Positions 1 to 64,000 of a stretch of 64,000 nucleotides of DNA are shown here, one piece after another (positions within the stretch are counted from its first letter, which is position 1; every line of letters begins with the position of its first letter). Origin of the DNA: Pusillimonas sp. DMV24BSW_D (lineage in GTDB: Bacteria > Pseudomonadota > Gammaproteobacteria > Burkholderiales > Burkholderiaceae_B); the NCBI RefSeq assembly GCF_011388195.1, contig NZ_CP049990.1:1736001-1800000 (forward strand), read 5' to 3'. A program made the translations under genes and the position numbers. The notes beneath the pieces are model-generated. The model saw only the letters and a list, made by a program, of their open reading frames with translations. It did no database searches and had not been told where the DNA came from.

Positions 1-363
1 CGTCAACATGAGTGCGTACGTGTTGTACTCCGTTGGCAATATGCCATTTCAGAGTGGTCCACGCACGGCTTTTAACATCTTCCATGTTCAGCATGGATTT
101 GCGTTCGGCCCAGCGTTCAATGCCCTCAAACAGCGTTCCCGATTGGTTCCAGTTGGGTTGCCCGGCCGTTTGGGTGGTGTCTAGATGAATGTGCGGCTCC
201 ACAAATGGGGCGATCACCAACCCTTCTTGTGCATCAAGGCTGCCTGATTGCTCGTTTGCGGGCAGGTTCTCGCCGGCGGGGGCGATACGCTCAATACGGT
301 CGTTTGAGAGTTGAAGTTGCCACAAACCTTCCTGTTGGGGCAAACGTGCGTTGGTAATGTGCA
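1..363 (-). CDS. codA: Cytosine deaminase, partial (N-terminal 121 residues)
   Basis: The frame runs off the left edge, so only the start of the protein is seen. It is read from the ATG at 363 and is not in the supplied long-frame set because it is truncated. The metal-binding HIHLD motif lies near residue 56, followed by [10 protein letters not shown], both characteristic of the amidohydrolase-superfamily cytosine deaminases that convert cytosine to uracil and ammonia in the cytoplasm. The start follows the stop of the MAPEG-like gene by 10 bases, so the two are probably one transcript. Related deaminases acting on isoguanine or other N-heterocycles share these motifs, so the exact substrate is less sure than the family. 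Confidence 0.8.
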
Positions 364-373
364 TACTGATTCT

Positions 374-742
374 TCAGGCAAACAGAATGGCAATATTTAG
401 CGCCAGGGCCAGTGTCCAGACCAGGCTGCGAAGCGTGCCGTATCCCCCGATATAGCAGGCCAGGTAGCCCAGGCGCACGATAATCCAGGCGCCCATCAGG
501 CCGGCCAGCCAGCCTGGGTTGGCGTTCTGGTGCAGGGCGTACAGGCAGGCGGCAAAGAAAAACGGCAAGGCTTCAAAGGTATTGGTTTGTGCTGCATTCG
601 CCCGCGCACGCCAACCTTGCAAAGCAGCCAGCCAAGGGCGGGGTTGTTCATTATCGAAGCCTTTGGCGCCGGCTTTTGCGCACCCGGCCGCAATAATCGG
701 GAGTAGGGCGGCAATAAGAAACAACCAGGTGATGGTATGCAT
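374..742 (-). CDS. MAPEG-family-like small membrane protein
   Basis: This 122-residue integral membrane protein has about four hydrophobic segments and an FEALPFFFAACLYA stretch after a polar loop with NAAQTNTFE, the pattern of the bacterial MAPEG family (membrane-associated proteins in eicosanoid and glutathione metabolism). The ATG at 742 is chosen because AAGGAG lies just upstream; a longer frame reaches further upstream but has no such site. It sits between the sugar porter gene and codA, with short gaps on both sides, so a common transcript is likely. Bacterial members are mostly of unknown function, and nothing here shows the substrate. Confidence 0.75.
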   Translation of the reverse strand: MHTITWLFLIAALLPIIAAGCAKAGAKGFDNEQPRPWLAALQGWRARANAAQTNTFEALPFFFAACLYALHQNANPGWLAGLMGAWIIVRLGYLACYIGGYGTLRSLVWTLALALNIAILFA

Positions 743-773
743 GATGACTCCTTGGAAGCAAAAAACAAGCAGG

Positions 774-2162
774 CTAAGTATTCGGCCCGGTACCGCGTGG
801 CAACCCAAGATTGCGCAGCTTTTCGCCCTGCATGACCTTGGTTTCAATGTCCTCTAGGCGAACGCGCCGGGTTTCCGGCAAATAAATGATGCTGATGATC
901 AGTGACATTAGGCAAACCACCATGAAAATGCCAATTGTGGCGCTTAACCCGATGGCATTGATGACCGACAGGAAAGTAAATGCAATGGTGGCGTTGAAAA
1001 GCCAACTGATTGAAGAGGCGACGGCAATGCCGTTTTCACGGATTGCACTGGGGAAAAGCTCAGACATCATGACATAGGGTAAGGGCCCCAGGCTGATGGC
1101 AAACGCAATGATAAAGAGGCACAAGCCAATTAGCCCAATATAGGGCATGGCATAGAGTGACGCCAAAATGACCAGCGCCAGGCCGACCGTCATGAGAGCG
1201 GAGCCGAAAATCAGCAATGGACGTCGCCCGGCGTTGTCGACCAGTTTCAGCGCAACAATGGTAGCCAGAAAATTGGCCAGCCCGAGCCCGAACGTGGCGG
1301 CCAGTGAGGCAGTGCCGGGCGCAAACCCCAGTGTCTGGAAGAGGTGGGGGGCATAATAGAGGATGGCGTCGATGCCGCTGAAATTTTGCAGAATGAAAAG
1401 CGTACTGCACAGCACCAGCACGGCAACAATGCTGGTGCGGGATTTTTTTGTGGGGGTGGCCGGGTGTGCTGCGGGGGGCACATGTGTGTTTGCATCGAGG
1501 TTTTCTTCCTGGCGTGCGGCTTCATGCCACTCTTGCTGCAGGGATAACGCCTGCGCAGCCTTCCCGGCCTCTTCCAACCGTGACTTTGCGCTTAGCCAGC
1601 GTGGGCTTTCCGGAAGATTAAATAAAACCAAAACACCCAAAACGCCGGGAATGATGCCAACGCCCATAATGTGGAACCACGACCAAGACGACACGAACAG
1701 CAGTGCCACGGTGTACGACAGTAAGATGCCCGCCGTGATGGCCAGCTGAAAAAGAGCCACGACGGCGCCGCGTTTTCGGGCCGGGGTAGTTTCAGCGGCG
1801 TACATAGGTACGACCATGGACGACAGCCCGATCGATAAGCCTAAAGCCAGGCGCGCACCGATCAGAACGCCGTACGCAGGTTCGGAAAGAATCACGGCAT
1901 ACCCGGCCAAGGTTAAAGCGAATGCCAGATACATAACAGGGCGTCTTCCCCAGCGTGAAGACAAGGGGGCGGCCAGCATGGCACCCGCAAAGCAGGCAAT
2001 GACCAACGTTGAAACCAGTGTTTCCTGAGCGCTGGTATTGAGCTGGAATATCACGGCTAAGCGTTCCAGTACGCCGGCAATAGAGGTGATGCCAAAACCA
2101 AACAAAATGCCGAAACAGCAAACCAGGGCGGCAACGCGATAACTGGGGTCCAAACCTCTCAA
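774..2162 (-). CDS. MFS sugar porter (first copy)
   Basis: A 462-residue twelve-helix major facilitator of the sugar porter family. Visible signatures are SRWGRRPVMY in the loop after helix 2, LPESPRWLSAKSR after helix 6, DNAGRRPLLI in the repeat of the first motif, and LPETRRVRLEDIE at the C-terminus. A polar loop of about 50 residues separates the two halves. The start is a TTG at 2160-2162, preceded by AAAAGGACA at good spacing; no ATG fits the conserved N-terminus. It is divergent from the aminotransferase gene and shares an intergenic region of about 106 bases with it. The substrate is probably a hexose or cyclitol taken up with protons; the sequence does not decide it. Confidence 0.85.
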   Translation of the reverse strand: MRGLDPSYRVAALVCCFGILFGFGITSIAGVLERLAVIFQLNTSAQETLVSTLVIACFAGAMLAAPLSSRWGRRPVMYLAFALTLAGYAVILSEPAYGVLIGARLALGLSIGLSSMVVPMYAAETTPARKRGAVVALFQLAITAGILLSYTVALLFVSSWSWFHIMGVGIIPGVLGVLVLFNLPESPRWLSAKSRLEEAGKAAQALSLQQEWHEAARQEENLDANTHVPPAAHPATPTKKSRTSIVAVLVLCSTLFILQNFSGIDAILYYAPHLFQTLGFAPGTASLAATFGLGLANFLATIVALKLVDNAGRRPLLIFGSALMTVGLALVILASLYAMPYIGLIGLCLFIIAFAISLGPLPYVMMSELFPSAIRENGIAVASSISWLFNATIAFTFLSVINAIGLSATIGIFMVVCLMSLIISIIYLPETRRVRLEDIETKVMQGEKLRNLGLPRGTGPNT

Positions 2163-2268
2163 AGCACTGTCCTTTTTTATTGGTTATTCCGCATAGACTT
2201 CAACGGTTCCTGACTTTACACTGTGCGACGCTGTCCGACCACCCCTTGTCATTCTGGAGTTACCCGTT

Positions 2269-3588
2269 ATGTCGTCGAATTCTGCTTCTACGTCCGCCGA
2301 GCAACTGGCCATTGATGGCGGCCAACCTGTTAGAACCGAACCATTGCCCTGGGAATTTCCAGGCGCAGGATGGATGAATGAAGAAGAACGCGAATTGGTT
2401 ATGCGGGTGGTCGATGCACACAGCCCGTTCCGCTTCTACGGGCCGCAGGCCCAGCATATGGTCGACGTTTTCGAGAAAGAATGGTGCGAGAAATATGGGC
2501 ACAAGCATGCTTTAGGCGTGTCCTCCGGCACGGCAGGCTTAAGCATTGCCATGTCGGCGTTGGGGCTGGGGCCCGGCGACGAGGTACTGGTGCCCGGATA
2601 TTTATGGGTCAGTTGCGTATCTGCCGTTGTGCGCTCGGGTGCCATCCCCCGCCTGGTGGATGTCGACAACACATTTTGCCTGGACCCGAACGATTTGCGA
2701 GACAAGATCGGGCCGCAAACGCGGGCGGTGTTATGCGTTCACATGAGCGGAGCCCCGGGGCGGATCGACGAAATTGCGGCCATCTGCCGGGAAAATCGTC
2801 TGGCCCTTATTGAAGATTGTGCACAGGCTTCGGGAGCCAGCTTTAAAGGGCAGGCCGTTGGCACGTTCGGTGATATCGGTGTGTTCAGTTTTCAGTTGAA
2901 CAAAAACATGACATCCGGCGAGGGAGGCATGGTTGTTACGCAGAGCGATGCGTTGTTCAAACGGATCGTTGCGTTGCACGACTTGGGATATCCGCGTACC
3001 CCGGCAGGGCGGCTTGACACCTCCGACCCGAATACCCAGCTTTGGGGCGTTGGCGCACGCATGCCGGAATTAACCGGGGCCATGGCGCTGGCACAAATGC
3101 GCAAGCTGGAGAAAATTACTGGCGCGATGCGAGGGGCGAAATGGCGTATCCGCGAAGCGCTCGAGGGCACACCAGGCCTTGAGTTTCGTCATGTGCCCGA
3201 TCCTGCCGGAGACTCCGGGCCTTTCATGCTGATGCTATTACCCACGGAAGATCATGCGCAACGCTTTGTCGATGCCCTGAAAGCCGAGGGGATTCGGGGG
3301 CCGGACGGCAGCCTGGCTTGCCTGACCATGCGTGATTGGGGCCTGCACTGGTATTCCAATATTCCAAGCCTGGTGAATAAACGTTCGAACAGCGCCGATG
3401 GCTTTCCATGGTCGCATCCGCTGAATTCATTTGCAGAGCAGTACAGCTATGAGCATGGCGCGTTGCCGGAATGCGACGCGATGCATGCACGCGGCGCATT
3501 GCTCACCATTGCCTCTGTTTTGAAAGATAACGATATCGACGACATTATTACAGCCATTAAGAAAGTATCTCGCGCGGTCTTACGCTGA
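2269..3588 (+). CDS. DegT/DnrJ/EryC1/StrS-family PLP aminotransferase
   Basis: A 439-residue fold-type I PLP enzyme. The cofactor lysine is K212 in SFQLNKNMTSGEGG, preceded by the IEDCAQASGA segment and by VSSGTAGLSIAMSALGLGPGDEVLVPGY, which binds the phosphate. The family transfers an amino group, usually from glutamate or glutamine, to keto-sugars or keto-cyclitols. It is the first gene of a plus-strand set with an MFS porter and a GMC oxidoreductase. Such a set could oxidise a polyol or cyclitol and aminate or deaminate the ketone. No nucleotide-sugar biosynthesis genes are nearby, which argues against a role in O-antigen synthesis. The substrate is inference. Confidence 0.85.
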   Translation: MSSNSASTSAEQLAIDGGQPVRTEPLPWEFPGAGWMNEEERELVMRVVDAHSPFRFYGPQAQHMVDVFEKEWCEKYGHKHALGVSSGTAGLSIAMSALGLGPGDEVLVPGYLWVSCVSAVVRSGAIPRLVDVDNTFCLDPNDLRDKIGPQTRAVLCVHMSGAPGRIDEIAAICRENRLALIEDCAQASGASFKGQAVGTFGDIGVFSFQLNKNMTSGEGGMVVTQSDALFKRIVALHDLGYPRTPAGRLDTSDPNTQLWGVGARMPELTGAMALAQMRKLEKITGAMRGAKWRIREALEGTPGLEFRHVPDPAGDSGPFMLMLLPTEDHAQRFVDALKAEGIRGPDGSLACLTMRDWGLHWYSNIPSLVNKRSNSADGFPWSHPLNSFAEQYSYEHGALPECDAMHARGALLTIASVLKDNDIDDIITAIKKVSRAVLR

Positions 3589-3635
3589 ATCGATCGCCTG
3601 TAAAACAACCAATCAAAAAACTCAGGGAGAGTCAG

Positions 3636-5327
3636 GTGATTTATTTTGTTGCGTTGGTGGCGGGTCTTGCCGGCATTCTGTTTGGTTTCGATGAAGGGGT
3701 GATTGCCGGCGCGCTGTCGTCTTTGCGCGCCGAGTTTCAGATAACCTCGCTGGAAGAGGGCATGATGACAGCCGCCGTGCCGTTTGGCGCGCTGTTCGGT
3801 GCTTTATTGGCCGGGTCGTTGGCCGAGCGTTTCGGTCGTCGTCAAACCCTATTGTTTGCGTCTGTTTTGTTCGTGATCGGTGCGTTGTGCGCCGGCTTGG
3901 CGCCGGGGGTGTGGGTGCTGACAGGATGCCGGTTAGTGCTGGGCCTGGCGGTGGGGGTGGCCGCGATGGTGGCGCCTTTATATATCTCTGAAAGCGCGCC
4001 CAGTAAGCAGCGCGGTATGCTGGTTTCGGTTTATCAGCTTGCCATTACCATTGGTATTCTTTCGGCCTATCTGGTGAATTTCGCCTTCGACGATAAGTGG
4101 CGCACTATGTTTATGCTGGGCGCTTTGCCGGGTATTGCCCTGTTCCTTGGCATGGCGGTTTTGAAAGATACGCCGCGCTGGTACATTTTGAAAGGGCGTA
4201 CCGAAGACGCTCGACGTGCCCTGCAACGGGTCCGTGGTACGTCTGTAAGTCAGCATGAAATTGAATCAGAGCTTGGGCATATTAAAGCGGCGATGGACAC
4301 GAACGGTTCCGGTCGTTGGGCCGATTTGCTGGCACCTGTCGTCCGGCCGGCGTTCATTGTGGGTATCGGGCTCTTTTTCCTGCAACAGCTAAGTGGCATT
4401 AACGCCGTTATTTACTATGCGCCTACGGTTTTTCAAGAGGCCGGTTTTGATTCCGGCTCCACCCAGCTCATGGCCACGATTGGCGTCGGGGTGGTTAATG
4501 TACTCATGACGTTGGTTGGTATGTATCTTATCGACCGCATCGGGCGTCGTCGCCTCTTGTTCTTGGGGTTCGTGGGCACCGCGTTGGGTTTGGGCATGAT
4601 TGCCGTGGGTGCGGCAACCGGTATACAGTCGCTCGATATTCTTGCCGTCATCGGTATGGCGCTTTATATCGCGGCCTTTGCCGCCAGTATCGGTCCTTTG
4701 CCCTGGGTCATGATGGCTGAAATTTTTCCATCTCATGTGCGTGGCATGGCGATGGGCGTTACCTCGCTTACTAATTGGGGTTTTAATTTTCTGGTCGTGT
4801 TTTCGTTTCCGGTTCTGGTGTCGTCGCTTGGGCTGGGCGGGGTGTTCGGCATTTACGCGCTGGTCTGTGTTGCAGGCGTGATCTTTACCTATTTGCGTAT
4901 TCCTGAAACCAGCGGTGTTTCGCTCGAAGACATCGAAAAACATTTGTTGTCGGGCCGTCCGTTTCATATGTTGGGTCAGTTTGCACCACCGTCTATGCAC
5001 ACCGACGCACCGGACATTACCCAGGATCAGGCGCATGAAATGCTGACTCAACTTGTCGAGTTCAGTCCGTATCGTACCTATTTGCGCCCTTTAATTAACC
5101 GAATTAGCGAAGTGGGTTACGACAATCGTCAGGTTCGCACGGCGCTGCGCATTGTTTATGCGCGGGTCGGCGGCCGGCCGGGGCAAACGCTAACGCAGCA
5201 CGATATGGGGCCCGAACGCGAGACTTTCGTGGCGTTTTTTGAACATATCCGGTTTGCCTCGCCGTCGTTTTTGCAATGGGTTGGAGAGCCGCAAGTGGAC
5301 AACAAAGGAGATTCGCGTGGAGCGTGA
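3636..5327 (+). CDS. MFS sugar porter with extra C-terminal domain (second copy)
   Basis: The first 440 or so residues are a complete sugar porter: AERFGRRQTLL, LKDTPRWYILKGR, QQLSGINAVIYYAPTVF, DRIGRRRLLF and IPETSGVSLEDIE are all present. QLSGINAVIYYAP is typical of xylose, glucose and myo-inositol carriers. About 120 further residues follow, with no transmembrane helix and no family I recognise; they include LVEFSPYRTYLRPLINRI and FFEHIRFASPSFLQWVGEP. The usual family length is about 450-480, so 563 is long. The GTG start has GGGAGA upstream. The 3' end overlaps the GMC oxidoreductase gene by 11 bases, so the two proteins are probably translationally coupled. Confidence 0.85.
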   Translation: MIYFVALVAGLAGILFGFDEGVIAGALSSLRAEFQITSLEEGMMTAAVPFGALFGALLAGSLAERFGRRQTLLFASVLFVIGALCAGLAPGVWVLTGCRLVLGLAVGVAAMVAPLYISESAPSKQRGMLVSVYQLAITIGILSAYLVNFAFDDKWRTMFMLGALPGIALFLGMAVLKDTPRWYILKGRTEDARRALQRVRGTSVSQHEIESELGHIKAAMDTNGSGRWADLLAPVVRPAFIVGIGLFFLQQLSGINAVIYYAPTVFQEAGFDSGSTQLMATIGVGVVNVLMTLVGMYLIDRIGRRRLLFLGFVGTALGLGMIAVGAATGIQSLDILAVIGMALYIAAFAASIGPLPWVMMAEIFPSHVRGMAMGVTSLTNWGFNFLVVFSFPVLVSSLGLGGVFGIYALVCVAGVIFTYLRIPETSGVSLEDIEKHLLSGRPFHMLGQFAPPSMHTDAPDITQDQAHEMLTQLVEFSPYRTYLRPLINRISEVGYDNRQVRTALRIVYARVGGRPGQTLTQHDMGPERETFVAFFEHIRFASPSFLQWVGEPQVDNKGDSRGA

Positions 5328-6960
5328 CTATGATTGCGATGTGTGTATTGTAGGAACAGGCGCAGGGGGCGGTATTCTTGCTCATCAGTTGGCCAAGGCC
5401 GGTGTGAGTGTCTGGTCACTTGAACAAGGTCCGCGTCTTCAAGACGATTTCTTTAAAACGGTTATGCCACCGGGTCCGGGCTCCACTTTCGGTATAGGTC
5501 GGAACACTGTTTGGCCCAGCGATCCGCACGACAGCCTGTTTGTTCACCCCTTGTTTGCCGACGGTCAACACGGCTCAACAGCGCGTCCCCAAGGGGGCTT
5601 TCAGCATTTTCAGGTTTTGGCGGTTAATGGGCTGCAAAATTTATGGAATGGGGTTAGCGTGCGATTCGCCCGCGAAGATTTCAAGTATTGGCCAATTGAA
5701 GGCCAATCGCTGGATTCACATTACAGTGCGGTCGAAAAACTCATTACAGTCTGTGGAACACGTGAAGGTCTTGATGCGCTTCCGGATGGTGAGTTCATTG
5801 AGCCCAAACCTTTGCGTCCGGCCGATCACATGATTGTTGATGCCGTGCAAAAGCTGAAAGATGGCTATTCTTATGCGATTCCCAATCGTAAAGCCATTAA
5901 TACGCGTCAGGGGATGGCCACGTCCTGCGTGTCCACCGGCATTTGTACCTCTGGCTGCCCGGTAGGTTCGGTTTACAAGTTTACGGCACGCTTGTTGCCT
6001 GAAATTGCTACGCTGGCAAACTACCGTTTGGTCTCTAATGCAAAGGTGTTGCGTGTGTTGCGCAGTGCGCAACACAATAATCAAGTTGATGAAGTAGAGT
6101 ACCTCGACACGCAAACGCAGGAAAAGCGCCGGGTTCGGGCACGCGTGGTGGTGTTGGCAACGGGGGCCGTCGAAACGCCCCGTATTTTGTTCAATTCCGC
6201 AGATGCAACCGATCCCCAGGGTTTGGGTAACGCAGGCGATATGCTGGGTCGCGGCTTGCAGGATAATCCTAAGGTGGTGTTGTCCACTTCATTGCGTCGG
6301 CTGTGGGGCAAGCAGCGCGATTACGACATTGGTTACGGCGATTTGCTGATCTTAATGTCGCGCGGCAAGTTGGCCGATGGCGCCGAATTTCCGTTTATTG
6401 GTCACGCCATTCACGGTATTCCCGATGTCCCTCACTACCTGGGTCAAATGAAATGGATGCCGCCACGCATCAAGGAACGGATGGCAAAGTACCTGTTTTA
6501 CAGTTACGTCACGCTTGGGCTCTTTTGTGCCGGCGAGCGCAAACTCGATAATAAAGTCCGGCTCGCCGACACCACGGATCGTTACGGGGTGAGGCAGGTG
6601 GCGGTTGATTTCACCATGCCGGAATCGGTTCATGAGCAAATGGACGTCATGATGGCATGGGGCCGGAAAATTTTGAAGTCGGCCTCTTCCACAATGATTT
6701 ATGAAACCCGCGACAACAGTGGCACCGGTATTCATTATGCGGGTACCACCGCCATGTCGGCCGATGCGTCCGAAGGCGTGGTCGACGGCCATCTGCGCGT
6801 GCACGGTTTCGATAACCTGTACGTGTGTGATGGCGGCGTCGTTCCGCACCTGCCGGATAAGCACCTGACGCTGACCATTATGGCACTTTCACACCGTCTG
6901 GCTCAGCGCTTGTCGGTTCAGTTTCAGCCGCTTGAAGTGCAAACGGGGCAAACTGCCTGA
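5317..6960 (+). CDS. GMC-family flavin oxidoreductase
   Basis: A 547-residue glucose-methanol-choline type oxidoreductase. The GTG at 5317 is chosen because AAAGGAG ends six bases upstream and the protein then begins just before the FAD-binding GTGAGGG motif at residues 13-19. A cysteine-rich segment, CVSTGICTSGCPVG, lies near residue 210. The C-terminal active-site region reads IHYAGTTAMSAD and later PDKHLTLTIMALSHRLAQRL, where the second catalytic position appears to be His rather than the common Asn. The family oxidises alcohols or polyols to aldehydes or ketones. There is no obvious signal peptide or twin-arginine motif, so it may act in the cytoplasm. The overlap with the porter gene suggests it acts on the transported compound. 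Confidence 0.85.
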   Translation: MERDYDCDVCIVGTGAGGGILAHQLAKAGVSVWSLEQGPRLQDDFFKTVMPPGPGSTFGIGRNTVWPSDPHDSLFVHPLFADGQHGSTARPQGGFQHFQVLAVNGLQNLWNGVSVRFAREDFKYWPIEGQSLDSHYSAVEKLITVCGTREGLDALPDGEFIEPKPLRPADHMIVDAVQKLKDGYSYAIPNRKAINTRQGMATSCVSTGICTSGCPVGSVYKFTARLLPEIATLANYRLVSNAKVLRVLRSAQHNNQVDEVEYLDTQTQEKRRVRARVVVLATGAVETPRILFNSADATDPQGLGNAGDMLGRGLQDNPKVVLSTSLRRLWGKQRDYDIGYGDLLILMSRGKLADGAEFPFIGHAIHGIPDVPHYLGQMKWMPPRIKERMAKYLFYSYVTLGLFCAGERKLDNKVRLADTTDRYGVRQVAVDFTMPESVHEQMDVMMAWGRKILKSASSTMIYETRDNSGTGIHYAGTTAMSADASEGVVDGHLRVHGFDNLYVCDGGVVPHLPDKHLTLTIMALSHRLAQRLSVQFQPLEVQTGQTA

Positions 6961-6970
6961 GGGGCGTTTA

Positions 6971-8512
6971 ATGAAAAACAGCCCTGATTCGTTTCCGATT
7001 TCGCCGCATATTGCGGCTTTGCTTGAGCGTGCCGAAGCAGACCCGATTATTGATGAAGCGACAGGTCTGCAACAGGCACAACTCCTTCGACTTCAGTTGC
7101 TGAAAGCACAGTATGCGCATTTGCGGCGAGCGAATCAGGCGTTGTTAATTGTGATTGCCGGTATTGACGGTGTCGGTAAAGGCCGCTGCATTAATCTGTT
7201 GAATGAGTGGATGGATGCGCGTTATGTTCACACACTTGCTTTTGGTGAACCTGAAGTGCCCGCATCATTTATGCCACCGTTATGGCGCTATTGGCAACAT
7301 ATGCCTCCAAAAGGCACTACCGGAATTGTGTTCGGCTCGTGGTATCGGCCGTTATTTGAATTATTGAAGAAAAAGCGACCTGATTGGAAACAGGTGGAGG
7401 CGGTGACGCACGCCATTCGTGATTTCGAAACGACCTTAAGTCGTAACGGGGTACAGGTTGTTAAGCTTTGGTTTCACATGTCGAAGCAGGCCCAGCAGGC
7501 GCGCATAGATGGGTTGCTGGCTAACCCGGAGACTGCCTGGCAGGTAGAGTCGCTTGATTTCAAAGTACGTAAAAAATTCGATCGTGCGCGCCGTGCCGGG
7601 GCCGTGGCAATGAGCTTAACGCACGAACCGCGCATACCATGGCAAATTGTTCCTTCAGCGCATGATTTGTATCGGGTCATCAGCACAGCGCAAGCGGTAC
7701 TCAAAGGCTTACGTAAACGGCCGTCGCCGAGTTGGCGTCCGGTTTATCCGTTCTGTTCAGAGCCGCCCGAGTCATTGTCTTGTATATCGCCCGTCTCGCT
7801 CGACGGAATTGATTTCTCAGCCAAGCTCAAGAAAGCCGACTATCAAAATCAATTGCCTGCTTTGCAAGGTCGGTTGGCACGTATGTTGCGCGACACGAAA
7901 TTCAAAAATCGCTCACTGGTGCTGGTGTTTGAAGGCCAGGATGCTGCCGGTAAAGGGGGCGCGATTCGTCGTATTACGGCGGCATTGGATGCGCGCCAGT
8001 ACCGGGCCATTCCCATTTCAGCGCCCACCGACGAAGAGCGGGCGCGCCCTTATTTATGGCGTTTTTGGCGGCGGTTGCCCAAGCCTGGGCGAATCGCTAT
8101 TTTCGATCGTTCGTGGTACGGGCGTGTCTTGGTTGAACGGGTGGAGTCGTTTATAGAGCCGTTGCAGTGGGAGCATGCATACGACGAAATCAATCAGTTC
8201 GAACAGCAAATGATTGACAACGGTGCCATTGTGATCAAGTTCTGGCTGGCCATTACCAAAGAGGAACAACTGGAACGATTTCATGCGCGCCGGAAATCAC
8301 CTTTTAAGTCTTTCAAAATAACGCCTGAGGATTGGCGTAATCGGCGCAAATGGGATGCATACTGGGTAGCAACGAATGACATGCTGGGCCGTACCCATAC
8401 ATCTCTTAGCCCTTGGCATCTCGTGTCGGCCAACGATAAACACCACGCGCGGATTACGGTGCTTGAAACCGTGGCGGCCCGCCTGGAGTCCGAATTGCAG
8501 GGTGCAGGTTAA
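6971..8512 (+). CDS. pap: Polyphosphate:AMP phosphotransferase, two-domain PPK2
   Basis: A 513-residue protein with two tandem PPK2 kinase domains. The N-terminal one has a Walker A GIDGVGKGR near residue 64 but reads GSWYRPL where the Walker B motif should be, so it has lost the key Asp. The C-terminal one has GQDAAGKGG near residue 322 and an intact FDRSWYGR near residue 378. This is the pattern of class II PPK2 enzymes, which use polyphosphate to phosphorylate AMP to ADP; the second domain is then the catalytic one. The ATG at 6971 is preceded by GAGGGG. It follows the GMC gene by 10 bases and may be in the same transcript. Confidence 0.9.
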   Translation: MKNSPDSFPISPHIAALLERAEADPIIDEATGLQQAQLLRLQLLKAQYAHLRRANQALLIVIAGIDGVGKGRCINLLNEWMDARYVHTLAFGEPEVPASFMPPLWRYWQHMPPKGTTGIVFGSWYRPLFELLKKKRPDWKQVEAVTHAIRDFETTLSRNGVQVVKLWFHMSKQAQQARIDGLLANPETAWQVESLDFKVRKKFDRARRAGAVAMSLTHEPRIPWQIVPSAHDLYRVISTAQAVLKGLRKRPSPSWRPVYPFCSEPPESLSCISPVSLDGIDFSAKLKKADYQNQLPALQGRLARMLRDTKFKNRSLVLVFEGQDAAGKGGAIRRITAALDARQYRAIPISAPTDEERARPYLWRFWRRLPKPGRIAIFDRSWYGRVLVERVESFIEPLQWEHAYDEINQFEQQMIDNGAIVIKFWLAITKEEQLERFHARRKSPFKSFKITPEDWRNRRKWDAYWVATNDMLGRTHTSLSPWHLVSANDKHHARITVLETVAARLESELQGAG

Positions 8513-8513
8513 T

Positions 8514-8606
8514 ATGTCGTCCTTTGGTTATATGAAGCTTGGGCAAAGTATGATTGCCAAGACTTGGCCTGATGGGGTTTTAAGCTGGGTAAAGGTTTTA
8601 GAATGA
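8514..8606 (+). CDS. Possible 30-residue leader ORF before the ion channel gene
   Basis: A short frame starts at an ATG one base after the stop of the polyphosphate kinase gene. Its TGA overlaps the ATG of the ion channel gene (ATGA). The predicted peptide starts MSSFGYMKLGQSM and has no recognisable motif. The tight placement would allow translational coupling into the channel gene. The upstream Shine-Dalgarno match is weak (GCAGGT). It could equally be chance, since the interval is only 90 bases. Confidence 0.25.
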   Translation: MSSFGYMKLGQSMIAKTWPDGVLSWVKVLE

Positions 8607-9667
8607 GTGTTGCAAAATTCGGTCGGCATATTTTTTTTGCGTTGTTGTTCTGTATTGTGCTGCAGCCGGCGTGGGCTGATATTCCTCCGCCCAGTCCCGA
8701 CAAGCCAACGTTGGTGAATGTTGACCTGAAGCTTGAGGATATCAACGATATTAAGTTGGGCTCCGGCACCTTCGACTTAACTGCGCAGTTCGGTATGCGC
8801 TGGCATGATCCCCGTTTGGAGTTTGAACCGGAGCCCGGCAGACCGGGGCCGCGCATCTGGATGGGCGCGCGCGCGGAACAGCAGTTACAACAAATCTGGC
8901 ATCCGATTATCGACGTTAATGGCGAAAAGGGGTTGTCAGTTGCACGGGTGTACTCGCTTAGTATCTGGCCCGATGGTCATGTGGAGTTGCGTGAGAAGTT
9001 CTCGGCAACGCCGCGTTTCGATGGTGAGCTAACATGGTTTCCATTTGGTCATTTAACGTTAAGCCTTACCTTAACCAGCGCGGCAATGGACCGCGGGCAA
9101 ATCGAGTTTGAATTGGGTGAGCTGACACCGAAAGAGGATCTTGCAGCGGTTGATCGGGTTATTCACGGTAACTGGGTTCCCGAGGATGTGGGTTGGAGCG
9201 TTAGCGAACGTACTCGCATGGTGCATTCCAGCAACTTGTATCCACAAATCGACATTGATATTCGGGTGGAACATGATTTTCTTGACGGCGTTCACAAGGT
9301 TTTACTCCCTTTAATTGTTATCGCGTTGGCATCGTGGGGCCTGTTATGGCTCAACCCCACCGTGCAGCCTGCTTTTTCTTCACCAAGAATCGGGGGGACA
9401 ACAACGCTGATACTCACTACCATTGCCTTGAAGTTTGTCTTGGGGCGCGAGTTGCCGGTGGTGCATTACTTAACGCTGGCCGACGTGTTGTTTAACGTCA
9501 CCATCATTATGCTAACGATCAGTCTGTTAACTTCATGCCTGGTTGCCGCCGTGTTTACCGAAAGGGGGGCCGATGCGGCCCGCTCCCTGAATCGCATAAT
9601 AGGGCGGTTGTATCCCTTTATTTATGTCGTGTTGCTTGTTGTGTCGATCCCTTTATTTATTGAATGA
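8603..9667 (+). CDS. Prokaryotic pentameric ligand-gated ion channel (GLIC/ELIC-like)
   Basis: A 354-residue Cys-loop-receptor-like channel subunit. A signal peptide ends at AWA (residue 25). The extracellular beta domain shows WHDPRLEFEP near residue 67, IWHPIIDVNG, a PDGHVELREKFSA strand and the FPF turn of the pro-loop; like other prokaryotic members it lacks the disulphide cysteines. Four hydrophobic segments follow: M1 (LLPLIVIALASWGLLW), the pore-lining M2 (GGTTTLILTTIALKFVLGRE), M3 and M4. In this family five subunits form a channel in the inner membrane gated by protons or small amines. The ligand cannot be read from sequence. The 3' end overlaps the DMT transporter gene by four bases. 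Confidence 0.88.
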   Translation: MSVAKFGRHIFFALLFCIVLQPAWADIPPPSPDKPTLVNVDLKLEDINDIKLGSGTFDLTAQFGMRWHDPRLEFEPEPGRPGPRIWMGARAEQQLQQIWHPIIDVNGEKGLSVARVYSLSIWPDGHVELREKFSATPRFDGELTWFPFGHLTLSLTLTSAAMDRGQIEFELGELTPKEDLAAVDRVIHGNWVPEDVGWSVSERTRMVHSSNLYPQIDIDIRVEHDFLDGVHKVLLPLIVIALASWGLLWLNPTVQPAFSSPRIGGTTTLILTTIALKFVLGRELPVVHYLTLADVLFNVTIIMLTISLLTSCLVAAVFTERGADAARSLNRIIGRLYPFIYVVLLVVSIPLFIE

Positions 9668-10581
9668 TGCCGGTTAATTCTGCAAAGCGGTTTTGGGCAG
9701 GTTATTGTCTGGCGATTCTTGGCGCGATCTTCTTTTCGGCCAAGGGTGTTGTTGTCAAAATGACCTATCTTTACGAAGGGGTCGATGCCGTTACGATTAT
9801 CGGCTTCAGAATGCTTCTTTCTGGGCCTATCTTTCTTGCGGTTGCTGCATACCAGGCGAACAAGGCGCGTAAAGGATTAATCCCGCGTCTGACCGTGCGT
9901 CAGCGCTGGCAAATTGTGCTGCTTGGCTTCATCGGTTATTACTTATCCAGTTTTCTCGCATTCCTGGGCCTGCAGACGATTTCGGCCGGTTTGGAGCGCG
10001 TGGTGTTGTACCTTTCGCCAACTTTCGTCCTGCTTATCACTGCATTGTATTTCAAGCGCCCGATTGCGCCGCGCCAGTGGTTGGCGCTGGCCTTATCATA
10101 CGCAGGCGTTGTTTTTGTGTTCTTGCACGACTTATCGTTTGCCGGTCCGGCCGTGATTGTCGGCGCCGGGTTTGTGCTGGCGTCGGCCTTGTGTTACTCG
10201 GTATATTTGATTGGCTCGGCCGAAATTATCAAAGTGGTTGGGGCGACACGCCTGGTTGCCTATGCAATGTCAGTATCGGCTGCCTTTACAATTGCGCAGT
10301 TTTTCTGGGTCCATTCGTGGGCGGGCCTGCAACAGCCCTGGCCGGTTTATCAGTTATCTTTGATTCATGCCACGTTGAACACGGTTGCGCCCACATTCAT
10401 GATTATGTGGGCCGTGGCTCGAATCGGAGCACCTTTAACGTCACAGCTTGGCCTTATCGGCCCCGTTTCGGTATTGTTTTTGGCGGCCTGGTTGCTGGGT
10501 GAGCCCATTACTGTGCTGCAACTTATTGGTACTGCCTTTGTGTTAACCGGTGTGATCGTACTGGGCCGGGGAAGGCGCTAG
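9664..10581 (+). CDS. EamA/DMT-superfamily transporter
   Basis: A 305-residue protein with about ten hydrophobic helices arranged as two EamA repeats; the first begins GAIFFSAKGVVVKMTY and the second GAGFVLASALCYSVYL. These proteins export amino acids, metabolites or other small solutes across the inner membrane. The start overlaps the stop of the ion channel gene, so they are co-translated. Two adjacent ATG codons at 9664 and 9667 are possible starts. The substrate is unknown. Pairing with a ligand-gated channel gene may point to a shared solute or stress, but this is inference. Confidence 0.8.
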   Translation: MMPVNSAKRFWAGYCLAILGAIFFSAKGVVVKMTYLYEGVDAVTIIGFRMLLSGPIFLAVAAYQANKARKGLIPRLTVRQRWQIVLLGFIGYYLSSFLAFLGLQTISAGLERVVLYLSPTFVLLITALYFKRPIAPRQWLALALSYAGVVFVFLHDLSFAGPAVIVGAGFVLASALCYSVYLIGSAEIIKVVGATRLVAYAMSVSAAFTIAQFFWVHSWAGLQQPWPVYQLSLIHATLNTVAPTFMIMWAVARIGAPLTSQLGLIGPVSVLFLAAWLLGEPITVLQLIGTAFVLTGVIVLGRGRR

Positions 10582-10593
10582 TTTGGCGCCTTG

Positions 10594-10971
10594 CTACGAC
10601 CACCACGACAATGGGTTATGCGTTAAAGCGACACCAACAATATAGAAAAAGATCAGTACGGCAACGACTGCGGCAAGCGCGCGGGTTGTTGCGGTTTTGC
10701 CTTTCTTGATGGCGACCATGCCAACCGCAATGTAGAAAATAACACCAATGATCTTGGCCAGGATCCAGGTTTGGTGAAAGCCGATCATGAAGGCCAGGGC
10801 AAGGCCGCACACTAAAAGAATCGTGTCAACTACATGCGGTGCAATGCGCACAAACCGGCCCTGCAGTCTGGGCGAGCGCATGACCGACCAGTATGCGCGC
10901 ACAATAAAGAACACCAGGCTGATAACGGCTGCGGTAACGTGCAGATGCTTCAGGATCGTATAAGAGAGCAT
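10594..10971 (-). CDS. SirB2-family membrane protein
   Basis: A 125-residue protein with four hydrophobic helices. It starts with YTILKHLHVTAAVISLVFFIVRAYW and contains a GFHQTWILAKIIGVIFYIAVG segment, the hallmark pattern of the SirB2 family (once linked to virulence gene regulation in Salmonella, function still unclear). It is encoded eight bases after the ABC transporter gene on the same strand, so they probably share a transcript. It converges with the DMT transporter gene. Confidence 0.8.
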   Translation of the reverse strand: MLSYTILKHLHVTAAVISLVFFIVRAYWSVMRSPRLQGRFVRIAPHVVDTILLVCGLALAFMIGFHQTWILAKIIGVIFYIAVGMVAIKKGKTATTRALAAVVAVLIFFYIVGVALTHNPLSWWS

Positions 10972-10978
10972 GGCGGTG

Positions 10979-12895
10979 TCAGGCCGGCAGGTCGTTCGAT
11001 ATCGACCACTGACCGTTTCCTTTTAAGTTAAGTTGTTTGGCATGATGTCGAACCAGTGTACTGCGATGTCCGACGCTAATTAAGACGGTATCCGGTAAAT
11101 GCCGGCGAATCAAGCGGTACATGGCGTCTTCCAGGCCTTCGTCCATTGCGGAAGTGGCTTCATCCAGGAAAGCAACTTTTGGGCGCGCCACCATCAGCCG
11201 ACCGAACCCCAGCCGTTGTTGTTCACCCAACGACAAAATCCGGCTCCAGTCATTCACCTCATCGAGCCGGTCAGTTAAATGGCCCAGTTGAATTTGTTCC
11301 AGTATTTCGCGTGCCTGGGGGTCTTGATGCGTCGCCAAAGGGGTGACTGTGGAGGGAGTTTCGACCTGCTCATCCAGATTCTGGGGTGCTGAGCCGGAAC
11401 TTGCCACTGCCGCCTCTTTCTGTTCTTCGCGGTCGATAAACAGGCCTTCCCGCGTGCTGACTATGTGCGGATAATACAAAGCCTGGCGCAGTGAGCCCAG
11501 TGGCAAGTACGGTTTTTGTGCCAGGAATAGCAGGTGGTCTTGAGGCCGTTCGATATCACCCTCACAGAAAGGCCACAGGCCGGCAATGGCACGTAATAGC
11601 GTTGTTTTGCCCGAGCCGGATGGCCCGCGAGTAAGCAGGGCATCGCCCGGCTTAAGGGAGAGGTCGAGTTTGTCTATCAGCAACCGGTTGTTGGGAGTGT
11701 GTACCGTTAAATTTCGGATGGTAAGGTGGTCTGCATGGTCATTAAGGTTGGGGCGGGGTAATTGCTGCGCCTCATCAATCGCCCGGTTGAATCCGGTTAG
11801 ACGGTCGAGTGTTGCACGGTACGATGCGAACTCATCGTAGGCATTGCGGAAAAATGAAAGATTGTCTTGCAGGCGCCCGAATGCCTGTGCTGTCTGCATC
11901 AGATCGCCCAGCGTGATTTGCTCGGAGAAGAAGCGTTTGGCCTGAATAATGAATGGAAAAACAACGGCCGCCTGCGTAACCGAAAAGTTAAAACCCAAAA
12001 ACTTCAATGATCGATACACAATCGCCCAGGCATTGCTGATCACTTGCGCAAATCGGCCGCGTAGGAGCGTGCTTTCCACTTTTTCCCCGGCGTAGAAAGC
12101 AATACTTTCTGAATATTCGCGTAACCTGACCAGTGCGTAACGATAGTCGGCATTGAAACGTTCATTCAAAAAGTTCAGCATGATCAACGGTCGGCCGATT
12201 CGAATTGCCAATAGGGTGGCCACCAAAACATAAATAAAAACCAGAAATACCATGGCACGGGGAATTTCAACGCCAAACAAGCCCAGCGGCCCCGACAAGC
12301 CCCATAAAATAAGGGTAAAGGCAACCGTTGATACCAGTGCGTCGACCACGCCCATGGACAGCGTCAGTGACGACTGCACGAATACCGTGACGTCGTATTG
12401 AATACGTTGGTCGGGGTTATCGACGCCTTTTTCCAGGTGCTGGGTGCGATAGTAGGATTGGCGGTCGAGCCAACGGCCAAGCAATTGGTTGTTCAGCCAG
12501 GTTCGCCAATGAATTGAAAATGCCTGCTGGACATAGTAGTCGAGTAGCGATCGCAAAACATGGACGGTGGCCAGGGCTGCAAACAACCACATTGCCAGCC
12601 AGAATGCCGCTTCATTCAAATCCTGAAGGGCGCTGTACATGGTGTTATACCAGTTTGAAAACAACACCTGTAAACGCACGCCGGCCAGGGTCAGGAGCAG
12701 AATAAAAGCAATGGTAAGAATGGGTTTCCAACTGCGTCGGGGGGAAAAATAGCCACCCGAAAGTTGCCAGAATTGACGCCCCCACACTGTGCGACGTGCC
12801 AGAAACCAAACCGTTAAACCGAAGCATATCAGCGTAACGACATATACTTGTGAAAGCCATATTGCACTGTCGATCAGTTCCTGCGTCCAGTTCAT
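10979..12895 (-). CDS. SbmA/BacA-like ABC transporter with fused ATPase (YddA type)
   Basis: A 638-residue half transporter. The first 350 or so residues form a six-helix domain resembling SbmA/BacA and the peroxisomal ABCD family (NWYNTMYSALQDLNEAAFW, RTWLNNQLLGRWLDRQSYY, NPDQRIQYDV). The ATPase domain has Walker A GPSGSGKTT near residue 425, signature LSLGEQQRLGFGR near 553 and Walker B VAFLDEATSAMDEG. Between the Q-loop and the signature there is an unusual polar insert of about 45 residues rich in Glu, Ser and Thr. Relatives import peptides or cobalamin-like compounds across the inner membrane; the substrate here is not known. Confidence 0.85.
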   Translation of the reverse strand: MNWTQELIDSAIWLSQVYVVTLICFGLTVWFLARRTVWGRQFWQLSGGYFSPRRSWKPILTIAFILLLTLAGVRLQVLFSNWYNTMYSALQDLNEAAFWLAMWLFAALATVHVLRSLLDYYVQQAFSIHWRTWLNNQLLGRWLDRQSYYRTQHLEKGVDNPDQRIQYDVTVFVQSSLTLSMGVVDALVSTVAFTLILWGLSGPLGLFGVEIPRAMVFLVFIYVLVATLLAIRIGRPLIMLNFLNERFNADYRYALVRLREYSESIAFYAGEKVESTLLRGRFAQVISNAWAIVYRSLKFLGFNFSVTQAAVVFPFIIQAKRFFSEQITLGDLMQTAQAFGRLQDNLSFFRNAYDEFASYRATLDRLTGFNRAIDEAQQLPRPNLNDHADHLTIRNLTVHTPNNRLLIDKLDLSLKPGDALLTRGPSGSGKTTLLRAIAGLWPFCEGDIERPQDHLLFLAQKPYLPLGSLRQALYYPHIVSTREGLFIDREEQKEAAVASSGSAPQNLDEQVETPSTVTPLATHQDPQAREILEQIQLGHLTDRLDEVNDWSRILSLGEQQRLGFGRLMVARPKVAFLDEATSAMDEGLEDAMYRLIRRHLPDTVLISVGHRSTLVRHHAKQLNLKGNGQWSISNDLPA

Positions 12896-13005
12896 TCAGT
12901 TCACTCCGGCTTGCTACCGTGTTAGCGTTCGATTTTTGACTTGTAAAAAAAGCGGCCATAAAGCGATAATGGCCATCCAGTTTCAATAACTTTTAAAGGG
13001 TAGTC

Positions 13006-13380
13006 ATGCCATACGTCACCATTACCACCACTTCAGGTTTGAACAATGTTCAGAAAAAGCAGCTGATTGAAAAATCCAGCGATGCCATTGTTCAGGTTTT
13101 GGGTTCCGCTTTGCCTTCAGTCCGCGTGATGTTACATGAATTGCCGGAAGGCCACTACCTGGATGGTGGGCAATGGGATGCGCCGGGCATTATTTTCCAC
13201 GTCGACATGATTGAAGGGCGTACGGAAGAACAGAAAGCCGAGTTACTGGCGGCGTTTGGCAAGCTGGCCAACGAAGTAACAGGTTATTCTCAAGACCAGA
13301 TTCACGGCATTTTGCATGACATTCTGAAAACGAATATTCGTGTAAAAGGCGGGCTTACCGCCAAGCAAGCCGGCCGCTAA
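13006..13380 (+). CDS. Fused-dimer tautomerase (4-oxalocrotonate tautomerase superfamily)
   Basis: A 124-residue protein made of two 4-OT-like units in tandem. The first begins MPYVTITTTSGL, giving the catalytic N-terminal proline after removal of Met. The second starts near residue 64 (IIFHVDMIEGRTEEQKAELL) and lacks its own terminal proline, as is usual in fused forms. The superfamily includes tautomerases, dehalogenases and decarboxylases; the real substrate cannot be told. AAAGGG lies upstream of the ATG. It is divergent from the ABC transporter gene and ends shortly before a terminator. Confidence 0.75.
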   Translation: MPYVTITTTSGLNNVQKKQLIEKSSDAIVQVLGSALPSVRVMLHELPEGHYLDGGQWDAPGIIFHVDMIEGRTEEQKAELLAAFGKLANEVTGYSQDQIHGILHDILKTNIRVKGGLTAKQAGR

Positions 13381-13432
13381 GTGGCATTTTTGCGCTGTAA
13401 CAGCTTACGGTGCTTAATGTTGCGAATAGGGT

Positions 13433-13466
13433 ACACCCCGAACCAATTTGGTGCCGGGGTGTTTTT
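13433..13466. terminator. Rho-independent terminator between convergent genes
   Basis: ACACCCCG and CGGGGTGT form an eight-pair stem; the loop contains a further ACCAA/TTGGT pairing, and five T residues follow on the plus strand. It lies between the tautomerase gene (plus) and the RcnB-like gene (minus), and could stop transcription from the former. Confidence 0.75.
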
Positions 13467-13473
13467 GAATGAT

Positions 13474-14037
13474 TTAATAGCGGCCCAGGTTTTCAATGGC
13501 ATCAACTACCAGGTTGGTGCCCACTGCCAACAGCAAGATGTCAGACGCAACACGCACGTAACGGTGTCCGTCGGGGGGCGGGCCCAAACGAATACGCAAG
13601 TGTCGATCCAGATCGTAATACGTAATGTCGGGGCCAAGCGGGTACCCCCTTCGCCATTTTTTTGCTTGCCCAGGGGGCATGCAGCCATTGCGTTTCATTG
13701 CCAGCCCGGGCGGGCAATGGCCGTAATAGTGTTCTTGGTAATAATCGCGCGCAAGCCTGCGATGTCGGTCACCGAAGAAAGATACATAAATATCGATTCC
13801 TGAGTAGCGGCGGTCATGGTAGTTTCGTCCACGGTCATAATGGCGATCGTGATGCCGCTTGTATCGTTCTGCTTGTCGATGTGCGCGTTTCTGGTGCTTG
13901 CCGCCATCCCAATGTTTGGCGGAATGGCCTTTGCCGTGATGCGGCCCTCGATGGTCTGGCCCTTTAGCCAGCGCCATCGAGGAAGCGATTGCCAGCGTTA
14001 ACGCACTGATTACGGAGGTGGTTTTTGCAAATCGCAT
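13474..14037 (-). CDS. RcnB-like/DUF1236-like secreted His-rich protein
   Basis: A 187-residue protein with a clear signal peptide ending at ALA (residue 24). The next 60 residues are very rich in His, Arg, Lys and Asp (many HH, HDR and HYDR runs), suitable for binding metals or anionic polymers in the periplasm. The C-terminal part has the CPPGLAMKRNGCMPPGQAKKW pattern split by one variable stretch, seen in RcnB-like proteins, then LGPDITYYDLDRHLRIRLGPPPDG. RcnB in E. coli helps nickel and cobalt homeostasis; a metal role here is only inference. A single gene, with nothing metal-related next to it. Confidence 0.7.
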   Translation of the reverse strand: MRFAKTTSVISALTLAIASSMALAKGPDHRGPHHGKGHSAKHWDGGKHQKRAHRQAERYKRHHDRHYDRGRNYHDRRYSGIDIYVSFFGDRHRRLARDYYQEHYYGHCPPGLAMKRNGCMPPGQAKKWRRGYPLGPDITYYDLDRHLRIRLGPPPDGHRYVRVASDILLLAVGTNLVVDAIENLGRY

Positions 14038-14125
14038 TGTTGAACCTCTTGTTATTAAGATGGTTCAAGTGTAGGAATTTTACGTATTACCTTGCGTTCC
14101 GATAATTATAAAAATGTTACTGCTG

Positions 14126-15412
14126 TTACGAGGTAATGCGTGTTGCAGCGCTGCGCGTGCCAAAGGCGAGTAAAAAGGTAAACGCCAAGGTTGGCAGTGC
14201 TGAGCCCAGGCCCGGCACCCAATGTCCTACACTGTGGTAGCACACAATGCCCAATATCCAGATTGTTGCAGCCGACCAGTCGGCCCGTTTATTGTTGTCT
14301 GCAATCGCACCCGTTCCAATACCGTGGCGCCCCAGAATCACGCCGTAAAGGGGTACGAAAATGGAACTTAACATCAGTAGAAACGGTTCAAGCGTGTGAA
14401 TGGGTAAAACCGTGGCGAACACCATGCTGATAACCGCCAGCGTCATGCCCCAGCGCCTGATACTCCATTTTGGCAACAAACTATGGGTGGAGACCGACCC
14501 CGAATACAGGTCGCCGTAGGCGTTGTCCAGCTCATCGATCATGATCAGACCCAGTGCAACCAAGCCGCCTTGCGCCAGCAAAAGCGCGTTAACCAGACCT
14601 GCATCGGGCTCTGCAACACTGACGATGATGACCCCCAGGCTGTAGCACCAGATATTGGCAATGGCGTACCCCAACCAGGTGCCGCCCAGGGCACCTTTCG
14701 TGCTGCGGCCGTGGCGTGCGTAGTCGGCTACTAGCGGCAGCCAGGAAATAGGCATTGCAATGACCAGATCCATGGCCGAGAACAGCCCCATTTGGCCGTT
14801 ACCCGGCCGATCCCAAACAGCGCTCAAGCCTTGTTCATTTAGCAACACCAGGAATTGCCAGCTAAGCCACAGTAAGGACAAAATGACCAGAGGCAGGGCA
14901 AATCGCGCAATGAGTTTGCGTACCAGCTTAATCATGGATCCTGCCAGCAATGCCAGCAGAATAGCCCCCCAAAACAGGGTGATTACAATGACGCCCAAGG
15001 TGCCGCTCAACTCCAGCCCGAAAGCCTGATTTGCAATGGCGGTGGTACCTTCTCGCATAATCACCATTTCGAAGGTGGTCCAGCCCAGAAGCTGCACAAT
15101 ATTCAGAATGACAGGTAGACGAGCGAAATGACTGCCGTACGTGCGGTGTATCAACCCCGCACTCGACAATCCACTGCGGCAACCGGTTCGGGCAACCCAG
15201 GCGAGCAGGCCGGCGCCAATAATCGAGCCGCAGATAATTGCGATAGCGGCGTCGCGCGTGCCCACTGATGGGACAAGGTAGGCCCCCACTTGCATGACCA
15301 ACAGTCCAACGCCCAGGCTGAACCATAGTGAAGCATGTTCGTGCCAGCCGAAAACGCGGTCGGATTCGGGAACAGGGGTAAGGGCCTGGTTGGTTGAAGA
15401 AGAGGTGTTCAT
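14126..15412 (-). CDS. cytX: NCS1-type transporter, probable hydroxymethylpyrimidine permease CytX
   Basis: A 428-residue, twelve-helix permease of the cytosine/purine NCS1 family; the segment GWHEHASLWFSLGVGLLVMQVGAYLVP and the later LLGWTTFEMVIMREGT fit the CytX branch. It is preceded by a TPP riboswitch, which ties it to thiamine supply: CytX is predicted to import the thiamine pyrimidine precursor hydroxymethylpyrimidine. The ATG at 15412 is chosen; a longer frame to 15475 would run through the riboswitch expression platform and has no plausible ribosome site. The Shine-Dalgarno GGAAAG lies within a stem that can hide it. Other thiamine genes are not in the window. Confidence 0.8.
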   Translation of the reverse strand: MNTSSSTNQALTPVPESDRVFGWHEHASLWFSLGVGLLVMQVGAYLVPSVGTRDAAIAIICGSIIGAGLLAWVARTGCRSGLSSAGLIHRTYGSHFARLPVILNIVQLLGWTTFEMVIMREGTTAIANQAFGLELSGTLGVIVITLFWGAILLALLAGSMIKLVRKLIARFALPLVILSLLWLSWQFLVLLNEQGLSAVWDRPGNGQMGLFSAMDLVIAMPISWLPLVADYARHGRSTKGALGGTWLGYAIANIWCYSLGVIIVSVAEPDAGLVNALLLAQGGLVALGLIMIDELDNAYGDLYSGSVSTHSLLPKWSIRRWGMTLAVISMVFATVLPIHTLEPFLLMLSSIFVPLYGVILGRHGIGTGAIADNNKRADWSAATIWILGIVCYHSVGHWVPGLGSALPTLAFTFLLAFGTRSAATRITS

Positions 15413-15417
15413 AGCGG

Positions 15418-15464
15418 GCAACTTTCCAAAAATGCAGGGGCGACAGCCCCGCCAGGAAAGTTGC
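15418..15464 (-). promoter_or_regulatory. Shine-Dalgarno-sequestering hairpin of the cytX riboswitch
   Basis: On the minus strand GCAACTTTCC (15464-15455) and GGAAAGTTGC (15427-15418) are perfect complements, enclosing a GGGGC/GCCCC stem. The right arm contains the GGAAAG ribosome-binding site of cytX. CTTTCCTG of the left arm is also complementary to CAGGAAAG at the 3' end of the TPP aptamer, which gives an alternative pairing. This is the layout of a translation-off switch. Confidence 0.7.
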
Positions 15465-15484
15465 ACGAATGCCATTCAAGACGA

Positions 15485-15572
15485 AGGTCGCTTTCCTGCG
15501 CGAGGATGATCTCAACAGGTTCCAAGGGACTCTCTCAGACGCCTACGGTAAATGACCGGGCGACACCCCTAG
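15485..15572 (-). promoter_or_regulatory. TPP riboswitch (THI element)
   Basis: Read on the minus strand, the conserved blocks appear in order: AGGGGTG, then a variable arm, CTGAGA, GTCCCTTGGAACCTG, and a 3' block with CGCGCAGGAAAGCGA. These match the THI-box aptamer that binds thiamine pyrophosphate and turns genes off when it is abundant. It lies directly upstream of the cytX gene. Confidence 0.9.
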
Positions 15573-15632
15573 CGATAACGTGGCAAATTGTACCGATTTC
15601 AGAGAAAAAAGAAAGTGTTTCTGAAAAAGGAG

Positions 15633-16052
15633 TTAGACGTGTTTGATGATATTGAAGCTGAGGCGGTTCTGGCTATCGCGCGAAACGTCGTAGCTAAGCC
15701 TTTCATCAATGGAGTTGTCGGGGTGGAAGGTCAGGATGACAGGGTTGATTTGTTCGATTTCCGATTCGGTAACGTAAACCGAATTGCAAATGATAATTTC
15801 GTCGCCTTTCTGGCAGGTGCGAGCCGCTGCACCATTCAGAATGCAACACTGCGAACCGCGCTCGCCATATATCACATAGGTACTGATACGCGCACCGGAA
15901 TTTTTATTCCAGATGTCGACAAACTCCATTGGCAGAATCCCTGCTGCCTCACAGTGATCCGGGTCCAGAGTGATGGATCCGTGGTAATCGAGATCGGCTC
16001 CGGTGACGCGAATGCCGTGCAACTTACCGGCGACAACTTTTCTCACTTTCAT
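15633..16052 (-). CDS. panD: Aspartate 1-decarboxylase
   Basis: A 139-residue proenzyme. The self-cleavage site is G25-S26 in DYHGSIT; cleavage gives the pyruvoyl group that decarboxylates aspartate to beta-alanine for pantothenate and CoA. K10 in the KLHGIRVT segment and [17 protein letters not shown] further on are typical. The length fits the family (about 120-140 residues). It stands alone, divergent from the SulP permease gene across 179 bases. panB and panC are not in the window. Confidence 0.95.
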
Positions 16053-16183
16053 TCTCGGAAAAGGTTAATTGGGGGGATATTGTAGTGCTTTTGTGCGTGT
16101 TTGCAGCAGGAAAGCAACATCCGTGAACGTTGACGCGTTGAAAATGGATTTCTCCTACTTTAATATTATTTGATTATTTTTTA

Positions 16184-16202
16184 ATGTTAATTTAATTAAC
16201 AT
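16184..16202. repeat. Perfect 19-bp palindrome upstream of the SulP gene
   Basis: ATGTTAATT and AATTAACAT flank a single central T, giving nine-base perfect arms. It sits 30 bases before the SulP start in an AT-rich stretch, where an operator would be expected. No other feature explains it. Confidence 0.5.
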
Positions 16203-16231
16203 AACTCTTCTTTTTGCTTGAAGGTACTTGA

Positions 16232-17497
16232 ATGTTTGCTTTGGTCGAAGCCTGGCATGCCGGTTTATTCAGGCGTCGTTACTGGCTTCCCAATATCGTG
16301 GCAGGCCTGATCGTCGGCGTGGTGGCACTTCCGTTAGGTATGGCGTTTGCCATTGCTTCCGGGGTAAAGCCGGAGCAAGGCTTGTATACGGCAATTGTCG
16401 CGGGCTTGTGCGTGTCAGTGTTCGGCGGCAGCCGGGTGCAAATTGCGGGGCCCACCGGTGCATTTATTGTTATCTTGGCCGATATTGTTGCGCGCCATGG
16501 TATCGATGGTTTGCAAATCGCGACGCTCATGGCGGGCGCTATTCTGGTATTGCTTGCACTTTTTCGTTTGGGCGGCGTGATCCCGTATATTCCCCCTCCT
16601 GTGATCATTGGCTTTACCGCCGGTATTGGTGTAATTATCTGGGTTGGACAATGGAAAGACTTTTTCGGTTTGCCGGTTGCACCTGAAGGGCATTTTCACC
16701 AAAAGTTATGGGCGTTAGTTCAGGCGTTTCCTGATCTAAGCTGGGCTGTCACCGCCGTAGCGTTGGTGTCATTGGTGTTGGTGGTTGTGCCAAGATGGTT
16801 GCCTTACCGGTTGGGTCGTATTCCCGGGCCATTGTTAGCCTTGGTTGTCCTGACGCTCATGCAGGCGTTGTTTGGATTTGAATGGTTGCCGACGATCGGT
16901 TCCGTGTATGGCGATATTCCCAGGGCGTTGCCAACGTTTCAAAGCCTCGATTGGGACTATGCGCGCTGGCTTCAATTGTTGGGCCCGGCATTGGCCATTG
17001 CCATGTTGGGCGCAATTGAGTCACTTCTTTCCGCTTCAGTCGCTGATCGCATGGCGGGAACACGCCACCATTCGAATCGAGAGCTGTTTGGGCAAGGGTT
17101 GGCTAATATTTTTTCCCCTTTGTTCGGCGGGTTCGCGGCAACCGGCGCCATCGCACGCACGGCAACCAATATCCGCAGCGGCGGGTCAAGCCCCATCGCC
17201 GGTATCGTCCATGCCGTGACGTTAATCCTGATTATTCTTGTTTTGGCGCCTTACGCCGGCCATGTTCCACTTGCAACATTGGCTGCAATATTGTTCGTCG
17301 TGGCATGGAATATGAGTGAAATACCGCATGCATTGACACTTTTTCGTCGTGCGTCGTGGCTCGATACGTTGACGTTGCTGGTTACCTTCGCTCTAACCGT
17401 ATTTTTCGATTTGGTCGTGGCGGTGTGTGTAGGGGTGGTGTTGTCGTGGCTGCAGTTTATTCCCCGGCTGAAACCACACAAAAATACAACGGGTTAA
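16232..17497 (+). CDS. SulP-family anion permease without STAS domain
   Basis: A 421-residue multi-helix permease of the SLC26/SulP family; IAGPTGAFIVILADIV and the early LPLGMAFAIASGVKPEQGLYTAIVAG are the family signatures, and GGFAATGAIARTATNIRSGG is the conserved later segment. Usual members are 500-570 residues because a cytoplasmic STAS domain follows; here the protein ends right after the last helix (FIPRLKPHKNTTG). No separate STAS gene follows. Members carry sulfate, bicarbonate, fumarate or other anions; the substrate is not clear. AAGGTA precedes the ATG. Confidence 0.85.
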   Translation: MFALVEAWHAGLFRRRYWLPNIVAGLIVGVVALPLGMAFAIASGVKPEQGLYTAIVAGLCVSVFGGSRVQIAGPTGAFIVILADIVARHGIDGLQIATLMAGAILVLLALFRLGGVIPYIPPPVIIGFTAGIGVIIWVGQWKDFFGLPVAPEGHFHQKLWALVQAFPDLSWAVTAVALVSLVLVVVPRWLPYRLGRIPGPLLALVVLTLMQALFGFEWLPTIGSVYGDIPRALPTFQSLDWDYARWLQLLGPALAIAMLGAIESLLSASVADRMAGTRHHSNRELFGQGLANIFSPLFGGFAATGAIARTATNIRSGGSSPIAGIVHAVTLILIILVLAPYAGHVPLATLAAILFVVAWNMSEIPHALTLFRRASWLDTLTLLVTFALTVFFDLVVAVCVGVVLSWLQFIPRLKPHKNTTG

Positions 17498-17691
17498 TTA
17501 TTGGTTTTTACCGTGTTAGGCGGTTCAGTTGGTTCCGAGGTGTAATTGACGCCGTGATCAGCCAGATAACCACGAATCAGTTGCCTGACAACCTGCGACG
17601 GGGTGATGTCTTGGGCGGCGCACAGTTGTTCGAACGCTTCTTTTTTGCGCGGGTCGATCAGCACTGTGAGCCGGGCCGTTTTGTTTTCCAT
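17494..17691 (-). CDS. Small ribbon-helix-helix-type protein
   Basis: A 65-residue protein with the pattern of a CopG/ribbon-helix-helix DNA-binding fold: a beta strand (TARLTVLID) then two helices (RKKEAFEQLCAAQ and SQVVRQLIRGYLADHG). Its stop overlaps the end of the SulP gene on the other strand. No toxin gene is next to it, so it is more likely a stand-alone regulator or an orphan antitoxin-like protein. It might act on a nearby gene, but there is no evidence for a target. Confidence 0.6.
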   Translation of the reverse strand: MENKTARLTVLIDPRKKEAFEQLCAAQDITPSQVVRQLIRGYLADHGVNYTSEPTEPPNTVKTNN

Positions 17692-17705
17692 AATAGTACG
17701 CCTGG

Positions 17706-18269
17706 CTATTTAAGCATGAGATATTCGGTGGGATTGTCGGGGCACGCACCCAAGCCGCATTCTAAAAAAGTGGAAGCGAGATTGCCCACGATCATGAGCA
17801 CGAACAACCACATTATTAAGCGAACCATCCCGTTGGGTGGTGTGGTAACAACGGTGCCGTTCAGGGTGCGGTCAAGCATTAGCATAACTGCGCAGTAAGC
17901 AATAATGATTACGAACAGAATGAGAGCCCAGGTATAGAAGTGCATGCCAAGAAAAGGGCTGCCGAATCCTGGATCGCCCGGTGCGATGTGCAGCAAAGTT
18001 TGGCGACCGGAGGCGATTGCACCACCAATGGCCGATAAAATTGTAATGCCGTAATGCATGGGCGACGAACCGAAACGGGCGTTCAGCAAAAAGCCGATCC
18101 CCACCAGCATGAAAGCCACGCGCTGAAGCAGGCAAAGGGGGCAGGGTAGTTCGTTATACGCAAACTGCCAGACAAAAGCGAAGGCCAGTACGAAAGTAAT
18201 TCCGATCAGCCCCAACGTATTCAGAAAACGGGGAAAAGTGAATGCAGCACTAACGTGATAATTGCTCAT
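17706..18269 (-). CDS. dsbB: DsbB-family disulfide bond formation protein
   Basis: A 187-residue inner membrane protein with about five hydrophobic helices. The first redox pair is CPLC right after helix 1, in ELPCPLCLLQRVAF. The second pair is not in a central loop as in E. coli DsbB but at the C-terminus (LECGLGACPDNP), which the five-helix topology would also place in the periplasm. Such proteins pass electrons from a DsbA-like oxidase to quinone. AAGG precedes the ATG. The DUF5993-like gene lies eight bases upstream on the same strand and is likely cotranscribed. Confidence 0.85.
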   Translation of the reverse strand: MSNYHVSAAFTFPRFLNTLGLIGITFVLAFAFVWQFAYNELPCPLCLLQRVAFMLVGIGFLLNARFGSSPMHYGITILSAIGGAIASGRQTLLHIAPGDPGFGSPFLGMHFYTWALILFVIIIAYCAVMLMLDRTLNGTVVTTPPNGMVRLIMWLFVLMIVGNLASTFLECGLGACPDNPTEYLMLK

Positions 18270-18276
18270 GGTAGCC

Positions 18277-18435
18277 TTAGAGTGAAATCGGCAAAGAGTC
18301 AGTCATGTGGTATTGGCACCATGCAATAAATATAACGAATGTTATAAACCACGCCCACAGGCAGGCGCGCCGTTTGCCCATAACGCCGAGCCAGGCGGCG
18401 ATGGCGCCGGTGAGAAATGGCAAAACCATGATCAT
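18277..18435 (-). CDS. DUF5993-like small membrane protein
   Basis: A 52-residue protein, MIMVLPFLTGAIAAWLGVMG at the start, with two hydrophobic stretches and the WCQYHMTDSL end. The ATG at 18435 is preceded by AGGGGA; a longer frame starts further up without such a site. Its position directly before a dsbB gene matches small DUF5993 proteins that I recall next to dsbB-type genes, so a helper role in disulphide formation or quinone access can be proposed but not shown. Confidence 0.6.
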   Translation of the reverse strand: MIMVLPFLTGAIAAWLGVMGKRRACLWAWFITFVIFIAWCQYHMTDSLPISL

Positions 18436-18510
18436 TTTGTGTCCCCTATTTTCAATGCCACATAATGTAACGGCATTTTCCCGCATAAATGTATCAGGGT
18501 TTGCCGCAGG

Positions 18511-18978
18511 TTACGATTGCACTGCAGGAAATTCATCGTCGCTCATGAAAGCATACCGAATTGCATCAATCAAGCTGATTATGACGACCAGAGGCGCGAA
18601 CACCCACAAAATAATCAAATAAATAATTCCCCAGCCGATCTGGCCCAGATAAAAACGGTGGGCGCCCAGCCAGCCCAGGAAAATTGCCAGGATAATCGCC
18701 ATTTTGCGGGTGCTGACGCCACGGGCCAGTTTTTCACCCTGATGCCGAATGAGCCAAACGCTGATTGGAACGGTTAAAACCAATGCAATGATAATTTTGG
18801 TGAAATGCGTGCGAACAAATATTTCAACCGCGTACCAGACATCCGCGAAATTATGGATAACCAGGCCGGTTAAGTGGTTGAGCCAACGCAGCATTTGGGT
18901 ACCCACTGTTTCGCCAAAGGTGAGTGCGACCAAAACAATGATGAAGACTGCAATAGGGATCAGGGCTTTACGCAGCAT
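18511..18978 (-). CDS. TM2 domain-containing membrane protein
   Basis: A 155-residue protein. The last 65 residues form a TM2 domain: STRKMAIILAIFLGWLGAHRFYLGQ, then two helices and the DAIRYAFMSDDEF tail. The first 90 residues hold two further helices and are not a known domain. TM2 proteins have no firmly known role in bacteria. It is a single gene in front of the dsbB pair, on the same strand. Confidence 0.75.
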   Translation of the reverse strand: MLRKALIPIAVFIIVLVALTFGETVGTQMLRWLNHLTGLVIHNFADVWYAVEIFVRTHFTKIIIALVLTVPISVWLIRHQGEKLARGVSTRKMAIILAIFLGWLGAHRFYLGQIGWGIIYLIILWVFAPLVVIISLIDAIRYAFMSDDEFPAVQS

Positions 18979-19011
18979 AAATATCTCGATGTTTCCGTGT
19001 TCGAAGAGTGC

Positions 19012-20109
19012 TCATAGTTTAGCGGTTGCGCCGGCGGAAGGAGTGAGTTTCCATAGGCTGGTTACTTCGCGGGCGCGCGCTTCATATAAAGGGTCGTTTG
19101 TATTTTTGGATTTCGCGTGTCCGGGCTTGGTGTCAAGGCGCTCAATGACGCGTAAGCCAAGCTTTTCAGCCAAATAGGGTATGAAGTCTGGTGGGCGAAG
19201 TTGAATAAGTTCGGCCAGGTTCGACATCACCAGCCATACTTGGCCGTTTGGATTCAGGTGTTGTGTTACTTGCGATAAAAACCTTTCCAGCATTTCGTTG
19301 CCGGGATCATATACCGCGGCTTCTATTGGCGATGTTGGGCGTGCGGGTATCCAAGGTGGATTGCAGACGATCAAATCGGCGAGTGCGGGTTGCGGCGGGA
19401 ATAAGTCGGCCTGAACCAGCCGAATGGCATGTTGAAGCTTTAGACGCGCGAAATTCTCAGCGGCACAAATAATGGCATCTTCACTGGTATCGGTAGCGAT
19501 AACTTCCGGGACGCCGCGTTGCGCGAGAATGGCCGCGATGACTCCGCTACCCGTTCCGATGTCGAATGCGCACTGAGTGTTCGCCGGCAGTTTCGCGGTC
19601 TGGATCAGGTTCAGATATTCTCCCCGCACCGGTGAAAAAACGCCGTAGCGAACATGAATAGGCTCGGGCAGTGCGGGAATATGGACCCCTTTGTTTTGCC
19701 AGGCGTAGGCGCTGAGCGCACCTTGAACCATACGAAGCGGGATCAGGGTTTCGTTTGAGAGTTCGCCGAAGGCCGCCTCACATGCGCCTCGAAGATCGGG
19801 CGCTCGTTTCAAGTCGAGTGCGTATTCAGGGCCCACTTTAATAAGTAGTCGGTTTAAAAGGCTGGCCTTTTGAGACTGAAACATGCGATAGCGGTGAAAC
19901 GCCTCTGCGTTAATGGGCCCTGACTGCTGTTTGCGTTTTTTATCGGTGCGCCGCTTTAAGGCTGACAGCAATTGAATGCCATTGTGGTAATCGCCCGACC
20001 AAAGCAGATGCGCGCCTTGGTTGATCCATTGATAGGCGTTGTCGGCAGTGCAATCGTCGGCGATTGGGTATAAATGCTTTGGGGTGATGGTTGGCAGGGG
20101 CGTGGGCAT
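19012..20109 (-). CDS. Class I SAM-dependent methyltransferase
   Basis: A 365-residue protein with a 170-residue N-terminal domain and a Rossmann methyltransferase domain. Motif I is FDIGTGSGVIAAILA, motif II ends in ATDTSED, and motif IV is DLIVCNPPWIPARP. The NPPW motif points to N-methylation of an amide or base, as in PrmC/HemK, RlmG and N6-adenine enzymes. The N-terminal domain does not let me choose the substrate. It starts 10 bases after the stop of glpK, so it may be a downstream operon member. Confidence 0.75.
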   Translation of the reverse strand: MPTPLPTITPKHLYPIADDCTADNAYQWINQGAHLLWSGDYHNGIQLLSALKRRTDKKRKQQSGPINAEAFHRYRMFQSQKASLLNRLLIKVGPEYALDLKRAPDLRGACEAAFGELSNETLIPLRMVQGALSAYAWQNKGVHIPALPEPIHVRYGVFSPVRGEYLNLIQTAKLPANTQCAFDIGTGSGVIAAILAQRGVPEVIATDTSEDAIICAAENFARLKLQHAIRLVQADLFPPQPALADLIVCNPPWIPARPTSPIEAAVYDPGNEMLERFLSQVTQHLNPNGQVWLVMSNLAELIQLRPPDFIPYLAEKLGLRVIERLDTKPGHAKSKNTNDPLYEARAREVTSLWKLTPSAGATAKL

Positions 20110-20118
20110 AACACTAAA

Positions 20119-21624
20119 TTATTGAGGAACACAGGCTTGGCGAACAGCAAACTCCCATTGGGCCATTTTCCCGGCAGCCTCGTCGCGTGTCATTGAAGGC
20201 GTGAAACAAGTGTCAGTCTGCCACAATTCGGCCAGTTCGTCGGTGTGGCTGTATATTCCCGCGTTCAAGCCCGCCAACCATGCGGCGCCCAAGGCGGTTG
20301 TTTCGGTTACCGCCGGACGAATAACCGGGATACCCAATAAGTCGGCCTGAAATTGCATTAATAAATTATTGCTGCTGGCGCCACCGTCTACCCGCAGTTC
20401 TGAAAGCTCCGCCCGCGCGGTTGCTTGGGCATCGCGATTCATTGCTTGTAATAGCGCGGTACTTTGGAACGCAATACTCTCAAGTGCTGCGCGGGCAATA
20501 TGTGCGAGTGTCGTGCCGCGTGTTAGCCCGGTAATGGTGCCTCGGGCATCGGGTTGCCAATAGGGAGCGCCCAATCCCGAGAAAGCCGGAACGACGGTAA
20601 CCCCGCCGTTATCGGGCACACTGCGGGCTAGCTTTTCGATATCGGCGCTACGTTCGAAAGCGTGCAAGCCGTCGCGCAGCCACTGAACGACGGCACCGCC
20701 TACAAAAACACTGCCCTCGGCGGCATAACTGGGTGAGCTCAACGTTGATTGTGCATTAAGTGTGGTGATCAACCCATTAGCTGATAGCTGAAATGTGCCG
20801 CCTGAGTTCATCAGGGCAAAGCAGCCGGTGCCGTAGGTATTTTTAGCCATGCCCGGTTTAAAACATGCCTGGCCGAAAAGGGCGCTTTGTTGATCGCCTG
20901 CCATTCCATTTATGGGAATTGGGTGGCCAAGCCATTGCGGGTCGGCAAAACCAAATTGATGCGCGGACGGGTGAACTTCCGGAAAATATGAGGATTTCAG
21001 TTCGAACAAATCAAGCAGCAATGTGTCCCAATGGTTTTCGCGAATATTGAAAAGCAAAGTGCGCGATGCATTGGTTAAATCGGTAGCGAAATTGGCGCCT
21101 TTGGTTAGGTTCCAGAGTAGCCAGGAATCAACGGTTCCCAGTGCCAGGTGGCCGGCGTCGGCGCAGGCCTTTGCGGCAGGTATGTGGTCGAGTATCCACT
21201 TGGCTTTGCCCGCCGAGAAATAGGCGTCGATACGCAAACCGCTGCGCGATTGGACCAGAGCCTCGTGCCCGGATTCTATAAGTTGTTCACACAAGGCTTG
21301 TGTGCGCCGGTCTTGCCAGACCAGTGCCGGGCACAATGGCTCGCCGGTTAGCCGGTTCCAGGCAACCAGTGTTTCTCGTTGGTTTGTTATTCCAATGGTC
21401 AGAATATCCCGGGCGGAAATGCCGGCGCGTGCAATGACATTTTGCGCCGTTTCGAGCTGGGTACGCCAAAGTGCATGGGGGTCGTGTTCCACCAAGCCGG
21501 GAGCGGGAAAACCAGGCAACACTTCTTTTTGATCAATGGCAATTAATTGCCCGTGCGTGTCGAACAACACGCTGCGCGAGCTTGAAGTGCCTTGATCAAG
21601 TGCCAGTAAATATTTTCTACTCAT
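20119..21624 (-). CDS. glpK: Glycerol kinase
   Basis: A 501-residue FGGY-family kinase that makes sn-glycerol 3-phosphate from glycerol and ATP in the cytoplasm. It begins with the ALDQGTSSSRSVLFD phosphate loop; later GITNQRETLVAWNRLTGEP, the SSYFPEV segment and the FSGLGAPYWQPDARGTITGLTRG region match GlpK closely. The length equals the family norm. The glycerol facilitator and glpD are not next to it. It is divergent from flhD across a 392-base AT-rich region. Confidence 0.95.
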   Translation of the reverse strand: MSRKYLLALDQGTSSSRSVLFDTHGQLIAIDQKEVLPGFPAPGLVEHDPHALWRTQLETAQNVIARAGISARDILTIGITNQRETLVAWNRLTGEPLCPALVWQDRRTQALCEQLIESGHEALVQSRSGLRIDAYFSAGKAKWILDHIPAAKACADAGHLALGTVDSWLLWNLTKGANFATDLTNASRTLLFNIRENHWDTLLLDLFELKSSYFPEVHPSAHQFGFADPQWLGHPIPINGMAGDQQSALFGQACFKPGMAKNTYGTGCFALMNSGGTFQLSANGLITTLNAQSTLSSPSYAAEGSVFVGGAVVQWLRDGLHAFERSADIEKLARSVPDNGGVTVVPAFSGLGAPYWQPDARGTITGLTRGTTLAHIARAALESIAFQSTALLQAMNRDAQATARAELSELRVDGGASSNNLLMQFQADLLGIPVIRPAVTETTALGAAWLAGLNAGIYSHTDELAELWQTDTCFTPSMTRDEAAGKMAQWEFAVRQACVPQ

Positions 21625-21712
21625 ACATTAAAATTAAATTTAAGTAAATGGGCTTTAAGGCCTAGTCCATTAGTCATCGGTTGTGTTGTACATTTTGTTC
21701 GTCATAAAACAA

Positions 21713-21730
21713 AACTTAACAATTTAAGTT
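21713..21730. repeat. Perfect dyad in the flhDC upstream region
   Basis: AACTTAA and TTAAGTT form seven-base perfect arms around CAAT. It lies about 290 bases before flhD and about 90 bases before the glpK start on the other strand, and may be an operator of either gene. Confidence 0.4.
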
Positions 21731-21750
21731 GGCTTAAAAAGAGCGAAAAA

Positions 21751-21880
21751 GCCTAAGTATTTGTTTTTATTTAATAATTTTTGGTTTGCCTTCGTCTCTT
21801 CTAGTTGCAACTTACTTTGGGCTAAGTGTTTTTCGATATTTTGAGCAATTGGGTGAATCTAGGCCTTTTGGTCTAAGTTT
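21751..21880 (+). repeat. Three direct CTAAGT repeats upstream of flhD
   Basis: The segments GCCTAAGTATTT (21751), GGCTAAGTGTTT (21820) and GTCTAAGTTTCT (21871) share CTAAGT plus a T-rich tail, in the same orientation, spaced about 69 and 51 bases apart. They may be binding sites of a regulator of the flagellar master operon. Confidence 0.35.
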
Positions 21881-22016
21881 CTGATTTATATGAAAAATGG
21901 CCTATTTGTTTTAAATGATTTTTCATTTGTTACCAGCTGTTTGTCATAATCTTGTCGAGATGTTTCACTAGAATTTGAGCCAATCCAATTGTCTCTATCT
22001 TTAAAGGAATACTACC

Positions 22017-22340
22017 GTGTCAGTTCAAACAAATAACATTACGCAGGATATTCAGGAAGTCAACCTGTCGTATCTTATGCTGGCCCAACGTTTGTTACGC
22101 GATAACCTGGCAAGCGGTATGTTCCGCCTGGGTATTGGTAAAGATGCCGCCGATATTCTTTTGCAACTTTCTCCGGCACAGTTGGTTCGCCTGGCAAGTT
22201 CAAGTTCATTGGTTTGCGGTTTCCGCCTTGATGATGCGGCATTGCTTACTTCTTTAACACGCGGTGTGCTCGACGGCGTTTTGCAGCAAGCTCACTCCAC
22301 TATATTGCTGTCGCGTCGCGAAGAAGTTGCGGCTTCGTGA
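22017..22340 (+). CDS. flhD: Flagellar master transcription regulator FlhD
   Basis: A 107-residue protein; with FlhC it forms the FlhD4C2 complex that turns on class II flagellar promoters with sigma-70. [21 protein letters not shown] and [25 protein letters not shown] match the family closely. The start is GTG, with AAAGGAA eight bases upstream. It is followed by flhC after 33 bases. Because it is the top of the flagellar cascade, the AT-rich region in front of it is where environmental control is expected. Confidence 0.93.
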
Positions 22341-22373
22341 TAAAGCCGTCTGATTCGTTCTAAGGATATCGTC

Positions 22374-22946
22374 ATGGCCATTAAAAGCGTCGCTAAAGAA
22401 GCCGAAGAAATAATGCTGGCTTCACAAATGGTTTCGTTGGGGGCCCGTCTCCAAGTGCTTCAGGCGGAAACTTCGCTTAGTTACGACCGGCTCGCGAAAC
22501 TTTATCGCGAAGTTAAAGGTTGCTCGCCTCCCAAGGGAATGTTGCCATTCTCGGTTGATTGGTTCATGACGTGGCTTCCTAATATTCATTCAAGCCTTTT
22601 TTACAATATTTATTCGTATATTCACGAGCATACGCCTTCAAAGAACGCTTACGCGCTTATTGAGGCCTACAAGGTTTACCTGGAGCAGGCCGGGGCCGGT
22701 CGCGGTGGCGTTGATACTTCGGAGCCCTTGCTGAGTTTTACCCGTGCCTGGATGTTGGTTAGGTTTTTTGAAAGTGGTCTGTTGCAATTATCTCAGTGTG
22801 AGCGTTGTACAGGGCATTTTGTTGCGCATGCCCACGACCCTCAGAAAGGCTTTGTTTGCGCGATATGCCGGCCCCCACCGAGAGCGGGTAAAACACGCGC
22901 CAATCGCGCGCGTCGCAAGGCCGAGGAGCCGGTTGTAACCGTTTGA
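22374..22946 (+). CDS. flhC: Flagellar master transcription regulator FlhC
   Basis: A 190-residue partner of FlhD that gives DNA binding. The zinc site is formed by C142, C145, C162 and C165 (CERC and CAIC). The N-terminal EAEEIMLASQMVSLGARLQVL helix and the LPFSVDWFMTWLPNIHSSLFYNIY region are typical. The last 20 residues are very basic. A terminator follows within 40 bases, so flhDC is its own transcript. Confidence 0.93.
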   Translation: MAIKSVAKEAEEIMLASQMVSLGARLQVLQAETSLSYDRLAKLYREVKGCSPPKGMLPFSVDWFMTWLPNIHSSLFYNIYSYIHEHTPSKNAYALIEAYKVYLEQAGAGRGGVDTSEPLLSFTRAWMLVRFFESGLLQLSQCERCTGHFVAHAHDPQKGFVCAICRPPPRAGKTRANRARRKAEEPVVTV

Positions 22947-22984
22947 ATGCCCTGTTTGGTTTTTTAGCCGCCGGATTTAGGTGT

Positions 22985-23010
22985 AAAAATGCCCGTTGAC
23001 GGGCATTTTT
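22985..23010. terminator. Rho-independent terminator after flhDC
   Basis: AAAAATGCCCG and CGGGCATTTTT are perfect complements around TTGA, giving an eleven-pair stem with A and T tracts on both sides. It separates flhDC from motA, which therefore needs its own promoter or read-through. Confidence 0.85.
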
Positions 23011-23067
23011 ATTTTGGGTGAATCAGGCGATGATAGTGCGCTCATAGGATTAATCAGAGGTTTACCC

Positions 23068-23937
23068 GTGCTGATATTGTTAGGTTTTGTCATCGTCTTT
23101 GTGTCGGTTTTCGGCAGCTATGTGGGGTTGGGAGGCTATCTTGGCGCCTTGTATCAGCCGTTCGAATTCGTTTTAATTGGGGGCGCGGCGCTGGGTGCCT
23201 ACCTGGCGGCGAACAACATGCGCTCCATCAAGCTGTTGCTCAAGGCCATCCCGGGAATATTTCGCCGCACGCCTTACGACAAAGCCCTGTATATGGAACT
23301 TATGGCGCTGCTTTTTGTATTGTTGAACAAAGCGCGTCGCGACGGCCTGATGACGATTGAGGCCGACATCGAAGAGCCGGATAAAAGTCCGGTTTTTGCG
23401 GAGTATCCCCGAATTTTGAAAGATCATCATTTGGTCGAGTTCATAACCGACTATATGCGTTTGATGATTAGCGGCAATATGAGTCCCTTTGAAATCGAAA
23501 CCTTAATGGACCAGGAGCTGGATGCCCACCATCAGGAAGTCAGCGTTCCATCGCGTGCTTTATCGGTTGTTGCCGATGCGCTTCCCGCCTTCGGGATCGT
23601 AGCAGCGGTGCTGGGCGTCATTAAAGCGCTGGCCTCGGTTGATCAGCCTCCTGCCGTTTTGGCCGATCTTATTTCCAAAGCCATGGTCGGGACGTTTTTG
23701 GGTATTTTGCTGGCCTACGGGTTTGTGGCACCGGCCGCTTCAGCCATGGAGCGGCGCAACGAAGCTTCGTTGAAGGTGCTTGAGTGCATTAAAGTTACAT
23801 TACTTGCCTATATGAACGGTTACCCGCCGCAGTTGGCGGTTGAGTTCGGGCGCAAGGTGTTGTTCTCTGATGAGCGTCCGTCGTTCCAGGAACTGGAAGA
23901 GCATGTGCGTCAGGCGCGCTCGGCAGGTCGTAAGTAA
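23068..23937 (+). CDS. motA: Flagellar stator protein MotA
   Basis: A 289-residue inner membrane protein with four helices that forms the proton-driven stator with MotB. The GTG at 23068 is chosen because it is preceded by AGAGG and gives VLILLGFVIVFVSVFGSY, which matches the usual MotA start; a longer frame begins inside the terminator. The proline of DALPAFGIVAAVLGVIKAL and that of FVAPAASAMERRNEA, needed for torque, are present. The cytoplasmic loop is rich in charged residues that contact FliG. motB follows after 14 bases. Confidence 0.93.
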   Translation: MLILLGFVIVFVSVFGSYVGLGGYLGALYQPFEFVLIGGAALGAYLAANNMRSIKLLLKAIPGIFRRTPYDKALYMELMALLFVLLNKARRDGLMTIEADIEEPDKSPVFAEYPRILKDHHLVEFITDYMRLMISGNMSPFEIETLMDQELDAHHQEVSVPSRALSVVADALPAFGIVAAVLGVIKALASVDQPPAVLADLISKAMVGTFLGILLAYGFVAPAASAMERRNEASLKVLECIKVTLLAYMNGYPPQLAVEFGRKVLFSDERPSFQELEEHVRQARSAGRK

Positions 23938-23951
23938 ACAGGGGGAACCTC

Positions 23952-24899
23952 ATGAGTGATGCGCCCCGGATCGTTATACGCCGCAAGCGCCGTGAACACG
24001 CCGCCCATCATGGGGGCGCGTGGAAGATTGCCTATGCCGATTACGTGACGGCGATGATGGCTTTTTTTCTTGTGATGTGGCTGGTTGCGCTTATCCCGCG
24101 GGAGAGTCTAGGGGAAATGGCCGAGTATTTCCGCATGCCGTTAATGGATGCCATTCGTGGCGGTGAGCGAACCAATGACAGTAAATCGATTATTCCTGGG
24201 CAGTCGCCCAGCGTGATTCCGAATAAGAACCCCTTGCCGGTGCGCCCCGCGAATCAGGAGAACGACCAGCGCGATACGCAACGACTGCAGGATTTGAAAA
24301 CCCAGCTCGAAGCGCTCATCGATACTGATCCGGTCTTGCGCCAGTTTCGCCCACAATTGCTGCTCGATATGACACCGGAAGGCTTACGCATTCAAATCGT
24401 CGATCAACAAAATCGGCCCATGTTTCAAATCGGTAGTGCGGTGGTGCAACCTTATATGCGTACCATCTTGCGTGAGCTTGGCCCTTTGTTTAACCAAATT
24501 TCAAATTCGGTGACCATTTCAGGGCATACCGATGCACAACAGTATGCGCGCGGCGAACGTGCCTACAGTAATTGGGAGTTGTCAGCCGACCGGGCCAACG
24601 CGGCACGTCAGGAATTAGTGGCCGGCGGCATGCAAGAAGGTAAGGTCAAACGCATCCTTGGTTTGGCCTCAACCGTTAATCTAATTAAAGATGATCCCAA
24701 TGCCGCCGTTAACCGTCGTATTAGCTTGGTAGTACTCAATCAGCGCACCGAGCGTCGAATCGATCAAGAAAATGCCACAGGTAATTTGTCGGTCGATGCG
24801 CAAGGCAATGTCGCTGAAGCTGTTGAAAATTCCATGGGGGCGTCGGGCTCCGAAGCGGTAACAGGGGCCCGATCGCCGGAAAGCAACCAAACGCGGTAA
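23952..24899 (+). CDS. motB: Flagellar stator protein MotB
   Basis: A 315-residue protein with a single N-terminal helix and a periplasmic OmpA-like domain that binds peptidoglycan. The proton-carrying aspartate is D30 in YADYVTAMMAFFLVMWL. The OmpA domain shows TISGHTDAQQYARGE and NWELSADRANAARQELV. It has a long low-complexity C-terminal tail of about 50 residues. GGGGAA precedes the ATG. It lies between motA and cheA in one run of genes. Confidence 0.93.
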   Translation: MSDAPRIVIRRKRREHAAHHGGAWKIAYADYVTAMMAFFLVMWLVALIPRESLGEMAEYFRMPLMDAIRGGERTNDSKSIIPGQSPSVIPNKNPLPVRPANQENDQRDTQRLQDLKTQLEALIDTDPVLRQFRPQLLLDMTPEGLRIQIVDQQNRPMFQIGSAVVQPYMRTILRELGPLFNQISNSVTISGHTDAQQYARGERAYSNWELSADRANAARQELVAGGMQEGKVKRILGLASTVNLIKDDPNAAVNRRISLVVLNQRTERRIDQENATGNLSVDAQGNVAEAVENSMGASGSEAVTGARSPESNQTR

Positions 24900-24911
24900 A
24901 GAAGGATACTT

Positions 24912-27011
24912 ATGAGCGAAGGTGTCGACCTTAGCCAGTTCTACGACATGTTTTTCGATGAAGCGGATGAACTGCTCGCCGAAATGGAGCAAACACTGCT
25001 TCAATTGAATATAGAACAGCCCGACATAGATCAATTAAATGCCATTTTCCGGGCTGCGCATTCAATTAAAGGTGGGGCGGGTACTTTTGGCTGTTTTGGT
25101 GAACTGGCCAATACCACTCATTTGCTCGAGAACCTGCTCGACGCCTTGCGCATGGGCGAGATGGCTCTGCGTAAAGACATGATTGACCTTTTCCTGGAAA
25201 CGAAAGACGTGTTATCTGATCAAGTGTCTGCATATCGCAACGGTGAGCGACCCGATGAACAGGCTTATGAGCGCATTTGCCGGCAATTGCAGCAGTTGGC
25301 TGTTGAGGAAAAAGGGGGGCAGGTTATGGATTTGCCTGATCCGAACGCAGGGCAGACGCAGTCTGAACCTGCGGTTGAGACAAGTTCCGCGCAAGTGTCC
25401 TTGGAACCTGATGCCGCCTCGCCGGCGCAAACGGGACCACTACATATTACGTTGTTGCGATTAAACGACAAAGATGCCGCATCGCTAGAGGCCGAAATGG
25501 CTCTGATGGGTTCCATTTTGCATCGTGAACGTCATGGCGACACCCTGCAGCTATGGCTTGAAACGACCGAGACCGCCGCTGACATTGAGGCGGTCTGTTG
25601 TTTTGTCATCGATGCCGGCCAAGTAACAGTCGTTCATGCTGCGTTGCCGTCAGACTCGGCAAGTGAAGATGAAAAGCCGATAGCCGATGCCGCTGTTGAA
25701 CCGGCACACGTCGATACTAACGTGGCCGACAACGTAACCGATGTGCTGGTGGCCGACTCCCCGGGTGCTCAGCGTGATGCGGCCCGTGCAGTCTCTAAAG
25801 AGTCAACATTACGGGTGGGGGTTGAAAAGGTTGATCAAATCATCAACTTGGTTGGTGAGTTGGTTATCACCCAGGCGATGCTGGTTCAAACGGCGTCTTC
25901 GCTTGATCCCGTTATACATGATCGTTTGCTGAATGGTATCGAGCATCTCGAGCGCAACGCAAGGGACTTGCAGGAAGCGGTGATGTCGATTCGCATGATG
26001 CCAATGGATTACGTGTTCAGCCGCTTTCCCCGTGTCGTGCGGGAATCGGCAGCCAAGCTGGGCAAGCAAATTCGCCTGACGACCAAAGGTCAGGCCACGG
26101 AGCTGGATAAAAGCCTGATTGAACGCATTATCGATCCCTTAACGCATTTAGTGCGCAATAGTATCGACCACGGCATTGAGGCGCCCGAAGTGCGTGCTGC
26201 AAACGATAAACCAGTCGAAGGTAATTTAACGTTGTCCGCTCAGCACTTGGGTGGGCAGATTGTAATTGAGGTTGCCGATGACGGCGGTGGCCTGAGCCGC
26301 GAGCGCATCTTGCGAAAGGCTGCCGAGCGCGGCATGCCGGTTAGTGACAGCACGCCGGATGAAGAAGTCTGGCAATTGATCTTTGCACCTGGGTTCTCCA
26401 CCGCCGAAAAAGTAACCGAGATATCGGGTCGGGGTGTGGGTATGGATGTGGTACGCCGCAATATTCAAGACATGGGTGGGCATATCCAGCTTAGCTCACG
26501 GCCTGGGCAGGGCACGACAACACGAATCTTTCTGCCGCTAACGCTCGCCATTCTTGACGGTATGTCAGTTCAGGTGGGACAGGAGATTTTTGTGTTGCCG
26601 CTTAGCCACGTTACCGAATCATTGCAGCCAAGCGCTGAGCAAATACACCATATTTCGCAAACCGAACAAGTACTGCATGTTCGGGGAGAATACCTCCCGC
26701 TCGTAGCGCTGCATGACATTTTCAATGTTGAGGGAGCCCAAACAGATATCAACCAGTCGATTGCGGTTATTTTACAGGCCGAGGAAAGCCGGTTTGCCCT
26801 GCTGGTCGACCATTTGGTGGGTCAGCAACAAGTGGTGGTCAAGAACCTGGAAGCCAATTACCGGAAAATCCCCGGCATATCAGCTGCCACCATTCTGGGT
26901 GACGGTAGTGTTGCGCTGATTGTTGATGTGTTTGCCTTAATGCGCATGACGCGTAACAAGGGCGTTACCCCCAGCCCCAATATGACTGTTATCGGAGAAC
27001 ATTATGCTTAA
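24912..27011 (+). CDS. cheA: Chemotaxis histidine kinase CheA
   Basis: A 699-residue kinase that phosphorylates CheY and CheB in the receptor array. The HPt domain has the phosphorylated H50 in [16 protein letters not shown] variable region with a P2-like domain (about residues 175-235) and an acidic linker follow. Dimerisation and ATPase domains show [23 protein letters not shown] (N box), [11 protein letters not shown] and [13 protein letters not shown] (G boxes). The last 130 residues are a CheW-like domain. AAGGA precedes the ATG. It overlaps cheW by eight bases. Confidence 0.95.
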
Positions 27012-27504
27012 TGACGCGCAGAACAAAGCCGGCTCCACTGAGGGTGATGGCAAGGAATATCTTATTTTTACCCTTGCCAACCAGGAGTATGGTATCGATA
27101 TCCTGAAAGTTCAGGAAATTCGTGGATACGACGATCAAAGCGTCACCCGTATTGCCAACGTCCCTTCTTTTATCAAGGGCGTAACCAATTTGCGTGGCGT
27201 TATCGTGCCCATTGTCGACATGCGTATCAAATTCAACCTGGATAACGTGGAATATAACCAGCAAACTGTTGTGGTTATTCTGAATATTGCCTCGCGGGTT
27301 GTGGGCGTGGTTGTTGACGGCGTATCCGACGTTTTAATGTTGAATCCATCGCAAACCAGTGCCGCGCCGCAGTTCGGCACGGCTTTTTCCACGGAGTATT
27401 TAACGGGCATCGGCACCGTCGGCGAACGTATGATTATTCTGGTCGATATTGAAAAACTCATGACCAGCAATGAAATGGCGCTGGTAGAGCAGGCTGTTAC
27501 CTGA
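27004..27504 (+). CDS. cheW: Chemotaxis adaptor CheW
   Basis: A 166-residue cytoplasmic adaptor coupling CheA to receptors. It has a single CheW domain: [50 protein letters not shown] and [13 protein letters not shown]. The start overlaps the 3' end of cheA. No receptor gene follows; the next gene is cheR, after 13 bases. Confidence 0.95.
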
Positions 27505-27517
27505 TAAGCGGCATAAA

Positions 27518-28360
27518 TTGACTACGACATCATTGTTTGCTCAACTGGCGCCTAGCGTGCTGGCCGTTGAGCCGGAAGAGTTTGAGCGTGCCGCGCGTAT
27601 GTTGAAGGCACGCACCGGTATTTTGCTGGGTGAACATAAACGTGAAATGGCGATTCGCACGCTGGGTATGCGGGCGCGTCGAATGGGCGCTGAAAGCGTA
27701 GGTGCTTATTTGTCTGTTTTGGCGCAAAGCCCCGATTCGGCTGAATGGCATGATTTCGTGAACGCTTTCACCATCAACCATACCGCTTTTTTTCGCGAAC
27801 AGCATCATTTTGAAATATTGAAAAAGTTCGTTCGAACCCGAAGCAAGCCCATATCAATTTGGTGTGCAGCGGCCTCGACCGGTGAGGAGCCATATTCGCT
27901 AGCGATGACTTTGCGTGAGGCGCTACCGGCCGCGCAGGGGCAGTGCCGCGTTTGGGCTACCGATATCGATACTCAGGCCATCGCCCGGGCACGTAAAGGT
28001 GTTTATACCCTGGAGCGCGTCAAGGATATTCCCGAGGAATTACTCAAAAAGTATTTTCTTAGAGGTACGGCGGCTAAAGCGGGGTTGGTCAGGGTCAAGC
28101 CAATACTGCGCGACATGATCGATTTTGAACCGTTGAATCTGCTCGACTCCCGTTGGCCCGTTGACGGTAAGTTCGATGCGATATTTTGTCGTAACACCAT
28201 GATCTACTTCGATCGCGACACGCAAAGCGTGCTGCTCGACCGCTTTGCCCCCTTATTGAAAAAAGATGGCTTATTGTTTGCCGGACATTCGGAAAACTTC
28301 ACCTATCTGACAAAACGCTTCAAGCTGCAAGGGCAAACAGTGTATACGGCGGTGGGTTAA
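27518..28360 (+). CDS. cheR: Chemotaxis receptor methyltransferase CheR
   Basis: A 280-residue SAM-dependent enzyme that methylates glutamates of chemoreceptors. The SAM motif is ISIWCAAASTGEEPYSLAM, followed by RVWATDIDTQAI and FDAIFCRNTMIYFD. The N-terminal helical domain is complete. The start is taken as TTG at 27518 because the frame is open to the conserved N-terminal region and there is no nearby ATG; the ribosome site is weak. It pairs with cheB, the opposing methylesterase. Confidence 0.92.
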   Translation: MTTTSLFAQLAPSVLAVEPEEFERAARMLKARTGILLGEHKREMAIRTLGMRARRMGAESVGAYLSVLAQSPDSAEWHDFVNAFTINHTAFFREQHHFEILKKFVRTRSKPISIWCAAASTGEEPYSLAMTLREALPAAQGQCRVWATDIDTQAIARARKGVYTLERVKDIPEELLKKYFLRGTAAKAGLVRVKPILRDMIDFEPLNLLDSRWPVDGKFDAIFCRNTMIYFDRDTQSVLLDRFAPLLKKDGLLFAGHSENFTYLTKRFKLQGQTVYTAVG

Positions 28361-28398
28361 GGTACGGTTTTGGGTGTTTGAATGAAAAAGGTAGTTGA

Positions 28399-29454
28399 AT
28401 GAGCAAGATTCGGGTTTTGTGTGTCGATGATTCTGCGTTGGTGCGTGGTTTGATGAAGGAAATCATCAACGGGCAGCCCGATATGGAAGTCGTGGCGGTT
28501 GCGCCGGACCCTTTGGTTGCGCGGGAGTTGATCAAACAGCGTAATCCTGACGTCCTGACGCTTGATGTTGAAATGCCGCGGATGGACGGGCTTGATTTTC
28601 TCGAGCGTTTAATGCGGTTGCGGCCTATGCCTGTAGTGATGGTGTCGTCGCTGACTGAACGTAACTCAGAGGTGACGATTCGTGCACTCGAGTTGGGTGC
28701 AGTCGATTTTGTTACAAAGCCCAAGCTGGGCTTGCGCGATGGTTTGGTTGAATATAGTGACCTGATCGCCGAGAAGATTCGGGTGGCCGCCAAGTCGCGT
28801 CCGAAACCACGTCCGGCTACAGATAAAGGCGACACCCCGCGCCGTTTAAGTCCAGTTTTTTCGACTACGGAAAAGTTGATCGCGATTGGCGCTTCAACAG
28901 GGGGAACTGAGGCGATTCGCCAAGTGCTCATGCCGATGCCGGCGAATAGCCCTGCAGTTCTCATCACGCAGCATATGCCGGCTGGGTTTACGCGCTCTTT
29001 CGTACAGCGCCTTGATAATATTTGCGCAGTGAGCGTTCATGAGGCGCAAGACGGAGAGCGAATACTGCCGGGGCATGTGTATCTTGCGCCAGGCGGCGTA
29101 GCGCACATGAAGTTGGCGCGTTCGGGCGCCAATTATGTTATCCATTTGGAAGAAACCGAGCCGGTGAATCGGCATCGACCATCGGTCGATGTACTGTTTC
29201 ACTCGGTGGCGGAAGTGGCGGGAAAAAATGCCGTGGGCGCACTTTTAACCGGGATGGGTAAAGATGGTGCCCAAGGCATGCTGGCCATGAAGCAGGCGGG
29301 CGCGACCACCTTCGCGCAAGATGAAGCCAGTTGTGTTGTATTCGGGATGCCTCGCGAAGCGCTGCTAATAGGTGCGACGGATCAGGCCGTGCCCTTGTCG
29401 CAAATGAGCGAGACCTTGCTTGGTAGTGCCGGCGCGTACGGACATCGGGTTTAA
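28399..29454 (+). CDS. cheB: Chemotaxis methylesterase/deamidase CheB
   Basis: A 351-residue response regulator. The receiver domain has D10, D11 and the phospho-acceptor D56 ([10 protein letters not shown]). A linker of about 25 residues leads to the esterase domain with the catalytic Ser in GASTGGTEA, His in [10 protein letters not shown] and Asp in [10 protein letters not shown]. It removes methyl groups from receptors when phosphorylated by CheA. AAAAGG lies upstream of the ATG. cheD is absent from this operon. Confidence 0.95.
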
Positions 29455-29502
29455 TTTTTATTGCGTTTGCATTTAGCGTATTCAATTTTTTGGGAGTGCA
29501 AA

Positions 29503-29892
29503 GTGGTACAGAAAAACATCAAGATTCTGGTGGTGGATGATTTTCCAACCATGCGCCGAATTATTCGTAACTTATTGAAAGACCTGGGTTTTGAGAATGT
29601 CGACGAGGCCGAGGACGGGCAGATGGGGTTGGATAAGGTTCGCGATAACAATTTTGACCTTGTCGTATCCGATTGGAACATGCCCAATATGGACGGCCTA
29701 TCGATGTTGCAGGCAATTCGCGCGGATGAAAAGCTCGGTAAGACGCCTGTGCTCATGGTGACCGCCGAAGCCAAGAAGGAAAATATTGTTGCAGCAGCCA
29801 AGGCAGGTGCAAACGGTTACGTGGTTAAACCCTTCACTGCGGCAGTGCTAGAGGAGAAAATCAACAAGATCTTTGACAAGCAGGGTGGGTAG
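29503..29892 (+). CDS. cheY: Chemotaxis response regulator CheY
   Basis: A 129-residue single-domain receiver. Starting at the GTG 29503 (GGGAG upstream) gives numbering identical to E. coli CheY: D12, D13, D57, T87 and K109 are all in place ([33 protein letters not shown]). Phosphorylated CheY binds FliM and FliN to change rotation. A frame starting 42 bases further up is open but would add an atypical N-terminus. Confidence 0.95.
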
Positions 29893-29900
29893 GGGGCCGT

Positions 29901-30557
29901 ATGTCGACAGAGAGCAATCACATAAAACCAGGCGCAGACGCCAATGCGCCTGAACTTATTCAACAGGTCGCCAATGTTACGCGTATGTTGCGCGAAAGTA
30001 TGCGTGAACTGGGACTCGATCGCGCGATTACCGAGGCCGCCGACGCCATTCCCGATGCGCGTGAGCGTCTGGACTATGTGGCGCATAAAACCGAACAGGC
30101 GGCCACGCGGGTGTTGAATGTCGCCGAAGAAATGCAGCCCGCTCAGGAAGAGATGCAAAAAAGGGCTGAAGCGTTGGATCAGCGCTGGCAGGCATGGTTC
30201 GATCAACCCGCCGAGCTGGCGCAAGCGCGTGAGCTGGTAGACGACACGCGTTCATTACTGCAGGATATTCCCGACAGAACGAAAGTGGCGCAGCAGCAAA
30301 TTCTGGAAATCATCATGGCGCAAGATTTTCAGGATCTGACGGGCCAGGTCATTTCCCGTATGCTGGGCGTCATTAATTCCATAGAAACTGAACTCATCCA
30401 GGTGCTGATCAGCCACTTACCGGAAGAAGAGCGAGAAGCCAAACGCAAGGAAATTGGCCAACTGTTGAACGGCCCGCAGATTAAACCTGCTGAGAAGCCG
30501 GATGTGGTCTCAAACCAGGATCAGGTCGACGATTTGTTGTCCAGCCTGGGGTTCTAG
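29901..30557 (+). CDS. cheZ: CheY-phosphate phosphatase CheZ
   Basis: A 218-residue mostly helical protein that dephosphorylates CheY-P. The active segment MAQDFQDLTGQVISRML carries the catalytic Asp and Gln pair. The C-terminal end DQVDDLLSSLGF is the tethered CheY-binding peptide. Its presence is usual in beta- and gammaproteobacteria. It follows cheY by eight bases and is separated from flhB by 159 bases. Confidence 0.94.
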   Translation: MSTESNHIKPGADANAPELIQQVANVTRMLRESMRELGLDRAITEAADAIPDARERLDYVAHKTEQAATRVLNVAEEMQPAQEEMQKRAEALDQRWQAWFDQPAELAQARELVDDTRSLLQDIPDRTKVAQQQILEIIMAQDFQDLTGQVISRMLGVINSIETELIQVLISHLPEEEREAKRKEIGQLLNGPQIKPAEKPDVVSNQDQVDDLLSSLGF

Positions 30558-30716
30558 TTCCCCCTTTGATTCCGGGCGGGTTGCCGTGGAATCATCCGAG
30601 GTCGGTGGAATTAAGCGGTTTTATAGGCGTTACTTCGCCGATAGGTAAAACAAGGCCGCCCATACAATGGGCCGTCATTTGTTCTATCTGTTGTTTGCCG
30701 CAAGCAGTTTTCACCC

Positions 30717-31862
30717 ATGGCCGAGGAAAGCGATCTCGAAAAAACCGAAGCCGCAACGCCCAGGCGCCTTGAAAAGGCGCGAGAAGAAGGGCAGGTTGCG
30801 CGCTCTCGTGAGCTTAATACCCTGATGCTTCTGGCGGGCGGGGTGGCGGCGCTATGGTTTCTGGGCGCTGAGTTTTATCGCGTTTTACGGGGTGTGATCC
30901 GGTCTGGCATGGCTTTCGATGTGCGTGTGGGAACCGATGTGGGTGTCATGACAAGCCAGGCGGTGAATGCGGCCTGGGAAGCCCTGGTGCTTTTATTTCC
31001 TGTTTTCGGTGCGCTGGTGGTTCTGGCCGTTATTTCCTCTGTGTCATTGGGCGGGTTACTGTTCTCTGGTAAGGCCCTGCAACCGAAGTTTGAACGGTTG
31101 AACCCTTTGAAAGGCGTGATGCGTCTGTTTTCCGCGCAAACGCTCGTCGAGTTACTGAAAACCATTGCAAAAGCCATTGTGATCGGAGGTATCGCGGCGG
31201 TGGTGATTTGGTCGTATCAGGATCAAATGATCGCACTAATGTATGCGCCTACAACGCAGGCGCTCGCAGCCGGGATGCGCCTGGTCGCGCTTTGTTGTGC
31301 ACTGATCGTGGCGGCGCTGTTACTTATTGTGCTAATTGACGTGCCATGGCAGTTGTACAGCCACCATAAAAAACTGCGTATGAGCCGGCAGGACGTCAAG
31401 CAGGAACACAAAGAGAGCGACGGGGATCCTCACGTAAAGGCCAGGATACGTCAGCAGCAGCGAGCCATGGCGCGCCGTCGCATGATGGCGGAAGTACCGA
31501 AGGCCGATGTGGTCGTCACTAATCCGACGCATTACGCCGTTGCATTGAAATATGAAGCCGGCGGGTTTGGTGCGCCGTGTGTGGTTGCCAAAGGGTCAGG
31601 TCTGATTGCCGCACGCATTCGAATGTTGGCTCAAGAGCACGATGTTCCGCAGCTGAGCGCGCCGCCGCTTGCGCGCGCGCTGCATGAGCACGTTGAGTTA
31701 GGCCAGGAAATTCCTGCCGAGCTGTATAAAGCGGTGGCTGAAGTATTGGCCTGGGTATTCCAGTTGCGCAGCTGGAAGGAAGGGTTGGCCGCAGAGCCGC
31801 AGCACCCCGCCGATTTACCTGTTCCCGACGCGCTGGACCCGCAGGCTAATGGTGCCACCTGA
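30717..31862 (+). CDS. flhB: Flagellar export switch protein FlhB
   Basis: A 381-residue component of the flagellar type III export gate. It begins EESDLEKTEAATPRRLEKAREEGQ, has four helices and then a cytoplasmic domain with the self-cleavage site N269-P270 in VVTNPTHYAVALKYE, the same number as in Salmonella. Cleavage changes export from rod and hook subunits to filament subunits. A short paralogue of its C-terminal part is encoded at 61628-61930. flhA follows after 18 bases. Confidence 0.95.
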   Translation: MAEESDLEKTEAATPRRLEKAREEGQVARSRELNTLMLLAGGVAALWFLGAEFYRVLRGVIRSGMAFDVRVGTDVGVMTSQAVNAAWEALVLLFPVFGALVVLAVISSVSLGGLLFSGKALQPKFERLNPLKGVMRLFSAQTLVELLKTIAKAIVIGGIAAVVIWSYQDQMIALMYAPTTQALAAGMRLVALCCALIVAALLLIVLIDVPWQLYSHHKKLRMSRQDVKQEHKESDGDPHVKARIRQQQRAMARRRMMAEVPKADVVVTNPTHYAVALKYEAGGFGAPCVVAKGSGLIAARIRMLAQEHDVPQLSAPPLARALHEHVELGQEIPAELYKAVAEVLAWVFQLRSWKEGLAAEPQHPADLPVPDALDPQANGAT

Positions 31863-31880
31863 AGCAATTAACAAATATCT

Positions 31881-33995
31881 ATGAATAACTTCATCGCCTT
31901 ATTCAAGCTTAACGGTTCACAGCACGCCCGATTCCTGGCGGGGCCGGTGTTGATTCTCATGGTTTTGTCCATGATGGTTTTGCCGTTGCCGCCGGTTATT
32001 CTGGATTTGCTTTTCACCTTCAATATCTCAATGGCCATTATGGTGTTGCTGGTGGCTATGTTTACCAAAAAACCGTTGGATTTCGCTGCGTTTCCGGCCG
32101 TCCTTTTGTTTACGACCTTGCTTCGGCTGGCGCTGAATGTGGCTTCCACCCGGGTGGTCTTGTTGAATGGTCACCAGGGGCCCGACGCGGCCGGGCAGGT
32201 AATCGAGGCGTTTGGGCACTTCCTGATTGGCGGCAACTTTGCCGTTGGCATTATCGTTTTCATTATTTTGGTCATCATTAATTTCATGGTGATCACAAAA
32301 GGGGCGGGCCGTATCGCCGAGGTGGGCGCACGTTTCACGTTGGATGCGATGCCGGGTAAACAAATGGCAATCGACGCCGATTTGAACGCCGGGCTAATTG
32401 GCGAGGAAGACGCGCGCTCCCGCCGAGCTGAAGTTGCTCAGGAGGCCGAGTTCTACGGTTCCATGGACGGGGCGAGCAAGTTTGTACGTGGTGATGCCGT
32501 AGCCGGCTTGCTGATTATGGTGATCAATATTGTAGGGGGGTTGATCGTGGGTGTGGCGCAGCATGGTCTTTCGTTTGGCGAGGCCGGCGAAGTCTATACC
32601 ATTCTTGCGATTGGTGATGGTTTGGTGGCACAAATTCCCGCACTCGTGATTTCCACTGCTGCCGGCGTTGTGGTGTCACGGGTGGCAACAGATGAAGACA
32701 TTGGCCAGCAGATGATTGGCCAGTTACTGAATAATCCAACGGTGATGTTCATTACAGCGGGCATTCTGGGTGCGATGGGCTTGATTCCCAATATGCCGCA
32801 TTTTGCGTTTTTGCTGTTGTCTGCTGTCCTGGCCGGCAGTGGCTGGCTCCTTTATAAGCGTCAACAGAAAACGAAGGAGGCCGAGGCACCCGACCCGCAG
32901 GTTCAACAGGCGGCCGCGGAGGCCGCAGCAGCCGAAGCCAGTTGGGACGATGTGGCGCTGGTCGACCCCTTGGGTCTAGAGGTAGGTTATCGGCTTATTT
33001 CCCTTGTGGATCACTCGCAAGGGGGTGAGCTGCTGCATCGGATACGCAGTTTACGCAAGAAGTATGCGCAGGACGTCGGCTTCCTGCCCCCGGTTGTGCA
33101 TATTCGCGACAATCTTGAACTGAAGCCGAACGAATATCGTATTTTGCTGTCGGGTGTGGAAGTGGGGCGTGGTGTTGCCATGACGGACCAATGGATGGCG
33201 ATTGACCCGGGCGAGGTTGCCATGAAGCTTGAAGGGACGCCCACCACTGATCCGGCATTTGGCTTGCCTGCGGTCTGGATTGACGTTGCAATGCGCGAGC
33301 AAGCACAAATTGCGGGGTACACGGTGGTTGATGCCAGTACCGTGATCGCCACGCATTTAAATCATTTAATGCATCGTCACGGTTCGCAATTGTTGGGCAG
33401 GCAAGAAGTTCAGCAGTTGTTGGATCACATCGGTCGGGACGCGCCCAAATTGGTTGAAGATCTTGTTCCCAAAACCATTAGTCTGACCTTGTTGCAAAAG
33501 ATACTGCGCGGGTTGCTTGAGGAAGAGGTGCCGATACGGGACGCTCGCACGATTGTTGAAAGTATTGCCGAAAATGCGCCCCGGTTGGCGGCTGCCAACA
33601 CCGCCGGAACGGGGCCTGATCCGTCAGAGTTGTTACAACAGATTCGAATCGCCTTGGGACGCGCTATTACACAGCAGTGGTTCCCAAGTGGTGATGAGGT
33701 TCGTGTCATTGGGTTGGACCCCAAGCTGGAACGCGTCTTAAACCAAGCGGTGACAAGCAGTGGCGCATTGGAGCCAGGGCTGGCGGATACCTTGTTGCAG
33801 GAGGCCCAGCGTACGGTACAGCAGCAAGAAGCGAACGGTGATCCGGCGGTATTGGTCGTGTCGCCTGTGTTACGTTCTGCTTTGTCGCGCTTCTTGCGCC
33901 ATCATTTTCCCCATATGGGTGTATTGTCGAACTTTGAAATTCCCGAAGAGCGTATCCTGCGCGTAACTGCAGTGATCGGTGGAGGTAATGCATGA
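31881..33995 (+). CDS. flhA: Flagellar export gate protein FlhA
   Basis: A 704-residue protein with about eight N-terminal helices (residues 20-320) and a large cytoplasmic domain that docks chaperone-substrate complexes. The loop VTKGAGRIAEVGARFTLDAM and the GKQMAIDADLNAGLI segment are the family signature. Its length equals the family norm. The stop overlaps the ATG of flhF by four bases, which suggests translational coupling. No clear Shine-Dalgarno site precedes its start. Confidence 0.95.
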   Translation: MNNFIALFKLNGSQHARFLAGPVLILMVLSMMVLPLPPVILDLLFTFNISMAIMVLLVAMFTKKPLDFAAFPAVLLFTTLLRLALNVASTRVVLLNGHQGPDAAGQVIEAFGHFLIGGNFAVGIIVFIILVIINFMVITKGAGRIAEVGARFTLDAMPGKQMAIDADLNAGLIGEEDARSRRAEVAQEAEFYGSMDGASKFVRGDAVAGLLIMVINIVGGLIVGVAQHGLSFGEAGEVYTILAIGDGLVAQIPALVISTAAGVVVSRVATDEDIGQQMIGQLLNNPTVMFITAGILGAMGLIPNMPHFAFLLLSAVLAGSGWLLYKRQQKTKEAEAPDPQVQQAAAEAAAAEASWDDVALVDPLGLEVGYRLISLVDHSQGGELLHRIRSLRKKYAQDVGFLPPVVHIRDNLELKPNEYRILLSGVEVGRGVAMTDQWMAIDPGEVAMKLEGTPTTDPAFGLPAVWIDVAMREQAQIAGYTVVDASTVIATHLNHLMHRHGSQLLGRQEVQQLLDHIGRDAPKLVEDLVPKTISLTLLQKILRGLLEEEVPIRDARTIVESIAENAPRLAAANTAGTGPDPSELLQQIRIALGRAITQQWFPSGDEVRVIGLDPKLERVLNQAVTSSGALEPGLADTLLQEAQRTVQQQEANGDPAVLVVSPVLRSALSRFLRHHFPHMGVLSNFEIPEERILRVTAVIGGGNA

Positions 33996-36460
33996 ATGTC
34001 AGCCGATTCTTCGGAATAACCAATCGTGAAGCGATGCGTCAGGTACGTCTGGCTTTGGGGCCGGACGCCTTAATCATTTCCAACCGTCGGGTCAATGGGG
34101 GGGTGGAGATTCTTGCCACCGATGAAACTTCACTGTCGCCGGAGATTGTGCGTCGGATCGCTGATGAGGAAGTAGCCAAAAGCAGTACGGCCGGTCCGGT
34201 TACCATGCGTAGCGCAATATCACGCCCGCCTGTTCAACCTGCGCCGCAACAGTCAAAGCCGGCTCAACCTAAGCCGCACGTGCCTGCGCAGGCGGGTTCC
34301 GCTGCCGCGGTGATGCCCGCCGCGACACCCGCATTGCCGCCTGGCGCCGACGTAATGGGAGCCATTGGTGCTTTGCAAGGGGCACTTGAGTCTCGTATTG
34401 ATGAATTGATGTGGGGAAATCAGTTGCGGCGTGTCCCTCAGGCAGTCAGTTTGTTTCAGACGTTGCTGGGGTTCGGTTTCAGCACGGCGCTTCTGCGGGC
34501 CATGTTGAAGGGGCTGCCGGAAGGGTTGGGTTCGCGTGCGGCTTTACAATGGGCGCGCACTGAATTGGTTAAAAGTCTTCCGGTGCTCGAACGCGAAGAG
34601 GCATTGTGGCGTCCGGGAGCGGCCATTGCCCTGGTTGGGCCTACGGGGGTGGGAAAAACCACGACGGTAGCCAAGCTTGCCGCACGGTGTGTCAAAAAAT
34701 ACGGGGCCGAGAATGTGGTGCTGCTTACCACTGATACCTATCGTATTGGTGCGCATGAGCAATTGAAGATTTACGGCAAAATGATGCATGTGCCGGTGCA
34801 TGTCGTTCAGGATACAGAAGAATTACGGCGTATTATTGCCTCGGTCGCCGCACATCAAATAATCATTATCGACAATGTCGGTATCAGTCAGCGTGATCGC
34901 TTTGTTTCAGAGCAAGCGGCCATGTTATCGGCGGCGGGGCGCGAAGTAAGCCGATTATTGGTTCTGAATGCGTCAAGTCATGGCGACACGCTTGATGAAG
35001 TGGCGCGTCGTTATACGCATGACGGCGGTAGCCCGTTGCGCGGAAGCATTATTACCAAGATCGACGAAGCAACACGCCTGGGAGCGGTTCTGGACACTGT
35101 TATACGGTATCAACTGCCGGTTTGTTATGTTTCCGATGGTCAGAAAGTTCCGCAGAACTTGGCACATATGACGGCTAACGAACTGGTCGACAAAGCACTG
35201 GTAAAACATCAGCAGGCGTCGGCTTTGTACGCACCGTCCGAGGCCGACTTTGCAGCTTTAATGTCAATGTCCGAACAGTCACGCCCGCGCGACGACAAGG
35301 CGGGTCAAACCACTCAGCGTCGGGCTTTATTGCCGAATTTGTTAACGGTTGCACGGTCAAGCAAGGCGCCGCTTGAAGTGGACGAAATTGAGCAGGCCGG
35401 CCGCTATATCGACGAAAACGTCCTGGCCAGTGAGACCTACGCACTTTGGCGCGCTTACTTCAAGGGCGAGGCCGCCGACAGCATGGGGTCGCTCACGCAA
35501 CATTTTCTGGGTGTGGCGCGAAACGAATTTGCCGAAGACGCCAACCAATACGTGTTGGCTCTGCACGATCATGTGGGTTTGCGTGATGAGTCGGCCGGGG
35601 GAGCGGGGCGGTTGCGTGCCACCGTGCTGCTTAATCATGCGGGGGAGCCCTGGTGCTCACCGTATCAGCAGTTAACGTTGCCCGATGGATGGCGTGCCTC
35701 CGATGGAGAAACGGCGCTGCGGGCGCCAACGGGCTATGAGTCCCTGCAAAAGCAAATGCAATGGGCCGCGGGGAATATCCGCGACTTGCCCTTGCTACAT
35801 CTTTTTGACGGCGCGACGATATCTGTCTGGCAGTCGGCAACCGCCCAGGGGTTAGCCTGGCTGTCTGCCTGTACGCGTACAACCCGAATTGTCGATGACG
35901 GTAGTGCCACGACCGTTGGCGCAGTTGTAAAAACACTGGATTTTCATCCCGTCGGCGCCCTGGGTGCGCGTTACGAGCGCGCAATGGTTCAAGGCGTAGA
36001 ACGCGGGCAATTGGTTGTTTGGGTGGCGAGCCGGGAGGTGAGTCTTTTTTCGCGCCAGAATGGTTATACACCGGTTCAGTTGGTTGCTGTGCGTGTGGTC
36101 GACCGTCGTGATGGTACGGTTTTGCGTGAGGCCACAGGCCTTGCCGATGCGACATCCGTGGCTGCTCAGGTTGACGCCTTGGCGTTGGCTTTGCTGGTAC
36201 ATGCCGAGCACAAGACGGCACTGAAGTTTGCTGCTCGCTGGTGGCCCATGCTGGCACAGCGCCAGTGGGCCGATGCAGTGTCGCGACGCGCATTAACAGC
36301 AATGCAAGTTGGTTTGACAACCTGGGATGCTTTCCAGTCGCCCGACGGCCATACGTTGCTCAGCGCTATTCAGGGCTTAAGCGGTAAGGTACAACCAAAT
36401 CAGGCGGAAGCCGTTTCCGCCATGATGAAGTTATTTACCTTGAAGGAAATGACCGCCTGA
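33992..36460 (+). CDS. flhF: FlhF-type SRP GTPase with large C-terminal extension
   Basis: An 822-residue protein. Residues 1-60 are the B domain (NVSRFFGITNREAMRQVRLALGPD). A Pro/Ala-rich linker and a helical N domain lead to the GTPase: G1 GPTGVGKTT near residue 216, TTDTYRIGAHEQL, G3 at residue 294 reading IDNVGISQRD instead of the usual DTAG, and G4 TKIDEATRLG. FlhF normally ends soon after this, at about 400-500 residues. Here about 380 residues more follow (from about 440), with no family I recognise. FlhF sets flagellar position and number at the pole; the partner gene flhG is absent from the window. Confidence 0.88.
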   Translation: MNVSRFFGITNREAMRQVRLALGPDALIISNRRVNGGVEILATDETSLSPEIVRRIADEEVAKSSTAGPVTMRSAISRPPVQPAPQQSKPAQPKPHVPAQAGSAAAVMPAATPALPPGADVMGAIGALQGALESRIDELMWGNQLRRVPQAVSLFQTLLGFGFSTALLRAMLKGLPEGLGSRAALQWARTELVKSLPVLEREEALWRPGAAIALVGPTGVGKTTTVAKLAARCVKKYGAENVVLLTTDTYRIGAHEQLKIYGKMMHVPVHVVQDTEELRRIIASVAAHQIIIIDNVGISQRDRFVSEQAAMLSAAGREVSRLLVLNASSHGDTLDEVARRYTHDGGSPLRGSIITKIDEATRLGAVLDTVIRYQLPVCYVSDGQKVPQNLAHMTANELVDKALVKHQQASALYAPSEADFAALMSMSEQSRPRDDKAGQTTQRRALLPNLLTVARSSKAPLEVDEIEQAGRYIDENVLASETYALWRAYFKGEAADSMGSLTQHFLGVARNEFAEDANQYVLALHDHVGLRDESAGGAGRLRATVLLNHAGEPWCSPYQQLTLPDGWRASDGETALRAPTGYESLQKQMQWAAGNIRDLPLLHLFDGATISVWQSATAQGLAWLSACTRTTRIVDDGSATTVGAVVKTLDFHPVGALGARYERAMVQGVERGQLVVWVASREVSLFSRQNGYTPVQLVAVRVVDRRDGTVLREATGLADATSVAAQVDALALALLVHAEHKTALKFAARWWPMLAQRQWADAVSRRALTAMQVGLTTWDAFQSPDGHTLLSAIQGLSGKVQPNQAEAVSAMMKLFTLKEMTA

Positions 36461-36491
36461 TACGCTGAACGTATGTCGGGCTGGAGGCGGG

Positions 36492-36986
36492 CTAGCCTGC
36501 TTTAAGGGGTTTCAAGCGGGGTATGTCGGCCGCAACCGTGGCAGCTTTCTTTTTGCCCGACGCATCATAAACCGTGTTGTTACCGGTAAGTGTTTGTAAT
36601 GCCGCCATCATTCGTTGCGTGTTGGTTAGCAACGCATTAATAATATTGCCGTTTTGTTCGTTCAGGCGTTGTGCCCGGTCTGACAGGGTGCCTAATTCCT
36701 CGACAAGTGCAGAAAGTTCGGGCTGTTGGGCGGCAGCGGCACGCAGGCCCTGAAGGTTATTGGGTAAATTTAATGCTTCGAGCAGTGATCCGCGACGCTG
36801 CGTTGCAGCATGCAGATCTTCTGCGATTTTCTCTTTCAACGAAGTTGTCCGGTTGAGGTCGTCGGGTTGGCCGGTTTCCAATACCTGGGATTCTTCGTTG
36901 AGTAGATTGAAAAACTGCTGCGTAAGATGCAGTTCCTGTTGCAATTGAGCTTGCAGGGGCTGAAGCCGGGCCTGGGAGTCTGTCAT
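36492..36986 (-). CDS. flgN: Flagellar chaperone FlgN
   Basis: A 164-residue helical export chaperone for the hook-associated proteins FlgK and FlgL. The long amphipathic helices (LQAQLQQELHLTQQFFNLLNEESQVLE) and the late NIINALLTNTQRMMAALQTL segment fit the family. The ATG at 36986 is chosen with AAGG at good spacing; a TTG six bases upstream is also open. It is the last gene of the flgA-flgM-flgN group on the minus strand and converges with flhF. Confidence 0.88.
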   Translation of the reverse strand: MTDSQARLQPLQAQLQQELHLTQQFFNLLNEESQVLETGQPDDLNRTTSLKEKIAEDLHAATQRRGSLLEALNLPNNLQGLRAAAAQQPELSALVEELGTLSDRAQRLNEQNGNIINALLTNTQRMMAALQTLTGNNTVYDASGKKKAATVAADIPRLKPLKAG

Positions 36987-37034
36987 GGTCAAGCCTTGTT
37001 AATAAAACCGGTACCTAGCATGCGCACCGCTTGT

Positions 37035-37313
37035 TTATTTCAGTAGTTCCCTTGCGCTTGCCAGCAAACCGTCGGCAATGCGTTCGGGGTTGATTTTTAA
37101 TTGGCCCGATGCCAGGGCATCTTTGATTTGTTGTACGCGCGCCATGTCGATGTCGTTTTCGCCATTTTGCAAATTGGCCAATTGGCGCGCGGCTGGGCTG
37201 AGGTCGACCGCCGTTTTGCCACCCGTATTGTTTTGGGCGGCTTGTGCAGGCCCTTGGCGCGATGGTGTCGCGGGGGTGACTGCGGTATTCTTGATGGATG
37301 GTGTGATTTTCAC
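37035..37313 (-). CDS. flgM: Anti-sigma-28 factor FlgM
   Basis: A 92-residue protein that holds sigma-28 (FliA) inactive until the hook is built, when it is exported. The C-terminal half carries the sigma-binding pattern (VDLSPAARQLANLQ, DIDMARVQQIKDALASGQLKINPERIADGLL). The N-terminal half is unstructured and rich in Thr, Pro and Gln. The start is GTG with GGAG upstream. A strong sigma-28-type promoter lies 55 bases before it, so its expression rises late. Confidence 0.93.
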   Translation of the reverse strand: MKITPSIKNTAVTPATPSRQGPAQAAQNNTGGKTAVDLSPAARQLANLQNGENDIDMARVQQIKDALASGQLKINPERIADGLLASARELLK

Positions 37314-37367
37314 GACAGACTCCGGTAATTCTGGGTGCCCGGCACATTGCCAAGCTTAGTATAGGGA

Positions 37368-37394
37368 ATAACGGCTGCGCCGTGCAAAACTTTA
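37368..37394 (-). promoter_or_regulatory. Sigma-28-type promoter of flgM
   Basis: Read on the minus strand it is TAAAGTTT, 11 bases, GCCGTTAT, an excellent match to the flagellar sigma-28 consensus TAAAGTTT-N11-GCCGATAA. It lies between flgA and flgM, and drives the anti-sigma gene (and flgN) under the sigma factor it inhibits. Confidence 0.85.
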
Positions 37395-37425
37395 GGGTTA
37401 CCCATACTATGTTTGATACGGAACG

Positions 37426-38133
37426 TTACATGGGAACAAGTACGGTGTGGGCATCCAGTATCGTGGCTGTAACAATTTGCCCGGACGCGGTGCGCACCTG
37501 GATATGATCCCCAGGTTCACCGTCTTCCATGGCTTTGCCTTCGCTGCGTGCCACAAAGCCCACTCCGCGTACTTCCATGTAAACCATTTGGCCGCGTTCA
37601 ATTGATAGTGGGCTGCGTATGGCCGAGGCCTTAATAGGCTTTCTTGCATTGAGCCGATAGCGTGTGATGTAACCCACCAGTTGTTCGGGGTCGATCAGTG
37701 TTCCCCTGGGCAGGCGAAGAAGATCCCCCTTGCGTCGCTCCAGGTCTTGCATGCTCAGGGTGGTGCCTGCCCTGATGGGGCGGGCCGTAATGTAGTAGTT
37801 GCCGTCGATGCGAATGTTCGCTTGTGTGTAACTAACCCAGGGTTTGGGCCCCAAACAGCGAATGCCTAATGTGACGGTTGGCCGCAACGTGGCCCCGCGC
37901 CCCGGTATGAAAATCTCGACATTTTCGCACTTGGGTTGATTTTTAATATTGGGTGGCTCAATTTGGGCCTGTAGCGTGCCGTCCCAGCTCGCCGCCTTGC
38001 TCTCCAGGAAAGCAAGCATTTTCTTTTGGAGATTCAGCTCTTCTGGAGTTTGAGTGGCGGCTTGGGCGACACTGTGAGCTACTGGTTGTAGCACCAACAT
38101 AATGAGCCCGAGCGAAACGATTATTTTACGCAT
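37426..38133 (-). CDS. flgA: Flagellar P-ring assembly chaperone FlgA
   Basis: A 235-residue periplasmic chaperone for P-ring protein FlgI. A signal peptide (MRKIIVSLGLIMLVLQPVAH onward) is followed by a SAF-type domain: ARPIRAGTTLSMQDLERRKGDL, then RPLSIERGQMV-like and VTATILDAHTVLVPM ends. The ATG at 38133 gives the signal peptide; a frame 33 bases longer is open but would put extra residues before it. It is divergent from flgB across about 140 bases, the usual layout in this group. Confidence 0.92.
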   Translation of the reverse strand: MRKIIVSLGLIMLVLQPVAHSVAQAATQTPEELNLQKKMLAFLESKAASWDGTLQAQIEPPNIKNQPKCENVEIFIPGRGATLRPTVTLGIRCLGPKPWVSYTQANIRIDGNYYITARPIRAGTTLSMQDLERRKGDLLRLPRGTLIDPEQLVGYITRYRLNARKPIKASAIRSPLSIERGQMVYMEVRGVGFVARSEGKAMEDGEPGDHIQVRTASGQIVTATILDAHTVLVPM

Positions 38134-38159
38134 AACCGTATTGTAGTAAGGGCCGTTTA
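38133..38159 (+). promoter_or_regulatory. Weak sigma-28-like promoter toward flgB
   Basis: TAAC, 15 bases, GCCGTTTA resembles the sigma-28 consensus but has mismatches in both boxes. It begins at the first codon of flgA on the other strand. The flgB operon is normally FlhDC/sigma-70 driven, so this may be a secondary promoter or chance. Confidence 0.3.
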
Positions 38160-38274
38160 CATTCAATCCCGGAATTGGAGCATAAATGGCGCGTTATTTC
38201 CGGGTTTGTCTTGCCTTGTCGGCCACTACCATACAACCTGATGAATGTTGTGAACATGTCTGCAGGTAATCAAG

Positions 38275-38685
38275 ATGGTAGATCGTATCAGTAATGACTT
38301 AAGCTTTTTTCAGGAAGCCGTTCGCTTGCGTGAACAGCGCCAGGAAGTGCTCAGTGCGAATATTGCCAATGCCGATACGCCTAATTATAAGGCGCGCGAT
38401 TTTGATTTCACCCAAGCCCTGAAAGAGGCGATGGGGGGCGGTTCACTGAGTTTGCCGGATACCTCGTTGGCGCTGACTTCGGAACGACATATTCCAGGAA
38501 AGGCGCAGTCGCCCGCCCGTGCGGAATTGTTGTATCGGCAGCCGGTTCAACCCAGTTTGGACGGCAATACCGTTGATATGGATCTTGAGCGCGTTGCGTT
38601 CGCCGACAACACCATGCGTTATCAAACTGATCTCACCATTATTTCACAAAGAATCAAGGGCTTGATCGCCGCGTTGCAGCAATAA
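38275..38685 (+). CDS. flgB: Flagellar proximal rod protein FlgB
   Basis: A 136-residue rod subunit, exported by the flagellar type III system. [35 protein letters not shown] is the family N-terminus, and [19 protein letters not shown] the C-terminal coiled region. It is the first gene of the flgBCDEFGHIJKL operon. An imperfect dyad including GGAATTGGAGC and GTTATTTCC lies 70-100 bases upstream and could hold an FlhDC site. Confidence 0.95.
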
Positions 38686-38726
38686 ATTGCACGTGGCCGC
38701 CTCGGTCGTATTTAAGGAGTGACTCC

Positions 38727-39143
38727 ATGTCCACTTTCAGTATTTTCCAGATAGCCGGTTCCGCCATGACAGCGCAGTCGCAGCGCATGAATGTGGCTGC
38801 CAGCAATTTGGCCAATGCAGATAGCGTAGCGGGGCCTAACGGTCAGGCATACAAGGCACGACAGGTTGTTTTCGAAATGGCGCCCGTACCAGGGCAGGCG
38901 TACGCAGGTGCGGTGGGGGGTGTTCAGGTATCGAGTGTGGTCGAAAGCAATGCGCCCGCCCGCATGGAGTATCAACCCGATCACCCTTTGGCCAACGCTG
39001 AAGGGTATGTCGAAATGCCGAACGTCGATGTCGTGGCGGAAACCGTCAATATGATTTCCGCTTCCCGTTCATATCAGGCCAATGTAGAAGTGGTAAATAC
39101 GGCCAAGGCGCTGATGAGCCGCACGCTTTCCATCGGGCAATAA
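38727..39143 (+). CDS. flgC: Flagellar proximal rod protein FlgC
   Basis: A 138-residue rod subunit. [28 protein letters not shown] at the start and [28 protein letters not shown] at the end are the conserved terminal regions of axial proteins. TAAGGAG precedes the ATG. It lies 41 bases after flgB. Confidence 0.95.
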
Positions 39144-39184
39144 GCCGTTATTGAAATATTTTTAAATTTTCTGGAGGTGCGACT

Positions 39185-39886
39185 GTGACCACTGTCGATC
39201 CGAACACAATAGCACAGGCAACATCCGCAGGCTCACTGGCGGCGTCCACTGCCGAGGCGGCCAAGCGCGCAGAGGACATGAAAAACCAGTTCATGACTCT
39301 GCTTATTACTCAGATACGTAATCAGGATCCGTTGAATCCGATGGAGAATGCCGAGTTTACATCGCAGTTGGCGCAGATGGAAACTGTGAACGGTATTACG
39401 CAACTGAATAAAACGTTGCAGGCGCTGTCGGGCCAAATGGATATGACGCAATCCATGCAGGCGGCAACACTGATTGGTAAAGAAGTTCTAGTGACCGGTA
39501 ACAAAATTTCCACCGGTAGCTCCCCGGATGATCCCAATACCAAGGTTGCAACGCCCTTTGGTATTGACCTTATCTCACCGGCGGAAAAAGTGAAAGTAGC
39601 CATTTTGGACGGTAGTGGGAAGGCTGTGCGCAACGTCGAGTTAGGCCCGGTGAATGCAGGTGTGGTGTCGCTTGAGTGGGACGGTTTGAATGATTCCGGC
39701 GAGCCAGTACCCGACGGTGCCTACACGCTCGATGTGTCGGGTGTGGGGGCGGATGGCTCTGCGGTTGGCATCGAGGCGCTCACGTATGGACACGTATCCA
39801 GCATTGCGTACTCCTCTTCAGGGGTGCAACTGGATTTAGGGCTTATGGGTGCGCGTTCTTTGTTCGACGTACGCAAGATTATGTAA
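39185..39886 (+). CDS. flgD: Hook assembly scaffold FlgD
   Basis: A 233-residue hook-cap protein needed for hook polymerisation. The FMTLLITQIRNQDPLNPMENAEFTSQLAQMETVNGI segment is the family signature. The rest holds the FlgD Tudor-like and Ig-like parts (LDGSGKAVRNVEL, WDGLNDSGEPVPDGAYTL). The GTG start is preceded by GGAGGT. flgE follows after 89 bases. Confidence 0.94.
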   Translation: MTTVDPNTIAQATSAGSLAASTAEAAKRAEDMKNQFMTLLITQIRNQDPLNPMENAEFTSQLAQMETVNGITQLNKTLQALSGQMDMTQSMQAATLIGKEVLVTGNKISTGSSPDDPNTKVATPFGIDLISPAEKVKVAILDGSGKAVRNVELGPVNAGVVSLEWDGLNDSGEPVPDGAYTLDVSGVGADGSAVGIEALTYGHVSSIAYSSSGVQLDLGLMGARSLFDVRKIM

Positions 39887-39975
39887 CGGCGTGGGTTTTA
39901 TTCGTTGAATTTGGCCGACCCGGCTCGAAAGTTTGGGCCGGCAACGTTGAAAGTTAAATTTGAAAGGAAAACATT

Positions 39976-41469
39976 ATGGGTTTCGGTCAGGGTTTAAGTG
40001 GTCTGAATGCCGCAGCGCAAGAGCTGGATGTTATTGGCAATAACATTGCCAATGCGGGAACGGTGGGTTTTAAGTCGTCGTCGGTCACATTCTCCGACGT
40101 CTTTGCTAATTCGCAGGTGGGTTTGGGTGTGAAGGTGGCATCCGTAAACCAGCGCTTCACGGTAGGTTCGATCAGCAATACCGGTAATTCGCTTGACTTG
40201 GCCATTGACGGTACCAAAGGCTTGTTCCGCACCGAAGACCCGAACGGCAATGTTTTATATACCCGAAACGGGCAATTCTTTGCCGATAAAGATAATTTCA
40301 TCGTCAATGCTCAGGGTCAGCGCTTAACAGGCTTCGGTTTGATCGGGGATGATCTGCAGGCGTTGACGGTCCCGGTAGGTAATCTGCCCCCGCGTGCCTC
40401 AGCGGATGTTACGACGCGCGCCAATATGGATGCGAATGCAAACCCGGTGTATGAAACGGGTGTAACGGAAGTGTTAGGTAACGTGTTTATGAGCGACGAC
40501 GGCGGTGCAACCTATACGGAATATCAGTATCGCATTGGGTCGACAGGGCAGATTTCCTGGTTTGATACCGCAGCTACACCTAACCCGGTTAGTTTGCCTG
40601 ATGGTAACTACACCGCCGCAAATGATGCGATCGGAACGAATGCTACTGCCGTTACCCTGGCTACAACGACAGGGCAAGCAGCCAGCCCCGCCGGTGCGTT
40701 GGGAGAGAGTGCGACCGTTGGTACAGCTTATACCGCTCCTATTATTGCTCATCCTTTCAGCCTTACCGATCCGGAAAGTTATACGCACACATTACCTTTA
40801 ACCGTATACGACTCGGTGGGTAATTCGCATCAAATGATTCAGTATTTTGTGAAACGTCCCGGTGGTGGCGGCGATTCACAGTGGGATGTCTATTACGCCC
40901 TTGATGGAAATGTTGTCAATGCCGCAACACCTCACGAAATCACCTACGATACAGCGGGCCGCCTGAAGACGGGAACCAACGCAAATTTGGTTATTCCTAA
41001 TCCCGGCGGCGCCGACGCGCCGGCCGATGCGCTGGAGCTAACCTTTGATTACACCGGTTCCACACAGTTCAGTGGCGATTTTTCCTACAACTTTACGCAA
41101 GACGGTTTTCCCACGGGTGAATATGCCGGTTTGTCGGTTGATACCGACGGCTCGGTGATTGCCAGTTACACCAACGGCGAGTTGCGCACGATTGGTTATG
41201 TGGCGCTGGCCAATTTCAATAATTTAAATGGGTTGAAGGCGTTCGGTGATAACTCGTGGATTGAAACCGGTGCGTCGGGCCAACCTATTGTGGGTCGTCC
41301 GGGCACAAATGGTCTGGCCACAATTAAAGGTCAGGCGATTGAAGAGTCGAACGTCGATATGAGTCAAGAGTTGGTGAATATGATTATTGCCCAACGCTTC
41401 TACCAGGCCAATGCCCAAACCATTAAAACGCAGGATCAGATCGTTCAGAATCTGATCTCCATGCGTTAA
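39976..41469 (+). CDS. flgE: Flagellar hook protein FlgE
   Basis: A 497-residue hook subunit. GFGQGLSGLNAAAQELDVIGNNIANAGTVGFKSS starts it, and DMSQELVNMIIAQRFYQANAQTIKTQDQIVQ ends it. The central part has the FlgE Ig-like and beta domains with Thr- and Ala-rich loops (about residues 195-260), longer than the roughly 400 residues of enteric FlgE. AAAGGAAA precedes the ATG. Confidence 0.95.
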   Translation: MGFGQGLSGLNAAAQELDVIGNNIANAGTVGFKSSSVTFSDVFANSQVGLGVKVASVNQRFTVGSISNTGNSLDLAIDGTKGLFRTEDPNGNVLYTRNGQFFADKDNFIVNAQGQRLTGFGLIGDDLQALTVPVGNLPPRASADVTTRANMDANANPVYETGVTEVLGNVFMSDDGGATYTEYQYRIGSTGQISWFDTAATPNPVSLPDGNYTAANDAIGTNATAVTLATTTGQAASPAGALGESATVGTAYTAPIIAHPFSLTDPESYTHTLPLTVYDSVGNSHQMIQYFVKRPGGGGDSQWDVYYALDGNVVNAATPHEITYDTAGRLKTGTNANLVIPNPGGADAPADALELTFDYTGSTQFSGDFSYNFTQDGFPTGEYAGLSVDTDGSVIASYTNGELRTIGYVALANFNNLNGLKAFGDNSWIETGASGQPIVGRPGTNGLATIKGQAIEESNVDMSQELVNMIIAQRFYQANAQTIKTQDQIVQNLISMR

Positions 41470-41484
41470 TAACAGGGTAGCGTA

Positions 41485-42246
41485 ATGGATCGAGTTGCCT
41501 ATATTGCGGCCGGTGGTGCCGCCCGGGTACTGGAGCAGCAGTCGGTGCTGAGCAACAATATGGCCAACGTTAATACGTCTGGTTTCCGGGCGCAGTTGGC
41601 TAATTTCCGGGCGGTGCCGTTTCAAGCACACCAGGGTGAACTATCGACCCGTGTGGGAACGGTTGCTTCCACCCCGGGTAGTCGTCTTACGCAAGGCACC
41701 ATGACGGAAACAGGCCACGCGCTTGATCTGGCCATTACTGGCGAAGGCTGGTTTGCCGTACAAACACCGGGTGGCCAGGAAGCGTACACACGGGCAGGCG
41801 ATTTTGCCGTGAACGCGCAGGGCTTGCTGGTGGGGCAGTCGGGTTTGCCGGTGCTAAGCAATGATGGGCAACCGGTTCAGGTTCCAGACCGCGGTAGTGT
41901 CACGTTTTCCAGCGATGGATTTATTACCGCTTTGGGCGCGGGTGACAACCCAGCCGATATTCAGGTTATTGGTCAATTGAAATTGGTCAATCCGCCTGCT
42001 GAGAATCTGGAACGCGGCGACGACGGCCTGTTTCGGTTTAATCCCGGTGAAGGGGTGGTGGCGGCGCCTGCCGATCCCAATGTACGCATGATTTCCGGGT
42101 TCATCGAAAAAAGCAATGTGAGTGCCGCTGAAACCATGGTCGGCATGATTAAAAACGGTCGTATGTTCGAAATGCAAATGAAAGCCATACAAGATGCCGA
42201 CCGCAATGCGGAGCGCGCCAATTCAATTTTGTCGGCCAACGGTTAA
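41485..42246 (+). CDS. flgF: Flagellar proximal rod protein FlgF
   Basis: A 253-residue rod subunit: [35 protein letters not shown] at the start and SAAETMVGMIKNGRMFEMQMKAI at the end. The length is normal. It lies 15 bases after flgE. Confidence 0.94.
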   Translation: MDRVAYIAAGGAARVLEQQSVLSNNMANVNTSGFRAQLANFRAVPFQAHQGELSTRVGTVASTPGSRLTQGTMTETGHALDLAITGEGWFAVQTPGGQEAYTRAGDFAVNAQGLLVGQSGLPVLSNDGQPVQVPDRGSVTFSSDGFITALGAGDNPADIQVIGQLKLVNPPAENLERGDDGLFRFNPGEGVVAAPADPNVRMISGFIEKSNVSAAETMVGMIKNGRMFEMQMKAIQDADRNAERANSILSANG

Positions 42247-42307
42247 GAACACGGAATAACGTAACTGTGAACGCAGCCGTTGGGCTGCTTCACCAAGGAA
42301 TAGAAAA

Positions 42308-43093
42308 ATGATTCGATCTCTCTGGATTGCCAAAACAGGTTTGGAGTCGCAGCAAACCAATATGGATGTCATTTCCAATAACCTGGCCAACGTGAATACG
42401 TCGGGCTTCAAGCGCAGCCGTGCTGTATTTGAAGACCTAATGTATCAAACCATTCGGCAACCGGGCGCCCAGGTAGGCGCTGCCAACCAACTTCCTTCGG
42501 GCCTGCAAGTTGGTACGGGTGTACGCACTGTGGCAACCGAGCGGATTCACACGCAGGGAAATTTGCGTGAAACCGGCAACCCGTTGGATATTGCGATTCA
42601 GGGGCGCGGATTTATCCAGGTTGAAATGCCTGACGGCACTTTTGCCTACACGCGTGATGGCAGTCTTCAGGTTGATCAAAACGGGCAAATGGTGACAGCC
42701 GGAGGCTATCCTGTTCAGCCTCCGATCAATATCCCGGATAACGCTTTAAGTGTCACGATTGAGCGCGACGGTACCGTGTCGGTAACCCAGCCCGGCGCAG
42801 TGGGTATTAATGTGGAAGTCGGGCAGTTGCAGTTAAGCACCTTCATCAACCCCACCGGGTTGCAAAGTATGGGCGAGAATCTGTATGCCGAAACAGACGC
42901 TTCAGGGCCGGCCAATTTCGCGCAGCCGGGTCTGGATGGTGCCGGGCTGGTTTTGCAGAATTATGTGGAAACGTCGAATGTGAATGTGGCCGAAGAGTTG
43001 GTGAACATGATTACGACGCAACGTAGTTATGAAATGAACAGCAAGGCAATCCAGACATCCGATCAAATGTTGTCGCGGTTAACGCAATTGTAA
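42308..43093 (+). CDS. flgG: Flagellar distal rod protein FlgG
   Basis: A 261-residue distal rod subunit. [35 protein letters not shown] and [29 protein letters not shown] are the conserved ends, and the [15 protein letters not shown] segment near residue 45 is the FlgG-specific stretch that sets rod stiffness. AAGGAA precedes the ATG. Confidence 0.95.
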
Positions 43094-43111
43094 TTTTTTG
43101 ATAAACGGGTT

Positions 43112-43807
43112 GTGTTGGAAATGATGAAGTATGTGCGTTTCGTGACGGTTGGTGTGGTTGCACTCGTATTACATGGGTGCGCCATGATTCCGCCTGAACC
43201 GATCGTGACAGGGCCGTTAACGGCGCCCCCGCCTCCTATGGTGACGACGGCGCCTCAAGCCAATGGGGCGATTTATCAACCAACGGCTTATGGAAACTAT
43301 CCACTGTTCGAAGATCGCCGACCCCGTAATGTGGGCGATATCGTCACGATCCTGATTCAGGAACGCACCAATGCGGCAAAACGTGTTTCAACCGAAAGCA
43401 GCCGTTCCGGTAGCGCCGGCTTTGGCATGGATGCCGTACCCGACTTTTTCCCGCCTGGCCTGGGTCCGCAGCAAAGTTTCGATATGAATGGTAATAACGT
43501 AGCGGAAGGCAGCGGAGCCAGCGAGGCGAATAATACTTTCACCGGGACTTTAACGACAACAGTGATCGGCGTTTTGCCCAACGGCAATTTGCAGGTGGCC
43601 GGCGACAAACAGATCGCGATCAATCGCGGTTCGGAGCATATCCGGTTTTCCGGCGTAGTTGACCCCCGGTCGATTGCAGGCGACGGCACTGTCCCGTCGA
43701 CACGCGTTGCCGACGCACGTATTGAGTTTCGCAGCAAAGGTCGCATGGACGAAGTACAGACCATGGGTTGGTTGCAACGGTTTTTCCTGAATATTTCGCC
43801 GTTCTGA
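43112..43807 (+). CDS. flgH: Flagellar L-ring lipoprotein FlgH
   Basis: A 231-residue outer-membrane lipoprotein that forms the L ring. The lipobox is VLHGC, with a short signal peptide before it. The conserved [27 protein letters not shown] and the end [23 protein letters not shown] fit the family. Start choice is uncertain: GTG at 43112 or the ATGs at 43121 and 43124 are all in frame and give a working signal peptide. Confidence 0.93.
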
Positions 43808-43821
43808 CAAGGATGAAAATA

Positions 43822-44970
43822 GTGTTGAACAAACATGGCCGTGCAAAGTGGGGCATTAGCTTAAAGGGCGGGTTAGCCTGGTTATTGCTTGCGCTTTTGT
43901 TTTTTGCCGTGACGCCATCGGCGCATGCCGAGCGTATCAAGGACTTGGCATCGATTCAGGGGGTGCGGGAGAACCAATTGATTGGCTATGGTTTGGTGGT
44001 CGGGCTCGACGGCAGTGGCGATCAGGTGCGCCAATCGCCTTTTACGCAGCAAAGTCTTACCAATATGTTGTCGCAATTGGGCGTAACGTTGCCGCAAGGG
44101 ACCAATATGCAGCTGCGCAATGTGGCGGCGGTGATGGTAACGGGGCGGCTGCCTGCGTTCACCAGGCCGGGGCAAACGATTGATGTTGTCGTGTCATCGA
44201 TGGGTAATGCCAAGAGTCTGCGCGGTGGTACCTTGCTGATGACGCCTTTGAAAGGGGCGAACGGGCAGGTGTATGCACTTGCTCAGGGCAACTTGCTGGT
44301 CGGTGGGGCCGGTGCCCAGGCCGGCGGCTCCAGTGTGCAGGTTAATCAGTTGAATGGCGGCATTATTCCCGACGGTGCAATTGTCGAGCAATCCGTTCCC
44401 ACTACTTACATTCGCGATGGTTTTATTAACCTGGAAATGAATACAACCGATTTCGGGATTGCGCAGAATGTTGCTGCGGCGCTGAACAGAAAGTTTGGCC
44501 CGAGTACGGCCTCGGTGCTCGACGGGCGTCTGGTTCAGTTGCGGGGTCCACTTGACCCGTCGCGACAGGCGGCGTTTTTGTCGGAAGTTGAAAATCTGCA
44601 GGTTAAATTACCTCCGGTTCGGGCCAAAGTCATTATTAATGCGCGTACCGGCTCGGTCGTGATGAATCGTACTGTCACCATTGATGAAGCGGCCGTCGCT
44701 TATGGCAATTTGTCGGTCTCGATCAGCCGCCAGGAACAGGTGAATCAACCGGATACGCCGTTTGCCGGCGGGGAAACGGTTGTCACCGAGAACACCGAAA
44801 TTGCATTAAGAACGGATACCGGCAGTATCAAGCGTGTGCAAACCAGCGCAAACCTGGCCGATGTTGTCCAAGCGTTAAATGCGTTGGGTGCAACACCGCA
44901 GGATTTGTTGTCGATCCTGCAAACCCTGAAAAGTGCGGGCGCTTTGCGCGCCGATCTGGAAATTATTTAA
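43822..44970 (+). CDS. flgI: Flagellar P-ring protein FlgI
   Basis: A 382-residue periplasmic ring subunit. A signal peptide ends at AHA just before [31 protein letters not shown], the family signature. I take the GTG at 43822 because AAGGA lies eight bases before it; the ATG at 43813 is in frame but sits directly on the ribosome site. Its chaperone FlgA is encoded by the divergent minus-strand group. Confidence 0.94.
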
Positions 44971-44982
44971 TAGGCGGCACTC

Positions 44983-46005
44983 ATGACGGCAATGCCCTAT
45001 TTTTTACCCCGCCCCGATGCCGGCGCCAGCGCAATGGACTTCAGCCATTTAAACCGGCTGGGTTATACGGCCCGCCATTCCAATGGTCAGGATCCCGCGG
45101 CACAAAAAGAGATTGCCAAGCAATTCGAGGCGCTTTTTTTGCAGCAAATCATGAAGCAGGCCAGGGCCGGTGATGTTGGGTTGGAAGGGTTGCTTGAAAG
45201 CAATCAGACACGCCTGGCCCAAAGTATGGCCGATGAGCAAATGGCTTCCAATCTGGCCGAAACAGGTACGGGCCTTGCGCAAGCGCTGCTTGATCAAATG
45301 CGGGGGATAAGCGATGTTAAGACCGATCCCCGGCTGGCCGCCGATCGCGGCTTGCAGTCGTTTTCCATTCAGGGGCCTGCCGAAGCACGAAAAGAAATTG
45401 CTGATTCTATTTCCGAATTACTTGATATGTTGGCAAGCTCTCCGGTTGTTGAGTCCGGGCGCCGCACCGGGGAGGCATTGTTAAGCGCGATTCGCGGTGC
45501 GCCGGGCCATATCGAGCAGTTTGTTACCAAAATGGGCGACGCCGCCCGTCATGCAGCTCAGGAATCCGGCATTCCCGCCAAGCTGATTTTGAGTCAGGCT
45601 GCGCTGGAGTCGGGGTGGGGGCGTCGTGAAATCAAAATGGAAGACGGCTCAAACAGTTATAACCTGTTTGGCATTAAAGCCACCGGGAGTTGGGAAGGCA
45701 AAGTTGCCAATATCGTGACGACGGAATTTATTGATGGCAAGCCACAGAAAATGGTGCAGGCATTTCGCGCTTATGATTCCTACGCCGAATCATTTGCCGA
45801 TTACGCCCGGCTTATCAGCCAGAATGATCGTTATCAGGCCGTACTGACGGCACCTAACGCGGAAACGGCGGCAGTTAAGGTGCATGAGGCGGGCTACGCA
45901 ACCGATCCCAAGTATGCCGAGAAGTTGATTTCAATCATGGGGTATCTGGATGATCGCCTGGATTCCTTTATGGTGCGGGGGCCGTCTGCGGGCAGCCGGG
46001 GATAG
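44983..46005 (+). CDS. flgJ: Rod cap and peptidoglycan hydrolase FlgJ
   Basis: A 340-residue two-domain protein. The N-terminal third is the rod cap (AKQFEALFLQQIMKQARAG). From about residue 180 there is a glucosaminidase-type domain with the catalytic Glu in LSQAALESGWGRREI and the NLFGIKATGSWEGK and FRAYDSYAESFADYARLI segments. It cuts peptidoglycan so the rod can cross the wall. It lies 12 bases after flgI. Confidence 0.95.
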   Translation: MTAMPYFLPRPDAGASAMDFSHLNRLGYTARHSNGQDPAAQKEIAKQFEALFLQQIMKQARAGDVGLEGLLESNQTRLAQSMADEQMASNLAETGTGLAQALLDQMRGISDVKTDPRLAADRGLQSFSIQGPAEARKEIADSISELLDMLASSPVVESGRRTGEALLSAIRGAPGHIEQFVTKMGDAARHAAQESGIPAKLILSQAALESGWGRREIKMEDGSNSYNLFGIKATGSWEGKVANIVTTEFIDGKPQKMVQAFRAYDSYAESFADYARLISQNDRYQAVLTAPNAETAAVKVHEAGYATDPKYAEKLISIMGYLDDRLDSFMVRGPSAGSRG

Positions 46006-46008
46006 GGG

Positions 46009-46035
46009 TAAATATTCCGGGATTCCTGCCGTAAA
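46009..46035 (+). promoter_or_regulatory. Sigma-28-type promoter before flgK
   Basis: TAAA, 15 bases, GCCGTAAA lies just after flgJ and 43 bases before the flgK start. It gives flgKL a late promoter of their own inside the flg run. Confidence 0.75.
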
Positions 46036-46077
46036 CCGGTTATGTTCCGTTCTTGCTGTTAATTGTTTGGAAACACT

Positions 46078-47721
46078 ATGAACTTATCGAATTTGGGCCT
46101 TTCCGGCATTCAGGCTGCACAAAACCGGTTACAAACCACCGGCCATAATATTAACAATGCCGCAACGGAAGGGTATAACCGCCAATCGGTCAAGGTTTCC
46201 ACCGCCGGGGCACAGGCAACCGGCGCCGGTTACGTGGGTTTGGGTGTCCAGGTTGATACGATCGATCGCGCCTACAACAATTTTCTTTATCGGCAATTGG
46301 TCGACTCCCAGAGCAAAGGGGCGGAACTGGGTGCGTATGGTACGGAAATTACGCAAGTCAATAATATTATGGCCGACCGTACGGTGGGCATTTCGCCGGC
46401 GCTGCAAAAATTCTTCGACGGCATGCAGGCCGTAGCCTCCTCCCCCGCCGATCCGGCAGCCCGTCAGGAACTGTTGGGCCGCGCGTCCAGCCTGGTGGGT
46501 CAGTTGAATGACACCAATGCGTTTCTGAATGATCAACGTAGCAATATTAATACACAGGTTAATACGGTTGTGCGCCAAATTAACAGTTACGTCGAGCGAG
46601 TCCACGATTTGAATAATCAAATCGTTACCGCCAAAGCAGCCGGATCGGGACATGCACCGAACGATTTGCTCGATAAGCGCGATCAGGCCGTGGCCGAATT
46701 GAACGAGTTGGTAGGGGTAAACGTTATTGAGCAGGGCGACCGTTTCGGGTTGTCTTTTGGTCGCGGACAAGTACTGCTGAGTTCCGACACGGTTTATCCT
46801 TTACAGGCCGGTCCATCCATCGACGATCCCAGCCGCACCGTGGTGAGTTATGCGATGCCGGCAGGCAACGGAAAGACCACCATGACCGAAATTGGTGATC
46901 AATATATTCGGGGTGGCAAATTGGGCGGCTTATTGCAGTATCGCTCGCAAACACTGGATGCCGTTCAAAACGATTTGGGCCGTCTTGCCACCGGTTTGGC
47001 CATGGCGGTTAACGCGCAGCATGAGCAGGGGTTTGATCAGGTTGGCCGCCCGGGGGAGGCGTTTTTCTCTCTGCCCGATCCGTCTGTCAGTGCGTCGGAA
47101 CGAAATCAGGGAAATGGTGAATTTTCCGCGTCTTTTGTCAACGCAAATGACCTTACCGCAAGTGATTATCAAATCAGCTATAACGGCGCCAATTATTCTA
47201 TTGTTCGTCAGCCCGATGGCAACCTCATGTACGAGGGAACGACCTTCCCCGTGACCATCGACGGAATCGAAATGGATTTTTCCGGTACCGCGTTGGCGGG
47301 TGATCGCTGGACAATGACACCCACGCGTGGTTCTGCTTCAGATATCAAACTGAATATTTCCAACCCGGCCTCAATTGCCGCAGCAGGAAGTGATGCGGGT
47401 GATGCCGATAATGGAAACGCGTTGAAGTTGGCGCAATTGCAAACTGACAAGGTGCTGGGGAACGGCACCATGAGCTTAAACGAGTCGTTTTCGCAAATTG
47501 TGAATACGATAGGGGTGCAGACGCAGCAAAATCAAACTGCTCAGAAGGCACAGGACACGCTGGTCCAGCAGAATTTTGCAGCGCAACAGGCAATTTCGGG
47601 TGTCAACCTGAACGAAGAATATGTCAACCTTGAGCGCTATCAAGAGCACTTTCGTGCAGCCTCAAGGCTCATTGATGTCAGTTCAACGTTGTTTGATACG
47701 TTGCTGAGCTTACGTCAATAA
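46078..47721 (+). CDS. flgK: Hook-associated protein 1, FlgK
   Basis: A 547-residue hook-filament junction protein. It begins NLSNLGLSGIQAAQNRLQTT and has the DLLDKRDQAVAELNELVGV segment near residue 205; the C-terminus is VNLNEEYVNLERYQEHFRAASRLIDVSSTLFDTLLSL. The ATG at 46078 is chosen because GGAAA precedes it. FlgN, encoded upstream on the other strand, is its export chaperone. Confidence 0.95.
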   Translation: MNLSNLGLSGIQAAQNRLQTTGHNINNAATEGYNRQSVKVSTAGAQATGAGYVGLGVQVDTIDRAYNNFLYRQLVDSQSKGAELGAYGTEITQVNNIMADRTVGISPALQKFFDGMQAVASSPADPAARQELLGRASSLVGQLNDTNAFLNDQRSNINTQVNTVVRQINSYVERVHDLNNQIVTAKAAGSGHAPNDLLDKRDQAVAELNELVGVNVIEQGDRFGLSFGRGQVLLSSDTVYPLQAGPSIDDPSRTVVSYAMPAGNGKTTMTEIGDQYIRGGKLGGLLQYRSQTLDAVQNDLGRLATGLAMAVNAQHEQGFDQVGRPGEAFFSLPDPSVSASERNQGNGEFSASFVNANDLTASDYQISYNGANYSIVRQPDGNLMYEGTTFPVTIDGIEMDFSGTALAGDRWTMTPTRGSASDIKLNISNPASIAAAGSDAGDADNGNALKLAQLQTDKVLGNGTMSLNESFSQIVNTIGVQTQQNQTAQKAQDTLVQQNFAAQQAISGVNLNEEYVNLERYQEHFRAASRLIDVSSTLFDTLLSLRQ

Positions 47722-47757
47722 TTTATTTCGAATTTTCCGGTGTGAAGGGGTGGCGTG

Positions 47758-49308
47758 ATGCGTATTAGTTCTAACTTGTTCTTTGAGACCGGTCTGCGAA
47801 CCATTAATTTGCAGCAGTCCGACCTCATGCATCGTTACCAGCAGGTAGGAACCGGGCGTCGCATGATTACGCCGGCCGACGATCCGCTTGCCGCTGCACA
47901 AACAATCAATATTGCGCAATCTCAGTCGCTCAACGTGCGTTATGCCGAAAACCGCCAAATTGCCAAAACCCAACTGGGTATTCAGGAAAATACGCTCGAT
48001 TCGGTTTCAACTTTGCTTTCGGGCCTTAAAACCCGCTTGGTCGAAGCCGGCAACGGTACCTTGTCAGACGCCGATCGCGGGGTTCTGGCCAACGTGCTGG
48101 AGAACGCCAAAGATAATCTTATGGGGCTGGCCAACGCAACCGACGGCAATGGGCAGTATCTTTTCTCAGGTCATTCCGGCAGCCGGCCGCCGTTTATCGC
48201 CGATTCGTTCGGTGCGGTAAGTTACCAGGGTGATGAAGGGCGCCGCCTGATTCAGGTCGATCAAACACGACAACTCGATTCGGCCGATACGGGGTTGGAT
48301 ATCTTCACCAAAGCGGCGCCTGGTGCCCGCGATTACATCACGCATGTGGCAGCGGGAAATCAAGGTACCGGCATTATCGGTAAACCCGTTATTGCCGATC
48401 CGAAAGGGCAATATGTGGGCGCGAAGTTCGAGCTGTCGTTCACGGAAGCGGGTGATGGTTCCATGCAGTACAGCGTTACCGTGCGCGATGCGGCCGATTA
48501 CATTCTTTCCGGCCCGAGCGTGCCTGTTGCCTACGATGACTCAACCGAAACATTGGCCTTGCCGGGTGGCGTACAGGTGGCATTCTCAGGCATGCCTGCT
48601 GATGGTGATGCCTTTAGTGTCGAGCCGGTTTTCGTGACAGACCCCTTTATTTCCGCGCAGCAGTCGGCCCTAGGCACGGAAGGCACGGCCGTTTTAGGCA
48701 AGCCGGGTGTCACCGACCCCGCCGGTGAGTATATGGGCAAACAGGTTGACGTTGCGTTCCAGGATAATGCAGGTACGCTTCAATATCAGCTAACCGTCGA
48801 CGGCGCGACCGGCCCCTGGGTCAATTACACGGATCCAGGCCCTGGAGGGGTTCTGGATTTGGGCGGCGGCCTTGAAGTGGCTTTTGAAGGGGTGCCGAAC
48901 GATGGTTACGCTTTTTCCGTTGAGCCTGTGGAGCCGTCCACTAACCTGAACGTGTTTGACGCGCTTGATGACATTATTGCAGCGCTGAAAACACCTGTTC
49001 AGGGTGATCCCGCAGCACATGCGAATTATCAGAACGTTCTTGCCTCGGCCATGCAGCGCCTTGATGTGAACTTCGACCAGGTACAAACTGTGGTGTCGTC
49101 TGTTGGTACCCGGTTGAGTGAAATTGACGCCATCGATGCCAATAGCAATGTACGTGACCTAAGTTATGCGCAAGACCTTTCCCGGCTTGAAGACGTTGAT
49201 TACTACGAAGCCATTGCGCAGCTGCAATTGCGCACCGCCGCGCTTGATGCCGCTTCCATGGCGTTCAAAAAGATCCAGGCAACCAGTATGTTCAATATGA
49301 AAGGCTGA
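47758..49308 (+). CDS. flgL: Hook-associated protein 3, FlgL, with duplicated middle domain
   Basis: A 516-residue junction protein. The ends match FlgL (MRISSNLFFETGLRTINLQQ; LEDVDYYEAIAQLQLRTAALDAASMAF). The middle holds two similar units of about 85 residues: the first from about residue 200 (GTGIIGKPVIADPKGQYVG ... AFSVEPV) and the second from about 307 (GTAVLGKPGVTDPAGEYMG ... AFSVEPV). One such unit is common; two make this protein long for the family (300-420 residues). The ATG at 47758 is chosen; a GTG three bases earlier is equally possible. Confidence 0.92.
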   Translation: MRISSNLFFETGLRTINLQQSDLMHRYQQVGTGRRMITPADDPLAAAQTINIAQSQSLNVRYAENRQIAKTQLGIQENTLDSVSTLLSGLKTRLVEAGNGTLSDADRGVLANVLENAKDNLMGLANATDGNGQYLFSGHSGSRPPFIADSFGAVSYQGDEGRRLIQVDQTRQLDSADTGLDIFTKAAPGARDYITHVAAGNQGTGIIGKPVIADPKGQYVGAKFELSFTEAGDGSMQYSVTVRDAADYILSGPSVPVAYDDSTETLALPGGVQVAFSGMPADGDAFSVEPVFVTDPFISAQQSALGTEGTAVLGKPGVTDPAGEYMGKQVDVAFQDNAGTLQYQLTVDGATGPWVNYTDPGPGGVLDLGGGLEVAFEGVPNDGYAFSVEPVEPSTNLNVFDALDDIIAALKTPVQGDPAAHANYQNVLASAMQRLDVNFDQVQTVVSSVGTRLSEIDAIDANSNVRDLSYAQDLSRLEDVDYYEAIAQLQLRTAALDAASMAFKKIQATSMFNMKG

Positions 49309-49314
49309 CATTAA

Positions 49315-49797
49315 TTGACGAAATTCGGCTTGTGTCGGCGTGAGCGCCTTTTTTGTGTGTTTAAAGCAGCAGTAGCGGGGAGCGCTTTAGCGTTTCTGTC
49401 GGGCTGTGCCACCAGTGGGCGTTCTTTTAATGAAATGGCGCTGGCGGAGTTTGTGCCGGGTCAAACAACTTATACACAAGCTGTGCGCCTTTTGGGTGCG
49501 GAACCGGTTAATACTTATTCCCAGTTAAATGGCGCGATGTTGGCCCAGTGGGAACATAAAATAACGGTATTGACCGACGCAGCTTATTACCGACGTAATT
49601 TGATTCTAAGGTTTAGCCCGGATGGGCGCTTTGAGGCGGTGGTGGACAGTAATAATGTGTTGCCGTCACCAAAGCAACCTGCTGATTCGGCTAGCGGCTA
49701 TACCCAGATGCCGCCACCGCCGAGTCCTGTGCGTCAGCCGAATCCCGAACTGGAGCAAACGGTGTCGTCGCAGGCCGTCGCGTATCCCTTGAAATAG
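49315..49797 (+). CDS. Small BamE/SmpA-like lipoprotein
   Basis: A 160-residue protein with a basic start, a hydrophobic segment and a lipobox FLSGC near residue 31. FVPGQTTYTQAVRLLGAEPVNTYSQLNGAMLAQWEH followed by a beta hairpin and NLILRFSPDGRFEAVVDS matches the SmpA/OmlA/BamE fold. The end is Pro- and Ser-rich. The start is taken as a TTG at 49315, with AAAGG upstream. It directly follows flgL and ends two bases before fliR on the other strand. A flagellar role is not known. Confidence 0.7.
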   Translation: MTKFGLCRRERLFCVFKAAVAGSALAFLSGCATSGRSFNEMALAEFVPGQTTYTQAVRLLGAEPVNTYSQLNGAMLAQWEHKITVLTDAAYYRRNLILRFSPDGRFEAVVDSNNVLPSPKQPADSASGYTQMPPPPSPVRQPNPELEQTVSSQAVAYPLK

Positions 49798-49799
49798 TT

Positions 49800-50579
49800 T
49801 TAGAGAGCACTCATCAGGCGCCCCATTGCGCTGAATCCGGCATCGAAAAGACGGCGCAAGAAGGGAGATGTCTGGGGAAGTACAACCCATAGCAGAATGA
49901 TTCCCACCATCAGGCTGATGGGAAAGCCTACCGCGAAGACAGATAGTTGCTGTGCTGTTCTGTTCAAAATGCCCAGCGCCAGGCTGATAGTGAGCAAAAC
50001 AATAATTAATGGCAAAGCAAGCAACATGCCGGCAATCATTACCTGCGCACTCCATTCAAATAAAACGGGGAGCCCGTTTAGGTTAATCCCGCTATTTTGA
50101 ATGGGCAGAATATCGAAGCTTCGTATAAAGCCTGCCAGCATAAGCAGATGGCCGTTGAGCGCAATGAAAAGCAACATGGCGATCATATTCATCAGCCGCG
50201 ACAACACGGCAGTATTCGCACCCGTTGCCGGGTCGAAGAACGATGCAAAAGACAACCCCATTTGGAGGCCGATGAATTCACCGGCGGTTTGCACTGCGGC
50301 AAACACCACGCGCATGACAAGACCCAGCAAAATGCCAATTAATATTTGCTGTAGCAGAATGAATAAACCTTCATAAGAAGCTGGAGAAATGGCCGGCATG
50401 GGGGGCAGGGTGGGGGCGATAAGCATTGCGGTGAAGGCGGCCAAGCCTACCTTTGCGCGATTGGGAATAGAAGACTCGCCCAGCAAAGGTACTGCCCCAA
50501 TAAATGCAAGTAACCGGGCAAAGGGCCAGAGAAAGGTGTTGATCCAGCCGTAGAGTTGGGTCAGGTCAACGGAGATCAT
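49800..50579 (-). CDS. fliR: Flagellar export protein FliR
   Basis: A 259-residue membrane protein with six or more helices, part of the FliPQR export channel. WPFARLLAFIGAVPLLGE, AVQTAGEFIGLQMGLSFASFFDPATG and FPISLMVGIILLWVVLPQ are typical. It is the last gene of the fliF-to-fliR minus-strand run. Confidence 0.94.
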   Translation of the reverse strand: MISVDLTQLYGWINTFLWPFARLLAFIGAVPLLGESSIPNRAKVGLAAFTAMLIAPTLPPMPAISPASYEGLFILLQQILIGILLGLVMRVVFAAVQTAGEFIGLQMGLSFASFFDPATGANTAVLSRLMNMIAMLLFIALNGHLLMLAGFIRSFDILPIQNSGINLNGLPVLFEWSAQVMIAGMLLALPLIIVLLTISLALGILNRTAQQLSVFAVGFPISLMVGIILLWVVLPQTSPFLRRLFDAGFSAMGRLMSAL

Positions 50580-50585
50580 GGCGCG

Positions 50586-50855
50586 TTAGCCGGCCAAAGT
50601 GGGTAAGGAGAGCAGCAACTGCCTGATGTAATCCACCATAGTGCCGATCAGCCAGGGGCCCATGAGTGCGAGCGTGACGCCGATTGCCAGCAGCTTCGGA
50701 ATAAACGATAGCGTCATCTCGTTAATTTGCGTGGCAGCTTGGAAAATACTGATTAACAAACCCACCGCCAGCGTAATGAGCAAGACAGGGCCTGCCAGGA
50801 AGAAGGCTACTTTCAGCGCGGTGTAGGTCATCGACATGACGGTTTCAGGGGTCAT
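50586..50855 (-). CDS. fliQ: Flagellar export protein FliQ
   Basis: An 89-residue protein with two helices, the usual size. TPETVMSMTYTALKVAFFLAGPVLL and SIFQAATQINEMTLSFIPKLLAI are characteristic. It is six bases from fliR. Confidence 0.95.
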   Translation of the reverse strand: MTPETVMSMTYTALKVAFFLAGPVLLITLAVGLLISIFQAATQINEMTLSFIPKLLAIGVTLALMGPWLIGTMVDYIRQLLLSLPTLAG

Positions 50856-50873
50856 CGGGTCGAGTCCTCCGTA

Positions 50874-51647
50874 TCAATAAAAACTGCGGGCAAGTGAACC
50901 CAGCAGCAGGTGCCAGCCATCGGCCAATACAAAGAGCATGAGCTTGAAAGGTAATGAAATGGTGACCGGCGGTACCATCATCATCCCTAGTGCCATCAGT
51001 ACACTGGCCACGACAAGGTCAATTATCAAGAACGGGATGAAAATCGTAAAGCCGATTTGAAATGCTGTTTTAAGTTCGCTGGTCACAAAAGCGGGCACCA
51101 ATACGCGCAACGGCACATCTTGCGGGGTTTGGAATTCGCCGGCGTTAGACATGTTGGCAAAAAGGGCCAAATCGGTTTCGCGCGTATGGCTGAGCATAAA
51201 CGCGTGAAACGGGCGTGATCCTTCGGCCAGCGCCGCCTCGAACGAAAGTTCCCCCTGGCTGAGAGGCAGATAAGCTGTTGTATAGACTTCGTCGAGCACC
51301 GGTGACATGGCGAAGATGGTCAGGAACAGGGCCAGGCCGATGAGCACGGAATTGGGTGGCGAAGCGCCGGTACCCATGGCGTTTCGAAGCAGGCTCAGAA
51401 CGATAATAATGCGCGTAAAGCCGGTCATCATAAGCAACATGGCCGGCAGAAACGATAGCATCGTCAGCAGTAGCAAGGTCTGCAGACTGAGTGAGTAGGT
51501 CTGTTCGCCGTTTGGCCCGGGCGTGGTGGTGAAGGCCGGTAGGGTGGCTTGGGCCATTGCGTCTTGGCATAACAAGGCCAATATCAGCAACAGGCTGATA
51601 AGAGCAAAGCTTTTCATGCAGGGAAAGGCGCCGGACAGACGGTTCAT
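50874..51647 (-). CDS. fliP: Flagellar export protein FliP
   Basis: A 257-residue export channel subunit with a cleavable signal sequence and four helices. [30 protein letters not shown] and the end [30 protein letters not shown] match closely. Two starts are possible, at 51647 and at an internal ATG at 51617; neither has a clear ribosome site. It begins 12 bases after fliO. Confidence 0.94.
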
Positions 51648-51659
51648 GACAGCGTGTAT

Positions 51660-51944
51660 TTATGCGTCGGAGGGGGTTGAGTTGGTTGTTGCTTTGTTTT
51701 CCAGCGTATGCAACAAGGAAATATTTTGCGGCGTTACACCAATGACCAAACGCGCGTTCTCGACTTCGACAATCGAGATGAAACTGCGCCCACCCAGGCT
51801 TTGAGACCCTACAACCCGGATGGCCGTTGCTTTACCGCGTGTTTTCAACAAGCCCGTACGGCGTGCAACCCATGCCCCGCCTAGAATAAGCGCAAGAATA
51901 AAAAGCAGGGCAAGAATAGGTTGAAGGACTTCAGGTGCTTCCAT
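51660..51944 (-). CDS. fliO: Flagellar export protein FliO
   Basis: A 94-residue protein with one helix (LQPILALLFILALILGGAWVARR) and a small cytoplasmic domain (IRVVGSQSLGGRSFISIVEVENARLVIGVTPQNISLLH). FliO helps FliP assemble. It is short, as usual. fliN ends three bases upstream. Confidence 0.9.
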   Translation of the reverse strand: MEAPEVLQPILALLFILALILGGAWVARRTGLLKTRGKATAIRVVGSQSLGGRSFISIVEVENARLVIGVTPQNISLLHTLENKATTNSTPSDA

Positions 51945-51946
51945 AA

Positions 51947-52573
51947 TTATCGACGGCTATTCAGTCGGTGTAGCCGGTCTGACGGCGTAATAATATCGGT
52001 GAGACGAATCCCGTATTTGTCATCAACCACCACCACTTCGCCTTGGGCAATTAAATACCCGTTCACGAAAATATCCATCGGCTCACCCGCCAGCCCGTCG
52101 AGCTCAACAATGGAACCTTGGCCTAATTGCAGGATGTTTTTGATGGTGAGCTTGGTGCGACCCAGTTCAACAGTGAGTTGAACGGGGATATCCATAATCA
52201 TGTCGATATCGCTGCCAACACCGGTGGTTGCGCTTGAAAGCGGCTGGAAAACCTGTTCTGCTGCAGGGCGTGCGAGGTTTGGGTCAAGGCCTTGTTCGGT
52301 GGCGCTTGTTTCTGCTTGCTCTGTTGCAGGGCTGTCTTGTGTGGAAGCGTCTTCCACGGTGTCGTCGGTTTGCGGTTGCGTTGCAGCGGTTTGCTCGGCA
52401 AGCGCTGCAGCCCAATCATCCATATCGCTTTTCAAACCATCCGCCTGGGTGCCTTGGGTGCCCGCAGCTTGTTCTGACAGGGCGGCAGCCCAATCCGTAT
52501 CCAACTCCTCAGGCGTTTCCTGGGCGTTTTTTTGGTTCGGGTCTTTATCGGGATCGTGAGTCGGATCAGTCAT
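51947..52573 (-). CDS. fliN: Flagellar C-ring protein FliN with long N-terminal part
   Basis: A 208-residue switch protein; the last 90 residues are the SpoA domain (IMDIPVQLTVELGRTKLTIKNILQLGQGSIVELD; GYLIAQGEVVVVDDKYGIRLTDII). The acidic N-terminal part is long and contains two copies of a DWAAALxEQ motif, at W28 and W54. E. coli FliN (137 residues) has a single related DLWAEALSEQ. It overlaps fliM by eight bases. Confidence 0.92.
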   Translation of the reverse strand: MTDPTHDPDKDPNQKNAQETPEELDTDWAAALSEQAAGTQGTQADGLKSDMDDWAAALAEQTAATQPQTDDTVEDASTQDSPATEQAETSATEQGLDPNLARPAAEQVFQPLSSATTGVGSDIDMIMDIPVQLTVELGRTKLTIKNILQLGQGSIVELDGLAGEPMDIFVNGYLIAQGEVVVVDDKYGIRLTDIITPSDRLHRLNSRR

Positions 52574-53579
52574 GGTGAGAAGCTCGAGTAAATTCAGTTT
52601 TCGCTGGGGACAAGGTTTTTTCTACCCGCAAGGCGTAGTGATGGTTATGGGTGCCGTAACCGCATTCCAATATCGGTACACCTCCAACGTGGGCAACAAT
52701 ATTTGGAAGCAAATCAAGCGGCAAAATGTCGTTTACTTTCATTCGGACCAATCCACCGACGGTGGTGTCGATGTGTCCGAATTCGGCAACCAGTTCAACT
52801 TCCGCACTGCGTACTTCGCCGGAAAGTTGCTGCATCCAGCGTTGGTCGGTGGATTCGAGTGTGGTGTCTTGAAGCGGTCGCGACAGCACGTCGCGAATCG
52901 GTTCGATCATGGAGTAGGGAATGCAGATGTTCAAGTGCCCGCCGGCTGCGCCAATTTCAATTTGGAACGAACAGACCACAACGATTTCATTGCCGCTCGT
53001 GATACTGGCGAACTTGGTGTACATTTCGGATCGAATGTATTCCAGTTCAAGCGGGTAAATACTTTCCCAGCACCCCTTGTAACAGTCAAGTGTCACGTTC
53101 ACCAGGCGGCTGATAATGCGTTGTTCGGTGGTTGTGAAATCCCGTCCTTCCACCCGAGTGTTGTAGCGGCCGTGACCGCCAAACATACTGTCGATGATGA
53201 GGAACACGAGATTGGGATCGAATGTGAATAGTGCGGTGCCTCTTAGCGGCTTCATGGCAATCATGTTCAGATTGCTTGGAACAGGCAAGTTGCGTTCGAA
53301 GTCGGAGTATTTTTGTATGCGAATTGCCGACACCGTGATGTCGGCGTTACGTCGCATGAAATTCAATAGCACGGCGCGCATGCGCCGGCCAAAGCGCTCG
53401 TGAATCAGCTCCAGCGTGTGCATGCGATGCCGCACCACCCGGTCGGGCGAGCTTAAGTCGTACGGACGAACGCCGGAATCGGCTGTACCCGATTTTTTGG
53501 ACGCATTGGCGTCCTCGCCGGTCATGTTGGCGATAATGGCATCGACTTCGTCTTGCGAGAGAAAGTTGGAGTACGACAT
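52566..53579 (-). CDS. fliM: Flagellar motor switch protein FliM
   Basis: A 337-residue C-ring protein. The N-terminal FLSQDEVDAIIANM is the peptide that binds phosphorylated CheY. The middle CheC-like domain shows RMRAVLLNFMRRNADITVSAIRIQKY and DSMFGGHGRY. The SpoA domain closes the protein. It starts one base after the end of fliL. Confidence 0.95.
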   Translation of the reverse strand: MSYSNFLSQDEVDAIIANMTGEDANASKKSGTADSGVRPYDLSSPDRVVRHRMHTLELIHERFGRRMRAVLLNFMRRNADITVSAIRIQKYSDFERNLPVPSNLNMIAMKPLRGTALFTFDPNLVFLIIDSMFGGHGRYNTRVEGRDFTTTEQRIISRLVNVTLDCYKGCWESIYPLELEYIRSEMYTKFASITSGNEIVVVCSFQIEIGAAGGHLNICIPYSMIEPIRDVLSRPLQDTTLESTDQRWMQQLSGEVRSAEVELVAEFGHIDTTVGGLVRMKVNDILPLDLLPNIVAHVGGVPILECGYGTHNHHYALRVEKTLSPAKTEFTRASHHD

Positions 53580-54041
53580 TTACTGGATCACAAAAGCGGT
53601 AAACAACACGCTGGAGAGTTTGGCTTTAGTGGGGTCGGGTTCGTAAGGTTCTTGTAAAGATGCCTGTATTTCCCGGGCCAGGGTTGCACGGCCGTCGTTT
53701 GTTTGCAGAAATGAAGGCGAGTAGCTTGAAAGTGCCGTGATGATGCGGTTACGTACTTCAGGCATATATTGTTCCAGATGCAGCTTCGATGCTTCATCGC
53801 CCGTTCGCAAGGTAATTTCCACGTATAGAATGCGATTCAGGCTATCGTTGTCACGCAACGTAACGGTAAAGGGCTCCAGCGGCAGGAAAATAGGTTTGAT
53901 GGGCGGAGCTGTTTCCAGCGTGTTTTGAGCTTGCGCTTCGGAAGCACCCAACACACCCGTTGCCGACAAGTAATAAAACGTGCTGCCCAAGGTAACGGCA
54001 ATAATGGCAACGACAAGTAAGCTAAGTTTCAGTAATTTCAT
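53580..54041 (-). CDS. fliL: Flagellar basal body protein FliL
   Basis: A 153-residue protein with one N-terminal helix and a periplasmic domain that surrounds the stator. MKLLKLSLLVVAIIAVTLGS and the YVEITLRTGDEASKLHLEQYMPEVRNRIITALSSY stretch are typical. The ATG at 54041 is favoured; a TTG 18 bases upstream is also open. Confidence 0.92.
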   Translation of the reverse strand: MKLLKLSLLVVAIIAVTLGSTFYYLSATGVLGASEAQAQNTLETAPPIKPIFLPLEPFTVTLRDNDSLNRILYVEITLRTGDEASKLHLEQYMPEVRNRIITALSSYSPSFLQTNDGRATLAREIQASLQEPYEPDPTKAKLSSVLFTAFVIQ

Positions 54042-54064
54042 TAATTTTCTACAACTCAAACAGA

Positions 54065-55510
54065 TTAGGCAAAGGTATCAACTTGCCCATTGTGAGAACG
54101 CTGGGCGGCAGTCTGGGGTTGGGCTGTTTCGTCAGTGGCATGAGCGTCACCGGATGACGAGGAATTTGTTGTGGTGTTCGACATTGCCGTGTGTTGGGGT
54201 CCTTGCCCTGGCTGATGTTGTTCGCCGACCGATGTTTGCCCTAACGAGATCCCGGCTTGCGCTAACTGCTCTTGCAATTGTGGAAGCGCCTGTTCCACAG
54301 CGTGACGCACTGCGGCATGAGGGGAAATGAACGAAGCCTGGGCGACGTTGTCCGACATGCTCAAGGAGATGCGAATCGGCCCCAAATCGGGTGGGTCCAG
54401 GCGTAATTCGATGGTTTGTAGCCCGTTCTTGAGGTGCTGCCCAAACGAACCGACCTGCTGGCTGAAGTCACGGCCCCATTGAGGGTGCCCCACGGGTGTT
54501 GACACCGTCGCCGACCCGAGCGAAAAAGCGCTGGTGTTCGGGCTTCCCATGAGGATGCCTGAAACGGCTTCAGAGCCGCCTGCTGTGCGGTCGGCGGTTA
54601 TGGCAGCGATATCGTTGTGGAGCCGACTTTGCAGTAATTGTTGCCCGCTCATGCGTCGCGCTTCGACAACACGGTCAAGGAATGCGGAGGTGTTTTCGGA
54701 CCGGTTAAAGGCAGCCTCGATTTGTTGGGGGTGGGTGCCGTCGAGCTTATGAGCGCTGACTCGGCCGCTCAGCAATTCAGTTTGAGCTGTATTGGCGCGC
54801 CCATTGGTTTTTACAATCGCTGCGCCGGCCTGATGTCCGACCGTTTGCGCGCTGAGCAGGCTCGCTTCCCGGTTGCTTGTGCCGTTAACCGCCGTGTTGC
54901 TAGTGGCTTCCTGCGTTTCGCCTAAGGCTGCGGGCCGATTTTTTACGGAATTCGTTGCCGATTTGTCGACAAGAATTTCATTGGCGGAAATATTTCTTTT
55001 TTCCGTTTTTTCCGTTACTGCAGGATTTGTTTCCGGCGCATGCTTCGGATCAGACGCAGCGGGTTGCCCTATCGCTTTTTCAACGGTGGGAGGGGGCAGT
55101 CCGTGGATCAATGACTCAAGCGAGGCCTTCGTTTGGGCGGAGGCGGCAAGTTGCTTTTCCTCGTTGCCGTGCAGTCTGTCATCCTCAGCCTGTTTGTCGC
55201 TGTTTGTTGTGTTGGATACGGTTTTCTCTGCCGATGCTTCGCTTTGCGCCGATCGATCGGCCTCTTGCTCTGTGTTCTTGTTTGCGTGCGAATGGCGCTC
55301 GCTAACGGCTTGATCGTTAGCAGTTTCGGGTTTCGATTCCGTTGGGCGGGCGGTATTAGACGGCTTTTCGTTCTGCGCAACCGCCTTTTTCTGTTGTTCC
55401 AGAGCGCTTGAGAAAGAAGGGCCACTGTCGTTCGTTGAAGCTTGAGGCGATGCGCTTCTTTCAGGACGGGCCAGTACGTTCAGCGCGGAAACCGGTGTAG
55501 GTGCGTTCAT
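54065..55510 (-). CDS. fliK: Hook-length control protein FliK
   Basis: A 481-residue exported ruler. Most of it is unstructured and rich in Ala, Ser, Thr, Gln and Glu. The last 130 residues are the conserved domain (LKNGLQTIELRLDPPDLGPIRISLSMSDNVAQASFIS; HAVEQALPQLQEQLAQAGISL), which acts on FlhB to switch export. A second FliK-like protein is encoded at 61899-63275. Confidence 0.9.
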   Translation of the reverse strand: MNAPTPVSALNVLARPERSASPQASTNDSGPSFSSALEQQKKAVAQNEKPSNTARPTESKPETANDQAVSERHSHANKNTEQEADRSAQSEASAEKTVSNTTNSDKQAEDDRLHGNEEKQLAASAQTKASLESLIHGLPPPTVEKAIGQPAASDPKHAPETNPAVTEKTEKRNISANEILVDKSATNSVKNRPAALGETQEATSNTAVNGTSNREASLLSAQTVGHQAGAAIVKTNGRANTAQTELLSGRVSAHKLDGTHPQQIEAAFNRSENTSAFLDRVVEARRMSGQQLLQSRLHNDIAAITADRTAGGSEAVSGILMGSPNTSAFSLGSATVSTPVGHPQWGRDFSQQVGSFGQHLKNGLQTIELRLDPPDLGPIRISLSMSDNVAQASFISPHAAVRHAVEQALPQLQEQLAQAGISLGQTSVGEQHQPGQGPQHTAMSNTTTNSSSSGDAHATDETAQPQTAAQRSHNGQVDTFA

Positions 55511-55525
55511 GCTGTGAGTGCTCCG

Positions 55526-55975
55526 TTAATGACTGTGGTGCGCGCGGCGAAAAAGGTTCATTGACAATTCATCGTTCGTGCGTTGCTCAATTCGATTCTC
55601 GCGTTGGGCGGCCTGCCGTTCCTGGCGATTTAACAAGGTTTCATAGGACGACAGTTGTCGCTTTTGGTCGACCCACTCTTTCTTGCGTAGCTCGACGTTA
55701 GCGTCAATTTGCGCCACGACTTTATTTTGCTGCGAAATAGCGTCGTCCAAAGTGGCGATAAACTGCCTAAAATTGTGATAATTCGCCGCTGACAAGCCGG
55801 TGGTCATCGCTTGTTGAAGACGCTGGGCGTAATCTTGTCGGTAGGTATGCAATGTTTCAAGCTGCTCATGCGCGCTCTGACGGCTGGATGTCAGGCTTTG
55901 TAGCTGTTTTGCAACGTCATTGGTTTTATCTTTGGTGAGGTCGATCAGGGTTGTTAATGCGGAACTCTTAGCCAT
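55526..55975 (-). CDS. fliJ: Flagellar export ATPase stalk FliJ
   Basis: A 149-residue coiled-coil protein ([48 protein letters not shown]) that sits in the FliI hexamer. The end is rich in Arg and Gln. It overlaps fliI by eight bases. Confidence 0.9.
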
Positions 55976-57428
55976 TTAGTCCTCCTGAGTTTTTTTGCCC
56001 CATCAACGCCGCGAGATCATGGCAGGCGGCGTCATAGTCGACACGCTCTTGTATCCCCTGTTGAAGAAAAGCTTCAAGCCAGGGATATTTGTGAATCGCT
56101 TCATCAATTTTCGGATCGCTTCCCGCTTTGTAGGCACCCACCGCCAGCAAGTCGCGGTTGCGTTGGTAGCGGGAAAGCATTTGCTTGAACTGGTGCACCA
56201 TGGTGATGCGCTCTCCGGGTACGATGCCCGCCATGACCCTTGAAATCGACGCTTCAATGTCAATGGCGGGGTAGTGGCCGGCTTCGGCAAGTTGGCGTGA
56301 AAGCACGACGTGACCGTCGAGGATGGCCCTTGCCGAATCGGCGATTGGGTCCTGCTGGTCGTCGGCTTCGGTAAGCACTGTGTAGAACGCGGTAATGGAA
56401 CCGGCGGGTTTGCCATTCACCGGGGCGCCGTTTCCCGCACGTTCCACCAACGCAGGTAATTTGGCAAAAACGGAAGGGGGGTAGCCTTTTGTGGCGGGCG
56501 GCTCACCAATCGCCAGTGCAATTTCCCGTTGCGCCATGGCGTAACGTGTCAGGGAGTCCATAATCAACAGAACGTTTTTCCCGTCATCGCGAAAATGTTC
56601 CGCGAGTCGAGTGGCGTAAACGGCGCCCTGAATGCGTAGAAGGGGTGAGACGTCGGCTGGTGCGGCAACGACTACAGACCGCTGCAAACCGTCAGGTCCA
56701 AGGTTGTGTTCAATGAATTCCTGTACTTCACGACCCCTTTCGCCGATTAACCCCACGACAATGACATCGGCTTTTGTGTAGCGTGCCATCATGCCAAGCA
56801 ATACGCTTTTACCCACGCCGGATCCGGCAAACAAGCCCATGCGTTGGCCGCGACCCACGGTGAGCAGACCATTGATCGCCCGCACACCGACGTCGAGGAC
56901 GGATCGGATGGGCGCGCGTTCTAGCGGATTGAGCGCGACGGCGCTGAGCGGGGCTTGCGCAACATTTTTTAACGGCCCCAGATTATCGAGTGGCCGACCG
57001 GCGCCATCAAGGACACGCCCCAGTAAAGCGTCCCCAACCGGCAAATGACGCGCTTGAGTCGTAATGGCTGAAGGGCGTTGGTTTCCCCGTTTTTGAGTGT
57101 TGGGGGTGTTTAAAACAGCCGTTTCGGCGGGCATGACGCGTGCGCCCGGAGGCAGGCCCGATATATCGCTTTGCGGCATGAGAAACAGCGTGTTGCCATG
57201 AAAACCCACCACTTCCGCTTCCGCCCATTGATTGTGGCGGGCGGAAATTTCTACGCGGCATGCGGCGCCCACGGCCAGACGCAATCCGGTGGCTTCTAGA
57301 ATTAAGCCGGTGGCACGGGTGACGCGACCATAGGCATTCCAGGACTCAGTGGTACTGACCAGGTTCGAGGCCGTTTCAAGCCGGTCGAACCAGTGTTGGG
57401 CGGTGGAGGGTAGTGCAGGCTCGCCCAT
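55968..57428 (-). CDS. fliI: Flagellar export ATPase FliI
   Basis: A 486-residue F1-like ATPase of the export apparatus. Walker A is [11 protein letters not shown]; the [22 protein letters not shown] and [35 protein letters not shown] segments are standard. The ATG at 57428 is chosen because GGAGGAAAG lies right upstream and the start overlaps the stop of fliH (ATGA); the open frame extends further but is not needed. Confidence 0.95.
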
Positions 57429-58276
57429 CAGCTTTCCTCCAGCCATTGTGTGTTTTCCCGCAATAGCCCAGCCACGCGGCTCCAGCGTGTTTGCAAGGTG
57501 GCATCGATGCTGCCTAAAGACGTTTCGGCCATACAACCGCCGGGCTCAATGGTTGCGTCACTTAATAGTTGCCATTTTTGAAGTCTAGGGTCGTCTTTAA
57601 GGTGACGGCGCACAATAGCGATATCGTCGGGATGCATGCGGATGCATAAAAAGCCTTGCTCCGATGTTTCTGTAAGAAGAATGTCTTGTACAGTTTCAAT
57701 AATGTATTCGGGTCGAGCCGCAAGTGCGGTACGAATAACCTGACGCGCAATGTCCAAAGCCAGTGTTACCAAAGCATCGCTGACTTGTTGATCAATCCGG
57801 CTGAGTGATTCGCCCAGATTGTCGGCAAGCATCTTCATTTTCAGGGCCTCTTCGCCCGACAAGGTTTGACCCTCGCGCAGACCGTTTTCGTAACCCTCTT
57901 TATGGCCATCCTGATATCCCTCATCGTGACCCGCTTTAAAGCCTTCCGCGTGGCCCGCTGCGCGACCTTCTTTCAAGCCTTGTTGTTTGCCCTGTTCAAA
58001 ACCTTTTCGAGTGGCCTCTTCGCGCGCGTTCAGGCTGATACGTTCAAGCTCCTGAAGTACGTCTTGGGGTATGTCCGATTCGGCGGGCGCGTTCGCACGC
58101 AGCGCGGCGCGGTTGAGCTTCTCAGGAGAAAACTGGCGCGCCCGCCCAGGTTCTTTCAGATCGTTCTCGTTAACCGGTTGAGCAACGCGACTGCTTGCCT
58201 GACTGCTTAGTTCATGCAGTTCCAGGCGCCGCCAGGCCATAGGTGAGTTCGAGTTGGACGCGTTTGGGTTAGACAT
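57428..58276 (-). CDS. fliH: Flagellar export regulator FliH
   Basis: A 282-residue regulator of FliI. It carries a run of GxxxG repeats ([17 protein letters not shown], then [17 protein letters not shown]), the helix-packing repeats typical of FliH. The C-terminal domain has the [16 protein letters not shown] segment that binds FliI. I take the ATG at 58276; ATGs at 58285 and 58291 are in frame. It overlaps fliG by eight bases. Confidence 0.92.
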
Positions 58277-59270
58277 ATTCGTCATTTCCAAGTCGGGTCA
58301 GGCTAATTTGGCCTGACTCTGCCAGTCGCCGTGCAACACCCAGAATATTTTTCTGTTCTTCTTCGACCTTGGACATTCGCACAGGGCCTTGGGCCTCCAG
58401 GTCGTCACGCAACATCTCTGCGGCGCGGTTCGACATATTGCCGAGGAATTTGGCGCGCAGTTCTTCAGGCGCGCCTTTGAGTGCGATTGTGAGGCCGTCG
58501 GTGTTGATTTCCTTGAGAATGAGTTGAATGGCTGAGTTTTCGATATCGACAAGGTTGTCGAATACAAACATTTCCTCTGAAATGCGCTGGGCAAGATCTG
58601 CGTCGAGCTGTTGCAGATTGCTCATCACCAATTCCTCTTCCGAGGAGCTCATGAAATTCAGAATTTCGGCGGCTGTGCGAACACCGCCCAGTTTGCTGCG
58701 TTTGGCGCCCTGACCGGACAGCAGGTTATTCAGCACGTCGGTTAGCTCAGACAGAGCAGTAGGTTGTACCCCGCCAAAGGTGGCAATACGCAGCATGACA
58801 TCGTTGCGCAAACGCTCAGGCAAGAGCTCAAGTACCGCAGAAGCGCGGTCTCGCTCCAGGTGTACCAAAATGGTGGCGATAATTTGGGGGTGTTCGTCGG
58901 CAATGAGCTCTGCAACACTGTTTGCATCAAGCCAATTCAGTGCATCAATACCTCCTGCACCGGCTTCGGCATCAAGAATGTCTTCGATGAGCCCGGCGGC
59001 ACGGTCATTGCCCAATGCCTTGGTCAATACCGAGCGGATGTAGTCTTCCGAGCCGATCGAAACCGCCATGAACTGGTCAGCCTCTTGGCGAAACTCCGAA
59101 ATAACCTGATCTACATCTTTGCGGGTGAATTGCTTAAGGTTCGCCATGGCACCGCTGATCCGTTGGATCTCGGGCGCTGAAAGATGTTTGAAGACCTCGG
59201 CTGCTACGTCCTCGCCCAGGGACATCAACAAAACGGCGCAGCGCTCCATGTCATTTTCAAGGTTTGCCAT
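58269..59270 (-). CDS. fliG: Flagellar motor switch protein FliG
   Basis: A 333-residue rotor protein that receives torque from MotA. ERCAVLLMSLGEDVAAEVFKHLS starts it; EHPQIIATILVHLERDRASAVL is the middle EHPQ motif; the charged C-terminal helix includes LKGAPEELRAKFLGNMSNRAAEMLRDDLEAQGPV. It overlaps fliF by 14 bases. Confidence 0.95.
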   Translation of the reverse strand: MANLENDMERCAVLLMSLGEDVAAEVFKHLSAPEIQRISGAMANLKQFTRKDVDQVISEFRQEADQFMAVSIGSEDYIRSVLTKALGNDRAAGLIEDILDAEAGAGGIDALNWLDANSVAELIADEHPQIIATILVHLERDRASAVLELLPERLRNDVMLRIATFGGVQPTALSELTDVLNNLLSGQGAKRSKLGGVRTAAEILNFMSSSEEELVMSNLQQLDADLAQRISEEMFVFDNLVDIENSAIQLILKEINTDGLTIALKGAPEELRAKFLGNMSNRAAEMLRDDLEAQGPVRMSKVEEEQKNILGVARRLAESGQISLTRLGNDEYV

Positions 59271-60939
59271 TTTTATCCATCCATGCTCTTAGTACCATTG
59301 CAACCGCACGAGGGTCTTTCTCGGCCAGTTCGCGGGCGGATTTCAAGTTTTCTTCGTAACGGGAAATATCCGAAGCGCGCCGCATTTCGTCGGCCTCAGT
59401 GCTGCGTCGTAGCGCACTGGCTGCTGAAGAGTCCGGCTCGGCCGGTTCGGTTGCGACACGAGATTGACCCAGGCTCTGAATCAGCGGTCGCAACACTTTG
59501 CGCCACACAATAAATACGGCCAGAGCAATCAACAGGTACTCAAGTGCCTCGAGTGCAAGGTCGTGGTAGTGCGGGTTTTTCCAAACCGGAATTTCCGGCT
59601 GTTGATTTTCCGAAAACGGACTGTTGATGACGGTGACAGTGTCTCCGCGTTCTTGCGAATAGCCCATCGCATCGCGCACAATTTGCTCGATGTTTGCCAA
59701 CGTGGCCTCGGGTAGGGGCTCGTATTCTCCTTCCTGGTTAAGCCGATGGTTCAGCACGACCGCGACAGACAGGCGACGAAGTGAGCCTGCAGGGCCCTTG
59801 ACGTGGCTGATCGTACGGTCAACTTCGTAGTTGACGGTAGAGTCGCGCTGAATCGACGCCGGCCCTTCAGGTGCGTTGTTGTTCGCGTTGCCGTTTTGGT
59901 TGTTGTTGGCGTTGTCGGCTTCGTTGTTTTGCGCGGCTGCGTCGTCCGGGGCCGCAGGCGGTTCAACGATCGGCGCTTGCGCGTTGACTGGTGGCTGGTT
60001 GGTTAACGCGCCCGGTACACCGGCCGGCGGCAGAACATCGTATTGGTCCGACGAACTGATTTGTTTGCTGCGAACCGCCGCTTCACCGGGTGTTTGGTTC
60101 GGGCGATAGACTTCGGAAGTTTGTTCGCGTACTGAAAAGTCGAAGTCGGCGCTGGCCTGGGCCCGTACATTGCCCGCCCCGACGAGCGGAGTGAGTAGAT
60201 TCATAATGCGCTCTACTGTGCGCTGTTCGACGTCATTAATAAGGGATCGGCGACTATTCTGCAGACCCGCTTCTCCGGACGGTTGAGTTAACAAGCGGCC
60301 GGTTTGATCGACTACCGATACTTTTTCAGGCGATAGCTTTGGGATGCTTGCGGAAACCAGCCAGGTTATTGCTGAAACCTGGGCTTCGCTAAGCGTTCGC
60401 CCTGGATATAGCGTAATCAGAACGGACGCCGTGGGGTCTTGCCGTTGACGCACAAACAGCGATTCACGCGGTATGGCAAGGTGAACGCGGGCGTTTTTTA
60501 CACTGTGTACTGCTTCGACCGAGCTGGCAAGTTCGCCCTCAAGAGCACGTTGATAGGTGACTTGCTCGGTAAACTGGCTGGCCCCGAACTGGGTATTATC
60601 GAGGAGCTCGAAGCCCACCTCACCACTTTGGGGTAAACCTTGTTCCGCAAGTTGCAGACGCGTGGCGTGAACTTGATCGGCGGGGACAAGAATAGCAGTT
60701 CCGTTGTTGGAAATACGGTACGGCACATTCATTTGGCTTAAGGCGGCAACAATCGCCCCACCATCGCGGTCTTCCAGGTTTGAAAACAAAACCTTGTAGT
60801 CGGCCGGTCGAGCCCAGAGTGCAATAACAACAATTAAGGCCAGGATGCCCGACGCAATACCAATAAGAACCGGCTTGGGAAGCTGGCCCAATTTTGCAGC
60901 GGCGGGGAAACGAGCCAGCAAAGCGGACGCCTGGCTCAT
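59257..60939 (-). CDS. fliF: Flagellar MS-ring protein FliF
   Basis: A 560-residue ring protein with two helices (near residues 25-45 and 455-475). GGAIVAALSQMNVPYRISNNGTAILVPADQVHATRLQLAEQGLP and GSGEVGFELLD-like segments are typical. A low-complexity Asn-rich stretch lies near residue 345 in the periplasmic loop. The C-terminal end binds FliG. It is the first gene of the minus-strand run and is divergent from fliE across 336 bases. Confidence 0.94.
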   Translation of the reverse strand: MSQASALLARFPAAAKLGQLPKPVLIGIASGILALIVVIALWARPADYKVLFSNLEDRDGGAIVAALSQMNVPYRISNNGTAILVPADQVHATRLQLAEQGLPQSGEVGFELLDNTQFGASQFTEQVTYQRALEGELASSVEAVHSVKNARVHLAIPRESLFVRQRQDPTASVLITLYPGRTLSEAQVSAITWLVSASIPKLSPEKVSVVDQTGRLLTQPSGEAGLQNSRRSLINDVEQRTVERIMNLLTPLVGAGNVRAQASADFDFSVREQTSEVYRPNQTPGEAAVRSKQISSSDQYDVLPPAGVPGALTNQPPVNAQAPIVEPPAAPDDAAAQNNEADNANNNQNGNANNNAPEGPASIQRDSTVNYEVDRTISHVKGPAGSLRRLSVAVVLNHRLNQEGEYEPLPEATLANIEQIVRDAMGYSQERGDTVTVINSPFSENQQPEIPVWKNPHYHDLALEALEYLLIALAVFIVWRKVLRPLIQSLGQSRVATEPAEPDSSAASALRRSTEADEMRRASDISRYEENLKSARELAEKDPRAVAMVLRAWMDKNGKP

Positions 60940-61073
60940 CGATCACCTCGGGCTTGCAGAGCGACTGAGCTGGGCAAACGGATTGGCTGGGTGAAAGACA
61001 AAGTACGCATTCGATACAACGTTAATAATCGGAGACTGGATTATTGCGTGTATCGATCTTCGACCAAGCTTAG

Positions 61074-61099
61074 AAAAGCACCACTTTTGGGTGCTTTTT
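61074..61099. terminator. Terminator-like hairpin between fliF and fliE
   Basis: AAAAGCACC and GGTGCTTTT form a nine-pair stem around ACTTTTG, with T tracts on both strands. There is no gene ending here, as both flanking genes start. It could end a small RNA or form a 5' hairpin on the fliF transcript. Confidence 0.55.
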
Positions 61100-61103
61100 C
61101 CGG

Positions 61104-61130
61104 TTAACGGCTTCGTGACGGGAGAGTTTA
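61104..61130 (-). promoter_or_regulatory. Sigma-28-type promoter toward fliF
   Basis: On the minus strand it reads TAAA, 15 bases, GCCGTTAA, a near-perfect sigma-28 match with exact spacing. The expected start point falls at the edge of the hairpin at 61074-61099. It would give the fliF operon a second, late promoter. Confidence 0.65.
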
Positions 61131-61182
61131 GTGTGGTATTAGAAGCGCGGTGTGGAATGACTGTGATGGTTTTATTGATGAA

Positions 61183-61203
61183 AAACGGCCATTTTTGCCG
61201 TTT
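61183..61203. repeat. AAACGGC/GCCGTTT inverted repeat before fliE
   Basis: Seven-base perfect arms around CATTTTT, about 70 bases before fliE. It may be an operator or a hairpin in the leader. It does not match the FlhDC box well enough to name it. Confidence 0.35.
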
Positions 61204-61275
61204 GTTAACTGCCTTTGAAAGCTTATGGCGGCGTTATAGTAAACGCGTCATCTTGACGTTTATATGGAAAGCTTC

Positions 61276-61608
61276 ATGAGTGTTTCACAGCTGTCTGCCA
61301 TTGAGGATGTGCTTGCCCAGATGCGATCGGTTGCCGACGCAGCGTCGGGGTTCGAGCGAAAAGCGGCCGGGCCGGTTGCCGAGCCCGGGGGATTTGCCGC
61401 AGAGTTGCAGCGATCTTTGCATAAAGTATCCGATATGCAAACGCAAGCTACTTCACAAGCCAAAGCTTTTCAGCTTGGGGCGCCCGACATTTCGCTGAAC
61501 GACGTGATGATCGACATGCAAAAGGCCAGTGTTGCATTTCAGGCAACCGTACAGGTTCGAAACCGCTTGGTAGCGGCCTACCAGGAAATTGCGAGCATGC
61601 CGGTTTAA
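61276..61608 (+). CDS. fliE: Flagellar MS-ring/rod junction protein FliE
   Basis: A 110-residue protein joining the MS ring and rod. FAAELQRSLHKVSDMQTQATSQAKAF and SLNDVMIDMQKASVAFQATVQVRNRLVAAYQEIASMPV are the family hallmarks. The ATG at 61276 is preferred because GGAAAG lies upstream; an ATG 12 bases earlier is in frame but without a site. Confidence 0.93.
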   Translation: MSVSQLSAIEDVLAQMRSVADAASGFERKAAGPVAEPGGFAAELQRSLHKVSDMQTQATSQAKAFQLGAPDISLNDVMIDMQKASVAFQATVQVRNRLVAAYQEIASMPV

Positions 61609-61627
61609 ATACGCACGCAGCGTGTTG

Positions 61628-61930
61628 TTATGCTTCGCCGGTAAACTCGCCGTCTCGTGATTCAAGCGCGTAAAGCCAGGCAAGCAGTTCTGCAACGGCC
61701 TGATAGAGTTCAGGCGGAATATGTTGATCGAGATCCACTTGCATTAGCAGGCCAACCAGTTCGGGTGATTCATGTACATACAGCCCGTGTTCTTGTGCTG
61801 TTTTGATGATGTTTTCCGCCAAAGAGCCGTACCCCTTGGCGACTACTTTTGGGGCACTGTCTTTTTTATCGTAGGTAATGGCAACAGCTGAACTGCGCTT
61901 ACCTTGAATGGGTAGAGTCGGCCTGTTCAC
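61628..61930 (-). CDS. FlhB C-terminal-domain paralogue (FlhX-like)
   Basis: A 100-residue soluble protein equal to the part of FlhB after the cleavage site: AVAITYDKKDSAPKVVAKGYGSLAENIIKTAQEHGLYVHESPELVGLLM and IPPELYQAVAELLAWLYALES. It has no helices and no NPTH. Such proteins (FhlB/FlhX) can stand in for the cleaved FlhB fragment in export switching. It overlaps the fliK2 gene by 32 bases, so the two act as a pair. Confidence 0.85.
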   Translation of the reverse strand: MNRPTLPIQGKRSSAVAITYDKKDSAPKVVAKGYGSLAENIIKTAQEHGLYVHESPELVGLLMQVDLDQHIPPELYQAVAELLAWLYALESRDGEFTGEA

Positions 61931-63275
61931 TATTATCTTCCGCCATTGCTTGGTGCTGGGCTACAGTAATTTGCGCCAGTTGAAGCCCGGCCAGATCAAG
62001 GCGCTGGTGCAGCGCGGGTGTGTTTTCTTTCAAAAAAGGTGCAGATTCCGGGGCCACAATGGCCATTTGCAGCGAAGCGCCGTTCAGGTTTAAGCGAACG
62101 TCGACCTCGCCAAGGTTGGGAAGCGTTAACTTTAAACGCGTTGCCCAGTGGGCGAAATCGGTGTCTTGTTCGTTAGAGTCCGGCTCACGCCGCTGTATGT
62201 GCATTTCCAGATCGGTGCCGGCCCATGCTTCACCCTTCCATATGAAGCCTTGATTGGCCAAAACTTCAAGTTGTTGGCGAACAAGCGTGTGCGTTTCAGG
62301 GTGTAGGGCGGCTAATGCGATGCCTGAGCCGGGAGTACCCGTGCTTGCGTTTGCAGCCGCCCCCGTTGAAGCGCTTGTATTTGCGCTTGAAGAAGCATGG
62401 GTTTGGCTCGTTTGTTGTAAAGGGCTGGTGGTTGACTCTGCCCGGGGAAGGGGGGCGGTTGAACTGCCGGCGCCCCCTTGTGATGATGGCGTTTGGGCAG
62501 GTTGGGCGTTTGATGTGCCGGGCTGCAACGTGCCTTGTGAATGGGCGGCCGATTGTGACGTTGACGCCGGAGCCTGCCCGCCGGCCTGCGCATTCGATCC
62601 ACCGGTAAGCAGGGCCTGAGGTTCGCCGCGCAGTGCCGATGCGGCGTATTTGCCGAACGATAAAGCGCTTAAATGGGATTCGTAAAACAAACCGCTGGAC
62701 TGCACAGTTTGGCTTAAGGTTTGGGCCAATGCCTGAGAGGATACGTGCGTGTGTGGCAATGATGATGCGCCACGTGCTTGTGCTGCACCCTGACCTGGGG
62801 CACTACTTTGCGCATTTGTCGGCGCGTTGCCGGGATTCTGGGTTGCTTTTCCTTGTGGTTGAATGAGTGGCTGTTGACCGCGCACAACGGCAGCTTGTTC
62901 AGGAAAGTTTTGCAATAACGCCAAAATCGTGCGTGCGGCGGCCCCCAGAGTGGTTGGCGCCGAGGCGGTGGCTCGGGTGTTGGGTTGGTCGCCTCCGCCT
63001 TCAAGCAATGACTTGTGTGCGTCGATCTTGGCGCGCTCCACCGCCTGGCGGGTCGCTCGTTCGCCGTGGCGTTGAACTTGATCGATGGCCTCCCGGGTGT
63101 CACGGGTCACTCTGTTTTGGGCGGCGTCGTTGCGTAGTGTTTCAGGTGTTTGAGTAATGGCGTCGGGCCTTGCGCCATTCACTAAATTGGTTTGTTGAGA
63201 TAGTGAAGTGCCAAGAACAGCATCCAGACGCTGAACCAGCAGGGTACCCAGACCGGACGGACCGTTTACGCTCAT
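61899..63275 (-). CDS. Second FliK-like hook-length/export control protein
   Basis: A 458-residue protein, mostly low complexity (Ala, Ser, Gln, Thr, Gly). The last 130 residues resemble the FliK C-terminal domain: LVRQQLEVLANQGFIWKGEAWAG, LKLTLPNLGEVDVRLNLNGASLQMAIVA and LAGLQLAQITVAQH. It lies between fliT and the flhX-like gene and overlaps both, so all three are co-translated. A FliK with a dedicated FlhB fragment suggests a second export switch. Confidence 0.75.
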   Translation of the reverse strand: MSVNGPSGLGTLLVQRLDAVLGTSLSQQTNLVNGARPDAITQTPETLRNDAAQNRVTRDTREAIDQVQRHGERATRQAVERAKIDAHKSLLEGGGDQPNTRATASAPTTLGAAARTILALLQNFPEQAAVVRGQQPLIQPQGKATQNPGNAPTNAQSSAPGQGAAQARGASSLPHTHVSSQALAQTLSQTVQSSGLFYESHLSALSFGKYAASALRGEPQALLTGGSNAQAGGQAPASTSQSAAHSQGTLQPGTSNAQPAQTPSSQGGAGSSTAPLPRAESTTSPLQQTSQTHASSSANTSASTGAAANASTGTPGSGIALAALHPETHTLVRQQLEVLANQGFIWKGEAWAGTDLEMHIQRREPDSNEQDTDFAHWATRLKLTLPNLGEVDVRLNLNGASLQMAIVAPESAPFLKENTPALHQRLDLAGLQLAQITVAQHQAMAEDNSEQADSTHSR

Positions 63276-63607
63276 GGCCTGGATTTAGGCGGTGCCAAAT
63301 AGGTTTGCAAAACATTCTGATGACGCTTCATGCTGCCCAGCAGTGAGCCCAGTCGGGCCAGCTCCGGCGCCGCAAGGTCTCTGATTTCGGCATCGTCACG
63401 CAGAATTTTTTGTAGCAAGGGTTTACGCGCAAGGCGATCGTGGTCGTCCAGAGGTTCGTATTGGCGCAACTCTTGTACCGCCTCGGAGTATTCTCGACTG
63501 GTGGCCACCACTTCATCCCATTGGTTGTCGCGCGCCAGCTGAACCATTTTTCCCGACAGGTTGGCGATGATTTTGTATTGATTCAATATAGACTTCGAGC
63601 GGCTCAT
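63272..63607 (-). CDS. fliT: Flagellar chaperone FliT
   Basis: A 111-residue helical protein, the export chaperone of the filament cap FliD; in enterics it also binds FlhDC. ILNQYKIIANLSGKMVQLARDNQWDEVVATSREYSEAVQEL matches the family. The ATG at 63607 is chosen; a frame 21 bases longer exists. The stop overlaps the start of the fliK-like gene (ATGA). Confidence 0.82.
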   Translation of the reverse strand: MSRSKSILNQYKIIANLSGKMVQLARDNQWDEVVATSREYSEAVQELRQYEPLDDHDRLARKPLLQKILRDDAEIRDLAAPELARLGSLLGSMKRHQNVLQTYLAPPKSRP

Positions 63608-63698
63608 GGCGATATTGTCGGCGAACATAGGTCGAAAGTAAGTATAGGTGGGATTAACAGCGCAGGTGTGTCCGCTTGTGTATTTCGTAACGTAACGT

Positions 63699-64000
63699 TC
63701 ACGAGGCCACAGCTGCGGGCTTTTTTACATCGACCGCAGATCGCCAGGCATCGGCAATTTCAGAAAGGGCTTTTTCGGCCGCCTCAAGTCGTTCAATGTC
63801 GGCGTTCAGATTGGCCAGCAGCAAATTACGTGTGATGAGCTCGTAAGTGGCGATCAGGCTTTGCGCTACCTCGCCACCGGCTTCTGTATTGATACTGGCC
63901 TTCAACCCACAGTCAACGATTTCAATGGCTTTGGAGATCGCTGTGCCGCGACCCGCCGGGTTGTTGTTTTGCATATACAGTTTAGCTTTCGCCATGGCGG
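63699..64000 (-). CDS. fliS: Flagellar chaperone FliS, partial (C-terminal part)
   Basis: The frame enters from the right edge, so the start is missing. The visible 100 residues match the FliS C-terminal two thirds: AMAKAKLYMQNNNPAGRGTAISKAIEIVDCGLKASINTEAGGEVAQSL and LLLANLNADIERLEAAEKALSEIADAWR. FliS keeps flagellin FliC from polymerising before export. An internal ATG at 63995 is not the start. fliD is expected beyond the edge. Confidence 0.9.
   Translation of the reverse strand, partial: AMAKAKLYMQNNNPAGRGTAISKAIEIVDCGLKASINTEAGGEVAQSLIATYELITRNLLLANLNADIERLEAAEKALSEIADAWRSAVDVKKPAAVAS

Follow-up and report, generated by a model that had tools for sequence, protein, structure and literature searches.

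The window (the whole stretch of 64,000 nucleotides analysed here, from Pusillimonas sp. DMV24BSW_D) contains a cluster of five conserved parts, which comprise two sugar porters, an aminotransferase, an oxidoreductase and a domain without any assigned family.

774–2162, minus strand: second sugar porter (MFS2), divergent, without the extra domain; PF00083, 2.2e-87; start codon uncertain; position conserved in 11 of 11 clusters.
2269–3588, plus strand: DegT/DnrJ/EryC1/StrS aminotransferase; PF01041, 5.3e-76; PDB 5k8b, 1.4e-68; present in 11 of 11 clusters.
3636–4955, plus strand: sugar-porter (MFS) core, residues 1–440; TIGR00879 and PF00083; last hydrophobic stretch by residue 424.
4956–5327, plus strand: C-terminal domain without family, residues 441–563 and stop codon; predicted helical core at about residues 463–550.
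5317–6960, plus strand: GMC oxidoreductase; PF05199/PF00732; C-x5-C-x3-C at residues 204–214; two conserved histidine motifs.

The porter core and the domain belong to a single uninterrupted open reading frame (3636–5327, plus strand), which starts with GTG and codes for 563 amino acids. The core matches the TIGR00879 sugar porter (SP) model over residues 1–433 (8.4e-118, 394.1 bits against a curated cut-off of 237.8) and PF00083 over residues 5–435 (3.4e-122). Since these models stop at residues 433–435, residues 441–563 (4956–5324, followed by the stop codon at 5325–5327) lie beyond the porter fold. A preliminary description of this locus had noted a soluble extension of about 120 residues after the sugar porter and an overlap between the end of its gene and the GMC gene. 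Both features are confirmed: 123 residues are outside the two porter models, and the GMC gene starts at a GTG at 5317, after an AAAGGAG located by eye, so that 11 bases are shared. Other sugar porters of TIGR00879, such as GlcP and XylE, have the same complete core; the protein described here has 123 soluble residues more. The extension is hydrophilic (GRAVY -0.57) and contains no hydrophobic stretch. A scan of the region for promoters and terminators gave nothing informative. We should also note an in-frame ATG at 5040, located at the first predicted helix and with an AGG 8 bases upstream (by eye). An internal start at this position could free a domain of about 95 amino acids (5040–5324).

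Comparison with Neopusillimonas maritima shows how the extension evolves. There are 22 synonymous and 13 non-synonymous changes in the extension (dS 0.328, dN 0.048). As dN is well below dS, a chance read-through is excluded, and the extension is a selected protein domain. The corresponding dN and dS values are 0.004 and 0.115 for the porter core, and 0.009 and 0.177 for the GMC gene. Identity between both species is 89% in the extension and 99% in the porter core. The extension is a domain under purifying selection, with a looser constraint than the porter core or the GMC gene. In more distant genomes its identity falls to 33–46%. Residues in the core of the domain are invariant across nine sequences, and none of the conserved residues is a cysteine.

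All five parts of the cluster (divergent MFS2, DegT, porter, domain and GMC) are found in identical order in 11 of 11 clusters. Nine of them correspond to genomes of the Alcaligenaceae family, in which domain and porter are fused. In one of these nine (G549, L024 8290–8650) a frameshift splits the domain into two pieces, while the other four parts each align whole; this domain was excluded from the profile and the frameshift was left as it is. A search of 268 genomes of the family with the GMC protein gave nine matches at E<=1e-60. The nine-row profile of the domain gave ten matches at E<=0.01 in the same 268 genomes: the same nine as the GMC protein, and G604, a match with E 0.006 and an internal stop which we judge to be due to chance. 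The domain has been found solely in genomes which also have the GMC gene. Relatives of the porter at E<=1e-60 were present in two of 61 genomes, the window genome and N. maritima, both of which have the cluster.

The cluster is rare. In the wider phylum, a GMC match at E<=1e-40 is present in five of 398 genomes, namely the window genome and four others of its class, with 29–31% identity. A three-row profile of the domain, applied to 399 genomes of the order, matched the window genome alone. A scan of contigs with strict patterns gave three loci, one of them in Microvirga brassicacearum. Distant relatives of the domain may be missed by the three-row profile and by the strict patterns. Searches of plasmids with the GMC protein and with the domain gave no match. 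Two other candidates were dropped: one in G015 (E 0.008), which lies within another open frame of L004, and one in G1370 (E 3e-4), opposite the frame of an ABC ATPase. A gene for a PPK2 protein of 512 amino acids, with two polyphosphate-kinase stretches, is found directly 3' of the GMC gene (6974–8512). Among the stretches we fetched, only those of the window genome and N. maritima have PPK2 beside the cluster.

The preliminary description had suggested a search for genomes in which the domain is a separate gene. We looked for such cases and found two, in both of which the domain gene is directly 5' of the GMC gene. In Microvirga brassicacearum (L008) the porter (3199–4572, 457 aa) is followed by a domain gene (4577–4933, 118 aa) and by the GMC gene (4926–6557). 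In G1280, a genome of the same family, a domain gene coding for 108 amino acids (L057 1492–1818, also L059) overlaps the stop codon of the porter and is followed by the GMC gene. A profile search of this family matched three of 199 genomes: Microvirga, G1280 and a third one judged to be due to chance. The junctions between porter and domain differ in both genomes, which excludes a single shared sequencing error. In a tree of the GMC proteins, most forks of which are unresolved, both separate forms are grouped (93/98), and they may derive from one later split. The fused set appears as one side of a branch in 6% of the bootstrap trees. The tree does not choose between fusion and split: the stand-alone genes are evidence of a domain able to do without the porter, but not of an origin outside it.

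These genes also bear on two other explanations of the domain. That it has no function, being a C-terminal extension which evolves almost neutrally, appears most improbable to us. It would agree with the faster evolution of the extension compared with the porter core, and with the frameshift in G549, which may be a sequencing error or decay. Against it, dN is well below dS, core residues are invariant, and the domain is retained as a gene of its own in two genomes. A second explanation, which we regard as rather unlikely, is that the domain serves the porter itself as a regulatory or sensing tail: it would sense a cytoplasmic product or bind the inner loops, thus tuning transport. In its favour, fusion to the porter is seen in nine of the 11 clusters. 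Yeast homologues of sugar porters do have cytoplasmic C-terminal signalling tails, according to excerpts of two papers (PMC10876965, PMC12740885). Among them, the glucose sensors Rgt2 and Snf3 share the sugar-porter fold and a cytoplasmic C-terminal extension with the protein described here; the likeness is one of description, and their tails serve eukaryotic signalling. On the other hand, the domain is a separate protein in two of the 11 clusters, and MFS2, a porter of the same cluster, does not have it. Nor does it match any sensor or regulator family in Pfam or NCBIfam; an unrelated regulatory domain, which would have spoken against a dehydrogenase subunit, was looked for in Pfam, NCBIfam, the PDB and fold comparisons, and none was found.

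The GMC protein provides the best indication of what the domain may do. Its top match in the PDB is an FAD-glucose dehydrogenase (6a2u_B, 7.7e-33, residues 6–533), followed by a fructose dehydrogenase (7w2j_A). The C-x5-C-x3-C motif is kept in the GMC proteins of all 11 clusters, as are both histidine motifs, which we take to be the active site. Judging from its sequence, the protein groups with the catalytic subunits of FAD-glucose and fructose dehydrogenases, of the Fe-S type. GMC enzymes of this type have small subunits. The preliminary description had mentioned that some GMC-type dehydrogenases work with a small separate subunit, and the present one is of such a type, as far as can be seen in the excerpts of two papers on the FAD-glucose dehydrogenase BcGDH (PMC6719666, PMC9727119). 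According to these, Cys212, Cys218 and Cys222 of BcGDH hold a 3Fe-4S cluster, and a small subunit with five helices lies on the Fe-S side, linked to Cys213 by a disulfide. The enzyme is exported, its small subunit being a Tat hitchhiker, and is completed by a cytochrome c with three haems. The excerpt of the first paper adds that the catalytic subunit needs small subunits of this type in order to fold and to be secreted (PMC6719666).

The domain is encoded directly 5' of the Fe-S-type GMC gene in all 11 clusters, as is often found for small subunits of the PF12318 family (FAD-SLDH small subunit, which includes FAD-GDH gamma and the small subunit of fructose dehydrogenase). The chains 6a2u_A, 8grj_A and 7w2j_B are matched by a protein of this family, and in seven of the eight PF12318 genes with annotated neighbours the GMC gene is directly downstream (a cytochrome c gene is present in one); three more records that we fetched have no annotation of neighbours and are outside this count. 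The cluster thus resembles the gamma-alpha pair of BcGDH (6a2u): a GMC subunit with C-x5-C-x3-C and a small all-helical partner, here predicted, often encoded directly before it. For the small partner, the likeness lies in gene place and predicted helices, and comparisons of sequence gave no sign of homology. Unlike BcGDH, the small partner is fused to a porter, and there is no Tat signal, no matching cysteine and no cytochrome among the conserved parts. A similar comparison may be made with fructose dehydrogenase (7w2j), an exported enzyme: its large subunit comes second among the PDB matches of the GMC protein, and the PF12318 protein that matches BcGDH gamma also matches its small subunit. 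The four distant GMC relatives of the class (Gammaproteobacteria, 29–31% identical) all have an adjoining subunit of the PF13618 family (Gluconate_2-dh3). In this they resemble our cluster, where the domain also adjoins the GMC gene, but the PF13618 subunits are separate proteins of 245–262 amino acids with a twin-arginine start (by eye), and their genes follow the GMC gene.

The differences from BcGDH point to another cell compartment. BcGDH has Cys213 directly after the first cysteine of the motif; at the corresponding position, all 11 GMC proteins have V, I or E. The disulfide partner is therefore missing, as would suit a reducing cytoplasm. A Tat-type start was not seen in the GMC proteins (by eye, some starts being uncertain), and the RR-x-F signal is present in none of ten domain sequences, including both stand-alone proteins. 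For this reason the GMC enzyme should be cytoplasmic, on the side of the membrane where MFS porters also have their C-terminus. The five conserved parts of the cluster include no cytochrome c gene and hence lack the established route for electrons.

Kinship between the domain and known families was sought by several methods. The window domain matches nothing in Pfam or NCBIfam, nor any PDB sequence at E<=10, and eight other domain sequences have no PF12318 or PF13618 match in Pfam either. DUF7262 (E 0.005, L023) and PhnG (E 0.046, L019), each below the Pfam cut-off and found with one sequence, were taken for chance. Scans for PF12318 in nine whole genomes with the cluster gave none on the domain among the matches listed at E<=10. 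By eye, a relationship with PF12318 had seemed plausible, with LS...L..P at the start, ...VG at the end and a similar spacing. This candidate failed the shuffle test: when the ten-row core of the domain was compared with a PF12318 profile of 16 rows (one of them, L045, barely above the cut-off, 32.2 against 24.2 bits), the score was equalled by 54 of 100 column shuffles. Comparison of the full alignments with hhalign was also insignificant. With a five-row PF13618 profile, four of 100 shuffles scored as high, over merely ten aligned columns.

Two AlphaFold2 models were obtained from four-row alignments, with either the window sequence or the Microvirga protein in first place. Both are helical, with five main helices (mean pLDDT 74.6 and 77.0, pTM 0.64 and 0.65, respectively), and the ten-residue blocks of the core reach 81–93. 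The well-predicted part corresponds to the core given above; the first 20 residues or so are a variable linker, and about 15 at the end have low model confidence. As the alignments are shallow, these models serve as a guide only. Foldseek gave no match at E<=0.001, neither in the PDB with both models nor among viral models with one. The best hits of VIA were two unrelated chains, 2x04_B (Z 4.8, rmsd 2.5, 65 aligned residues) and 3c51_B (Z 4.3, rmsd 4.1, 74 aligned residues), with Z values in the range that the tool calls common. The known small subunits are absent from the Foldseek and VIA lists, an absence which excludes nothing. The domain may be a stand-in unrelated to the known small subunits, or a relative too remote for the profiles we used.

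What we observe is a conserved domain, predicted to be helical, with stand-alone forms beside the GMC gene and strict co-occurrence with it, and an Fe-S motif in the GMC protein. The reading we prefer, which has about half of our confidence, is that the domain would be a gamma-like small subunit of the downstream Fe-S GMC dehydrogenase and would tether this enzyme to the importer at the membrane, a contact and a tethering that we infer. As a separate protein, the domain is always encoded right before the same GMC enzyme, which suggests that the porter probably holds the enzyme at the membrane. The domain adjoins both the porter and the GMC gene, so co-occurrence and gene order cannot choose its partner; we have chosen the GMC enzyme because of what is known for its Fe-S type. 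The tethered subunit proposed in the preliminary description is thus favoured by the stand-alone genes, the enzyme type and the strict co-occurrence; kinship to a known small-subunit family was detected neither by sequence nor by profile or fold.

Two other functions may be considered for a domain in this position. It might be a scaffold or dock for DegT, or for the entire porter-GMC-DegT set, rather than a dehydrogenase subunit. DegT is indeed as constant as GMC, being present in 11 of 11 clusters. We consider this improbable: the coding sequence of the domain adjoins the GMC gene, not DegT, and small subunits belong to the Fe-S GMC type, while we know of none for DegT enzymes. Alternatively, the domain might help in the folding of the GMC enzyme or in the insertion of its Fe-S cluster and then leave the complex, the fusion merely coupling synthesis. 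Such a role would agree with the overlap of the porter and GMC genes and with the folding and secretion function described for small subunits in the excerpt mentioned above (PMC6719666). It gives no evident reason for a fusion to a membrane porter in nine of 11 clusters, and we regard it as very unlikely.

If the domain is a tethered subunit, it would bind the GMC enzyme from the cytoplasmic C-terminus of the importer, over or near the Fe-S cluster. The dehydrogenase would be held on the cytoplasmic side of the membrane, beside the incoming substrate, and would oxidise an imported polyol or sugar on entry. DegT could then aminate the ketone or aldehyde formed, or the pathway could run in reverse; we infer substrate, direction and electron acceptor of this system. 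The nearest solved relative of DegT is an 8-amino-3,8-dideoxy-alpha-D-manno-octulosonate transaminase (5k8b), which we take to be KdnA. The other nearest family models are mostly nucleotide-sugar transaminases. The 5k8b transaminase works on a free sugar acid; that the substrate here might, by analogy, be a free sugar or cyclitol is only a guess. A membrane production line might be formed in this way, with an importer carrying its own subunit, oxidation by GMC at the mouth of the porter, amination by DegT and exit of the amino product through MFS2. This is possible, although we are inclined to doubt it.

Should this be the case, a transporter would double as a subunit of an Fe-S flavoenzyme, with uptake and oxidation in one polypeptide, as part of a short pathway by which a free sugar or cyclitol is imported, oxidised and transaminated. 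To our knowledge, the pairing of Fe-S GMC dehydrogenases with a small subunit is restricted to exported enzymes; here it would also occur in the cytoplasm, with another partner, and the domain would represent a new small-subunit family. In the open-licence full-text literature we have found no description of this arrangement, whether among fusions of a porter or MFS protein with a dehydrogenase subunit, under GMC together with DegT or kanosamine, or among cytoplasmic GMC enzymes with a small subunit. The domain is a protein family without prior assignment, and the 118 aa protein of Microvirga and its GMC enzyme are a concrete pair for testing.

Two other genes in the window may be mentioned. 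A protein of 354 amino acids encoded at 8603–9667 has a PF02931 domain (neurotransmitter-gated ion-channel ligand-binding domain, 2.8e-12) and is probably, judging by this match, a bacterial homologue of pentameric channels. At 10979–12895, a transmembrane region similar to SbmA/BacA is joined to an ABC ATPase domain (PF06472, PF05992, PF00005).
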